Below the pieces are notes generated by a model. The model did no database searches. It was given only the letters and a program-made list of their open reading frames with translations, and had not been told where the DNA came from. The position numbers and the translations under genes were made by a program. A stretch of 64,000 nt of DNA from assembly GCA_964036195.1 (NCBI GenBank), contig OZ038457.1:7405147-7469146 (forward strand), in the 5' to 3' direction. This document shows positions 1 to 64,000 of the stretch, piece by piece; within the stretch, counting starts at the first letter, position 1, and each line of letters starts with the position of its first letter. The stretch comes from Sphaerolaimus hirsutus (taxonomy: Eukaryota > Nematoda > Chromadorea > Monhysterida > Sphaerolaimidae).

Positions 1-179
1 ACACTTGCGAGTGCGTTCGGTTGCGTAGACTTGACTTTCAAGTGGATGATTTTAAACAAGTTTGGCTTTGTCAGCGAATGTGCCGTCGAGTAGAAAACTG
101 CAAGTTCTCACGAATTGCGTGATAATGTTTCTGTGTAAGATTTGATTGGCAATTCACCAATCTCTCATCTACCGACTAT

Positions 180-400
180 TTAGAATCTTGTATTGGGGGC
201 GCATGCCTATTCCGCACATCGGCCTATTCCGCATTTTGGCTCATCCCGCACATTTACCTGCCCATTCCGCATTTTGGCCTATCCCGCATCTTGCCGGTGT
301 AATGTGCGAGATAGGCAGTGTGCGTGATGGGTTTGTGTGCGGGATAGGCCGAAATGCGGGATGGGCCAGTGATCACACATTGCGTGTTGACACCCCCCCC
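180..400. repeat. Palindromic short-word repeat (TATTCCGCA word)
   Basis: Copies of a word like CCTATTCCGCATTTTGG run in one orientation and then inverted (CGGGATAGGCCGAAATGC). A poly-C run follows at about 393-410. The open frames here are by-products of the repeat. Confidence 0.6.
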
Positions 401-425
401 CCCCCCCCCCGCAGCAGCCGCGTAT

Positions 426-623
426 TGGGGCAGTCCCAAGCCCCAGTGAAGTGCCAATTGTCATGTAAAGTGTCATGCAAAGTGTTAATTCTCATGACAA
501 ATGTAAAGTAAAGTGTCAATTCTCATGCAAAGTTCAGTAATAAGATGTTTTCTTTTTGTTTTGACATTTTACATGACATTTTGCACTTTGACACTTTGCA
601 GAGCTTTGGACTGTCACCCGGTC
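426..623. mobile_element. GTAAAGTGTC family element
   Basis: Ends GGGGCAGTCCCAAGCC on the left and an imperfect inverted match GCTTTGGACTGTC on the right. The interior is repeats of GTCATGTAAAGTGTCAA. Same family as the intron at 57027-57226 and pieces near 26388, 39060-39430 and 58030. Confidence 0.6.
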
Positions 624-688
624 TCTACATCACTCGTCAACCTTAGTATTGAAAGGTGCAAAGTTAACTAGCACGTGGTGCATTTCAG

Positions 689-862
689 GTGCGCCTATGG
701 CTTCGACGGGCGCTACTGCGAAGTTGTGCTGCGCGCGGCTGTGGGAAGGCGTTCAGAGTCCGGCTGGGACACGTTTTTCTTGTGTCTACTCGCGGTCGCG
801 TCGGTGATCGTGTGCGCTTTGTGCGTTGTCAAGAGGCAACGCGTGTCCATCTACTGGACAAA
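689..862 (+). CDS. Gene A exon: EGF end plus transmembrane span
   Basis: Starts with one base completing a split codon after TTTCAG and ends with two bases before GTTAGT. It carries the C-terminal half of an EGF repeat (C-x8-C spacing with G-F/Y-x-G) and the membrane span, so it fixes the orientation of the protein: EGF outside, tail inside. Confidence 0.75.
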
Positions 863-3800
863 GTTAGTCTGTTTTGATGTGCAGATATATATTGCTGTGT
901 GGGCGTGACAATAGGGTTTACACGTTTGTCTGGCCATTTTTTCTGACTACGGTGATTCTAAATGACCCACTCCACGTCGGAGGAAATCAAATACATTGAG
1001 AAATCCTAAATATATTGAGAAATACTAAATCAATTTAGAAGACACCATTTCGCTGGAACTCATTGCCAACCACCATTATTCTTCAACCAATTCTAAACAC
1101 CCACGCATTTCCACCTCCCCCACCCCTTTCAGGCCGGTGGCGTCGGTGAGCGACCGCGTGCCGCCCGGTCTGATCAGCTGGCCGCAGAGCGCCTTGCGCA
1201 AACTCGACCACCGCTTCACGGGCGGCTCGTCGTCCGCCGCGCTGGACACGTCGACGGTGAGCTACAACGGCAGCGAGCAGGACGATGTCAGGGTGGCCGA
1301 CGTGTCGCGCGACGCACTGCTCTCGGGGTTGGATGAGTTTGCGATTTGATGCTGCTTATCTACTATGGACGGCCCTTGATTTTTTCAACTGATATTTTAA
1401 AATCAGATTTTTTTAAAATCTGAATTTGTTTTATCACAGGGTGGAACATGATTTTATTTTTTATCAAAATCAAAGTTGGCAAAAGGCAAAACCTAGCGCA
1501 TGTCTATCAGAAAATCAGTGCATAAAAAAATCAGTTTCAACCCTGTGATTTAAAAAAATCAGTTTAAAATAAAATCAGTTGAAAAAATCAAATTCCATCC
1601 CTAGCACTAGTGATGGCCAAGGTTTTTTTTTCAAATGTTTTTTTTAAACGTTTTATTTAAAAAAACCCGGTCATCGAAACCGTTTAACTTTATTTTATTT
1701 TATTTATTCAATTTAATTTAAACACTATTCCAAGGCCGACTTCACAAACATTAGTCAAAAGCCAATATTCGTAATAAGTCGACATAAAACGGATATTTTT
1801 GACAGAAATCACCACTTATAATGATACCCCAACAGCTATTATATGGCTAAATATAACACCACAAAGTACTGTCACCTGTCTGATATACCTGTATACAGGG
1901 ACGTACCCAGGGGAGGGGGCGGGGGGGGCGGCCGCTCCCCCGTTCCCGGGCCGGACAAAACAAATGCCTTCAACGCAGTGCCCTGTAGTCTGTACCTAAA
2001 TTTAGGCGCAAATAAGTACTTAGAGTACACTTTGGCGTTGGCGCCAACGCCAATAGGGTCATGGCGCTGGCGCCAATGAATGGCGCCAGCGCCATGGCCC
2101 CATTCCGTTTACTACAGGAGGAAATTTTAGGGGGGGGGGGGCGCCGCCCCCCCCCCGTTCCCCGGGCATCGTATACAATCCGCCCCCCCCCCCGCTCAAA
2201 AATCCTGCGTACGTCCCTGCCTGTATATGTTGACTCAGAACCATATCTGGGAGCTTTTGAAAAAAATGTTTTTAATAACCCTGTTTTTGAAAAAACGGTT
2301 TAAAAAAACCCTGTCGTTGAAAAAAACCTTTTCGGCCATCCCTACTTAGTACATATGAAGAGTGTGCTTCTAAAAGTACCGATCTACAAATTTTTCAAAT
2401 TTGAGTTAGGACCATTTTTGGGGTCCCCATAAAAATGCGCTTCAAAAATATATATAATATGTGGGGGGTGCGAAATTCAATTTTGAGATATGGGGGGTCG
2501 AAAAAAGCAAAAAAATCGCAAAATACAGTTTTTGAAATTTTAAAAGTACCGATCTACAAGCTTTTTCAGCTGTTGTGTCTTTAAAAGTACCGATCTACAC
2601 ACTTTTTTCAAAGTTGTTCTTTTAAATGTACCGATCTGCACATTATTTTTTGTGCTTCTAAAAGTACCGATGTCAGATCGGTGTCAAGTTGCGCAAAAAC
2701 TCATTTTGTGCTTTTTTATTATGGGTAAAAGTACCGATCTACAGCTTTCTGATTTTGTGCTTTAAAAAATACCGATCTACACGCTATTACCAATTTGTTC
2801 CTTTAAAATGTACTGTACTACAAAAATACAATTCCCTAAATTTTATATAGCTAGTGTTATGTGTATAATCAATGATTATACCCATGCATGTGGATACCCA
2901 ACAATATGGCCGAAATACCCTTACCCAAAATTCCGATACCCAATACCCATGTATGGGTATTGCATGCTCCAAACTTTCAATCGCGATTATCTCAAAATCG
3001 ATTTTTTGTAGATCGGTACATTTAGAAGCACACCCTTCATATGTATTTTACGTATTCTCAGCGGCGTGCCGGGCGAGCGCGTGCCGCTCAGCTTCGACAA
3101 CAAGCTGTTCGACGGCGGCGAGCGGCAGCGCGTCTACGAATCGACCACGCTGCGCAACGAAGACCCCCTCAGCGCCAGCGACGAGCACCAAGTCCTACTG
3201 GTTGGCTATTCGATTGTGAAGGGCTTCCCCTTTTGGCTTTCATTAGGGTTACCCCCCCCCCCAAACCGCCCAGCCATCTATCTATCCCGGAGGCCGCTCA
3301 GCTATCTATCCCGGAGGCAAAATTTTGGGCTACTTCTCCCTAACCTCCCCGGACCCTAACCCGGAGGAGCGATTTGCTATTCATCCAACCACTCAGAGGG
3401 TCGAAATTCAAGATACCCCTGCACTCTTGAATAACTCCCCCTTTTAAATAACTCCTCCCTCTGGTTGTAAACGATACAATACAAAAATACGAAAGAATAT
3501 TAGCCTACAGCAGCGACAACAGAACAGATAAACCGCGTGCAGAAAGAAACCGGTCGGTTTCTATTTGCACGCGGTTTTTATTAATGTGCTCGTTCTTTTA
3601 TACCGTATTTACATGAGTTGACAGTGATTCAGCATTCATGCAATGAATCAGTGGCGTAGCCAGCATTTTTGAGCGGGGGGGGGGCGGATTGTTTACGGGG
3701 CTCGGCGAACGGGGGGGGGCGGCGCTCCCCCCCCCCCCCTAAAATTTGACCCCTATAGTAAGGAACTTGCGCCAAGGTGCTGGCGCCATTCGTAGGCACC

Positions 3801-4686
3801 GCGCCATGGCGCCATTGCGCCACAGACTGCATTTTACATACATATACAGCGACATAGACGCAAATGAGTGCATTTTCACACAGCTTGAGGCAATCGCGAC
3901 CTGTGAAGTAAAAATGGGTGTGATGTTAAGCAAAAATGCGCACTTGCGCGCAAAATTTTTGAAAATTGACCTCTGAATCGTTGCACCAGAACACATTTCC
4001 TGACATTTCCATGTCTCACCCTGGAAGGGGGGGGGGTGGCCGCCCCCCCCCGCCCCCCCCCTGGCTACGCCACTGCAATGAATGAAGTCAAAGTTTTCTG
4101 AGGAGAAAATAGCCCCCCCCTCCTCGATAAACTCCCCCTTGAATAACGCCCCCTTAAAAAACATCTGACGAAAAAATAACTCCCCCGAGGGCTTATTCGA
4201 GGGTAATCATTTTACCGCATTTTAATGCATTCAAAAATTATATGAAATAGTCAGTAAACGAGTGAACTGGTCCACTCTTGCCTGCGAGAAGTTCTTTTCT
4301 TGTGCGGGAAAATTTACCTTACAGGTCATTCTTTTTGGAATCACGGAACTTTCTTTTTGTCGTCAGAGAAAGTCATGTAAACGCTGCTTTATCATTTTTT
4401 CAGACAAAAATTGAGGGTGTAGTGGCGCTTGTTGGCTCAATTTCTCCAATATTTACTTTTAGCTTGTAGCTTTCAGTTGATGTTGTAGCTTTTGAACTTT
4501 TTGTTGACTTCTAGCTGTAGTTGTAGCTTTTAAGCTTTTTGTTGACTTTTAGCTGCGGGCCCTTCAATGTACTATGTATATTCCGTTTGCTTGCAGGAAC
4601 AACCCGCTGGTGACATGCAGCCGGGCAAGTACCACGACAACGACTCCGGCATTAGCGGCAACGACTCGGCCATCATCAACGTGTAG
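689..4686 (+). CDS. EGF-repeat, single-pass membrane protein (last four exons)
   Basis: Four exons join in one frame: 689-862, 1133-1327, 3062-3191 and 4597-4686 (TAG stop). Acceptors are TTTCAG, TTTCAG, TCTCAG and TTGCAG; donors are GTTAGT, GTTGGA (weak) and GTCCTA (weak), and every split codon closes (phases 2, 2, 0). The visible 195 residues begin with the end of an EGF-like repeat (CAYGFDGRYCE), then a linker, a hydrophobic span of about 20 residues (TFFLCLLAVASVIV and onward), a basic stop-transfer stretch (VVKRQR) and a tail of about 145 residues rich in Ser, Asp and Gly. The layout is that of a type I cell-surface protein with extracellular EGF repeats. The protein ends in I-I-N-V, which fits a class II PDZ-binding end (inference). 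The N-terminal part lies left of the window. I cannot name the family; the tail has no domain I recognise. Confidence 0.72.
1133..1327 (+). CDS. Gene A exon: cytoplasmic tail, first part
   Basis: GC-rich coding block in an AT-rich surround, open throughout, with sequence such as DRVPPGLISWPQ and STVSYNGSEQDD. The donor GGG|GTTGGA is weak but is the one whose phase fits the next exon. Confidence 0.7.
1362..1607. mobile_element. Small inverted-repeat element, word AAATCAGTTT
   Basis: TTGATTTTTTCAACTG near the left end is matched by CAGTTGAAAAAATCAA near the right end, closing with CCATCCCTA as other hAT-like elements here do. It lies in the second gene A intron. Confidence 0.5.
1608..2344. mobile_element. 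hAT-like element, TAGTGATGGCC / GGCCATCCCTA ends
   Basis: T-rich arms with inverted ends flanked by cctagcac / cttagtac (6 of 8). It shares its core (TGATATACCTGTATA near a (G)AGCTTTTGAAAA motif) with elements at 16175, 18471 and 34093. A younger element is nested at 1896-2219. Confidence 0.6.
1896..2219. mobile_element. hAT-like element CAGGGACGTACCCAGG
   Basis: Inverted ends CAGGGACGTAC / GTACGTCCCTG with exact 8-bp duplication cctgtata on both sides (1888-1895 and 2220-2227). Inside are a G-run, GCGCCA words and a C-run. Confidence 0.8.
2345..3061. repeat. Interspersed AAAAGTACCGATCTACA words in gene A intron
   Basis: At least eight copies of a word like AAAAGTACCGATCTACA are scattered at 2376-2800, and an inverted one (TGTAGATCGGTACATTTAGA) ends at about 3025, so this too is a word-armed inverted element. 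Confidence 0.5.
3062..3191 (+). CDS. Gene A exon: cytoplasmic tail, middle
   Basis: GC-rich block after TATTCTCAG reading GVPGERVPLSFDNKLFDGGE and continuing to DEHQ. It is entered in phase 2 and left in phase 0. Confidence 0.7.
3649..4075. mobile_element. hAT-like element CAGTGGCGTAGCCAG
   Basis: 427 bp with inverted ends CAGTGGCGTAGCCAG / CTGGCTACGCCACTG and exact 8-bp duplication caatgaat (3641-3648 and 4076-4083). It contains GCGCCA words and the GCGCACTTGCGCGC core seen at 16330, 22340, 34210 and 43950. It lies in the third gene A intron. Confidence 0.85.
4597..4686 (+). CDS. Gene A terminal exon
   Basis: Follows a strong acceptor (TTGCTTGCAG). Thirty codons with the repeated motif NDSGISGNDS, ending in I-I-N-V and TAG. 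Confidence 0.75.
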   Translation, partial: EQPAGDMQPGKYHDNDSGISGNDSAIINV

Positions 4687-5039
4687 AAATTTCGAGATTT
4701 TTATTTTACTTTTGCCTGCGGCGATTTGCGCAAAGATGTTCTGACATGATTTTTCACAGATTATTTATTTCATATTTGAGTTTTTAAATAATTAATTTTG
4801 TGCCTGCCAAAAATTTTAATTTATTTTTTCACTCGCACGATCGGCGTCGTTCTTTTCTTCGATTATTTTTTAGAATTTTTATATTTTTGATTTAGAAGTT
4901 TATTTTTGAACGCTCACAACAGATAAAAAATATTACGCTAAACGGGGATGATTGTAGATCCTTTTCAAATAGCAATAATGCAAAATATAACAATATTATG
5001 CAAAATAGATTTCACTTATCACATGTGAGAAATGAAACT

Positions 5040-5045
5040 AATAAA
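5040..5045 (+). terminator. Candidate polyadenylation signal of gene A
   Basis: AATAAA about 350 nt after the stop codon of gene A, the first canonical hexamer I see downstream on the + strand. Confidence 0.4.
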
Positions 5046-5349
5046 ACTATCACATTTCTTTCTGAAGTTGTGGAATGTCACAGTGATTTTGATAAAAAAA
5101 GATTGTGAAAGGTGTCTATCATATCCATTGAATCAATTTCTACCCTATATCTAGACACTGGCTTCTAGGGTCCTTTGATTTCTTTAACTAGTTTTTTTTT
5201 GAGCCGAATTTTATGGCGTTAGATTTCGTCGAAGTCACATTCGCGAAAATTGCTAGAAATGCCAATTCAACCCTAGAGCCAAATCGAAAATGTGTAAATA
5301 CAGCAGCTATGACCCTCTTAAGTCACACACGCCAAACCAAAGACTTAGG

Positions 5350-5651
5350 TACCGTGTATCCTCTAATAAGTCCCCCAGGAGTTATTTTTTCGTCAGAAGA
5401 TTTTCAGGGGGAGTTATCCGAAAGGGGAGAAATTTTTTTTGTCAGAATTTTCAGTAAAATGTAATTTACTGCACAAATGGGGTAATATTGGTAACATAAA
5501 TCCTTTGTAGAAATACATAATTCACAATTCAAGCCGTGAAATCAATATTAGTGAACTCTAGCTGCAAAGTATTATACATATATTTACAGGGCGGGGGGGT
5601 ATTTTTTCCTCACGCTCGCAAGAGGGGGGACTTATTCGAGGATATACGGTA
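5350..5651. mobile_element. TACCGTA-superfamily element
   Basis: Left TACCGTGTATCCTCTAATAA, right CTTATTCGAGGATATACGGT plus A. The interior is C-rich then G-rich words inverted around the centre. Confidence 0.7.
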
Positions 5652-5683
5652 AGTGGATTACAAGTCTCAAAAATGTATTCAAA

Positions 5684-5939
5684 TAACGTATTTACTCTAA
5701 TAATTCCTCCTGGGAAATATCTACGTCTGTTTTTTGAGGGGGACCATTCTAAGGGGAATTATTTTTTCGTCGAAACTTTCAAACGTTTTTCTATCAAGTC
5801 CTTCAACAAAATATGCTTCATAAACGCCATTTCGGTTCATATTGGGCATAACTAAATTGAGCCTATGGGGAATTGTTTTTCCTCACTCGTTTAACACGGG
5901 GAATTTTTCGAGGGGCGAATTATTCGAGCATATACGGTA
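5684..5939. mobile_element. TACCGTA-superfamily element, diverged
   Basis: Left TAACGTATTTACTCTAATAA, right TTATTCGAGCATATACGGTA. It sits 33 bp after the previous element. Confidence 0.6.
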
Positions 5940-6069
5940 TTAAACTCAATTTGAAATGTTTTAAGCGTCGCTCCAATAGAATCCAGTGGTATTTAGCAGC
6001 AGATTTCACAGGAGAAAAAAACAAACAATTTATGACTGATCAACACCAATCGAGCGACGTCTTACACAA

Positions 6070-6345
6070 TACCGTATTTGCTTGAATAATCGCCCTGGCG
6101 AATTATTATTAGGGGGGTAGCTATTTAGGGGGTGATTATTAAAGGGGGTGGATGATTATTTCAAAATTTTCAAGCATTTCTATCAACTTATTGAATGAAA
6201 AATACTTTATTTACACAAAAACGTGCCATTTTTGTAAAATTGAGCACAAGAAATTGATCAAATCTCTTGAGGGGGAATTGTAATTTCCTCGCTCGTCTTA
6301 CAGGGGGCATTATTCGAGGGGGGGATTATTCAAGCAAATACGGTA
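6070..6345. mobile_element. TACCGTA-superfamily element
   Basis: Left TACCGTATTTGCTTGAATAA, right TTATTCAAGCAAATACGGTA, an exact inverted match of 20 bases. It overlaps the presumed 3' UTR of gene B. Confidence 0.75.
6206..6211 (-). terminator. Candidate polyadenylation signal of gene B inside a TACCGTA element
   Basis: AATAAA on the - strand, about 185 nt after the gene B stop. It lies within the inserted element at 6070-6345, so the transposon may supply the 3' end of this transcript (inference). Confidence 0.35.
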
Positions 6346-6392
6346 CACACATAAATATTTACAGGCGCCCGCGGCGATTCCCGCGTGCCTGG

Positions 6393-6547
6393 TCACGTGT
6401 CGCTGGTGGACTCTGGCCGGCGGCGGCCCAGCTCGTCGTTGATGCGGTCGAGCAGCTGCTCGAGGATGTTGTGCGCGTGCCGCTTGTGCTGCCAGTCGTA
6501 GTAGGGCAGCGGCTGCGGCGCCGACTGGTCGTACCACCAGTCTTCCG
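6393..6547 (-). CDS. Gene B exon 2 (terminal)
   Basis: Enters in phase 1 after a pyrimidine-rich acceptor and encodes 50 further residues with a helical segment containing NILEQLLDRINDELGRRR, then TGA. It abuts a TACCGTA element on its 3' side. Confidence 0.62.
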
Positions 6548-8276
6548 CTGTGAGAGGGGGGGGCGTTTGGGGTGGGGTGCCATTTTAGGGTTGTTTGCTT
6601 TTTCTGGCACCTGGGCACTGTCGCGTTCTATGAAAGGTCGAGGGAAAGCCCACCTGTCAAGTGTGTCCACGTTGGACTTTTTTTGTAAACTTTTGTGGAT
6701 GTCAGAATGATACACTTTGAAAAGGGGCCAGTGACGTCGAAAATATTTGAAAATTTATCCAAAATGAGCGAGATCAACCCTAGATAACGCTCTGAGTACT
6801 CACAACTTTGGACTTATCGACTTTCAGATGTAGACGCTAGGGTTCAAACGGGATCCCGATCCCGAGATATTTTGTGATCCCGATCCCGAAACCTCAATCC
6901 CGATCCCGAAATTTGAAAAAGCCAACCCCGATCCCGAGACTTTGAAAATCCCAATCCCGATCCCCCAAAAAATCCCCAATCCCGATCCCCCAAAAAATCC
7001 ACAATCCCGATCCCGAAAAGTCAATCCCATTTGAACCCTAGTAGACGCCTCAATTACTAGATGATAAAATGTTTGATCTTTAACTGGTTATTTGGTGCTG
7101 TGGAATTTCCTTTACCTGGTGCCAGTTCCGCAAATTGAGAAGTGAGAAATGGCAAAAGCGAAGTAAAGTGGCAAAAGTGAGGTAAAAAAAGAAAAAGTAA
7201 TTTCTCTTCGCCTTTGACATTTTACGTCTCACTTCTTAATTTGCGGAACTGGCCCCAGCGCTACTACCGCCACATAAAAATGCGCCACAGATACCTGCCG
7301 CACGTAGGGTGTCAAAAAAATTTTGTTACGGAAAACGGAAACGGAAACGGAAAAAATGTTCAGCGGCCGGAAAACGGAACAGAAAACGGAAAAAAATTTG
7401 CACTTGGCGGAAAACGGAAACGGAAACGGAAAAAAAAATTCAGCGGCCGGAAAACGGAAAAAGAGGCCGGAAAAACGGAAACGGAAAAATCAAATTTGCA
7501 CGGAAATGGAGAAACTTGCTGAAATTTTGCCTGAAAATGGATAAAATTTGCTGAAATTTTGCTGGAAGTGGAAAAAGTTTGCAGTAACTTTGCTGGAAAC
7601 AGAAATTTTTTTACATCATTGACAATCTGCATGAATTTTACCAGTTTGGCTGATCAGAAAACAGAAAGTTAAGCCAGAAAAAGGTAAAATGAGGCAGACA
7701 AATAGAAAATCGAGGCGGAAAATGGAAAAAAGGCGGAAAAACTGGAAATTGAGGCGGAAAATGGAAAAAAGGCAGAAAAACTGAATATTTAGCCGGAAAA
7801 CGGAAAATGAGCCGGAAAAACGGAAACGGAAAAAAATGTTGCCGGAAAACGGAATGGAAAAAGGAAAAAAAATTTCAGCAGCCGGAAAACGGAACGGAAA
7901 ACAGAAAAAATTTGCCTGCGGAAAACGGAAACGGAAAACGGAAAACGGAAATTTGACACCCTAGCCGCACGCAATGTAAATAGCCACACTCACCATCGTA
8001 ATCGCTATCAGTGGGCGCGAAAATGTAGAACTTCTCGGCGCTCGGCCGCTGGCGCACATCCTGTGGATACAACTCTGCGGTGATGCCGCTGGTGTGGGCC
8101 GCGTGCCTGGCCGACGCGCACCGCGCGTTGATCAACAACGCCGCCATGGTGTAGTAACCGACCAGCTTGCCCAAGGACAAGTAGTAGTTCAAGTGCCAGC
8201 CGCTGGTGGTGGTCGGTCGTCTGTTAGGGTGGCCGAGATTAGAGCGTCTCCGCGGGTGGGTCGCTGCGACGGCCAT
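6393..8276 (-). CDS. Hypothetical 145-residue protein, two exons
   Basis: Exon 1 is 8276-7994, starting with ATG in a good context (CACGAAATGG) and ending at the perfect donor GATG|GTGAGT. Exon 2 is 6547-6393 after CTCACAG, ending in TGA. The split codon closes to Ala. Residues 1-27 are basic and Pro/Thr rich; residues 29-52 (LNYYLSLGKLVGYYTMAALL) form a moderately hydrophobic stretch that could be a membrane or signal-anchor segment; residues 96-115 are acidic and aromatic (EDWWYDQSAPQPLPYYDW); residues 116-139 look helical and end in basic residues. I do not recognise the family. Further 5' exons are possible but not required. The gene converges on gene A, and its intron is largely made of transposons, one ending 30 bp from the splice donor. 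Confidence 0.6.
6838..7040. mobile_element. hAT-like element, word GATCCC
   Basis: Inverted ends TAGGGTTCAAACGGGAT / TCCCATTTGAACCCTA with exact duplication gtagacgc (6830-6837 and 7041-7048). The interior is repeats of CCCGATCCCGA. It lies in the gene B intron. Confidence 0.85.
7119..7256. mobile_element. Small inverted-repeat element GGTGCCAGTTCCGCAAA
   Basis: Left GCCAGTTCCGCAAATTGAGA is inverted on the right as TTAATTTGCGGAACTGGCC. Interior words are GTGGCAAAAG. A left end of the same type is at about 46564. Confidence 0.6.
7305..7963. mobile_element. hAT-like element, word GGAAACGGAAAA
   Basis: Inverted ends TAGGGTGTCAAA / TTTGACACCCTA and exact duplication gccgcacg (7297-7304 and 7964-7971). 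The whole body is GGAAAACGGAAACGG-type words. Lys/Arg-rich open frames here are repeat artefacts. A related piece is at 57600-58004. Confidence 0.85.
7994..8276 (-). CDS. Gene B exon 1
   Basis: GC-rich open block of 94 codons plus one base. The consensus donor GTGAGT at its 3' end is the strongest splice site in this gene. Confidence 0.62.
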
Positions 8277-8280
8277 TTCG

Positions 8281-9815
8281 TGCTGTGCCTGAATTTGAGT
8301 TGACGTTTTTGGTTGTTTGGCGCGCGTTGATTGTATAATATTTTATTGCAGTTGGAATAAAGCTTTAGAAAATCTCGATAGGGGTGTGTATTTATAATAT
8401 TTCGGCAAATGCGTGGGTAAATTGTGGAGGCGGTTATTGTGCTTCCGTGCTTGCTAAATAATGATGTTGCGTAGCAATTAAGCCAGATTCAGACGGGATC
8501 ATTAAAATCAGACATTTCTAATTTCTTTTCACATGTTATACTGTGAAAAAACTGGGCCCACACACACAGTTGACATTGCAAATTCGTGTCAACTGAATGT
8601 CAGCAAAATAACACTCGAAAAATTCAATTTTCAAAGCATCACACTTAACAGAAGCAATGAAAATAAGTGTCACGATAAAAAATTAAGAATGCTCTATCAC
8701 AGTTGGAAGTTGAAATCACAATTTACCAAAAGTCAGTTGAGTTGAGTTGACACGAATTTTTACGTCAACTAGTGTGTGTGGGTGGGCCCAATATGGCGCG
8801 TAATTAAGCAGACGGTGAGTGAATGATTTTAATACCTAAGCAAATCGAATTTTTTTTTGAATTTTTTCGAGTCTAAATCAACTAGATACGTACTGCTAGA
8901 GGGAATATTTGTGGTGCACCAGTTAGAATGTAAAATTGATAATATCATGACTTTAATACAAATTGAGTCCCCTTATTTTGCTTGCATTCGCAGTGCACAT
9001 TGGGTTCAAATTTTGAATGCCGACATTTCCGGGTTTATGTGGCCCGACTCTGAAGCCTAAATGCCCGAAGATTTGAAAAGCCGATCCGACCCTGAAAATT
9101 CTGATATACCAATCCTGATCCTGAAAAAATTCCCTAATCACAATCCTGGAATTTTTTTGGCCAAATCTGGCAAATGACTAAATTATGTGAACGGCGACCC
9201 CCGTTGTTCATTTGTGCCACTTCTCTGGCATTCAAGTTTGTGTCTAGACATATTTTGTGAATAACAAAAACCCTGAATACCGTAACTTTGTCCAAAATCC
9301 TGATCCCGAGACCCTAATCCCCATTTCGAACATTCAAAAAACCATTCCCGATTTCGATCCCGAAACCCCAATGCCGATCCCGAAAACTCGATCCCGTTTA
9401 AACCCCAGCGCACAAGCACATGCATGCAAATTTGCAGCAGAATTTGCGCACTTTTGAAATATTCATTATGGTTCCTGATACTCCAGAAACTTTTCTATTG
9501 GAAAAAAACTTTTCTTTTCTATTGTTTATTTTCATCAAACATTTGCAAGCCTCGCATCGATGTGGGGTGGGTTTACGTTTACAAGTGTGGGCGTGGGGCT
9601 CAAATTTCAAATGTTAGGTTGAATATCTCAACGACCTCTTGATCCGATGAATGGGTGTTTTCCTCGAAATATAATTTAATCTCAGAAAACCTCTTCAAAA
9701 ATATTAGTAAATCTATCTGAAAAACGCAGAGAAAATTTAAATGTGAGATTTTTTAAATATATTTTCTATTATAAATATAATAAATACCTATACCCAATTT
9801 TGGAGATTCACCATA
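8281..9815. other. No gene seen; repeats
   Basis: Contains the inverted element 8553-8790 and GATCCC-type words near 9060-9400 that end in GTTTAAACCCC. I see no coding exon. Confidence 0.5.
8553..8790. mobile_element. Inverted element TGGGCCCACACACACAG
   Basis: Starts TGGGCCCACACACACAGTTG and ends CTAGTGTGTGTGGGTGGGCC, with words TTGACACGAATTT inverted between the arms. Relatives are at 11857-12043 and near 46660-46963. Confidence 0.6.
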
Positions 9816-9823
9816 CCGTGCAG

Positions 9824-10303
9824 CAGAGTTGTTAGAATTACTGAACTTTTCGTAAAAGTATGTGTAAATGTAAGTATTCCAAAAAGTATAGAAAATTTAA
9901 ATCACTTTTTTTACTTGTACTCATGCGTAAATGTGAGTAAATGACTTTTTTCTCCAGAAAAATGTAAAAACAAGTACTTTTCCCCTGGAAAACGTAAAAG
10001 CTAAATACTACTTTTTACATGTGAGAGTGCGTTTTACGCTGGAAGACATCGAATAGATGTCGTTTTTTAGAGATAATTTGGTATTTTTTAGAAAAAAATG
10101 ATATGATTTCTTCAAATTTTTCTTATTTTAGCAACAGAGAATTGTGATTTTAGCAAAAAATACATTTTCTCTGTACGCGTGTACTTTTTAAATGTACGCG
10201 TAATAGTGAGTACATTACTTTTTTTAAAGTATTTATAAATGTATTTACCGCGTACTCTCGTACGCGTATTTTTCGAGTAAATGTACGTACATTTTAACAA
10301 CTG
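9824..10303. mobile_element. hAT-like element CAGAGTTGTTA, word GTAAATGTA
   Basis: 480 bp, ends CAGAGTTGTTA / TAACAACTG, exact duplication ccgtgcag (9816-9823 and 10304-10311). Interior words read AAAGTACGTAAATG in many variants. Confidence 0.85.
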
Positions 10304-10364
10304 CCGTGCAGGTGTTATTTTATGAGGATGTGAAAAACGCTGAACAAGTCATGTGATTATTACG

Positions 10365-10558
10365 GTATACTCGGCGGACATCACACTTAGTATGAACACC
10401 TACCATAACCCATCTGAATAATGGACCAAAAATTATACAGCTTTTCATCATAATATTGCATTTTACTATGAAATAATTAATTTCGAAATTTATCACAAGA
10501 TTTTATTCATTAAATTATGGTAGGTTTCGATACAAGGTGTTCTGTCCGCCGAGTATAC
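10365..10558. mobile_element. Fold-back element GTATACTCGGCGGACA
   Basis: Left GTATACTCGGCGGACA inverts on the right as TGTCCGCCGAGTATAC; the arms (ACCTACCATAA / TTATGGTAGGTTT) pair almost to the centre. It is related to 21862-22057. Confidence 0.7.
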
Positions 10559-10853
10559 CTAATCACCCGTTGTGAGAGTTCAGTAGGGAACTTATCTTGA
10601 AAATATTTTGTTTGCGATGCAGATGTAGGTCGCAATTTCAGTGCAAAATGTGTGGTACACAGACTATTTTTTCTCATTAAAAAATAAACAGAGCCGACAA
10701 AAAGGATAGTTTTTATAACGTCGGCGCTGACCTCACTGTATTCAATTCAGAGTGGGCGATTAGAATTTATGTTGCCTCGCGCCCACGGAACAAAAGAATC
10801 TGCTCGGGTGGGATCGTCTATCACCTGTTTAAATTACGTCATTAAATTTAAAT

Positions 10854-11307
10854 TACCGTATTTCCTCGAAATACCCCCGGGGGGTTTATTGTTTCATAGT
10901 GAGAATTTTGAGGGGGGGTTAAACGAGGGGGGGGGGTATTTCGAGGGGGGGGTTTATTATTTCGCCAGAAATTTTTTGAAAACCAAGTACTAAATTGTCG
11001 TCTGAAACGTACGCAGACGTCGAAAATGCAACAAAAATCGCCATTTATAAGACTCTAAAGACTTGTATAAGTGTGTAGACGTATAATCACTGTCCTCACA
11101 TAACAGAGTCATCGTTTTTAACGTGTGTTTTGCATTACCCAGATGACAAACCGCAGCCTTTGTCATTTACGTTCTCTATACACTAAATTTGGGGGGGGGG
11201 GGTATTTCGAGGGGGGGGTTTATAAGTTCATAGTGTCCATTTTGAGGGGGGGTATTTCGAGGGGGGGGGTATTTCGAGGGGGGGGGGTATTTCGAGGAAA
11301 TACGGTA
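10854..11307. mobile_element. TACCGTA-superfamily element, AAATACCCCC type
   Basis: Left TACCGTATTTCCTCGAAATA, right TATTTCGAGGAAATACGGTA. The interior is close to 24515-24960 read in the opposite direction. Confidence 0.78.
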
Positions 11308-13548
11308 CGTCCTTTACGTCATTAAATACTATGCTTAATTATACCGTACACTATTTATACTGGTTTCTGAACGAAACACTACATCATGCATCACAGTATC
11401 ATCGTGATTAAAATAATAAATTGCGGGAAAAAAAAATTTTCTCTCGGGTGGTATCTTGAAAAATATATTCTGAATAAAATCTGTCAAGGGTCGAAGATCT
11501 CAGAAAATCTACATACAAAAATAGACATAAACCCCTCAGTTATGCATGTATACTTTACGGACCGCACACTATGCATTTTTCTGATGGGAACACCATCATG
11601 ACGTCATCGTTAATAAAAAAAATTCCAAACAAAATGAGCCGTTTCATGAACGACTCCGCCTTTTTCTTTTTTAATTTTTTTGTGAAAGTGCGTACATAAT
11701 AAGTATCCCGTTTACACGTTATCGACCGAGACATAATTAATTTTTAGCGCATACTTTGCGGTCCCCCGAGTATACTAGTACTTAGGCTTTTTCACATGTG
11801 AAAAGTAGAAAACTTTATGCCTAGGTACAGCAAAATGCGCATTTGCATGCAACATTGGGCCTAAACACACCAGTTGACCTCGACACTAAACACACCAGTT
11901 GACCTCGACACTAAATGTCAACTGGTGCCGATCCCGATTCAAAGCTTGCTGACGGGTGCATGAACGACGTTCAAACGCCTTTTTTTGAATTAGGAACGGA
12001 ACCAGTTGACATTTGGTGTCGATGTCAACTAGCGTGTGTGGGGCTGTTATTGCAAAATAAATTGCGTGGCACATTTAAACACCCTTTCAGAAAGCAAATC
12101 GAAAGCAGGTGTCCCGTGGTATTTGGCTGCCAGCCAAATTGGACAAAGACGTATGAGCTTTCCAAGCTGGGCAATCTTATAAAAAGTCATGTTTTGGGAA
12201 TTTCGGGTATTAATTTTTAGTCTGGGTATTATTGGTGACGGTCTCTAGTTCGTGTCTAATGTATTGATATGTATCTGGTTCAGGTATTAAATTCGGCTTC
12301 GGGAATCGGCTTTCAGTTCTAAAAAGAGGTATTTGGTTCTCGTCATTATTGATGGTAGTTGATAGAACGTCAAGTTTTACAATTTTATAGAATATTCCAT
12401 TGAAAAATTCACTTGTATTTACGTATGGTTGCTGTTTATAATCATGCCAATGAAACGTTAATGAAGGAATTACGTGCAACCGAGATGCGCTTATGTTTTA
12501 TAAATGTTCAATCATATTTGATTGATCCGAGGACAAGTTCTTCCCTAATCGTTTTTTATCGGATTAAAGATAAATGTATAAAAGACAGCATCGGAGATAT
12601 TTAGGATAATCGTGTAATGTGTACATTATCGTCCTAAAATATGAGGGCGTAGTAGGGAAGGATTAAAACTCCTGAACGACCCGATTTTTTTAAATAAGAA
12701 AATTTTTAAACAACGTTTTTTTCAAAAGCTCCCAAATATGGTTATGAGTAATAATACAGGTATATAAGACAAATGGGAGTACTTTGTAATGCCATACATA
12801 GCAATAAATATAATGGCTGTATAGTGGTGTAGTAAAAGCGCCATGGCGCTTGGCGCCAAAGTCCTGGCCAGGGATCTCCAAGATTTTGGCCATCGCGGGG
12901 GCTGGATAGATAGCAAATCACTCCTCTGGGGGAAAGATAACTGAAAAATTGTCTAGGAGGGTTTTCTGGGGCAAAATATATAGGCTTTTTCAATGCATAG
13001 AGGGTGGAAAGATGAAAAATACCTAAAAACAGGTTAAAAGTAGCCACAATAATCTAAAATGGCTAAAAATAGGTATATAACAATGTGTATTGGTAGGTGA
13101 AAACCGCGATTTTTAAGGTGAAAAGGTACAAAATGGTATGAAAATTAACGATTTTGAGTGAAAATTGGGGCAAAATTTATCAAAAATCGCTCCAGATACG
13201 TAGGTAGCTGGGCGATTGGGGGGGGGGCTCAGTGGGTAGTAGCCAAAATTTTTGCCTCGGGCTAGATATGTAGCTTGTCGGACTCCGGGATAGATAGATA
13301 GCTGGCGGATTGGGGGGGGGGGGAGCTCCCCCCCAGAGTCCCCACCCCTTGGAGACCCCTGACGTTTTTTAACATCAGTACTTTTTATGTTGACCCGTTT
13401 CGTTTCGTTATTGCCTTATGTCGAATGTTCATAAGTGAATTTGGGCATGGAATATTGCTTAAAAAACGTTATAAGATAAGACTAATACATAAAGAGTGAA
13501 GTTTTCCACTGTGTGTGGAAGAACATTTGGCTAGAGATTATATACTAA
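11308..13548. other. No gene seen; diverged repeats
   Basis: Holds the inverted element 11857-12043 (words GTTGACCTCGACAC), a T-rich relative of the 16175 family near 12690-12860, and a CAGGGATCTCCAAG / CTTGGAGACCCCTG element at 12869-13361 carrying GGATAGATAGC words. No exon recognised. Confidence 0.45.
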
Positions 13549-14767
13549 ACAGGGGACACGCTATGTCCACCACCCAGATTCTGAGTCGGTGCCGGACGCC
13601 ATATCTCCAGTTGTAGTGGAGGGATTTATTCGAAATTTTTAGGGCATATACTCGAAACCCACCCACTACTATATACCGGCCGGGGAAGGTCGGCGACCCG
13701 CCTGAGTGTGGGTCGCCGTATACATGAATAGTTTATTTAAAAAAATCGCTGTCCACGCGAGGTCCGCCACCCCTTGTTTTTTTGATAAAACGGGCTGCCA
13801 AACTAAAACTGTTGGGGGGAATCGATCGAAATTTTAAGGGAGTGTACACGACACCCCCCACTACTTTTCACGGAAGGTTGAGCTCCCTGGCGACCCCCCT
13901 GAGAGTGGACCACTGGAAAATAAAATGATATTTTTGAGAATTCGCTGTCCAGGTTTGGCACTGGACAGCAAAAGTAAAAACCAAATGGATTTGATGGGGG
14001 TCAACACAAAAGCTGTTCCACAAGGCGAATTTTGTTCCTGGAATGAGTTCATCGATGACATCATTACACTGACCCCATCAAATCTCCTCCATGGTTGATT
14101 TTTGGGGCAATGTTAACGCGAATTTTTACCTTAAATCATCTCCTAGAAGGCATCGTAAACCAGCTTTAAAAGTGTGTATTAAATATTTGACTTAAATTGA
14201 AATTTAATCTGGAACTAGTGTATGGGTGTCAAATACACTTTCGAACCAGATCAAATTTTCGTTTTAAAATTTGCTTTTTGAATACACACTTTCTACAGTG
14301 GTATACATTGTCCTCCAAGGGACATTCTAATGTAATTTTCATTTTGCTGTCCAGTGCCAAACCTGGACAGCGAATTCTCAAAAATGTCATTTTATTTTCC
14401 AGTGGTCCACTCTCAGGGGGGGTCGCCAGGGGGCTCAACCTTCCGTGAAAAGTAGTGGGGGGTGTCGTGTACACTCCCTTAAAATTTCGATCAATTCCCC
14501 CCAACAGTTTTAGTTTGGCAGCCCGTTTTATTAAAAAAACAAGGGGTGGCGGACCTCGCGTGGACAGCGATTTTTTCAAAAAAACTATTGATGTATACGG
14601 CGACCCACACTCAGGTGGGTCGCCGGCCTTCCCCAGCCGGTATATAGTAGTGGGTGGGTTTCGAGTATATGCCCTCAAAATTTCGAATAAATCCCCCCAC
14701 TACAACTGGAGATATGGCGTCCGGCACCGACTCAGAATTTGGGTGGCGGACCTGGCGTGTACCCTGT
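13549..14767. mobile_element. 1.2-kb fold-back element
   Basis: Left arm about 13549-13985, right arm about 14340-14767, strongly complementary through CTGAGTCGGTGCCGGACGCC, ATATCTCCAGTTGTAGTGG and CTGTCCAGGTTTGGCACTGG. The roughly 350-bp spacer has no recognised coding sequence. A TACCGTA-type right end lies directly next to it (to 14880). Confidence 0.8.
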
Positions 14768-15180
14768 TTTACAATAAAGTGTACCCCCCTCCCTCGAAAT
14801 CCCCCCTCCCTTGTTTAACCCCTTCAGAATTCTCACTCTGAAAAAATAAACCCCGGGGGATATTTCGAGGAAGTACGGTATTCAAATATACATGCAAAGC
14901 ATCTACCTGCTATTCGCTGATTTGTGGGGGTAATTTCTAATCTGTGATTTGTAATCTGATTGGGCTTCGGAAATATATAATTAAATATCTTCAATCGGTT
15001 AAAATATGATATAAAGTTTAGCTTAGATGTCCGCCCACGCTTCCAATAAATATTTTATAATCACATTGTTTTAAGATGGCAAATGGCTTGGTAAATTTTC
15101 TATGTATTTTGCAATACAAAATCATACAATGCAGTATGGTAACTATGCAAAGTACGGTACGCTGAATGTTACAGTACGTA

Positions 15181-15565
15181 GGGTTTGAACGGGATTGAAT
15201 TATCGGGAGCGGGATATGTGGTGCCAGTCGGATCGGAATAAGTTCCAACGCACAACACAATTGTGTCGCGCAGTTTTTGCGCGATACAGTTTTGTCGCTC
15301 AGGTAGTGATGGAATGGCGCCGTGGCGCTGGCGCCATTTAAGGGCGCCAGGGTGTTGTGCCATGGCACCACTTGTGCACGACACACATTTTGTCGCGCAG
15401 TTTTTTGCGCAACAAAAGTTTGTTGTGCAGGAGACAACGCTGGTGATGGAACACCGCAATAACCTCAAATAGTGCCAGCACTGTGGCGCCATTCCATCAC
15501 TACCTGCGCGACAAACTTTTGTCGCGCAGAAACTGCGCGACACAATTGTGTTGTGCGTTGGAAAT
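15181..15565. repeat. Nested palindromes with GTCGCGCAG and GCGCCA words
   Basis: Outer arms of TTTTGTCGCGCAG words (from about 15248) enclose an inner element 15304-15502 with ends TAGTGATGGAATGGC / GCCATTCCATCACTA. The inner element's flanks are inverted copies rather than a direct duplication. Confidence 0.55.
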
Positions 15566-15977
15566 TCCGGTGAGCCGTGCCAGTCTCAAAGTTAAGAGTG
15601 GAGTTAAGTAAAGTTGAGTGTAGAGTTAACAGTTGAGACTTTGCTACACTCAGCGGACTGCAAAGTATGCGCCCTAAGTTACTTAGGTCTTAGTCGATAA
15701 CGTGCAAGCGGGATACTTATGTACGCGCTTCACAAAAAGAAAAATATTCCAAAAAAGAAAAGGTGGGGTCACGTGCAAGCAACAAATGTTTTTTCCTGAA
15801 ACGTTTTTCCTTTTTTTGTGGAACAATTTTATTGTATTGACGATGACGTCATGATGGGGTGTTTCCTTCGGAAAAATGCATAGCGTGCGGTCCGTGGTAT
15901 ATAACTACTTGTGTAACGACACCCTGTGCTGACTGGTTTTGATTCAGATTTTAGTTGATGGCTCGCGGAACAATGTG

Positions 15978-16170
15978 CCTGCGCACACTAGTTTTCACAC
16001 GAAATTTCGAAAACACACAAATCAGCTAAGAACGCATCTGAGTTTTCTACAATGAGGTAGCCGTCAACTACAGTTGATGGAGATAAAAAATGACTCATTG
16101 TGGAAAACTCAAACACGTTCAAAGCTCATTTATGAGTTTTCGAAATTTCGTGTGAAAACTAGTGTGCCTA
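15978..16170. mobile_element. Inverted element, CACACTAGTTTTCACACG ends
   Basis: Left GCGCACACTAGTTTTCACAC inverts on the right. The interior has GTCAACT words. Relatives are 23219-23414, 33002-33242 and 48463-48650. Confidence 0.65.
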
Positions 16171-16174
16171 GGGC

Positions 16175-16818
16175 TAGGGTTGGCCGATGTTTTTTTTAAA
16201 ACGTTTTTTTTAAAAAAAAAACGTTGTTTTTTTTAAAAAAACATGACGTCCGAAATGTTTTTTTTTATAAAAAAACATCGGCCGAAATTTTTAGTACTAA
16301 GCACTAGGTATTTTGCAAAATTTTTGCGCGCAAGCGCGCAATTTCACACACAAATTGACATTGGTGGTTGTTTTCATTGGTTTTGTTGCATTTTTAGTAT
16401 CAAAACATCCATTTCTATGTGCTACCATGGGTGAATAAGCCGACATATGTTGCTGTAATATATAATATTGAGGTAATGTGCTTCCATGTACCTCCACAGT
16501 GTGTAACTTCACTCCCAAAGTAACAATCTCCTTTTATAACCTTGTTTGATCACCATTCCGTGCAAAACTTTACCTGAAGTCACGAACATTCGACTATAAG
16601 GCGATATACAAACGATATGTCGACGAAAAATGGATATTTTTGACACAAATCACCACTTATAATGCTATCCCATGGCTCCACAGCCATTATATGGCCATAT
16701 TTAACATCACAGAGTATTGCCAGTGTCTGATATACCTATATATGTTGACACTAGGTCATATCTGGGAGCTTTTAAAAAAAAACATCGAGTTAAAAAAAAC
16801 GTTTTTTTTCCAACCCTA
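16175..16818. mobile_element. hAT-like element, T-rich arms with AACGTTTT word
   Basis: Ends TAGGGTTGGCC / CCAACCCTA, exact duplication cctagggc (16167-16174 and 16819-16826). It shares its core (GCGCGCAAGCGCGCAATTTC and ACATTGGTGGTTGTTTTCA) with 34093-35167. Confidence 0.85.
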
Positions 16819-19142
16819 CCTAGGGCCAATGTGTTCAAATCCACATACCTACCAATATTAATTCATTTTGAGTATTGAAAATTGGATTTTATAAATACGC
16901 TACACTAATATCATGACTTATAACATGCTATTAGAATTTATTTATAATGACTTATTCAGAATGCAAAAATAGAAGGGCCACAAACCAGTGAGAATAATCT
17001 TGAACGACATTTGCGCTTTTTCACGCAAAAAATGTGAAATGACAAGTGAATAGCTGCAAAAAAACAATAACAGTATCTAATGTTAATTTGAGGAATATTT
17101 ACCACAATTTTGTGGTAAATGGTATGGTATTGTAAATTTTGGAATTTGCAGTACACAGTATGGATATGGTACTGTCAATTTCTAAAATTTCCTTGAAATA
17201 CCCACTTGAATTAGCTCCCTTCAAAATACCCACAGATCTAAGAAAGCTGAGGTAAAAAGTCCCCTATGAAATACTGCCATCTGGAATGACGTATTTACAT
17301 CATGAATGCATTAGAGATGAATGTGGAATAAGTGTACCTAAGGCCCTGTTTACACGGATTTTTTGTGACGACTCCACAACAATAAAAAGTTCAATAAGTC
17401 GAGTAAAAAGGTTCCACATTCATTAGAAAAAGTGGTCAAGTATACCTTCTACCCAAGCGAATATGCAGGCCAAATTGCAGACTCGTGCTTGTAGCTCAAG
17501 ATTTATAACGTTCGAAAAAAGTTTGCTATTGTCGCTGGCTGTCTGAGACAGTCCGACAACTGTCCGACAACTGCAAAAGTTTTCAAACGCATTTAACTCA
17601 TGAGCTACAAGCACGATTGTGCAATTTGACATGCATATTCGCCTATGTAAGAAAGATCTATAATTGATCACTTTTTCTCATAAATATGGAACATTTTTAC
17701 TCAACTTATTGAACGTTTTATTTTTGTCGAGTCGTCACAAAAAATCCGTGTAAACGGGCTCTAATGAAAACTACACTTTGTGTTCATCATAAATTAGGTA
17801 AATTCTCGCAATAGTAGAGATGTTAGAGTCCTTAGAGCGGCAAACATAAAGTGATGAATCGGATAACGCAACATCTATATTTTCATACGCCAATGTATTC
17901 AAACATGGCAATGTATTTTTCATATACCCCACATACCCGACAATGTAAACAAGCAAGGCAATGTAAATGAACAGTCAATAAAATCGAAGAAATAAATACG
18001 GTACATTGATATGTCCAAAGTTCAGTGCTTGAAGCGTGACGGACGCAGCGACTACTGAATTTATATGGGTAGATCCGCCATTGAGAGTGATTTCCCGTGC
18101 CCCACCCACCCATTTCCCTATTTACTTCTACACATTCCTGTTTTTTCCACACCCACACTGCTACGTACCTATTTACCTATTTATGTTAGGTAGTTGATTG
18201 AACTTGAACGAACAAATTAAATTCAGTCAAGTGATATACTTACATTCGGTGAAATGAGCCCGACTTCCTGCAACTGTGTAAGTTAGATGGCAAGAATTTA
18301 CCATCGATTTTAATTCGAAAATTTGGTGTTTTTATTTTTGTTCCCATTTGCTCGACCAATGGTCCAGAACAAACATTTTGGTAGATAGGGCAATGAACGA
18401 GGTATTTTATTGTTGATGAATTTCCTTCGTTAAGTTTCTGGCGGGCAATTTTAATGCTGGTGGAACTATGGATGGCCGAGAAAGTTTTTTTTCAACGACA
18501 GTTTTTTAAAAAACAACTGTTTTTTTTCTTCAAAAAAAGGGTTTTATTTTGAAATAAAACCGTTTTTTTTCTTCAAAAGCTCCCAGATATGGTTATGAGT
18601 CAACATATACAGGTATATCAGACAGGTGACAGTACTTTGTGATGTTATATATAGCCATATAATGGCTGTAGAGTCATGGGATATCATTATAAGTGGTGAT
18701 TTCTGTCAAAAATATCCATTTTATGTCGACTTATTGCGTAGGTATACCAGGTTTTGTTGGATGTTCATGACTTCAAGTGAAGTTGGCCATGGGAATAGTG
18801 TTTGAATTAGGTTACAATAGAATCTAATTCATTAGAAGTGATGGAACTACTTAAATGGAACTTCTTTCACAAATTTTTTCCCAAAGTACAGTGGGTAAAT
18901 ATAATATTAAAAAGAACTGTTTCAACAAATACCTATTTATACATTTACTGGCTATGTATGTTAAGGGCTAGTAGTGACGCAATCTGTAAATGGCGTCATG
19001 TTTTGTCTAATTTCAGCGCTTCATGTCATTCTTGCCACATCCGACTCCATAGCTTGTTACACATAATTATTTCCCGGAGGGTTAGGTATTTTAAATATGT
19101 GACATCACATCTATTCACAGGTGTAATTTAGGTATCTTGAAT
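16819..19142. other. No gene seen; one fold-back and a T-rich element fragment
   Basis: Contains the fold-back 17339-17763 and, near 18471-18740, a truncated relative of the 16175 family read in the opposite direction. No exon recognised. Confidence 0.5.
17339..17763. mobile_element. Fold-back element AAGGCCCTGTTTACACGG
   Basis: Left GGCCCTGTTTACACGGATTT is inverted on the right (AAATCCGTGTAAACGGGCTC). The arms continue as GTGACGACTC and TTATTGAACTTTTT-like pairs to a centre near 17550. Confidence 0.7.
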
Positions 19143-19393
19143 CAGGGCTCTCCAAGATTTTGGCCCTCGTGAGGGCTGGATAGATAGCAAATCGATCCTC
19201 CGGATGGATAGATAGCTGAAAAATTTTATGGGGGGCTGGCGGTAGGGTTCAAACGGGATTGACTTTTCGGGATCGGGATTGGTTTTTTCAAATTTCGGGA
19301 TCGGGATCGGGATTGGCTTTTCGGGATCGGGATCGGCTTTTTGAGATTTCGGGATCGGGATCGGGATTGACCTTTTGGGATCGGAATCGGGAT

Positions 19394-20260
19394 TAGGGTT
19401 CAAACGGGACCGCGGTCCCGGTACATGGTTCGGCAAAAAGTCGGGACTGGGGCGGTCCCGGTCCCGGTCTCGGTCCCGACACCCCAGTCCCGGTCCCGGT
19501 CCCGACAATCAAAAAAGCCAGTCCCGGTCCCGGTCCCGACCACCCAGTCCCGGTCCCGGTCCCGGTCCCGGAATTTTAGAGCGGTCCCGACAAGGGATGG
19601 AAACAACGTAATTTTCAATGACCTTTTCAAAAAAAATTGCCAGAAATGACACTTTTCTAAAGATTATGTAGGCACATATAAAAAAATTTGTGCGCGCGCG
19701 CCAATACCCGCCCAATGATTACTATGTACTTTTCTGTAATGTAACAGAAGCTTATAAAGGTCGCCAACATGATTCTAGTATGAAATATAGGTATATAAAG
19801 ATGCCTAGATAGTAGGCGTTGGCGCCTACAAATGGCGCCAGCGCCATGGCTGTGTTTCTCAACTATAGGGTCAAAATTTAGGGGGGCGTCGCCCCCTCCC
19901 CCGTTCGCTGGGCTCCGTATACAATCGAGTGAAGATGGCAATGAAGTAGTGCTTGAATAATGTTATAAGAGAAGGCTAATACATTGAGCGTGGTTCTTCA
20001 CACAGTGGATGTGTGTGGAACAACATTGGCTTGATATTACGTACCAATAAGGTTCAAACAAGACCGCGGTGCCGGTACATGGTTCGGCAAATCCCAGTCC
20101 CGGTCCTGACTCCCCAGTCCCGGTCCCGGTCCCGACAATTGAAAAAAGCCAGTCCCGGTCCCGGACCCGGTCCCGACCCCCCAGTCCCGGTCCTGGTCCC
20201 GACATCAGAAAATTTCTGGTCCCGGTCCCGGTCCGAAAAACTGGTCCCGTTTGAACCCTA
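19394..20260. mobile_element. Nested hAT-like element, word GGTCCCGGTCCCG
   Basis: Ends TAGGGTTCAAACGGGAC / GTCCCGTTTGAACCCTA, exact duplication atcgggat (19386-19393 and 20261-20268). Its word differs from its host's word by one step (GGTCCC against GGATC). Confidence 0.85.
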
Positions 20261-20529
20261 ATCGGGATTGGCGTTTTTTCGGGATCTGGATTTAGGCTTA
20301 AAAATTGGTTTTCAGGGGGGTTTTCCTGACATTCCACAAAATGATTCAAAACACCAAAAACAATGGATGCCAGAAACGTTGGATTAAATTGGCATTCAAA
20401 ACAAAACGATTGATTTAGGCACTGCGCAATTGAGGCCTGGCATTGGCATTCACACCACTGTCTACTTATATGTCCTGTAAGGAATCTGCGCGTAAGGAAT
20501 CCTCACTGTAAGGAACCCAATTAGGGTTC

Positions 20530-21780
20530 TTATCTGTAAACTGGTGGCACATTTAAATGAGAAATCAGGTACCTCATTTTTCATAACAATCTCACAGGAA
20601 AACGTGCAGCCCAATATGGCTGCCATTTGTTGTGGGGGTGCCCACAACATTTGCCTACATATATGCCAAGTGGCACCCCATGGCACCCCCCTGTTCTGCT
20701 GCTACAGGTTGATGAAGATTTTTTGCCAATTTTTTCCCGGAAAATATAAATGAGAATTTTCAAAAAACCATACAAAATATAGTTGTGGTGAAGTGTGCAG
20801 CCATTTTTTGGTGTGGTTACAACACAAGTGATGAATACACTTGTGTTGGTGCTTTTTCAAAAAATTAAAGGTCCTTGTGGCTTGCCCAAAGCCATCTTTT
20901 GACCCCCTGGTAATTAGGGGGTATATTTTGACCCCCTGCCCACTCCCCCACACAAAAATTACCCCAGATATACAGACATGTGCCACAGAGCCATGTCAAC
21001 AATGATTTCAAACTTTGTGATTACCTAAGTTTTGGTTGTGATTAAAAAACTGTGATTTTTTATTTTCTGGATGTGACCTCTTTATTTGTCTGGCCCACTC
21101 ACACTAGATACAGGGCACATTGCCCATTGGCCCCTACAGGTTTTTATTAGATAATTAGTGCCCACATTGAATGGGCACAAGTATTTTGTAATTTGCATCA
21201 CGACACTGCAGGTGCTGGACACGCTGTCACGCGAGTGCCCTCTTTACACAGGGCTGTTTTTATCATTTGCTATAAAAAATACATAAGTGCAAAAACGGAA
21301 CCCAGGAGCAGCCATATGTTGCCCCTGACACTGAGCGAGCCAATTCTGGCCCCCATGTGCTCCATGAATAGCTTGGGATAGTGGATTGTCCACCTTTTCA
21401 AACCTATGTTTTTCTCAAAAATATTTTTTGGATTTGATCAACAACGCCATCATTGTGTGGGGCTTCTGGGGGTTCTGAGGGGGTAGAAAAGTTAAATATA
21501 CTTACAATCTACCAATGTTAAAAAAACTTTTTGGTCTCAAATGTCCAGAAAAAAAGATATTAAAAATATAAATTTCTTCAGGAACAAAAATTTGTATGAA
21601 TTCTCATTTATATTTTCCAGAAAAAATGTGGAAAAATTTTTTTTTCTGCAGCAAGGGTGGCCTGAGGGGGGTGCCCCCTAGGGTATATATAGTAAATACT
21701 TGGGGGCACTTTCACACAAGATGAGAGCCTAACAGGTTGCATGTGGGATTTGTAAAATACAATAAAGTGATTTTCTCATT
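20530..21780 (+). mobile_element. Older element with possible coding remnants
   Basis: It resembles the inverse complement of 42640-44460 in order (TGGCACCCC, then a TATAAATGAGAATTTTCAA-like stretch, then GGCCCACTCACACTAG, then a TGCAGCAAGGGTGGCCTGAGG stretch). Short frames of the two copies also match (ending in PLTLSEPILAPMC-like and LMTLRKPVLATMC-like residues), suggesting decayed coding DNA, but no transposase motif is clear. Confidence 0.5.
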
Positions 21781-21861
21781 TATATTTTCCACCAGTTTAC
21801 ATGATAGGTTCTTTACAGTACACCCATTCAAATGTACGCGTAAAAAAGAGTACTTTTTTCA

Positions 21862-22057
21862 GTATACTCCAGCGACATTACATCATACAATGAAATCTAC
21901 CATATCCCATCTGAATAAAAGAACAAACATAAAAAAATTTCCATCATATTTCTCAAAGCAATTTGATAAATATGATGAAATTTTTTTTATGTTTGTTCTT
22001 TTATTCAGATTGGATATGGTAGATTTCGTTGTAAGGTGTAATGTCACTGGAGTATAC
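21862..22057. mobile_element. Fold-back element GTATACTCCAGCGACAT
   Basis: Left GTATACTCCAGCGACATTAC pairs with right AATGTCACTGGAGTATAC. The arms include ATCTGAATAAAAGAACAAAC and its inverse. About 196 bp. Confidence 0.75.
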
Positions 22058-23218
22058 ATGTAAATGTATTTACCGCGTACGCGCACTCTTCCAGTTCCGG
22101 TTACACACATGGAGGTGGGATACGGACAGGTACATTCGAGATTCCTATGGCTACATTGAAAGTTTTCCGTATCCCGCAAAGTGGATACGGACAGGTACAT
22201 GAATAAGGATACGCTACGCGGAGATACGTTACAGTACATGTGTATTAACCTTAAGCTATGGTAATGGGCACTGTATCAAGTACATTTGTAGTTGTGTCCA
22301 TCCCTACGCAACAGAGATATAGAGGGAGGTGGGGAAATGTGCGCTTGCGCGCAAATTTTTCGAATACTGCATACAAAATGATCCTTTAAAAGTGCCATTT
22401 CTAGTACCTTTTGTGTCTGTGAATTTTCCCGGGATCGGGATTGGGGCGTTTTTTTCCGGTATCGGGATTGGCGTTTTCAAAGTCTCAGGATCGGGATCAG
22501 GATCGGGATTGGCTTTTTCAAATTTCAGGATCGGGATTGGGATTGAGGTTTCGGGATCGGGATCGGGACCATGAAATCCCGAAGTTTCTCGGGATCGGGA
22601 TCCCGTTTGAACTCTAGCTGGCGGGGGCACAATTTATAGGCTTTTTCAAGGTTAAGAAAACCGAAAGAGGAAAAATCGCTAATAATCATGTAAAAGTAGC
22701 CAAAAGTAGGTTAAAAATAGTATATAACCATGTATATAGCCGGAAAGCACTATTTTGAATGTGAAAAACTATAAAAAGGTGTGAAAATTAGTGATTTTGA
22801 GCGAAAATTGGGGCAAACCACTACAGTTAGATACATAGCTGAGCAATTGGGGGGGGGGGGGTCTTTGGGGATAGTGTAGGCATTCCAAAATGTAGAAAGA
22901 AGCAAATAAAGGGAAATCAAGCTAAAAATAGGTACACAAGCAGTAAAGAACATATATGGCCAGAAAGTTGTTGTTTAGTTTAATTTAGTTCCATTTATTT
23001 CTGAGTAAACGATAGTTCGCACAAATACTTATAAAATCACAGTAGGTATTATACTGAATATTCGCGCATGGGGCTGCCTGTTTTCGTCTCATCAAATGAT
23101 GGCGAAAATCTATAAAAAGGTACAAAAGTTAGCGATTTGAAAAAAAGTTGCAATGAAATTTCCCAAAAATCGCTCCAGATAGCTAGATTACTGGCCGGTT
23201 TGAGATGGTTCATTGGCC

Positions 23219-23414
23219 CTGCGCACACTAGTTTTCACACGCGATTTCGAAAACGCATAAATGAGCTTTGAACGTGTTTGAGTTTTCTACAATGAGTCAT
23301 TTTTAATCTCCGTCAACTGAAGTTGACGGCCACCTCATGTAGAAAACTCAAATGCGTTCTATGCTCATTTGGGAGTTTTCGAAATTTCGTGTGAAAACTA
23401 GTGTGCGCAGGCAC
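23219..23414. mobile_element. Inverted element, GCGCACACTAGTTTTCACAC
   Basis: Ends CCTGCGCACACTAG / CTAGTGTGCGCAGG, the cleanest copy of the family described at 15978. Confidence 0.7.
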
Positions 23415-23505
23415 ATTTGGCCGATTTGGGATTTGAGAAGGGATAGTAGATTTGCATCCGGGGCAGATAGAGCTGAGCATCCTCCGTGATAAATGCATAT
23501 GTAAA

Positions 23506-23818
23506 TACCGTATTTCATCGATATACCCCCTCGAAATGTCCGCTATGAATTAATAAGCCTCCCAGGGTTTATACCAGCTACATATTTACATATTTACTTT
23601 ATATAATAAGTCTATAGACTCTTATATTTACATGGTGGTTATTGTTGCATTTTTCTACGTCTGCGTACGCGTTACAAATGACAAATTAGTTCTGGGCGTT
23701 AAAAAAATTTCTGGTGAAATGATAAACCCCCCTCGAAATACCCTCTCGTTTAACCCCCCTCGAAATTTCCACTCTGAAAAAATAACCCCCCCCGGGGGTA
23801 ATTCAAAGAAATGCGGTA
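23506..23818. mobile_element. TACCGTA-superfamily element, diverged ends
   Basis: Left TACCGTATTTCATCGATATA, right GAAATGCGGTA. The interior shares TCTATAGACTCTTATA and TTTCTACGTCTGCG with the other AAATACCCCC-type copies. Confidence 0.65.
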
Positions 23819-24290
23819 GCTGAGCGATTTGAGGGAGGAGTCACCCCCATCCCATTCGGGACCCCTACATATTCAAGTGTAAATATATAAATATACCATG
23901 GGATGAAAGAGCCTAAAATTTAAAAAAATGATTTTCGATTTTTGTGGATATCAAAATTTTGAAACTTTTTCGCCGAAAAAAAGCAGGAATTGAAAAATTT
24001 GACACACGGAAAGAACACGCATGAATTAATATATTCCATCATCGCTGCTGAGTAAATATTGCTGGTCCGGAAAAGCGAGCCATAGCTGGCTATTCATCAC
24101 ATGAACAAAGTGAAGTTAATGTATGCGAGAACTTTGGAACCTTCTTAAATGAACGCCAAGTATTATAAGTATTGAACATGTATCTTAACACGATGGAACT
24201 AGTTCACTGCCAGTAAACTACAAAAATTTGTAAACTCATAAATCAACTTTGAATGACATTTGAGTTTACCGGAATCACAGGCTATCCATA

Positions 24291-25216
24291 CTTGTTAAAA
24301 CGTATTTATACGTTTACTCAAGTACTGAGTGAATACGTTTACGTATACGTTGAAAAAAGTAGCTGTACTCGCTTTTACGTATACTTTTTGAAAGTACTCG
24401 AGTACAGAATACGTATTTCAGATAGGCATTTTATAGGCTTTTTCAAGGCATAGGTGGGAAAATAGGGGGAGAAAAAGCGAAAAATAGGGGAAAAAATGCT
24501 AAAAATAGGCACATACCGTATTTCCTCGAAATACCCCCCTCGAAATACCCCCCTCTCGAAATACCCCCCTCAAAATGGACACTATGAACTTATAAACCCC
24601 CCCTCGAAATACCCCCCCCCCCAAATTTAGTGTATAGAGGACGTAAATGACAAAGGCTGCGGTTTGTCATCTGGGTAATGCAAAACACACGTTAAAAACG
24701 ATGACTCTGTTATGTGAGAACAATGATTATACGTCTACACACTTATACAAGTCTTTAGAGTCTTATAAATGGCGATTTTTGTTGCATTTTCGACGTCTGC
24801 GTGCGTTTCAGACGACAATTTAGTACTTGGTTTTCAAAAAATTTCTGGCGAAATTATAAACCCCCCCCCCTCGAAATACCCCCCCCCTCGTTTAACCCCC
24901 CCTCAAAATTCTCACTCTGAAACAATAAACCCCCCGGGGGTATTTCGAGGAAATACGGTAAATAACACATGTACTTGTGAATTTGAAGGTCAAAATGGTC
25001 AGAAAGGTACGATAATGAGTTATTTTGAGTGAAAATTGGGCCGAAATTTTCCAAAATTCTCAAAAATACGTTTTCTGGAAGGAAAGTCATGTTTACTCAT
25101 GAGTAAAAGTAAAAAAAATTTACTTTACATTTTCTGTACTCAGGGGGTGAGTAAAAAATAAATACTTTACGTTTATGTAAAACTTTGAAAAAAGTTCGTT
25201 ACTTTTAACAACTCTG
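24291..25216. mobile_element. CAGAGTTGTTA-family element interrupted by a TACCGTA element
   Basis: Left CTTGTTAAAACGTATTTATA, right CTTTTAACAACTCTG. The TACCGTA element 24515-24960 sits inside. Confidence 0.6.
24515..24960. mobile_element. TACCGTA-superfamily element, AAATACCCCC type
   Basis: Left TACCGTATTTCCTCGAAATA, right TATTTCGAGGAAATACGGTA; a near-complete copy of 10854-11307 in the other orientation. Confidence 0.8.
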
Positions 25217-26895
25217 CAGATATCTGTCTTCCAAATGAAATCTGGGGCGTGGTGTGTATTTATGTGTACGTATCCAACCGTATGGACAATACGTATCCAA
25301 CCAAAAACTTATGTGAATGTGTATGTATTTTTCAAAAAAATATATTTTTGAAATTTGAATGTTTACTTACGATACCTTGACATAATTCTACCTAGGTGAC
25401 TGACTAACGTGACATCAAGCTTGAATGAATATTTTATGTTGTTGTTTGCAAAATTCATTAAATATTCGGCTAACGAGCGATTGAGCCTAGAATCACCTAA
25501 TTCCAAATTTCATTTAGACCGGTGAGAATGTTTAACAGCGTTTTATTTAATCGTGGGATAAATATTAAAGCTGCCTCGTAATTACAGTCACCAATGCAAT
25601 GTGATGACACTTTGAATTATTATGATCCTGCATGCTACAGATTGCGGGGGTGTGATTAGCGTTCCAAGAATCTCTGGGATATTTATATATATTTTTTTAT
25701 ATCAGAAAATAAAAAAGTTTAGATTTATTTATATAATTTGCATGTTTCTCGTAATTATATTTACCTATTTTATTAAATATTAAATTATATTTTCTCTGCG
25801 TTTTTTCTGAGAGATTTGTTATACATAATTATTTGAGAGATTTTCTGAAAATATATTCAATTATATTCTATGAAAAACTCCCATTTTGGAACGCTAGGTG
25901 TGATTTGCAGGGGCGTTTGATTAGCTCATTATCTTTTTAGCGTGTCTGTTAGTAATCCAAAGTTAGCTTTTATTCAAACTCTCATTTACCCTGGGCTGGG
26001 GATGTTTGAGAATGTGCCATCATCATTACGCGCGCATTTATTTGAGTGGGAGGGATTTGCATCAGTGAAAAGAGGCCATTAAAATCAGAGTGATAGTTCC
26101 AATATAATTAATTGCTGGATTTTGAACTTACAAACTTCAATGTTCGTTTTACTGAGTTACTGAACGCTATACAATGAAATGTTACCGAATATTGAAGAAT
26201 ATCATAAACGAAAAAGTATGGTGCATTAAATTGTCCTACAGTAGAAGCGATGTAGTGTGATGATGAAATATATTTCTCCAATTTTCATTTGGATGGGACG
26301 GGATACGTGAATTTCATTGTGAAATGTTCAGTCAGTGGACATTATGAATGAGACTCTGAGGAGGTTCATATGAATTTACTGGTGGCAATCCCAAGCCCTG
26401 TAAAGTGTAAAGTAAAGTAAAGTGTCAAATGTAAAGTCAAATGCAAAGTAAAGTGTCAATTGTCATGCAAAGTTCAGTAATGTTTTGTATGAATGGGATT
26501 AAATTAATACCACAAACACATGAACCAGAACACAAATTCCATTATTCAAGCAATGAAATCAGTTGTAGTTATCGACAACATCTGCAAAAGAACACACGTT
26601 TTTAAAGAATCCTAAATGAGCCTGTAGCTGTACGCACAGAAACTCGGCACGCACAAAAGCCCATTACGCACAGATGTGAACTCGGTACGCACAGAAACTC
26701 GGTCCGCACATAGCTGATGCCATGTGCGTACCGAGTTTGTGTGCGTACCGAGTTTGTGTGCATACCGAGTTTGTGTGCGAGCCACGCTCATGAATACCGA
26801 CCAATCAAGCATTATCCCCCCTGCCTTGCTGTAAAGATTTAGATTTGTGTGGTAAACTCCAGCAACATTTCAAATTACAATGAAAGTGTTTCTTG
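25217..26895. other. No gene seen
   Basis: AT-rich. Contains a short run of GTAAAGTGTC words (about 26400-26475) and an inverted word repeat at 26620-26790 (TACGCACAGAAACTCGG, then inverted GTGCGTACCGAGTTT). No exon recognised. Confidence 0.45.
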
Positions 26896-26924
26896 CTTCC
26901 ACTTGAAGTCACTTAAAGGTGGTG

Positions 26925-27510
26925 CAGTTTTGATATTGATTCCGGGTCCAATTTCGGGTCGCGGTCCGGGTCGAAGAATATGAATTTTTATATATTTTTC
27001 ACCCCGGACCGCGACCCGAAATTGGACCCGGAATGGAAATCAAAAGTTTTGGGTTTGTTTTCCAAACACTAATAAGTAGTGTTAAGAATACAAATCAGAA
27101 TTTTTGATTTCGATTCTGGGTCCAATTTCGGGTCGCGGACCGCGGTCCACGTTGAAAAATATGAATTTTTTATATATTTTTCACCCCGGACCGCGACCCG
27201 AAATTGGACCCGGAATGGAAATCAAAAGTTTTGGGTTTGTTTTCTGAACACTAATAAGTAGTGTTAAGAATACAAATCGGAATTTTTGATTTCGATTCTG
27301 GGTCCAATTTCGGGTCGCGGACCGCGCTCCACGTTGAAAAATATGAATTTTTTATCTATTTTTCAACCCGGACCGCGACCCGAAATTGGACCTGGAATGG
27401 AAATCAAAAGTTTCGGGTTGGTTTTCTGAACACTAATTACTAGTGTTCAGATTACAAATCGGAATTTTTGATTTCGATTCTGGGTCCAATTTCGGGTCGC
27501 AGTCCACGTT
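26925..27510. repeat. Tandem array of four inverted-repeat units, period about 182 bp
   Basis: GGGTCCAATTTCGGGTCGCG and its inverse recur with a 182-bp step in the last three units. Each unit is internally palindromic, with ATATGAATTTTT at its centre. The 60-residue frames at 27079, 27261 and 27443 are the repeat itself. Confidence 0.85.
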
Positions 27511-27532
27511 TCAAAATATGAATTTTTATACT

Positions 27533-27537
<5 letters not shown>

Positions 27538-27586
<49 letters not shown>
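27538..27586. repeat. (TA)n microsatellite
   Basis: Uninterrupted TA dinucleotides immediately after the 182-bp array. Confidence 0.95.
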
Positions 27587-27587
<1 letters not shown>

Positions 27588-27699
27588 GGCCCAACACATG
27601 CCGGAGTGATCTGTTTGGGGGGGGGGTAAGAGGTAAGATATCAATAATGGTACTGGCGGCCAAACACAAAGGGCAAGCCATTGTTATCTCTTCTGCGCC

Positions 27700-27970
27700 C
27701 ATTGTGTTTGCCGCGCCCATTGTGTTTGCCGCACCCATGTGTGCACACCCACGTCTCGCACAGTAATCCCCTGTCCGGTGTGCACATATGCCTGATACAC
27801 ACAGAAACCCGCCACGCACAGGGCCCGTTACGCACAGAAAAACGCCACACACAGGACCGTTACGCACACAGCCCCAGTTGTGTGCGTAACGGGTGTCTGT
27901 GCGTGGCGAGTTTTGATCCTGTGCGTAACGGGCGCATGTGCGTAACGGGTTTCTGTGCGTAATGAGCCTG
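27700..27970. repeat. Palindromic word repeat, CTGTGCGTAACGGG
   Basis: CCGTTACGCACAGA-type words run first and the inverse (TGTGCGTAACGGGT) after about 27875. Confidence 0.65.
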
Positions 27971-27982
27971 GGCCATCCTAAA

Positions 27983-28419
27983 TACCGTATATACTCTAAT
28001 AAGACCCCCCCCCCCCGAATAACTCCCCCTCTCAAATAGCTCCCCCCTCTCGAATAAGTCTGCCCTCTTCCGAGTGTGAGGAAAAAATAGCCCCCTTGAA
28101 TAACTCCCCCACTTTAATGGGTAGAAAACATTTCACAACATAACACCTTTACAAAAAAACGTTTTATGTATTTAAGAATGTGAATATATGTATTATCACT
28201 ATATTTTAACTAGTAGAGTTCACTAATATTGATTTCACTGCTTGAATTTTGAATTTTGTATTTCTAAAAATGATTGATGTTACCAAATTTACCCCATTTG
28301 TGCAGTAAATGCATTCATACATTTTACTGAAAATACTGACAAAAGAATCACCCCCCCCCCCTCAAAAACTGCTGACAAAAAAATAACTCCCCGGGGGACT
28401 TTTTCGAGGATATACGGTA
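27983..28419. mobile_element. TACCGTA-superfamily element
   Basis: Left TACCGTATATACTCTAATAA, right TTTTTCGAGGATATACGGTA. A further partial right end (CGAGGATTTACCGTA) is near 28532. Confidence 0.72.
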
Positions 28420-29192
28420 CTTGAAAAGTTCCGATCAAGGTGGGGGGGGTCGAGTGTGTGGAGCTACTTTGCCTCGTTCAGCAAACAGGGGGAGGGGGAT
28501 TTTTCGAGGCGGCTCATTCGAGGATTTACCGTACCTATTTGAAATGTGAAACTAAATCGGAATAACCCCACGCATGGCAAGTCCCCTGGGGGGAGAAAAA
28601 AAAGTTCCCCTATCTTAAAAATGTTATGGCTTGCTCCCAAGAGTTTACGGCATGCTACTGTATATATGACAATTCTATGGTACTAAAATGCACGTTTGCA
28701 AACTATGCTGTACATTCTTGAATCAGTCTCTCGGGATGTTATTGTCGGCTAATTTGACGCCTATGTTACCTTTGGGGATTATCGGGGATAATTGTAAGAA
28801 ACATAATGAACTAAAATCTTTTAATTTGAATCGGTGACATTAACTTTCAGAATACCGGTAGTATGTATAGTTTTTATTAATGAGTGACGCGAGAAGGTGG
28901 CAAAGTGACTGTCCCACTTATTCTGGAACGCATGACGGTAAAAATTGAGAACGGTAATATATAAATGGTTCATTCTCAAACTGCAGCCAGGTTAATTACA
29001 GTTGTTTGAACACATGAAATTTGTAAATATTTACATCAGTTTAAGGGACGCCTGCCGTTCTTAAGTACGATTTACCTAGTAATCAATGAATCCTATTGTA
29101 GAATAAAACAATCAAATCTACATTCCGTTGATAACTGGTAAACAAAATGCCCATTCAACCCACGGTTGATCAAATGCTGGCGACCATTCTTA

Positions 29193-29665
29193 CAGAGTTG
29201 TTAAAAGTACTGAACTTTTTCAAATGTAAACGTAAACGTAAACTATTTATTTTTTACTCACAGTCAAGTACAGAAAACGTAAAGTATTTATTTTTTACTT
29301 TTACTCATGAGTAAAGGTGAGAAAATATTTTTTGTCCACTGAAAATGTAAAAGTGGGTATTTTTGAGAAACTTTGCCTCATTTTTCGCTCAAAATCACTA
29401 ATTTTTGAACTTTTTCACCATCAAATTCACTAGTTAATGTGTTTTTGCCAATTCTTATGCTATTTTGGATTTTAACTTTTCTCTCCTTTTGTTTCCTATA
29501 TGCCTTGAAAAAGCGTTTTCTGATTGAAATACGTTTTCTGTACTTGCGTACTTTCAAAAAGTAAATGAGTACCGGTATTTTTTCGGAAGGAAACGTAAAC
29601 GTATTTACGCAGTACTCGAGTATCCGTATTTATCGAGTAAACGTAAATACGTTTTAACAACTATG
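29193..29665. mobile_element. CAGAGTTGTTA-family hAT-like element
   Basis: Ends CAGAGTTGTTAAAAGTAC / TTTTAACAACTATG with duplication cattctta / cattttta (7 of 8). Confidence 0.75.
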
Positions 29666-29739
29666 CATTTTTACAAAAATTACAAACAAAAGGTTCAAGT
29701 AACAAACATTCATTTTGAGTAGGTATTTACCCTCACATT

Positions 29740-30118
29740 TCCAAAAAAATCCCAATCATAACCTGTGAAATCCTAAACCACAACTGGGGCGCATGAACAG
29801 ACGTATGCAGTTAAAAAAATATTTATGGCGCGCGTCTAGCGAATGATGTCCGAAATTAGCTTCATAGACTATTCCGGCCCCCACCCGGGTGCTTACGTCA
29901 CTACCTAAGGTAGTTAAAAGTGTGACAAAAACCGTTCTGCATTCGCGTCGATAGCGCTGCGAGGTTGCGCGCGACCGCCGCGATATAAATAGAACATTAT
30001 CTGACGCTATATTTTCCACAGCGCCTAATTTTTAGTGACGATATATTTTTCCAATCATTCTCCTAATGCGTACATGACGCAGCGATATTATGGCAGTCTT
30101 AGCCTATCATCAATTGGC
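29740..30118. repeat. Direct repeat, copy 1
   Basis: About 370 bp repeated at 31236-31602 with shared stretches such as GTGTGACAAAAACCGTTCTG and CTTAGCCTATCATCAATTGG. Confidence 0.8.
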
Positions 30119-30304
30119 AGGATACCGTAATTTCTCGAAATACTCCCAGGGGGTTAAATTTTTGAGAGTGCGAATTGGGGGTAATCAAGGGAGGGGTATT
30201 TCGGGTGGGGGTTGATTATTTCGGCATTTTTTTGAATTCCCAGCACTTATTTGTTGTTTGTAACATGTTAGCAGATAAAAAATTTACGTGGAACAGAACT
30301 GAAA

Positions 30305-31158
30305 TACCGTATTTCCTCGAAATACCTCCTCGAAATAACCCCCAAATTGAGTGTAAAGGGAACGTACACAACAATAGCTACGGTTTTTGAACCGGGCAAT
30401 GCAGAACACACGTGAAAACAATGACTGCAGGGGTTTAGTAGGGGCGGGCAGGGGTGTAGTTGGGGGGGGCCCAAATCTGCCAGCTATCTATCTATCCCGG
30501 AGGCCTGCTCAGCTATCTATCTATCCCAGAGGCAAAATTTTTGGCTATCTATCCCCCAAAGAAATTCTGCACCAATTTTCACTCAAAATCGCTAATTTTT
30601 GTACCTTTTTATGGTTTTTCACCTTCAAAATTCTAATTCACATTCCTTATTTCCTATTTTTAGCGATTTTTTGTATTTACTATATGTACTTATAGACCTA
30701 TTTCTAGCTGTTTTTCACCTACTTTTAGCGATTTTCCCCCTTTTTTCTGTCTATACTTTGGAAAAGCCTTTATATTGAACCCCCGCCAACCCCCCCCCCC
30801 TAAACCCCCCCCCTGACCCCCCCCCCCAAAAAAATTTGTTTTTCAGCTATCTATCCCTCTGGAGGAGCGATTTGCTATCTATATAGACCCCTGCCAGGGT
30901 CCAAATCTACTAAACCCCTGAATGACTGTGTTACCTTAGAACTTGTTTTATACCATCTACATGTAAGTTTATAGACTCTTATACATGGTGTTTATTTTTG
31001 CATTTTTTGACATCTGTGTACGTTACAAACTACAAATTAGTACTGGGATTTCCAAATATCTCTGGCGAAATAACGAGCCGCCGCCCTCGTTTAACCCCCC
31101 TCAAAATTCTCACTCTGAAACAATCACACCCCGGGGAGTATTTCGAGGAAATACGGTA
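30305..31158. mobile_element. TACCGTA-superfamily element split by a hAT-like insertion
   Basis: Left TACCGTATTTCCTCGAAATA, right TATTTCGAGGAAATACGGTA. Removing 30428-30920 and one duplication leaves a copy like 31900-32304. A truncated second left end is at 30123. Confidence 0.75.
30428..30920. mobile_element. hAT-like element CAGGGGTTTAGTA
   Basis: Left end CAGGGGTTTAGTA, right end TACTAAACCCCTG, exact duplication aatgactg (30420-30427 and 30921-30928). The interior has CTATCTATCCCGGAGG words. Confidence 0.85.
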
Positions 31159-31235
31159 GATAAAATTTAGTGGCCAGAAATCTGAAATGCCTTTCAAAAA
31201 TGGAAAAGTGAAAATGGAAAGTTGACACATTAATG

Positions 31236-31602
31236 ACAGCTGACCTGTGAAATCCCCAACCACAACTGCCACATTTACCGCTGCATGCAGTACAAATAAT
31301 TATTTATGGCATGGGTCTAGCGAATGCTGTCCAAATAAGCTTCATAGACTACTCTTCCTAGACTTCATAGATTTCATAGACCCTCGCACTTATGCCACTA
31401 CCTAAATAGTTTAGTTGAAAGTGTGACAAAAACCGTTCTGCATTCGCGTCAATAGCGCTACGAGGTTGCGCGCTACCGCGCCGATATAAATAGAACATTT
31501 TGTGACGCAATATTTTCCGCAGCGCCTAATTTTTCCAATCATTCTCGTCAAGCGTACGTGACACAGCGATATTATGGCATTCTTAGCCTATCATCAATTG
31601 GT
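31236..31602. repeat. Direct repeat, copy 2
   Basis: Second copy of 29740-30118, same orientation, about 1.5 kb away, with moderate divergence and small indels. Confidence 0.8.
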
Positions 31603-31899
31603 AGTATATATGGCTAAGCGACTGAAAATGGGCTTATTCCAAAATGCCCGAATGTGCTAAACGTGCCGTCGTGCGCGAGGTCGACAAGTATTGCCCAACG
31701 GTAAAAAAAGATTGCCCGACAGTATTATTTAGTCGACCCGTCAGGCAACAGGTCGAAGCATTTTTTAATGGACAACAGAAAGGGAGATGGAATAAGTGGC
31801 GCTTGCCAGCAAACAGGAATGGAAGTGGAATGGAAAATATTGTGCACTTGCCAGAAATCGGAAAACGGAAAAATGAAATGCCAAACAATGGAAAATGAC

Positions 31900-32304
31900 T
31901 ACCGTAATACCCCCTCGAAATACCCCCCTCAAAATGGACACTATGAATTTATGAGCCCCCCCCTCGAAATACCCCCCCCCCCCCCAATTGAGTGTAAAGA
32001 GAACGTAAATGAAAATAGGTACGGTTCGTGATCCGGACAGTGCAGAACACACCTTAAAAGCAATGACTGTGTTACGTTAGAACGTGTTTTATACCATCTA
32101 CATACCTATTAAAGTCTATAGACTCATATTATTATTGTTATATTTTTCAACGTCTGCATACGTTACAGACAACAAATTAGTATTATACTGGAAGTTCAAA
32201 AAGATTCTGTCGAAACAATAAGCCCCCTCGTTTAACCCCCCCCCCCTCAAAATTCTCACTCGGAAACAATCACACCCCGGGGGGTATTTGGAGGAAATAC
32301 GGTA
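31900..32304. mobile_element. TACCGTA-superfamily element, AAATACCCCC type
   Basis: Left TACCGTAATACCCCCTCGAA (a few terminal bases lost), right GGAGGAAATACGGTA. Confidence 0.7.
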
Positions 32305-33458
32305 TCCAAATTTACATGGTAACGGAAAAATTCTGCATAAATTTGACCAGAAATAGATGAAATGGCATAATAAATCAGAAACAAAAATTAGAAAATTTTG
32401 CGTGCAGAAAACGGAAATGGAAAACGGAAAATTTGACACCCCAGTGTTCTTTCGGGCGGATAAAATCCCATTCCCAAATCTGGTTTCTGTGGGTGTAAAT
32501 AGATACCCGATAATGCCCGAGATCGGGCACCGGGTGTCGTATGTCGGATGATTTGAACCGGCGTCTTAATCAACTGTTGGTTTCAAGCCGCCCCCGCACG
32601 CTAGGGTCGGGAAATGGATTTCTACTCAAACATTTTGGCTTTCTAGTCGCATTTGCTTGAATTATGGTTTACGAAGGCGGTGCAAAAAATTGCTGGATTT
32701 TGATTTTGCTGGATTTTGCATCATAAATATTTACTTTGATTAGACTTTTACACCGAAAACACACAACAAATGAGAGTGTTTTCAAATTCCGCCAGAAAAA
32801 TTCAAAAATGAAATAATTTGGTGCAAAAAATGTGATCTAGAAGATCTGAAAACTAAATTCGAAACTTTGAAAGCTATTTTCAAGAGGAAAAAAATCGAAT
32901 TTCAAATTTAGAAACATAAATAGTACGAATTAAGATATTTAGAAAAACACAAATTTTAACAGTTTTTCCAGAGTATGTGCCATCGTTAATGATAGAATGG
33001 CCCTACACACACTAGTTTTCACAGTGACTTGTGTGAAAACTGAAATGGCGACATGGCGACATTCAGCCTACTCTTATCGTATGCTATATGTGTTTTAGTT
33101 TTCAAATTTTGAAACATTAACCTTCATTAATTTAAATTCAAATTTAATTAAAATTAAATCATTCAACCGTGTTCATTAATTTGCATTTGAAAAAATATCA
33201 GTTTTCACACGAAGTCACGGTGAAAACTAGTGTGTGTAGGCACAATATACAAAAATAGGTAGTGTTTTAACTATCGTTAACTTCACCAATCTGCCCTCGG
33301 CTCACTTTGAGACACGCGGCGGCAGCGGCACGACTGCGGAACGCGAGTAGGTATACTGTCTGACGACAGCAAAGCACCGTAGCGCCGCTAATTAGTTGAC
33401 GAGGCAAGAGCGTCGATGTGGGAGTGTAACAACGTTTTGTTCCCTTCGCCATGTCATC
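32305..33458. other. No gene seen
   Basis: Ends of GGAAAACGG-type words near 32400, A-rich DNA, an inverted CACACACTAGTTTTCAC element at 33002-33242 and a GC-rich patch 33295-33445 that has no convincing splice sites. Confidence 0.45.
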
Positions 33459-33958
33459 CAGAGTGGTTAAAAGTACTCAACTTTTTCCAAAGTATATGTA
33501 AACGTGAAGTACTCACCCCCAAGTACAGAATACGTAAAGAAATTTTTTACTTTTACCCATGAGTAAACATGAGTAAAATACTTTTTCCCTCAGAAAACGT
33601 AAAAGTAAGTACTTTTGGGAATTTTGCCCTAATTTTCACATAAAAATCAGTAATTTCAGTACCTTTTGACGATTTAAACCTTCAAATTCAGCAGTTCGTG
33701 TGTTATTTGTCTTTTTAAATCTATTTTTGAATTTTTTTCCTATTTTTTCGCTTTTTTCTCACCTTTTTTCCCATCTGTGCCTTAAAAAAGCCTCTAACAA
33801 AGCCTATCCGAAATGCGTTTTCTGTACTCGAGTACTTTCAAAAAGTATAAGTAAAAGCGAGTACAGGTACGTTTTTCAAAGTACACGTAAACGTATTTAT
33901 TCAGTACTCGAGTATACGTACTTTTTGAGTAAACGTAAATACGTTTCAACAACCTATG
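33459..33958. mobile_element. CAGAGTTGTTA-family hAT-like element
   Basis: Ends CAGAGTGGTTAAAAGTAC / GTTTCAACAACCTATG with exact duplication atgtcatc (33451-33458 and 33959-33966). Confidence 0.82.
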
Positions 33959-34092
33959 ATGTCATCTTACAGTCGGTGGGGGGCTATCAAGCTAATACTG
34001 TCCTGGGGAATTTGATGCCAATCACTGCACCTCGCCGCCCCCGTGCTATGTCATACTTATACTCATACCCTGTGTGAATTGTGAGCGGTGAC

Positions 34093-35167
34093 TAGGGATG
34101 GCCAGCGCTTTTTTTCAAGCGCTTTTTTTAAAATGCCGCTTTTTAATAAAAAAAAGCGCTGGCAATTTTTTTTAGTTCTTATGCACTAGATATTTTGCAA
34201 AATTTTTGCGCGTAAGCGCGCGATTTCACACACAAATTGACATTGGTGGTTGTTTTCATTGGTTTTGTTATATTTTTAGTGTCATTGCTTCTATTCCTGC
34301 ATGCTATCATGTAATAATAAGTTGTGATATGTTAGTGTAGTATTGAATATTTAGCCAATGTGCTCCCACATACTTCTACAGTGGGAAACATTAGTTTCGA
34401 TGTATTAACCTTGTCTTATAGCCTTATTTATAAGCACTATTTCATGCCTAATATCACTTGAACTCACGAAACATTCACAAACAGCGATATACAGAACGAG
34501 TCAACATAAAAAGTATTTTTTTTGCACGAAAACACCACTTATCATGTCATCCCATGACTACACAGCCATTTTATGGCTCTATATCATCACAAGTACTGCC
34601 ACTTGTCTGATATACCTGTATATATTGATACAGAACAATATTTGGGAGCTGTTTAGGGAACATCTCGACATTTTTTGAAAAAAGCGAAAAAAGCGCGTTT
34701 TTTTTTAAAAGCGGGGCCGTGAAAAACAGGGCCGTATCCAGGGGGGGCGGGGGGGGCTGCAGCCCCCCCCCCCTCCCGGGGCGAGACCAGAAAGTGACCG
34801 GAAAATGCGACTTTTTTAACGTCCGCGCATTCTTCACCGGACATCGGGTATTATCATCAGATTTGCTCCATGTGGCCGCAAAGCATTATAAATACACTCA
34901 ATGTTGTGCTTTTTTCTGTTTTGTATGTATATTTACATACATATACAGCGTTCCATGGCGCTGACGCCAACGCCAATGGCGCCATGGCGTGGCGCCTACT
35001 AATGGCGCCAGCGCCATGTCGCCATTCTGCTACTATGTAGCTAAAATTTTAGGGGGGGGGGGGCTGAGCCCCCCCCCTCGCCGGCTTCCGTAAACAAGCA
35101 GCCCCCCCCCCCGCTCAAAAATCCTGGATACGTCCCTGGTGGAAAAAAACGCTTTTTTCCATCCCTA
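34093..35167. mobile_element. hAT-like element, T-rich arms with AGCGCTTTTTT word
   Basis: Ends TAGGGATGGCC / CCATCCCTA with exact duplication gcggtgac (34085-34092 and 35168-35175). A second element, CAGGGCCGTATCCAGG / CCTGGATACGTCCCTG, is nested at 34727-35138 with duplication gtgaaaaa / gtggaaaa. Confidence 0.85.
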
Positions 35168-35582
35168 GCGGTGACATGACATAATACTAGGTCTCGAAAC
35201 TAGATTTTTTTCAAAATTCTTTTGGTCGAGTCAGGGAGTTGAGTCAGCCGAGTCAGTGAAAATAAGCTCTCGGATTGGGCAAAAATGTCGAGTTTTGAGT
35301 CGAGTCAGATGCAACACATTTAGGTCAATTATGATGCCTTACAGAAAGGCTATGATTTCCAATTGTTTAAGTCAGGGGTACCCTTTGGGGGCTATGGTAG
35401 GTAATGTAGTGTCAAGATGGAGCAGATATTTGAAGTCAGAAAGATTAACAACCCCCACATGCACGGTATCATGATGCGTCATTTTTCAAACACCGGGTTT
35501 ATTTAGGGGTTATGGTGGTGATGTAGTATGTTTTCCTATTCCAGCCAAGTTGAAACTATGCTTTTTTAATGATTTTTAACAC

Positions 35583-36216
35583 CAGGGGCCAGATTTAATT
35601 CTCCCTACAGATTTGTAGGGTAGGGCGTACGCCCGACAGATTTTTTAAAGTTCAGCCGCATCGACGCACATGCACCGAGAGCAAGGCGGTTTGTAAAATA
35701 TACGAAACCATCCCTTAAGGTCGCCGATATTGCAATATGACGTATATCACTTCGATTTTGGCACGGAAATCATGATTTCGTCCTTTCTTGGCCGTCGGCC
35801 AATTCGTTTTTTATTTTATTTTGTCGGGCGGGTTACTCGCATAAGTCGCGCTTTTGTGTAGTCAGGTGGTCACTTTTTTAGTGTTCACTGTCTGCAACCG
35901 AAACCATGAGGGCAGCGACAAGAAAGAAATGCATGCACGAGCGTACAAAAGCGCGACTTATGCGAGTAACCCACCCGACAAAATAAAATAAAAAGCGAAT
36001 TGGCAGACGGACAAGAAATGACGAAATCTTGATTTCCGTGCCAAAATCGAAGTGATATACGTCATATTGCAATATCGACGACCTTAAGAGATGGTTTCGT
36101 ATATTTTACACGTATATTGCTCTCGGTGCATGTGTGTCTTTGTGGCTGAACTTAAAAAAATCTATCGGGCGTACGCCCTACCCTACAAATCTGTAGGGAG
36201 TATTAAATCTGGTCCC
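35583..36216. mobile_element. 634-bp near-complete palindrome
   Basis: The arms pair almost throughout: CCCTACAGATTTGTAGGG, GGGCGTACGCCC, CTTCGATTTTGGCACGGAAA and TTACTCGCATAAGTCGCGCT all recur inverted on the right. Only about 50 bp at the centre is unpaired. Confidence 0.85.
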
Positions 36217-36374
36217 AGGGGATGCTGTTTGAGGCTATGGTAAAGCAATATCAGGTTGGAATTCATATCAAGTGTGTGCTCTAGAATCATTCCCGTTTCC
36301 ATCTATAGGCCACCCAATATTATATGGGCTATTTCAGATGTCCCCCTCTTGTCAATATAAATATGTAGATGGAC

Positions 36375-36818
36375 TACCGTACATCCTCGAATAAGTCCCC
36401 CTCTCGAATAACTCCCCCCTCTCGATTAAGTCCCCCCCTCTTGTGAGCGTGAGGAAAAAACAACTCCCCCCTCGAATAACCCCCCCCCACTTTGATGGGT
36501 AGAAACATTTCACATTTACAAAAAACTTTTTAACAAAAAATTTACAAATGTATTTAATATGTGAAAATATATAATATCTTGCAGCTAGAGTTCACTAACA
36601 TTGTTGAATTGTGAATTTTGTATTCCTACAAATTATTTATGTTACCAAATTTACCCCATTTGTGCTGTAAATTTATCATACATTTTACTGGAAATACTAA
36701 CGAAAAAAATATCTCCCCCCCTCGAATAACTTCCCCATCCCCCCATCGAATAACTCCCCCCTCAAAAACTTCCGACGAAAAAATAACTCCCAGGGGGACT
36801 TATTCGAGGATATACGTA
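36375..36818. mobile_element. TACCGTA-superfamily element
   Basis: Left TACCGTACATCCTCGAATAA, right TTATTCGAGGATATACGTA with one base missing. A partial left end follows at 37113. Confidence 0.7.
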
Positions 36819-37970
36819 TATAGCTTTAACAAATAAGAAAGAAAGAAGAAGATATATATTAAGCAAGAAGATGAGTAGATAGGTACGTCACTCACGAAAG
36901 AAGATGAATAGATAGGTACGAGAATGTTCCATTTGGTTTGGGTTGGACATATTGGGTTTACTAAACACTTACAAATCATGCACTTATTATTTATAATGTT
37001 AATTAATATGGTATATAATTAAATAGATAGTTACCCATTCGAATAAAAAGTATGAATACATTGTTATAAATATATAAAGATGTATAGAATATATAAATCC
37101 CGTTTATGTACATACCGTATTTCATCGAAATAGCCCCAGGGGGTTAATTTTTTGCCAGCAAATTGTAGGGGATTATTTAGAGGGGGTATTATTTTGTCAG
37201 AAATTTTCGTGAAGAATCATAGTACTTTCTTCTTCTAGTAATCTTGGTATGGTCTTCTAGTAATCTTTTCGGATAAAATTTTTTCCGTTTTATGTCGGGG
37301 AATGTAGTTCCAGATAAGACAAATATTACAATCTAACCAAAGTTAAGCTGTATTGAACAATATAAATAATCTGCAGGAAACATGAACTTGGGTAAAAACT
37401 CGGGGTTGTCTTCATAATTGCTCCTGTTTGTCATTTGTCACCCCATAGTTAACCACTAGCTGCATCAAAATAAATTTTGCTATGTGCAATGAAGTGTCAT
37501 TCCATAAAAACATACCTGCCCAACTGGCCGGTTTGTGTGGCTGTTGTACACCCAGCACAAGTCATAGCTGCCCTATTACAAGTATACCGATGGGCCAAGG
37601 GTGCATCTGAATCCATTGGGGAACTGCCTCAACAACACCGGCATCAGTCAATCATTGTTGCTAAAACGTATTTACGTACACCCGAAAAATATGTAAACTT
37701 GAGTACTGAGTAAATACGTTCACGTTTCCTCCAGAACAGTAGACCTATACTCATCTTTACACATACTTTTTGAAAGTACGCAAGCACAGAAAATGTAAGT
37801 AAATAAGGAAATAGTTATGGGGTGCATAAAAACAAAGATGACTCAAACAACTTGAAATGGCTGCGAAAATGGCAGCGGAAATGATTCTAGTTGCGACAGC
37901 TAGGGAAAGCAATGATTCTCGCCATTACTTTTACTCACTTAGGTTTTCCTGGGTACAATATCGAAAACAG

Positions 37971-38360
37971 TACCGTATTTCTCCGTTTATAGCACCCCTC
38001 CGTGCATAACACCCGGGGTGTTATATAGTTTTATAGCACCCCGGGGGTGCTATAAAAGGTTTCAAAAAACGGCTCGAATTGAATGGTTTATATATTGTGT
38101 GTGGCGCCACTCATTTTTTTCCCATTGAATTAGAGCTGCACGCGGGAACCAAAAAAATATGTAGAGACGTTTGTATTTAGACAATGAAAAAACACGGAAT
38201 GTCTATGCACTTTTTTGCCGTTTTTTGCTGTTTGAAATTTGTCCATGTATAGCACCCCCATTCACCTACACCCGGGTGTTATACAAGTTTTTAAAAAGTA
38301 AGCTGAAAATTGCTCCGATCTTGTATAACCCCCGGTTGTTATAAACGGAGAAATACGGTA
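37971..38360. mobile_element. TACCGTA-superfamily element with a distinct word
   Basis: Left TACCGTATTTCTCCGTTTAT, right ATAAACGGAGAAATACGGTA (exact). The interior words are GGTGTTATAAAC and TATAGCACCCC, unlike the other members. Confidence 0.8.
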
Positions 38361-38475
38361 CTCGCTTTTACGTTTTCCCTGAGTCAAATTCTGGCTTTTA
38401 CATTTACTAACTTTTTCCGCATCATAAAAGTAAAAAAATTATTCTTTGTCAAAGACGTAGCCAGGGGGGGCGGGG

Positions 38476-40397
38476 TAGGGTTGGGACGATATATTGTATC
38501 GAATATCGGATATTGACAATTTTTTCATATCGAATATTGATATCGAAAATTTTGAAAAAATATCGAATATCGACCATTTTTCCGATATTTTGTCGATATT
38601 CAGGGTGATGAAGTGTGGACAGCAAAGTACAACATTTAATGCACAGTGAGTATTTTCTTCACTTCAGTGAAGTCATTGAAGTTCATTTCAGTGAGTCACT
38701 AGCAGGGTTGGTTTTATAAAAATCATTTGTATACAAATTGTATAAAAATGTATTTTATTTTAATTTTATTCTTGTTTTATTTTATTTTATTTTATTCCAA
38801 AATAATAATAAAATAATAAAATGGACCATTTTACAAAAATTTTACAGAAATTTTACAAAAAAATCAGAATCTTGCATGCAAGGTCAGAAAAATGTGATAA
38901 TTAGACCTAAACATGAAAAACGTGTGACAAATTTTTCCATTACTTTGCAAAAGTTGCATGCAGTAGGTATTGTTAGCTAGTTGCAAGTGTGAAGTTAGAA
39001 TTATTGATAAGAAGTTTGCATTTTCAGTAGAAGGATTACTGGAGTGTGCTGGGCGCATTTGTAAAACATCATGCAAAGTGTCAATTGTCATGACAAATGT
39101 AGTTAAGAGTCAATTGGCATCTCAAATGTCAAGAAAAGTATAATTGTCATGACAAATGTCGTGCAGAGTGTAAATTGTGTATCTGTATCTTATGTTTTGG
39201 TATCCAAACCTTATATTTTGGTATCCAAATCTGATGGTTTTGTATCCAAATGTTCACATAAGATTTGGTTACAAAAACAACAAGATTTGGATACAAAAGA
39301 TAAGATTTGAATACAATTTGCTTTACAGTTTCACTTTAATTTATGTTTGTCATGACAATTGACACTTTACTTAACATTTTCATGAAAATTGACATATTGA
39401 CACTTTACATGGCTTGGGACTGCCCCAGCTCCGCGAATGAACAGGTTTAATTATAAAATACAGAAAAAAAATTTTACAAAAAATATGAATTTTTATACAA
39501 TTTTTACAAAAATATGAATTTGTATACAATTTCACCAAATTTTTACAAAAATTCGAATTTTTATACAATTTTTATTTTTTTTTGAAATTTTCCATTTTAT
39601 TTTATGTTATTTTATTCTTCAATTTTCCATTTTATTTTTATTTTATTTTTATTCTTTTCTGAGATTTTGCCAACCCTGGTCACTAGCAAAACTGGCAAAG
39701 TGGTATTTTGGTGCACAAGCCTCAGTGTTTCTTTGGAATGCTTACTCAACTGTGCTGGGAACATTGATAACCACCAAACATCTCATTTGAAATCATATTC
39801 AAATATGCTGATACGCTGCTGTTTTGCAAAATGCCTTACCTTAAGCAATTGGGTTACAAGTGTGTAATGCCTGCCAATTATTATTTCCCCAATACAATTT
39901 GATTCTTCATGTTTTTATACCACTGTGACTGTTGTGAACCTCGTTTTGATCACTTGTCCTATTTACATTCAGTGAATGGATGTTTGTGACCATGTTCATG
40001 ACTAAATGGAAATGCAATATGCCATTTGAAATATGCCTTGCTATACCAAGAGGAAAATATCAAAATATCGATATTGAATATCGAGTATTTTTTCATATCG
40101 AATATCGAGGGTCCATATCGTATCGATATCAAATATCGAGTTTCAGAAAAAAATATTGAATGTCGAATATCGATATCGAAATATAAAATAGGAAAATGCT
40201 AGTTTCGACCCATTTTGCTATACTAGCAGTCTGAGCTGGGTCATCATCAGTAGCAACTCAGTAACGCTTACACACTTATCTTAACCACTTAACACTTACA
40301 CCGCCTGCCGATCTTCACTCTTGAAGATTTAAACTTACAAAACCACAAAACCACAAACCTTATTATTGAATCGAAAAGTGATATCGTCCCAACCCAA
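38476..40397. mobile_element. hAT-like element, word ATATCGAATATCGA
   Basis: Ends TAGGGTTGGGACGATAT / ATATCGTCCCAACCCAA, duplication gggcgggg / gggcaggg (7 of 8). The arms are ATATCGA words. Confidence 0.75.
38703..39678. mobile_element. hAT-like element, word AAAATAAAAT
   Basis: Ends CAGGGTTGG / CCAACCCTG, exact duplication gtcactag (38695-38702 and 39679-39686). A GTAAAGTGTC-family copy (about 39060-39430, right end GGCTTGGGACTGCCCC) is nested inside. Confidence 0.85.
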
Positions 40398-41685
40398 GGG
40401 CAGGGGGGGGGGGGTGGCGCCTTTGCGATTTTGTCGGCAGTTCGGAAAATATAAGCGCGCAAGCGCACATTTCGGCGCATGGTCTGTTTTATTCATACCT
40501 GTGGTTTAGGACTTAAAAGCACCCAAAATGTGTCCTGGTCGCTGTATATGTATGTAAAATACATACGCGTACAGCAGTATTTCGCGCCGATGCCAACGCC
40601 AATGGCGCCATGGCGTAGCGTCTACGAATGGCGCTGGCGCCAAGGCGTCATTCCTTTACCACAGGGGTAAAATTTTAGGGGGGTTCCGTATACAATCCGG
40701 CCCCCCGCTCAAAAATCCTGGCTACGTCCCTGCTCTACGTTTTTTGTACCCAGGGGTGAGTAAAACAATCAGCACAGCAGCCACACCAATCAGCATTCGG
40801 CAAGGATTCCATGGAACAATCATTCGTTAGACATGTAGCACATTCACAATTTATTTTGATGCCGCTAGATAATGAACAGTGCGACACATTGAGCAACATT
40901 TAGAGACGATAACCTAAAAAAACAATTTCACAACTCGATGTTCCCTGACCGCGACAAGACATCACCACATTATTTTCTGTTCAAGTTTGGCTGATTTACA
41001 ATAGAATACCTGTTTTGAGCTAAACTGCTGTGCTGAGAATGTGCGGTGTTTAGAAAACGATACCTATTTAGATTCCTACTGGATTAATTGAGATGCTTGG
41101 TTAGCTAAATACCATCATTGTTCATCACTAAATTTTTCGAATCTCAGACCTACTATGTAAATGTAGATATACTACACCGACTATAAATACTATGCAATGA
41201 TTCAAAAATCGGTTTCACGTTTATAAATAGTAGGTAGATAGATACTTTAAGTAGGTACTTGTCCAGGGGACTAATATAGCACAAGTATTAAGATACTCAC
41301 AACATAAGTGTTTACGAAATTTGCGAAAGTTATTGTGAAAGTTTGTTCTCCTACGTTTGCATATGCGAAAACAATTATGTAGAATCGTAACTACGCAACA
41401 AAGTACACCTGTTCGCAGTTCTCGAATGAGTCCTTTGTAACGATCGCAAACCCTCGCAAAAAATGTCTCAATTTTTAAGTGTATTTTCCCAAAAATGACT
41501 TTTCAAATTTAGTTTCCTAATTTTCGATGTTTTCCCGAATAAATTATTGCGTTTTCGACTTTTGAGTGGAGATTACACAAAATGTGGAATCCACAATTCA
41601 AGCAGTGAAATCAATGTTTTGATCGTAGGTATTAGTGAACTCTAGCTGCAACATAATAAATACATGATCTGATTTGATTCGATAT

Positions 41686-42591
41686 TACTTGGTCCGGCTG
41701 AAAAGTCCACGGGCAGTGCTCGCCATTCGCGCTAGGGGTAAGCTACGGTCATAAAATTTTGACAGGTTAAGGTATCAGGTGTTTTGAGTTTTCATCTAAA
41801 ATTTTACCCTTCTAGCTCCACCCACAGCGGAACTGTGGGGGTTACAATTTTGGTCATTTTGTACTGATGTACAAATGGTGCTCTAACTCAATGCTGCTTT
41901 AAGTTGTGATCATGAAACTTTGGTTTGTGTAAGCCACCAGTGTTGGCAATGTTCTGATAGTATTCAACACTTTCATCAACATCATTGATATTAAGATAAA
42001 ATTAATATCCAGATCAGGGTTATGTGCAAGAAACGTGGGAACTGTGATAGGTGTTTTTGGTGATCATCTGAGATCATGTTGTATTGCAGTGCTTTTAATG
42101 TTATTTTGAAATGTGCAGTAAATGCATTATAGGAATAAAATTTCCCTATATTTCATTACTAATGTGTAGTGGACATATTACCAGTGTTCAATAGACTTCA
42201 AGGGCCCAAGGGAGCTATTTTGAGAAGGAGAGGCAGAATGATGAATTTGGTAGTGAGAGTAGTGACAGTAATGACAATATGGACTAGGCTTATGATATCA
42301 TAGGTAATGTTAGTTAGTGCTGGCACATTGCCAACACTGGTGGCTTACACTAGCCAAAGTTTCATGATCACAACTTAAAGGAGCATTGAGATAGAGCACC
42401 ATTTGTACGTCAGTACAAAATGACCAAAATTGTAACCCCCACAGTTCCGCAGTGGATGGAGCTAGAGGGGTAAACTTTTAGGTGAAAACTTAAAACACCT
42501 GATGTCTTAACGTGTCAAAATTTTATGACCGTATCTTACCCCTAGAGAGAATGGCGAGCACTGCTCGGGGACTTTTCAACCGGACCAAGTA
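41686..42591. mobile_element. 900-bp fold-back element TACTTGGTCCGG
   Basis: Ends TACTTGGTCCGG / CCGGACCAAGTA. Arms of about 265 bp pair through AACTGTGGGGGTTACAATTT and GCCACCAGTGTTGGCAATGT. The spacer (about 41950-42330) has no clear exon. Confidence 0.8.
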
Positions 42592-42639
42592 CATATATTT
42601 ACATAATAAACTGATGGACAATATAAATGGAAAATTCAC

Positions 42640-44460
42640 AAAATAACATTTTAAAAATCACACAAGCAAGCCATCAGGCTGTCACTTAGTGTGAGGGTGC
42701 CCCAAAGTATATACTATATATAACCAAAGTTGCACCCCCTCAGGCCACCCTTGTTGCTGAAATATTTTTTTCCACTTTTTTTCTGGTAAATATAAATGGA
42801 AAATCCATACAAATTTTTGTTCAGGCCAAAATTTGATTTATTTATAAAATGGGTTGGGGATGGTTTAGGCCACTGATTTTTTGGGACATATGAGACGGTA
42901 ACTTTCTGCAACTATTCCACCCCCTCACAATTGACACATTCCCTACACCAAAATTTTGCTGAAGATCAAACCTGAAATATTTTTTTGAACAAAACATATA
43001 TTGGAACTAATGTGTCTTGCACAGCCCCAGGCTTATGATACAGCACATGGTGGCCAGGACTGGCTTCCTAAGTGTCATGAGCAACATGTGGCTGGTCCTG
43101 CACCACATTGCTGCACGAAGATTGCATTTATGGGGATCAGTGGAAATACCACTGTTCAAAGACAGCATTTCCGTAAAAGCGTGGCCGGCCTCTGCAGCAT
43201 CTGCATGCAAATCATTAAATGCTAGTGCCCATTGAATTCAGGCAACGATTATCTGTTAAACATCTACCAGGGGACAACTGGAAATGTGTCCTGTATTTTG
43301 TGTGAATGGGCCAGACAGATGAAGAGGTCATTCCCAGAAAGTGTAAATTTGTGGTTTTTGCAATCACAATCACAATGTTTGCACTTATAAAGTTCTTAAT
43401 ATGTTTGAATGTCATGAAGTGGCTGATATAGAGTTGGAAAAAAATCGATTTTTTTTAACAACCCCGATTTTTTTAAAAAAAAATCGCTGGAGTCAAAATA
43501 AGCCCTATTTTTCGTCTAAATAACCTGAGGGGGCTAAAAATGAACTTAAAAAGTCATATAAAATCATATTCTGTGTACTGTTATCTCCTATGTGTAAGTA
43601 TAACTCCTTTAGGGCTTTGGAAAAGCTTGAAAAAAATTATTTCCAATTCTAGAGGTAGATAATTTGTTATATTTACAGTGTGAATTAGATTTCATTGAGC
43701 ATTTGCAAATTTCTTGGTAGAAAATGCATGTTCTTACTGAGAACACTGCCTAAAACATTTTGGAAGTGAACATGAATGGCTTTGCATTGATTTTTGAGAT
43801 GAAATCACATCACAGAACTGTGTATACTTCCCTGATGAATCATAGTTTATGCTACACACATAAAAGCATACAGAAAAAGATGCTACATGACCAAATTTGC
43901 TGCATAAGCAATGAAAACAAGAAATTAAGTTATTTTTTATCTGAAACTGCGCGCTTGCGCGCAAAATTTTTGCATTTTACCTAGTGCTTATGTACCAAAA
44001 TTTTTGCCAGCGATTTTTTAAAAAAAAAATCGGTACAGGGGTTGCAATTTTTTTTTTTTTTAATCGCTTAAAAAAAATCGCTTGCCAACCCTAGGCTGAT
44101 ATCTGCAATTTAGGATGGATTTTTGTGAGGCAGCAGCAGTGTGGGGACAGCAGTGGGTCAAAATCACCCTGCAACCTATGTGCAGCTCTGAGCGAGCCAT
44201 TAGTGATTTTTTCCATCAAAAAACTGCCAGCACAAGGGTATCCAATGCTTGTGTTGGCAGCATGCCAAAAATGGCAGCGCGCTTTCCCGCAGCAATATTC
44301 TGTGTGGGATTCCAAAATTTTCAAATTATATTGGCCAGAAAAAAATCGGAAAAAATATATAGAAGGCTGTCACGGCTGACCAGGGGGGTGCTGGGGGTGC
44401 CATTTGGGGACAATGTAAAGAAATGTTGGCCCCACATTCACACAAAATTTTAGCTAGATT
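42640..44460 (-). mobile_element. Inverted relative of 20530-21780
   Basis: Shares, in inverse order, the landmarks listed for 20530-21780, including the TTGTTGCTGAAATATTTTTTTCC-like region and GCCAGACAGATGAAGAGGTC. It is interrupted by the hAT-like element 43429-44093. Confidence 0.5.
43429..44093. mobile_element. hAT-like element, T-rich arms with AAATCGATTTTT word
   Basis: Ends TAGAGTTGG / CCAACCCTA with exact duplication ggctgata (43421-43428 and 44094-44101). The core GCGCGCTTGCGCGCAAAATT matches 16175 and 34093 but the arm word differs. Confidence 0.85.
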
Positions 44461-47109
44461 GGGCTGATCATTTGCACACGAGAATATTTCGAAAATTTAT
44501 GTAGTCAATTTTCCATTTAAATTGTCCACCAGTTTATATACATAAATAGTTTTTTTTGTAAATGTGAAATGTTAGAGGTATTATTCTAGGGGGGTTATTG
44601 TTCCTCACGCCCACAAGAGTTGGGACATATTCGAGGGGGACTCATTGCAGGATATACAGTAGGTTTTTTGATTTAGGTACTTTTCAGAGCGGTGTACCAT
44701 TCACCGTGTGCCGTGCCACACTCACCTCACCATGGGCCAGTCCAGCCATTTGGGAAGTACTTTACTCTTGACTCTTTACTTTACTCTTTACTTTGCTCTT
44801 GACTTTTAAAACGACTCGGCTGCTGGTTTTGCAAGTGGCAAAGTTAAGAGTCAAGTAAAGAGTCAATAGTAAAGTACTCGTCAACTTGCGGGACTGTCCC
44901 CATGATTGTGTTACTGATCACTGTTGAAAATGCGACTCTGGATATTTAGCACATTTAAGAGTGCAAACATGCGAGTATGCATGGCGTGTGGACTTATTAG
45001 CTTCGTCAAATAACAATAACAACAACAATTGAGACTCATTCATATCTCACAAATTGAAGTGACACATTGAAAATAGATTCTTCAGTTATATTGGCATCCT
45101 AAGTGGGCAGTGCTTAAGTGAATAAGTGGACCAATCAGGTGCTGTAGTAGGCTTCGAACGGGATTTACTTTTCGAGATTCGAGATAAATACGTATCCCGT
45201 TTGAACTCTATGCTATAAATACACGCTACGATGGAAATAAAACAGATCTAAAAAAAAGAAATGACAAATTTGTGCCGTGATTTAAGTAATGTGCTAGTAA
45301 TGTTAAAACGCTATTTTGCCGGCGTCTGGCCCTACTGCCAAGATATAAAGTGTCCTGTGTTTTGGGAAGTGATAAAACGCACACAGATACCGACAATAAT
45401 GAATGTACGGCACTTTGGGCAGCGTATGCATCATAGAAAAGCGAAATCACATTGGCGCGAGGGCTATTGCCTCTTGGCGCCATTGGCGTTTGGCTCAGTG
45501 GTTCAGGAAAACTGGCGTATCTTCCATCACTACATGCGGTTCCAGTTCGGGTAGGAGATTCGGTTCCGGTTCTTGGTTCCAAATGTGCTTCGTACACCGG
45601 TTCGGTCCAGTTCAGCTCGGTTCAGGTTCGTTTTACCCTGCCTGAATTTGCTATCTTTTAATGTGCAATTTGTCAATCGTGCGCCACAATTTGAAAGAGA
45701 TCGCAGCTGGCTGTGTGGGTGTAACTCGTTTTGTGGGCCAGTGGGTGACAGGCGAACTTGGGGTTCAGTGGGAAAATGCCAATTGTTAGCTTTGAACTGG
45801 CTGACATTGAGTTGACTGACTGTTCATTTTTTGCCATTATCACAATTTCATTCCAGTTGTCATTAAAATGACATTTTTGGTAACATCAAATATGCATGAG
45901 TGCACAAGGATGGACAGGTGTTTAGATTACCTTAAATTTTCTAATTCGGCGACAGTGTTCCAATAATACGACATCTCCAATAGTGCGACAGGTTTGGGCG
46001 CGTTGTGTGAGAATAACGCGACACTCTCCAATAGTGTAACACTCTTCAATAGTGCGACACCTGAGAAAAAAATGAAAAACAACGTAACGATGTGGCTATC
46101 TGCGGAAGCCGCGGATTTGGCGCTTTTGGACAAGGCGGTGGCTGTCGGTTCACAAAAGGCTGGGCAGTTCGCAAGAGCGCCAGCCACGTCACAACCGCCA
46201 CTATTTACCATGTTTATAGCTTTACTATTGTAGTATTTGATTGAATTACTACAATATTAATATTGTAGTAATTCAATCAAATACTACACTATGTCATGCT
46301 CACGTTTGAGTTATGTGGACAGTGACGTTGTTGATTTCATGAAAAATATAATACGACACTCTCTATTAATGCGACATCTCCAATAGTACGACACCTAAAA
46401 ATGTGCTGAAAATAATAATATGACTGTCATAGTATTAGAAAATTTACGGTATGCCTCTGTTTGGGTCATGGTACTGCGCACATTTGTTTTGAATGTTTTT
46501 GAGTTTACCAGAATGAGGTGTCAGTCAACTACTGTTGATGGCAATCAGGAATCGTTCATTCTGGTGCCAGTTCCGCAAAGTGAGAAGTAAAATAGCAAAT
46601 GCACATTCATACATTCTGTCAACTGTGCACGCATTTGTCACTGTAATGCTACAAAATTTAGTCAGTTGACACATTCATATATTCAATGTGTCAACTGAAA
46701 CAGTAGACACAAGTGTAAAACTTAATATATGTATAATACTAGAAATAGATGCAGCATGACGCGTGCGTGCACAGTGTAAATACATTTTCCCATTTAGTAC
46801 ACCAAATTGATTGAATGTTTGATGTAGGTGACTTGCCGAAACCTATTGACACATTCGTTTTATGGAAATTACATCAAAAACATCCATGTGTCAACTACAC
46901 GCCGTGTCAACTACACGCCGTGTCAACTACACGCCGTGTCAACTAGTGTGTGGGGCCCCAATGCTGCAGTTGGAGGCACACAAATGTGTTTGGATTTTGC
47001 CGTGTTTTTGTTTGAATTAATGCTAAAAAGTGTTTGGATTATGCCTGCTTGGATTTTGGAAATGACTCGTCCGAGAGAAACATTCCATTCAATAGAAATT
47101 GGTCCCAGG
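44461..47109. other. No gene seen; word repeats
   Basis: Contains a partial TACCGTA right end (44661), an inverted TTTACTCTTGACTC repeat (44750-44890), GGTTCGGTTCC words (45538-45630), AATAGTGCGACAC words (45960-46060, again 46370-46400) and GTCAACTACACGCC words (46890-46945). No exon recognised. Confidence 0.45.
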
Positions 47110-47189
47110 TAGTGATGGAATGGCGCCATGGCGCTGGCGCCTTTTGAGGGCGCCAAATGGCGCTTTTCTCTGGCGCTTTTCCATCACTA
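47110..47189. mobile_element. 80-bp hAT-like element made of GCGCCA words
   Basis: Ends TAGTGATGGAATGGCGCC / CGCTTTTCCATCACTA with exact duplication gtcccagg (47102-47109 and 47190-47197). Confidence 0.85.
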
Positions 47190-47358
47190 GTCCCAGGCAT
47201 CAGTAGTACCCTCCCAGTTCCTGTTTTTTTTCCTTAGTATTGCACTTTCACATGATTAATTATACAAAGCCATTTATGTTAATGGAATTTCTTAGGGCTT
47301 TTGTTGGAGGAAGCAGAACTGAAACACAATAAATATATTTATATCGAGCTAATCATAA

Positions 47359-47364
47359 TTTATT
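47359..47364 (-). terminator. Candidate polyadenylation signal of gene C
   Basis: AATAAA on the - strand about 165 nt past the gene C stop codon. Confidence 0.45.
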
Positions 47365-47526
47365 TACCTATATTGCCGCCCACTTAAATACATTGGGAAA
47401 TGAGTAGGTATCTTATCTACATGTCACAAATAAATATTATGGTAAATAAAATCAGTATTCATGTACGGTTGATATTTTGATCTGTATTTATAGTGAAACG
47501 TGTTAAAGAACATTCACAACGTTGTT

Positions 47527-47658
47527 TCAGAAGATGAAACCGCAGGAGACTGCAAAAATTATCTGTATGATGGTAAACAAGAGTTCAGCTATGCTGATCA
47601 TGGAAATTCCATCGATTAAACCAAGATATCCACCAATGTTTATGGGTAGTTGATAGAT
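47527..47658 (-). CDS. Gene C exon 14: pore helix and stop
   Basis: Encodes PINIGGYLGLIDGISM and a hydrophobic helix (AELLFTIIQIIFAV), then five residues and TGA. The I-G-G-x-L-G-L...G-x-S...E layout is the second membrane helix and filter of DEG/ENaC channels. There is almost no cytoplasmic tail. Confidence 0.9.
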   Translation of the reverse strand: MYQLPINIGGYLGLIDGISMISIAELLFTIIQIIFAVSCGFIF

Positions 47659-50600
47659 CTACGAGTGTTCAGAATCAGATTATTAACTTCAGATTAACGA
47701 TGGCAAAAAAAGATTCGAAAATTCGAAAAGTAACAAAGAGTTTGAAAATTCGAAAAGTAATGAAAAAGATTCGAAAATTCGAAAACTAAATTCAAAACTT
47801 CGAAAACTATTTTCAGAAAAATTCGAAAAGTCTTTTTGGAAATTTAATTTAAATTTAAATACTTTTTTCGAGAGGGTTTGCCATCGTTACTTCAGATTAA
47901 ATAATACCCCCATCGAGGGGGGGGGGGCTTATTAGAGGATTTACGGTAGATATTATCTGCGATATTAAAACATACTGGATATGATGGAACTTCCTCAAAA
48001 GCCAAGAATACGTTGCCCTTCAGATAAACCTTGATTGTCAGATAGTTTGTGGTGTAGTTGTAGTAACATTCGCTGACCAAATTAGCATCCGCTAGGCTTT
48101 CACACGCTTGAATCTGAAACATGATGTGGGTAATCTGAATTAGCCTTACCCTAATTTATGCATATGCAGCCAATTTGTTGTGTGTGTAGGTAGTATTATT
48201 TATACTGATTAGAAATGCCCGAAGAAGGGGCGGAAGGCTGACGTCATGTATGTGGGTCATGTCGTTTTGGGTTCAAAACTATTCAGATTCCCGTGAAATT
48301 GTTCGCGCGGTATCTGCTTTACTTGCCGTCACTTGACGCGGAATTAAAAAATTTATCTGTTTTTTTTCTTGTTACGTGGCTGTGCATTTGACAGGGTGCA
48401 AACTGCAAGTCTGCTGTTTGAAGAAATCAGGTACACCCAAATATTTAGTTCTATGGCTCCACACACACTAGGTACATTTCAACCGAAATTTTGAAGACTC
48501 ATAAATCAGCTTTGAACGAATTTGAGTTTTCTGAAATCATGTGTCCGGCAACTACAGTTGATCGTGGTTGAAAATAACTCATTCCGGTAAACCCTAAGCT
48601 GATTTGTGAGTTTTCACAAGTTCGGTTGAAACTAGTGTACATACCTAGACACTATTTATACCAACGCACTTTCTTCGAAAACGGCGAGTGCGACACGTCC
48701 AAATTGTACTCCCTGTTTTTGCAGCGCGGCGGGCAGTCGCATTCGGACCAATCCTCTGGTTCCGCTCTGGCGCCGAGAAATTTGTCCAAACAATTTTTAT
48801 CAAACACTGTGCACGTTTTCTCTCCATCTGGCGTTCTATAACGGGGGTCCATGCAGCCGCACGTTTTTTTCACATTCATCTGTACTCGGGTTTTCGGTTA
48901 TCGTTCCGGGTATCCGGTTTTGTTTGAGCTTTTATTATGCAGACTCACTTGATGACAACTGCGCAGACACCCCTGCGATATTTATTGAGGGTTAGATTTA
49001 CATTTATATAAAAAAATATTTATGTAAAAATAAATTTTCCTGCACGTATGAATTCTGGTTCAAACGAGAATTCGTGATTCTCGAAATCGGATCTACCGTA
49101 TTTGCTTGAATTAATCCCCTTGAATTGACCACCCCCCCCTTTAAATACTCCAAAATACCAAGCGAGAGCTCTAGAAAAATATCCCGCGAGAGCGAGAGAA
49201 AAACAATCCTCCCCTTGAATAATTCCTTCCTCCCTCGAATAGCCCCCCTCAAAAATTAAAGAAAAAATAATCCCTGGGGCCAGATTTAATTCTCCCTACA
49301 GATTTGTAGGGTAGGGCGTACGCCCGATAGATTTTTTAAAGTTCAGCCGCATCGATGCACATGCACCGAGAGCAAGGCGGTTCGTAAAATACACGAAACT
49401 ATCCCTTAAAGTCGCCGATATTGCAATATGACGTATATCGCTTCGATTTTGGCCCGGAAATCACGATTTCGTCATTTCTTGGCCGTCTGCCAATTCGTTT
49501 TTTATTTTATTTTGTCGGGCGGGTTACTCGCATAAATCGCGCTTTTGTACGCTCGTGCATGCATTTCTTTCTTGCGCTGCCCTCATGGTTTCGGTTGCAG
49601 ACAGTGAACACTAAAAAAGTGACCACCTGACTACACAAAAGCGCGACTTATGCGAGTAACCCGCCCGACAAAATAAAATAAAAAACGAATTGGCCGACGG
49701 CTAGAATTACGATACCTATTCACCCCAGTAAAACAGACGCTTTCAAGTGGCTTGGGTGACTCTCGTGCCATTTGCTATAAACCATTCCAAGCAAATTACT
49801 GTAGTGAATGAACAGATGGCACGCACTTTCAATTTTGGGTACAGTGTCATTCGTTTTGGGGATGTTGTGACGGTATAGATAAAAGGGCATTAATGCATGT
49901 TGTTTTGTCGCATTACGCATACTTCCCAAGGTTTGCACTGTGCAAGTGTATTATTAATTTTGTTACCGCGCACCTGTTACTAAGATCATTCACAAACTTC
50001 GCGCGGTAACCTTAGTTGATTTTTAAAAAGAATTTGTAGACACATAATTCCACATATTACCTAACTTTCTTATTTCTGGTCGGATTTGGTTCGAATAAAG
50101 TTTATCTGAAAGCGTTTTGTCAGCTCATTACAATGCAAATGAGCATTTTCTATTGAATATCTTTGAATATTAATCGTAAAAGTTTACATTTAATTTAAGT
50201 TTTTAAATAAAGCAAATGATGACAAATACGACATGTGCATTGTAATTGGCAGATGAAGCGCTTTCAGATAAATCTAATTTGAACCAAATCCGACCAGAAA
50301 TAAGAAAGTTAGGTGTGTATGTGCAACTATGTGTCTACAGCTTCTTTGAAAATCAACTAAGGTTACCGCGCAAAGTTTGTGAATGATTTTAATAACAGGT
50401 GCGCGGACACAAAATGAATAATACACTTGCACAGTGCAAACCTTGGAAAGTATACATAATGCGACAAAGTACATAGTACACCGAGTATGCATAACTTTTT
50501 TACTGCATGTGTTACACAGTTCTTTGATCTGCGCCGTTCCGACCCCTCAAGTTAGAACAGTCACGACACGCAGCGTAAACCATTCCAAGTCAAGGTAGTA

Positions 50601-53600
50601 GATTACAGTGGTAAGACAAACAAATCAAAAGGTTCCCAAGCTACCGGCTTGGCTTGGCATTTTCTGGGGTGAATAAATACCGTATACGGACGGCTATTAT
50701 ATGATATGACTGAACGAATATGATTTCCGTGCTGAAATCGAAGTGATATATGTCATATTGCAATATCGGCGACCTTAAGGGATGGTTTCGTATATTTTAC
50801 ATACCTGCCTTGCTTGCTCTCGGTGCATGTGCGTCGATGCGGCTGAACTTTAAAAAATCTATCGGGCGTACGCCCTACCCTACAAATCTGTAGGGAGAAT
50901 TAAATCTGGCCCCTGGGGGGATTATTCGAGTTAACGGGGTAGTGAGGATACGGATCGAGATTTGGGACTTGAATACAATTTTTTGTGATCGGCATTGAGG
51001 CATCGATGTCGCGATCGGGTAATTATGCCGGGTAGTTACAGTGAAACATGAATCGTGATCCCGTTTGAACCCTGGGTTGCTCCAAACTGTCACCTCTTTA
51101 TTGTATTTGCTCCCATAATAATAATTAGCCACTTCGCTCGGCGTGTTCACGCAATCGCCGTAGGGTCGTCCAAGGCGATTTAGGTCGGTCGAAAAAGTTA
51201 CAAAAACAGCTTCTGAACAAGCAGTTCGCTTTAAAAGAGTGTCATTGTAAAATTGGATTCAATATGATACCTTGTCAAGTGACGCGAAATACGGTTCGAA
51301 ACTAGTGATGTTAAAGGTACTGGGAACTGTGGCACCGCTCCGGACCCTAAATAGTTGGGTATACTTTTTTGTGCTTTGAAATATGAGTGAGCACATGCTG
51401 TGGACACAATTTTACAGCCCATGAAGGCTTGGTTGGTGCCTTTCGTTTTGTCCTGATGCTAGCATCTAAGGGCACCCTTGAAAAAGGGCACCGCACCCAC
51501 ACCGGTGATATTCTGGTAAAATGGCACCGGCACCGGCAAAGCACCTCTAAAAATTGCAATGACACCACACTAGCACCGCTACTGGTGCCCTTCAGTGGCC
51601 ATTAGCGAGCCACCCGTGCCCCAGTGCCTTTACATCACTATTAGATATTCGTACGGAGGGTTTGATACCCAGTGGAATTGGCAGTGGAAGTGGCTTTCAA
51701 ATTTTTGCACAATTTCTACAATGAAAAACAACGAAAACAAAACAATGACGATCGTCATTGTTTTGTCGTCACTCACACTCGCAAATACTATCGTCACTTG
51801 ACATGGTGCCTAATTGTCCCTCGAAACTGAAACATTCTTACGAATTCAGTCGCGATGTGTGTCGTTTCGCCAGTGCTCACTGTGACGTGTGCCGATTCGG
51901 CAAATACTTGTTCGTCCCGGTCATGCACGAAGACCCGCAGCCCCGATTTTTCAATCCACACGGTGTAGTCATCTTGGCGCACATTGTATCTGAGCTCGAC
52001 GCCTGAGTTCATATTGTCTTTGAAAACACAACTCGAATACAAAAGATAAAAAAATGAAATTTACATACCGTATATACTCCAATAAGACCTCCCCCTCGAA
52101 TAACTCCTCCCCCTTGAATAACTCCCCCTCTTAAACGCTGACGGAAAAATAACTCCCCCCTCGAATAACTCCCCCTCTGGGTGAAAAACATGCTAAAAAA
52201 TTTACAAAAGTTATCGATGAAAATAAAAACGAATGTTAACGTAACGCAGATACATAACGTGTACGCAGTGTATAAACACGTTTTTGTTGTCATTGAACTG
52301 TTAAATACTTGGATTACATGAGTTGACAGAATGCATTCATACATTGAATTTAGTCCCAGTTTCTGGGGAAAAAATAACTCCTCCCCCTTGAATAACCCCC
52401 CCCCCCTCCCCTCAAAAACTCTGACGAAAAAATAACTCCCTGGGGTCTTATTCGAAGATTTACGGTATTCAGAAAGATAGCTTATTCATATTTTCACAAA
52501 ATCGTTCATAATTATCATTGGCATGCTTCCAACGTGAAACATAAATGACTTCGCTGAAAGTGGAGTGCCATAAATCTTAAAATATACCCCCATCAAATAA
52601 CTCCCCCTCAAATAACTCCCCCGCAAATAACTTCCCTCAAATAACCCCCCCCCCCCCCCTCGAAAAACTCCCCCTCTTGCGAGCGTGAGGAAAAATAGCT
52701 CCTCCTCGAATAACTCCCCCCTCATGATCGATGCAAATAAGTCGGGTCAAATTAAAAAACATTTTGATGAAGCCAAACAGACCAAAGAAGCCATGGTCTG
52801 ATTCATCGAATGCAAAGGCAGTGCAGCGTATGTAACGTAACAAAAGAATTTTTTACCTAAAGCGACGACCTACGTATTTACATATTCACTTACCTACACT
52901 CCTGGAAAAATATCTTAATCCTCCTGATCGGGAACAAAAAATTTCAATGTCTCCCCTGCTAATGTGCGACCCATCTTGGGGTATATCCATTGGATGAATT
53001 CTTGTAGATGAAGGTGCCTTTATGCCACATGTCGATTTTTAGGTTTCTGGGTGCCTTGCTGCTCATTTGACAGCGATCCAGAGTCAAATTTCCGGTGGAA
53101 AAAAGTTTTTATCACTTATGCTAAAACGTTCAAACAAAGAAGAAAACCTGGTAAAACAATGAAAAAGACTGCGATGTGATGTGAAAAAACAATGCACTGC
53201 TTAAATATTTATCACTTTGCCAATTTGTGTTCAAAATGGTATACCCAGGTGACTCGATACTCTGCACTCGTATTGATTTCGCATCCTTTTCAAAATCGTA
53301 TGCCATCGGTTGACAGACAAATATTGACCCGGCATGGTGCCTATTTTTGAATTTATAAACACAACTAAATGTTGGCACCGTGCCAGCTCACAACTGCTCG
53401 CATTAAGCGAAATGTAAAAAAGCAAAAAAAAATCGCAGAAGGCACTGCGTTCACGGTTAACGATTTATTGACTATATACGCAGGAGGGGGGCCATATTTC
53501 TACTGTGGGGGTCGACATAATCACCCCACCTATCTATGAGTTTCACCTCTCAGTGACCATATTTAATGTTTGGTTCACCATTGAACCAAAAAAATCAAAG

Positions 53601-56600
53601 GCATAACGACATTTTTCCAGGAGTGTATGTACTGAATATTCTCGACGAACAAAGAACTCTCCCCTCGAATACCCCCCTCGATTTACTCCCCCTCAAAATA
53701 TTCAGATGAAAAGATAATTCCCCCAGGAACTTATTCGAGTATTTATGGTATACAAGTGAACTTTTCAGTTTTACCGCCAGTTATTCCCGACCATCGGATA
53801 TCGTGCCGCGCCGTTGCGTTTGGGTTGAACGTGAAGCAGTTGCCCAGCACCGCGTTGTTCCAAACCTCCACGTCCACACTGAATGAAATGTAATTTGGTG
53901 GGATAAGAATATAACATAACTTACGGTGATGTCACAGTAGGGAAGTGGATCAAAGTTAGTGCGTGTTTTGCACATTGATCCTGTTCCAGCTAGGAAAATG
54001 CATTGCACTCAACTTACAATACATTGATACTTGAGTTTCCTTAACTCAACATTCTTTTTTTTCTAACTCAAGATTATTTTTACCGGAGAACAATACGCTG
54101 TCAAGTTGACGCCTTTAGCAAGTGTTTCAACAAGACAGATCCCCTAAGCCCTGTACCTAAAAAACCCTGACGACATAAATTCCATATGGATCTATTTAAA
54201 AGAACCAAAAGACCAAAAAGTAACCGCGTCTCGCATGGAATGCCCTCATAATAACACCATTGGCGGAAACCTTCAGTCATATCCGCCAAACTCCAGCTAG
54301 CACCCATCCGTTCCTCCGGGGTGAGATACGTGACCAAGTCGAAGGTCAGGGCGTCGCCCACCACCGACGACAGCACGTTGCCGTCCGTGTCCGGCTGGAA
54401 CGGTGCTATATATTGGCGCCTACGCCTACCTAGTTTGCACCATCACTTGTGATGTAAAAAGCGCCAGAACTTTGGCGCCAAGCGCCATGGCGCTTTTCCG
54501 ACCTCTAGCGCCAAGCGCTAATGGCGCCAGAGCAAAATTGCGCCAAGCGCCAGAAGCGCCATGACGCTTTTTCTTTGGCGCTAGCGCCAAGCGCCAGCGC
54601 CAGGCATTTTGTTCCTGGCGCCGGGTAAAAATCGCGCCAAGCGCCAAAAGCGCTATGGCATTTTTCGTGGGCACGGCGCCAAAGCCAGTTAGCGCCAAGC
54701 GCCATGGCGCTTTATGCTTTGGCGCTCGTGCCAGGCGCCTGCGCCATGGCGCTTTTACATAACCAACCATGACTTTAGTGAAAACTTACCAGAAACTTCA
54801 AAGTGCCGAACGTTTTTCAAAGTATGCGTCAAGTATTTGGTTTTAACTCCCCCCCCCCTGAGTACAGAAAGCAAAGAATTTTTTTAAATTTTACTCGCTA
54901 AGTAAAAATGAGAGTAAAATACTTTCTTTCCCTGAAGCGTAATGCATATTTATGGGGGAAAACCAAAGTCCAAGTGTGTATAATCCAATCAGGCATAATC
55001 CAAGCAGTTTTTGCGCATAATCCAAGCACTTCAGATGCAATATCCACTCACTTTTTAGTGCCATAAACTGCAGCATTATCCAAGCAAAAATTAAGCATAA
55101 CCTAAGCATGCCGTCAAGTATTATTTACACAACATTAAGGCAAGCAACATTGCAAAGTATTAAGATACAGAATACATGCAGTGGGTTAGATGCTTGGATT
55201 ATGCCTGATTTTTGCTTGGATTATGCGTAATTTTGTGCTTGGATTATGCCTGATTGGATTGTGCACACTTGGATTATGATGCAGACTCGTATTTACTCGG
55301 TACTCGAGTATGCGTACTTTTTGAGTATAAGTAAATATGCATTAACAACTGTGAAACTTAAATGGCGCCATCCAGTATAGAATTATTTTATGCTTTTTAT
55401 ATTTTAGTTTTCAAATTTTTAAATTCAAAGTGCATGTGCATCGTCCGAGCTGAACGTTGAAAATTTATCTTGCGTGGTGGTGGAGCGGTTTGCCCTATAA
55501 ATCCGTAGGGAGAATCAAATCTGGCCCCTTGGAGATACGGATCAAATAAACATCAATCCAATCCGAATCACGTTGTTAAGTTGGTTCAATCGCGCCATTC
55601 TCTACAACCATTAAAAAACTCACTGTGACATCCAATAAATCCATGAGTTTGTTGATGATCTCTCCCATCCCCGCTTCTGTGACATAAATTGCTATATATT
55701 TACATACTGGTAAATATATCCCATTGCTCTCATCCCCGCTCTAGATTTAGCGTTTCCAGCGTGTGAAATGTAATTTTCGAACAGCACTGTTTTGTTTGTC
55801 ACTGTAGTGCTGTAAATCCACTTTCACAGCAAAAAAATGGGGGTGTGATGCGAAGCGGGCTAGATGCGCGTGAAGCGGCCCGCTTCCGCACGCTTCCACA
55901 TGCTTCCACACGCTTCCCCAAGATTTGTGAAATTTCTGGTGAAGTGTCTTCCACACGCTTCACCTAGCTTCACCAACGCTTCACGGCGCTTCCAAAACAT
56001 GTGGAAGACACTTCACGCCGCTTGGCGCTTCCACACGCTTCACGAAATCGGTCTGCTTGTGTGGATGTGTCTACATGTTTGTGAAGGCACTTCACCATGA
56101 AAACAAGTGGTGAAGACACTTCACCTTATTTTGCCATTGGTGAAGGCACTTCACCTTGCAATTTACTGCATTTTTTCATTGGGATGCCAAGAAGGTGTGT
56201 AGTGATGGCACCATTTACGTGCCAGTTCAGTGTGCATTGTGAAACGTTTACTTGTTATGCCATATCAAAAGGTTAATGATTGGCGAGCATGTGTGCCATA
56301 TAATACTTGTATTAGTGATGCCTAGTGACTCTTTATTGACACCCGCTAACACTCATGCATTGTGTTTTGAAATATTTGTTTATAATGCAAAATAACTATT
56401 TGCTAGGTATTTGTAATCAATTCATGAACATTTTGGAGCGTATAAAATAATAAAAACTAACGCAGCATAAAAAAGACTATTTACCACAATATTTTATTGT
56501 GAAGTGTCTTCATCACAGTTGGTACATTGTGAAGACACTTCACATCAGTCACTTCACCAATATTGTACAGCGTCGTGAACCGCGCCTGGGGCGCGAAGTG

Positions 56601-59600
56601 CCTTCACGAAAATTTTCGTGAAGCGTGTGGAAGCGCAGGGCAGGTTCCAGAGCGTCCGGGAAGCGTCGGCGTGAAGACACTTCCCGACACTTCACCACGC
56701 ATCCAAACACCCATTTTTTGCTGTGTTTTATGAGATTTGAGTATAAAAAACTAGTGTGTGTAGAGGCACATTTTAAATCTTAAATTACCTAGGTTCGTTT
56801 TTGAGTTACTTGCAAATACATTTCATCGCCTTGGTGTTCTATTACCCGTCTGACGCGCGCCGACAGAGTGGTATTTTAATAAAGTTGATTTGATTTAGGT
56901 TCATTGGTTCGCAATTAAGATTTACATTGCCTGAATGCCTACCTGCTATGCAATCTGGGGGGTCGCGGGCAGCGGAACATTGGCACACCGGTATACGGGA
57001 TTGCAGGTCGTCTGTGCAATTTGCATCTGGGAGCAGTCTCGCACCCTGTAAAGTGTAACGTAAAGTGCCAGATGTCATGTAAAATGTCAATTAAAATAAT
57101 GAAATAAAGATTCTTTTTCTGACTGAACTTTTGACATTTTAAATGACATTTGACAAATATGTATGACATTTTACACGACATTCGCTAGTTCACTTTACAA
57201 TTTACAGGGTGCGGGATAGAGTCCACCTGGGTCCACCATGCCGCAGGCATATACGCTTGTACAGGGACGTTCTGAAATACATATGGTCTACATTTTTCTC
57301 TCCGAATTTGGCTGTAGAGTTTTGCGATCAAGACATAAGGTAAGGATACCTTCGCAGCTTATCTCGCACGGTTCTGCGGCGCAAAGCGGCGCGACACAAA
57401 TAGAGTTATAGACGCGGCTGCAGCCGTCGTCGCCCCACTTGTACCCACTGCCCCGCCACCAGAATCCACAGAATGGCGCTTTGCCGCCGAAAAAATCAGG
57501 CTGGCCTGTATGATGGCGATGATTTTTTTACTTACGCCCCTGTACTTGCCTTGATGCCAATTGCCAACACAACCAGGGTCAACTTTCCGCATTCCGAAGG
57601 TAAAATCTTTCTGTTCCGATTTTCAGCTGCAATTTTTTTTAGGTTTCTATTTTCTCCAGCTTATTTTTTTCAAGAAAATGTTTCTGTTTTTCCACCTCAT
57701 TTTCCATTTTCCAGCATTTTTTTTGTTTTTCCACCTCATTTTCCAGCAAAATTTCTGCAAATTCTTATTTTGCCAGCAAAGTTTCCACAATTTTTCTCAT
57801 TTCCAGCAACTCTTATGCAATTTTTTCCTTTTATGTGTAAATTTTGCTTTCCATTTTCCAGCATTTCATTTTTCCATTTTCTAACATTGCATTTTTCAAG
57901 TGCATTTGCAAGTGCAAAACAAATCTTTTTGGTTTTCACACATCCGGGCAAGTGCAAAAAAATTTCTGTTTCCATTTTCCATTAAACATTTTTTGACACC
58001 CTAGAGGAGGCTAGACACCACCCACATACCCCGTAAAATGTCAAATGTCATGCAAAATGCCCTGCGAAATGGCAAATATTGTGCATCCTTCAAAAGTCTT
58101 GTAAAGTACACTGTAAAATGGCCACATGCCAGTTAAAGTGTCAGAAGCAGGGTTGGCTAAATCTCAGAAAAAAATAAAAATAAAATAAAAATAAAATGGA
58201 AAATTGGAGAATAAAATAAAATAAAATAAAATGGAAAATTAATAAAATAAAAATACAATTTTACTAAAATTCAAATTTTTGTAAAATTTTTGTAAAATTG
58301 TACAATAATTTGAATTTTTGTACAATTTTAGTAAAAATTTACAAAAACTCAAGTGTCTGTTCAATTCTATAGAAAGTTTTCTATCATGTTGCTTAAGTTT
58401 CTAGCTGCCAATTTGCAGAACTAGTGCCTTGTTGTATCTTTCATTGTTGTGATTGAGAAATATTGTTGCTCAAAATTGCAAATGTTCACATTTTTTAAAA
58501 TATTTTCACCTTAAAAATCACTAATTTGTGATTTTTTCTTATTTTCTTCGTTGCATACCTTGAAAAAGCCTATAAATATATTGAACCCCGCAAGCCCCCC
58601 CCCCCCACCCAAAATAACAACAACCCATTTCCCTTGGGAGGAGCAATTAGCTCTCCCTGAGGGTCAAAATACAAAATACCTACCTCGCAACCCGTGTCAC
58701 AAGTTTACATAAATGTTTTTTTGTATTCATCTGCATGCTTCTAGTGTGCACATTGTTTTATGTCCTTGCATCCAAGATTTCCGATTTTTTGTAAAAATTT
58801 TGTAAAATATTTGTAAAATTTTTGTAAAATGGTTTCTTTTTTTTATTAATGACATTTCAGAATAAAATAAAATAAACTGAAACATGAATAAAATAAAAAT
58901 AAAATACAATTTTAATAAAAATAAAATACAATTTTAGTAAAAAGAATTTTACTAAAACCAACCATGGTCAGATGTCATGTGAAATCCCCTGTAGAGTGTC
59001 AAATAGGCATACCTAATAGGCTTTAGCTGTAATACGGGCTGAATAGGGTTATAATAAAGTATAAACTACAAGAGATAAACTGACGAGGTGCCCAACCGTC
59101 GTAATCGTCCGGACTTCCATCAGACCAACTCCACTCGTGCTTGTCTTCTAAATCATTCATGCCGTGCCAAACCCCGAACGGACTATCCAACTCGTATGTA
59201 ATGCCTTTTATGAAGCTTATCATTTAAACAAATTGTGTCAAAAAAAATCTTAACCACCAACTTCTGCCCAAATCGTCATCCTGCCACAGTTGTTAAAATG
59301 TATTTGCATTTACTCGAGAAAAAAAATACATATACTTGAGTAGTGATGTAAAAGCGCCATGGCGCTGGCGCCTGGCGCTAGCGCCAAAGCAAAAAGCGCC
59401 ATGGCGCTTTTGGCGCTTGGCGCCTTTTTGCTGTGGCGCCATTGGCGCTTGGCGCTGTGCTACGGAAAAGCGCCATGGCGCTTTTGGCGCTTGGCGCTAT
59501 GATGCCGTGGCGCCATTGGCGCTTGGCGCTGGCATTTTAAAAAGCGCCAAAAAAGCGCCAAGGAGTTCAAAAAATAGATCATTATTTTATGTTAAAAGAC

Positions 59601-62590
59601 CTTGTGTGCAAAATTATCACCAGTAAATGTGTTACTGCACATGTATTCCAGGAAGAACAAACCCTCCACTTGCTTATTTTGCAAGTATATTCAAAAAAAA
59701 TTCCCCAATAAATGGGCCTAATGGTTCCCATCCCAATTCAAATCTGCTTCAAATATTGCATTGTGTTGAAAATAAAGTTTTGTTGTTGTTGAATAAAAAG
59801 GTAAATACAATGGTAAAATGTCTGAATGCTTCAAACTGTAGAGGACCCAAAGTAAATAGATGTCCAAAAGATGTCTGGAAGAATCACATGGTGCACTCCC
59901 AAGCACCTCCAGACAGAAAACCCTGTTTCGACCCTTTTGAACAGACAGGGGATTATTTTGGGGCGGGTGCCGCCAGGGTCTCATCAGTGCTCAGCACCCT
60001 TAGCCTACATAACCTACTTAACCTACTAAACACCTTCCCGGACAAGTTCACCACCCAATTTTTTATTTCACTTCGGATGTAATATCTCCGTCTATGGGGG
60101 TGTTATAAAGCTGAAACGTTGAATATATAAAGTTGTAACACCCTCCTACTCTGCTTCAATGGGGGGAGGTGGGGCAACTCACTGCAAGGTGGGTTGCCCT
60201 ATACACAACAATTTTTTTTGGCGTTTTTGGTGTCCCAAACAAGTTCACCACCCACTTGATTAGCTATACTTCAAGGGTCGTATCTCCAGCTGTGAGGCTG
60301 GTATAAAGCTGAAATTTGGGGGATGTTTTGCCAACAACCCCCTTACAATACACCAGTGGGGCTGTCTGCCAGCGACCCACTAAAGTATGCGTTGCTGCGT
60401 TTACAGTTGTTCATTTTTTAAAAATCAACCCACGTGTCCCAAACAAGTTTGCCACCCAACTGCATTATAACAAATATTGTGAGAACATACCTGATATAAA
60501 ATTGAATCAGATTTGAACCATAGTTCTGCTCATTCAAAAATTTTCAGTAGGGCACCCACCCCGTCCCATAAACAGCAGACTGAAAATTTCACTTTAAACC
60601 AATTTTTTTGTTTCACACTTAAAAAGTTGGTTTACAAAGTTCATTAGGGAAGGGTCCAAGGTTCAAAGTTACATAAAAAACATGACCTCTAAAATGCCTC
60701 CATAAGGAAATTTATTTGGGGTGAATATTATGATGTCATAATCACATTATCACAGGAACAAAATTTCACAAAATTTTTACTTTTTCATTCACCCCAAATA
60801 AATTTCCTTATGCAGGCATTTTAGAGGTTATGTTGTTTACAGAAGTTTGAACCTCAGACCCTCCCCTACCAACCTTTGTAAACCAACTTTTTAAGTGTGA
60901 AACAAAAGATTGGTTTAAAGTGAAATTTTCAGTCTGCTGTTTATGGGACAGGGTGCATGCCCTACTGAAAAAAATTTAATGAGCAGAACTAGGGTTCAAA
61001 TCTCACCCAATTTTATATCAGGTATGTTCTCGCAACATTTTTTTATAATGCAGTTGCTTAACAAACTTGTTTGGGAGACTTGGGTTGTTTTTAAAAAATG
61101 AACAACTTTATATGTCGCAACCCATGCAGTAGTGGGCCGTTGGCGGCCACCCACTGGTGTATTGTGCGACGGGGTTGTTTGCAAGACATCCCCCAAATTT
61201 CAGCTTTCTACCACCCTCGCAGCTGGAGATATGGCCCTCGTTGTGTAGCCAATCAAGTGGATGGTGAACTTGTTTGGGACACCAAAAAAGCCACAAAAAA
61301 TGTTTGCATATAGGGCGACCCACCCTGTAGTGAGTCGCCGCACCTTCCCCCATTGATACGGAGTAGCAGGGTGTTAAGAGTATATACCCACCAAAAATTA
61401 GCTTTATACCACTTCCATAGCCAGAGATATTGCATCTGAAGTGAAATAAAAAAATGGGTGGTGAACTTGTCCGGGAAGGTGTTTACAAAACCTAACCGAC
61501 AGGACCTAACCAATACCTGCATTAGCATGGCTGCTATTTGGGCAGCAAAAAATGTTTGGCGCTGGCGCTATTGGCGCTTGGCGCCAACATTCTCTGGCGC
61601 CATTGGCGCTTGGCGCCGTGTTCTAGAAAAGCGCCATGGCGCTTTTGGCGCTTGGCGCTCACATGCCAAAAGCGCCATGGCGCTTTTGGCGCTGGGCGCC
61701 AAAAGTCTGGCGCTTTTTACATCACTATACTTGAGACTCAAGTCTTGAGTACTGTGTATAATAAATACATTTACATATAATTTTAAATAAGTACCCGTAT
61801 TCACCTGTATGCATGCATACTTTTGAGAAGATTTGTTTTTTTTTACACATGTACAGTGTTGAAAAGTACACAAATCAAAAAATTTTATCTCGAAAATAGA
61901 TAAACTTTGAAGAAATCATATAATTTTCCAACTAAAATACTGAATAATCATCAAAAAACGACATCTGTTATGGATTTCAGTGTAAAAGTACCCACTTTTA
62001 CATATGCTATGATGAAAAGTACTCGCTTTTACATTTTCTGGGGCAAAAGTACTCGATTTTAACTTTTTCAGAGAAAACTAAATTATTTACTCAGATGTAC
62101 CCACGAGTATGTGTAAAAAGAAAGTATTTTACATTTTCTGTACTCCAGGGGTAAGTACAAAACTGTTTTACGTATAAATACATATACTTTGAAAAAGTAC
62201 ACTAATTTTAACAACTCTGCGCCCTGCTGGTTGTGCACAGACGCCAGCTTGCCGCCGAACTTGATGCACTTTGCCTGTGCCTCGTAGAATGAGAGTGGTT
62301 CGGTGAACAGGAGACACGAGGTTCTTCCCGACCAAGGGAAACGTGCCCATTCGTTTAGTACGATTGCTGTGTTGTAATTTTGACATTGTAGAGTTTCTTT
62401 GTGCAATTTCATTATTTCGAGGGGTTTAATTAAAGTGGGGGGGGGCAAATCGAAGAAATACGGTTTATAAAGCGGGATAAATCGTGTAAACACGTAAAGC
62501 CTCCAGTATCAAATGCTGAAAACAAATACACATACCGTGACTGTGCATTGCCAGAAACGTCAGGACGGTAAAATATCGCCATTCTGACAT
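47527..62590 (-). CDS. C-type lectin / EGF / DEG-ENaC single-pass membrane protein (full gene)
   Basis: Fourteen exons, all GT-AG with matching phase, give 578 residues. Exons: 62590-62536, 62396-62216, 59215-59085, 57505-57350, 57271-57227, 57026-56943, 54405-54225, 53878-53775, 52002-51842, 51228-51094, 48972-48949, 48879-48670, 48113-47976, 47658-47527. Domains: signal peptide 1-18; C-type lectin domain about 22-165 (WHGMND, WSWSDGSPDDYDGW, QPD, WGDDGCS); six-cysteine EGF module 178-215; DEG/ENaC ectodomain about 230-540 (GNCFTFN, RLGRPYGDC, GCLRSCHQ, CGC, CDCPPRC); pore helix about 543-573 with the G-x-S filter (GIS, 552-554) and the conserved Glu after it. Known DEG/ENaC subunits have two membrane helices; here the first helix and the His-Gly motif before it are missing, because the N-terminus is a secretion signal. 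The C-terminal tail is nearly absent. Protein-level function (channel, subunit or receptor) is unknown. Confidence 0.85.
47695..47889. mobile_element. hAT-like element, word ATTCGAAAA
   Basis: Ends TAACGATGGCAAA / TTTGCCATCGTTA with exact duplication cttcagat (47687-47694 and 47890-47897). It sits in the last intron of gene C, 36 bp before the terminal exon's acceptor. Confidence 0.82.
47976..48113 (-). CDS. Gene C exon 13
   Basis: Starts at ATGTTTCAG and ends at CCA|GTATGT. Encodes the beta strand leading to the pore helix (NYLTIKVYLKGN and EEVPSYP). Confidence 0.82.
48670..48879 (-). CDS. Gene C exon 12: cysteine-rich domain
   Basis: Seventy codons with KTCGCMDPRYRTPDG and WSECDCPPRCKNREYNL, the cysteine-rich DEG/ENaC segment. 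Phase 0 at both ends; donor GTGCGT. Confidence 0.92.
48949..48972 (-). CDS. Gene C exon 11: 24-bp microexon
   Basis: Eight codons (GCLRSCHQ) between ATCGCAG and GTGAGT, in phase 0 on both sides. Without it the channel loses the Cys-x-x-x-Cys pair that always precedes the CGC motif; with it, KYNKE-GCLRSCHQ-MNVKKTCGC reads as a typical family segment. An in-frame TAA just upstream prevents a longer exon. Confidence 0.75.
49274..50915. mobile_element. Second copy of the 634-bp palindrome, split
   Basis: Same arms as 35583-36216, but the unpaired centre is in the opposite orientation; the right arm is interrupted by 49713-50682. Confidence 0.8.
49713..50682. mobile_element. Nested 970-bp fold-back TATTCACCCCAG
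   Basis: Left CTATTCACCCCAGTAAA, right TTTCTGGGGTGAATAAATA. Inner arms pair through CGCGCACCTGTTA, CAACTAAGGTTACCGCGC and CGGATTTGGTTCGAAT to a centre near 50190. Confidence 0.78.
51094..51228 (-). CDS. Gene C exon 10: RLGRPYGDC
   Basis: Follows a pyrimidine-rich acceptor (CTCTTTTAAAG). Contains DLNRLGRPYGDC, the most recognisable DEG/ENaC ectodomain signature, then YYYGSKYNKE. Confidence 0.9.
51303..51640. mobile_element. hAT-like element, word GGCACC
   Basis: Ends TAGTGATGTTAAAGG / CCTTTACATCACTA; the arms carry GGCACCG words. No clear target duplication. It lies in the gene C intron between exons 9 and 10. Confidence 0.7.
51842..52002 (-). CDS. Gene C exon 9: beta-rich ectodomain core
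   Basis: Encodes VELRYNVRQDDYTVW, then SGLRVFVHDRDEQ and HVTVSTGETTHIATEF, matching the G-[VL]-x-L...G-x-x-V-x-V-H...G-x-x-x-x-I core of the family. Donor TTC|GTAAGA. Confidence 0.87.
52066..52467. mobile_element. TACCGTA-superfamily element
   Basis: Left TACCGTATATACTCCAATAA, right TTATTCGAAGATTTACGGTA. Similar fragments follow at 52586-52725 and 53645-53750. Confidence 0.72.
53775..53878 (-). CDS. Gene C exon 8: GNCFTFN motif
   Basis: Follows TTTCATTCAG and carries AVLGNCFTFNPNATARH, the conserved Gly-Asn-Cys-aromatic motif of DEG/ENaC channels. Two possible N-glycosylation sites are visible. Confidence 0.85.
54225..54405 (-). CDS. Gene C exon 7: start of the DEG/ENaC ectodomain
   Basis: Encodes a segment with SLADMTEGFRQWCYYEGIPC, which matches the early ectodomain pattern ending C-x-F/Y-x-G-x-x-C. 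The donor CG|GTTACT is weak but is the only phase-compatible choice. Confidence 0.75.
54447..54767. mobile_element. hAT-like element, word GCGCCAAGCGCC
   Basis: Ends TGTGATGTAAAAAGCGCC / GGCGCTTTTACATAACCA. The body is nearly all GCGCCA words with AAAGCGCCATGGCGCTTTT palindromes. It ends about 40 bp upstream of gene C exon 7. Confidence 0.7.
54790..55352. mobile_element. CAGAGTTGTTA-type element with an inner ATAATCCAAGCA word element
   Basis: Right end GCATTAACAACTG and ACGTAAAG-type words at both sides; between about 54960 and 55280 ATAATCCAAGC words run and then invert (TTGGATTATGC). Confidence 0.55.
55827..56723. mobile_element. Inverted element, words CTTCCACACGCTTCAC
   Basis: Ends CAGCAAAAAAATGGGGGTG / ACACCCATTTTTTGCTG. 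Arms of CGCTTCCACACG and GTGAAGTGTCTTCACC words. No clear duplication. Confidence 0.75.
56943..57026 (-). CDS. Gene C exon 6: second half of the EGF module
   Basis: Begins at CTGCTCCCAG and encodes NCTDDLQSRIPVCQC and a last cysteine. Joined to exon 5 it gives C-x5-C-x8-C-x10-C-x-C-x8-C, an EGF pattern. Ends at G|GTAGGC. Confidence 0.72.
57027..57226 (-). mobile_element. 200-bp intron that is itself a dispersed element (introner candidate)
   Basis: The intron between gene C exons 5 and 6 has inverted ends around CGCACCCTGTAAA and TTTACAGGGTGCG and the same interior as the repeat at 426-623 (AAAGTTCAGT, then a T-rich stretch, then GACATTTTACATGACAT). Both flanks carry CCCAG. The GT donor is the first dinucleotide of the element and the AG acceptor is in its last bases or the flanking duplicate. 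Deleting it gives GAC-CCA-GAT-GCA and restores the EGF frame. Confidence 0.7.
57227..57271 (-). CDS. Gene C exon 5: first half of the EGF module
   Basis: Forty-five bases after TATTTCAG encoding RPCTSVYACGMVDP with the first two EGF cysteines. The donor is CCCAG|GTGGAC, where GT is the first dinucleotide of an inserted element. Confidence 0.7.
57350..57505 (-). CDS. Gene C exon 4: end of the C-type lectin domain
   Basis: Begins at CATACAG with the QPD tripeptide in the sugar-binding loop position and continues to KWGDDGCS and the last domain cysteine (SICV). QPD is the galactose-type signature in sugar-binding members of this family, so galactose-type ligands are a reasonable guess. A cysteine-rich linker follows. 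Confidence 0.83.
57590..58005. mobile_element. Word repeat related to 7305-7963 (TTTTCCATTTTCCAGC)
   Basis: The right end TTTGACACCCTA equals the end of 7305-7963 and the body is TTTTCCAGCA words; no matching left end was found. Confidence 0.55.
58148..58966. mobile_element. hAT-like element CAGGGTTGG, word AAAATAAAAT
   Basis: Left CAGGGTTGGCT, right AACCAACCATG, duplication gtcagaag / gtcagatg (7 of 8). Same family as 38703-39678. It split a GTAAAGTGTC-family copy. Confidence 0.75.
59085..59215 (-). CDS. Gene C exon 3: middle of the C-type lectin domain
   Basis: Encodes the hallmark WHGMND followed by HEWSWSDGSPDDYDGWAP. Entered in phase 2 and left in phase 1 at C|GTCAGT. Confidence 0.85.
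59341..61727. mobile_element. hAT-like element, word GCGCCA, with a fold-back inside
   Basis: Ends TAGTGATGTAAAAGCGCC / GGCGCTTTTTACATCACTA with exact duplication tacttgag (59333-59340 and 61728-61735). GCGCCA arms are at 59355-59560 and 61555-61725. Confidence 0.85.
60022..61495. mobile_element. 1.47-kb fold-back element with internal direct repeats
   Basis: The arms pair from CACCTTCCCGGACAAGTTCA outward in to AAGGAAATTTATTTGGGGTG near the centre (60715-60810). Each arm has about two and a half units of roughly 190 bp beginning CCCAAACAAGTTCACCACCC. Confidence 0.82.
62216..62396 (-). CDS. Gene C exon 2: N-terminal half of the C-type lectin domain
   Basis: Shows the family pattern W...SC, then A-x-A-K-C, then GGKLASVHNQQ. 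Acceptor CAAAG is weak but phase-correct. The best donor, GCAGA|GTTGTT, lies in the terminal repeat of an inserted hAT-like element. Confidence 0.75.
62536..62590 (-). CDS. Gene C exon 1: start codon and signal peptide
   Basis: Encodes MSEWRYFTVLTFLAMHSH plus one base, then the strong donor G|GTATGTG. An in-frame TGA lies six bases before the ATG with no AG between, so translation cannot enter from an upstream exon. The short hydrophobic core (YFTVLTFLAM) reads as a cleavable signal peptide. Confidence 0.68.
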
Positions 62591-64000
62591 TGTTCACCTC
62601 TACTTTATTATCATTTGAACCAACCGATATACGACATCTAGTGATGTTATAGAAACCTGTGCTTGGCGGTAGCGCTAGCGCCAAAGAAACAAGCGACTTA
62701 GCGCTTTGGCGTCTGGATCAAAGCGCATGGCGCTGGCGTTTAACGTTTTGGTGTTCTGATGCTTTTTACGTGAACGTTTCTACTTTGATGCATTCGCTTC
62801 AAACGTTTCTGAAAGATTTGTCCTTGCTGTGCACTTTCGATTTCGACTTATAAATTTCGACTCGGGACATTTGACACAAATTCACAACATCTTAATCAGC
62901 AAATAATCAAGAGCAATTTGATCACATTTCTTCTCAACGCAAAACTGCGATTCTTCTCAAATTAAAAGTGAAACAAAAAAAATTGTGAATAAAATATGTT
63001 ATCAAATTCAGGGAATCGAGAGATCGATGCACACTAAGATATTTTTGTTCTAAATACATTTGGTTATAAGAAAGAATGAATGGTTCAAGTACACATTTTT
63101 GTCGCAGACGAAAAGCATACTTGTTGAGTTGAGTCGCTAAGGTACCCTACAAATACCGCTGCTTGCAAACTTCCAAGCATCGCTTTTGTTTCAAACAATG
63201 CCCCCTATACATAAATATTTATGCGCAAAGATCATCATAAAATCTTTTAGTAATTTCAAAAGAAGTCAAAAGTCATGTATGTTCAAAAGAGTATTTTTTG
63301 GCAGAACTAGAACACAAAAGTTGGTAACTATAGCGACGCTTGAATTTCAAGATATAATACCGTATTTAGTCAAATGATACTCCCGGGAATTATTTGTCGT
63401 CAGACTTTTTTGAGGGGGGATTATTGTTTGGTAAAAATTTGCAAGCATGTTTCTATCAACTGAGTTCATGAAATATGCTTTTTTAACAACATAACATGCC
63501 ATTTTTGGACAGATTATACACAATAAATTTATCATATACCAAAATGTGGGAATTATTCGAGGAGGGGGGAATTATTTTATCCTCACTGGTCGTAACAGGG
63601 GGGGATTATTTGAGTATATACGGTATGTGCATCAAGCTTGAGTTTCATGATTATTAACCAGCGCAAATTGTTGAAAAATAGTCCCCCTGAAAGAAGAACT
63701 AAATACTCCAAACACGCCATAGCGCTTTCACATCACTACTCCAATGACACATCTGTGGAACAAAAAATTATTTTAAAAAGCACCCACTTTCCGGACGTAC
63801 GAGACGAGATCTTTAAAAGATAAAGCTATGATTTGAATACATCGAGCTATAATCGCAGCTTAAAGGTGGATTTACAGCACAGAGATAAATTCATCATTTT
63901 CATTTTTAAGTTTTTTATTGAAAATTAATGTCAACTACTCGAATTTGAATGAAAAAAATTTCATATGAGAGATGTTAAATTCGAATTTGAATGAAAAACG
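62591..64000. other. Upstream of gene C: no exon seen
   Basis: Contains degenerate GCGCCA words at 62660-62760, a TACCGTA-superfamily element at 63358-63625 and AT-rich DNA. The gene C promoter should lie here, but I cannot point to a TATA box or initiator with confidence. Confidence 0.45.
63358..63625. mobile_element. TACCGTA-superfamily element
   Basis: Left TACCGTATTTAGTCAAATGA, right TTATTTGAGTATATACGGTA. The interior resembles 6070-6345 (TTTCTATCAACT and TGCCATTTTTG). Confidence 0.72.

Follow-up and report, generated by a model that had tools for sequence, protein, structure and literature searches.

Channels of the DEG/ENaC family are regarded as proteins with two membrane helices, in which the N-terminus helps to give the pore its shape. 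The pore of ASIC and ENaC is lined by the second membrane helix (TM2), and the N-terminal His-Gly loop lies below it. A gene of the nematode Sphaerolaimus hirsutus raises the question of what a protein with the DEG/ENaC ectodomain (ASC domain) might do if the first membrane helix (TM1) were missing and a C-type lectin domain and an EGF-like module preceded the channel part. The gene lies in a stretch of 64,000 nucleotides (C13:7405147-7469146 of the 348-Mb genome), which will be referred to as the window. In the same genome, COX1 on contig C762 is read with the invertebrate mitochondrial code. It occupies positions 62590-47527 on the minus strand. This span, the strand and the presence of 14 exons in one open frame, all put forward in the original prediction, were confirmed from the sequence, as was the start ATG, which an in-frame TGA precedes by six bases. 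The predicted protein has 574 residues and consists, in this order, of a signal-like start, a C-type lectin domain, a six-cysteine EGF-like module, a linker, the ASC ectodomain and TM2 (Table 1). Exon phases are consistent along the revised 14-exon chain, and GT/AG sites, an open frame and matching phase were found for all exons apart from the exon 10 acceptor (see below). Taken together, the evidence described in the following makes it very probable that this is a real gene with a lectin + EGF-like + ASC architecture devoid of TM1.

Table 1. Exons of the lectin/EGF-like/ASC gene and the repeat element in its fifth intron (positions in the window)
Feature	Position	Strand	Evidence
Exon 1, start codon and signal-like peptide MSEWRYFTVLTFLAMHSH	62536..62590	-	Moderate hydropathy
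Exon 2, first part of C-type lectin domain	62213..62366	-	Pfam match, paralog identity
Exon 3, middle of C-type lectin domain	59085..59215	-	Pfam match
Exon 4, end of C-type lectin domain, QPD	57350..57505	-	Pfam match
Exon 5, first part of EGF-like module	57227..57271	-	Module uninterrupted in paralog A and C9 locus
Intron 5, copy of high-copy inverted-repeat element	57027..57226	-	Inverted arms, genome matches
Exon 6, second part of EGF-like module	56943..57026	-	
Exon 7, linker and start of ASC ectodomain (CYYEGIPC)	54225..54405	-	In-phase join to exon 8
Exon 8, ASC ectodomain (GNCFTFN)	53775..53878	-	Pfam, paralogs
Exon 9, ASC ectodomain	51842..52017	-	Pfam, paralogs
Exon 10, ASC ectodomain, 5' end uncertain	51094..51228	-	Paralog comparison
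Exon 11, 24-nt microexon GCLRSCHQ	48949..48972	-	Match to P0001 and C4 paralogs
Exon 12, cysteine-rich ASC ectodomain	48670..48879	-	Pfam, paralogs
Exon 13, end of ASC ectodomain	47976..48113	-	Pfam, paralogs
Exon 14, TM2 with G-I-S, very short C-terminus, stop	47527..47658	-	Pfam, paralogs

Two changes in the exon chain were flagged by alignment with P0001, a protein of the nematode Auanema (see below). A candidate exon at 53980-53925 was dropped as spurious: exon 7 ends with ACGCG|gttact and joins exon 8 at 53878 in phase without it. The second change was the addition of the microexon, whose product GCLRSCHQ corresponds to GCLRSCYQ in P0001 and to GCLRTCHQ in the paralogs located on C4. After both changes the score of the ASC match rose from 121.1 to 152.8 bits, and the start of the match moved from profile position 176 to 155. 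An alternative donor of exon 5 at 57206 would add seven residues (GLYPAPY) and lengthen the protein to 581 residues; it was disfavoured because these residues are missing from paralog A and from the related locus on C9.

Intron 5 itself consists of a repeat element. Its inverted arms (57037-57089 and 57164-57216) are 53 nt long and 81% complementary, and at least 85 match rows were obtained genome-wide, with 40 of the 1886 candidates scored. Several copies match to base 200 of 200, and the acceptor AG stands at the end of the element. The element is absent from the same place in paralog A and in the C9 locus. These observations suggest that intron 5 was likely gained by transposon insertion. 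Other introns, e.g. at 59366-59531 and 52077-52130, contain many repeats of the GGCGC type and of the CCCCTCGAATAA type. Elsewhere in the window, an open stretch on the plus strand (592-1346) resembles the end of an EGF-bearing receptor, with GFDGRYCE followed by a hydrophobic helix and a tail. Three-frame Pfam scans of both strands of the first 10 kb gave nothing above the cut-off, and the Rfam search yielded no match.

The N-terminus MSEWRYFTVLTFLAMHSH is moderately hydrophobic, with a mean hydropathy of 1.06 over 19 residues (judged by hydropathy only). The signal peptide of the original prediction is a putative one, with a signal-like exon also present in all five C4 paralogs, and its cleavage is a presumed step. 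The C-type lectin domain with QPD was clearly recovered: the Lectin_C model matched with 50.8 bits (curated cut-off 22.6) over profile positions 2-106 of 107, and QPD is at residue 115. In place of WND, the usual motif of C-type lectin domains, the window protein has WGD, while paralog A has both QPD and WND. The sugar-site motif varies by copy, being QPD in the window gene and in C4 paralog A, and EPN in a C9 copy (L051). For the six-cysteine EGF module the outcome was mixed. The six cysteines are present and are kept in the paralogs (paralog A and the C9 locus), but no Pfam model matched the module in any of the three versions obtained from lectin genes. Cysteine spacing and the paralogs point to a probable EGF-like identity.

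In the channel part, the ASC model (PF00858) matched with 152.8 bits (cut-off 23.6) over profile positions 155-454 of 455, and TM2 carries G-I-S at residue 548, in agreement with the predicted DEG/ENaC ectodomain, pore helix and G-x-S filter; the protein ends almost directly after TM2. The ASIC pattern comprises 14 cysteines, of which, by our own reading, the ASC part has 13. G-I-S was kept in all six TM2 sequences compared (window gene, three C4 genes, a C1 locus and P0001), a set that represents two organisms, includes three members of one tandem array and covers the C1 locus without its N-terminus.

Searches with the window protein revealed five tandem genes (A-E) on C4 between 18.54 and 18.67 Mb. 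Each of them has, collinear and on one strand, a first lectin exon, an EGF exon, the linker of exon 7 and the counterparts of ASC exons 8, 9 and 12; in gene B the third lectin exon was matched in part only. A full reading of paralog A gave a signal-like exon, three lectin exons, an uninterrupted EGF exon, the linker, the ASC part, the microexon and TM2. Identity between the window gene and paralog A is 44-59% for the lectin exons (30 of 51 residues for exon 2), 56% for the EGF-like module, 47-71% for the large ASC exons and 56% for TM2 (24 of 43 residues in the TM2 exon, as compared with 37 of 70 in exon 12). A signal-like exon with a phase-1 donor precedes the first lectin exon in all five C4 genes, the same scan also giving one chance candidate each in C and D, and this exon was found as well at a C9 lectin locus (L028), where no ASC part was seen. 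On C9, at 10.614-10.619 Mb, lectin and EGF exons are followed in collinear order by the linker and by ASC exons 8 and 9, but the first lectin exon was unmatched there and TM2 falls outside the stretch examined; a second C9 locus, at 10.67 Mb, has lectin and linker parts only. Because the order is kept in the five C4 genes, and partly on C9, a false fusion of two genes is very unlikely and was rejected: as predicted, the lectin domain, the EGF-like module and the ASC part without TM1 belong to one gene.

The exon 7-type linker is more widespread. Relatives of it, up to 55-59% identical, were found at C4:8.5-8.8 Mb, on C143, C3, C4:16 Mb, C1 and elsewhere (55 matches). At one such locus an EGF-like exon stands upstream of the linker, and its best Pfam match was far below the cut-off. 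In the linker genes at C4:8.52-8.76 Mb and on C143 (L022-L026 and L041), where the locus with the EGF-like exon has an RVT_1 reverse transcriptase nearby, no lectin exon was matched. Another side observation concerns a C-F/Y-Y-E-G-Q-P-C piece of the C4 paralogs. Among genes A-E only gene B has an AG in open frame for this CFYEGQPC/CYYEGQPC piece; in A, C, D and E (L034-L037) the motif is kept and the AG is missing, so that the exon is a putative one in these four genes.

The ASC exons of the C4 paralogs are under purifying selection. Using six ASC exons (about 810 sites), dN/dS values between 0.03 and 0.15 were obtained in all ten gene pairs. A, C and D are near-identical, therefore the informative pairs are the seven that involve B or E, for which dN/dS was 0.10-0.15.

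The lack of a first membrane helix, as put forward in the original prediction, was addressed by two kinds of search. A broad motif scan of the minus strand between 46 and 64 kb revealed neither a His-Gly or His-Ala motif followed by a helix nor an FPAVT-like first-palm-strand motif. When applied as a control to nine TM1 exons of the same genome, the scan detected His-Gly-plus-helix in six and the palm-strand motif in five, and one or both in all nine. The best scores of a profile built from the same nine exons were low: for the window 9.2 bits (E 0.19), for paralog A 7.4 bits, for the C9 locus 10.0 bits (E 0.1) and for the 9-kb flank of the window 9.9 bits (E 0.12). In leave-one-out tests the profile found eight of the nine exons at E < 1e-4. 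The remaining one (L044) scored 7.7 bits, which is in the noise range, and was detected by the motif scan; given this miss, a very divergent TM1 may be beyond the reach of the profile. Paralog A has no palm-strand motif, and its two His-Gly-plus-helix stretches (18580234 and 18581341) look like low-complexity repeat. Since TM1 with His-Gly and the first palm strand were searched for and not found, the gene product is not an ordinary DEG/ENaC subunit, and the prediction that it has no first membrane helix held in both searches. Two outcomes had been named beforehand as speaking against the prediction, an upstream exon with TM1 and His-Gly, and a division of the lectin/EGF and channel exons between two genes; neither was seen in genomic DNA. 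The gene product may work in a DEG/ENaC-like manner despite the missing parts.

In the protein search, P0001 of Auanema sp. JU1783, an unnamed nematode protein of 895 amino acids, was the sole protein at E <= 0.001 among 3100 candidates. It has a signal-like start and EGF-type modules, to which the moderately hydrophobic start and the probable EGF-like module of the window protein would correspond, and, like the window protein, a TM2 with G-I-S. Its ASC match starts at profile position 148 (155 in the window protein), neither protein has any earlier ASC part, and the two are 30% identical over the ASC part. What sets P0001 apart from the window protein is the absence of a C-type lectin domain and the presence of several EGF modules. 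The topology as such, which the original prediction had taken to be new, is therefore not new: a signal-like start, EGF modules and an ASC domain without TM1 are already combined in P0001. As far as can be judged by sequence comparison, the distinguishing element is the lectin domain on an ASC protein lacking TM1, and the nearest relatives appear to be the EGAS-like proteins that P0001 represents. In the C. elegans proteins EGAS-1 to -4, EGF modules are joined to an ASC domain; we know of no lectin domain in them. More distant comparisons can be made with proteins that share one part of the gene. ENaC alpha and ASIC1, whose structures have been solved, are homologous to the window protein in the ectodomain from the finger onwards and in TM2. 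They have a cytosolic N-terminus, the His-Gly motif, TM1 and the first palm strand, and they lack lectin and EGF modules. The lectin domains of C-type mannose receptor 2 and of the IgE receptor CD23 are homologous to that of the window protein but, unlike it, are not accompanied by a channel domain.

Taking these observations into account, the best overall explanation, to which we assign a probability of about 0.5, is that the gene encodes a type-I single-pass lectin/EGF/ASC protein whose TM2 takes part in a trimeric pore together with ordinary subunits. The protein would belong to an EGAS-like branch from which TM1, the first palm strand and the His-Gly loop are missing. After cleavage of the signal peptide its N-terminus would be outside, the chain would pass through the membrane once, by TM2, and almost no cytosolic tail would be left. 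Trimers would form as in ASIC and ENaC. By our reading the ASC match starts in the finger region, so that the outer part of the ectodomain would probably be the place from which the lectin and EGF modules extend, in a good position to meet a ligand. The putative extracellular ligand of the lectin domain would then tune the assembled channel. TM2 would line part of the pore, most likely beside ordinary two-helix subunits that provide TM1 and the His-Gly loop; such assembly is favoured over a homomeric channel because these two elements are missing from the protein itself. The pore-contributing mechanism, considered separately, falls slightly short of an even chance. Loss of TM1 and of the His-Gly loop, which would be expected to harm a classical pore, speaks against it.

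The same loss, together with the almost complete lack of a cytosolic tail, would also fit a non-conducting trimeric lectin receptor or adhesion protein, in which the ASC ectodomain is a rigid stalk and TM2 a mere anchor, and lectin and EGF modules are typical of receptors. This explanation is a serious though less probable one. A plain anchor would be expected to drift, whereas the TM2 exon is conserved to a similar extent as exon 12 (see the identities with paralog A above), and G-I-S was kept in all six sequences from the two organisms, for which reason a pore-related role is favoured over that of a plain anchor.

It is also rather unlikely, though conceivable, that the window copy is a decaying gene. 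In all five C4 paralogs the exon 10 acceptor is TTTCAG followed by M-D-M. At the matching site of the window gene (before 51189) the sequence is ctttttcg followed by ACCGACCTA, with no AG. The AG at 51229-51230, which is in phase, was taken as the acceptor; its use lengthens the exon by 13 residues, one of them an odd cysteine. The paralogs have nothing that corresponds to this insertion, which coincides exactly with a gap in the alignment with ENaC alpha. The window copy may thus show odd splicing, decay or an assembly error at exon 10. Loss of the acceptor and insertion of 13 residues with an extra cysteine would be in line with decay, but the remaining exons are open, in phase and provided with GT/AG sites, the upstream AG keeps the frame, and an assembly error of a single base is possible at this site. 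Even decay of the window copy would leave the architecture standing, since the paralogs support it too.

Another way in which the protein might act on ordinary DEG/ENaC subunits is as a decoy or dominant modulator that joins them through its ectodomain and holds them closed or retains them. The near-complete set of ASIC-pattern cysteines would be compatible with such joining, and potential partners exist in the same genome: of 86 ASC matches with a score, at least 24 begin at or before profile position 43 and thereby include at least some of the N-terminal third (the genome scan scored 93 of 478 candidates, and the counts are lower bounds). Nine of these 24 were read, of which five have SAHG or SAHA and a sixth has TFHG. 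A family on several chromosomes nevertheless exceeds what one decoy would need, and we regard this role as improbable.

The least probable alternative by far is a hidden TM1 isoform, made from an unseen upstream first exon with skipping of the lectin exons: the microexon of this very gene illustrates that an exon can escape notice, and the TM1 profile missed one of nine left-out exons, but a TM1-like exon was found neither in the region of the window gene nor in the next 9 kb, in which a further gene apparently starts. Moreover, among the 86 ASC matches with a score (93 of 478 candidates scored), no match starting at or before profile position 43 was placed less than 1 Mb from the lectin loci of C13, C4 and C9, and the signal-like exon is present in all five C4 copies. 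The upstream flank (L057, C13:7472000-7477500) contains, on the minus strand, exons with HEMMHSFD, which we take to resemble an M13 neprilysin-type peptidase; as these exons are on the same strand, another gene seems to stand upstream.

The lectin/EGF/ASC proteins could form a class of lectin-gated cation channels with one membrane pass per subunit and the lectin outside, the pore being made by TM2 alone or by TM2 within ordinary trimers; at present such a class is a speculative and rather unlikely proposal. A gene family that is under selection and has the ectodomain, TM2 and the filter but no TM1 amounts to a natural experiment on the roles of TM1 and the His-Gly loop, and its external lectin domain suggests a direct action of sugar or matrix ligands on the DEG/ENaC fold as a possibility.
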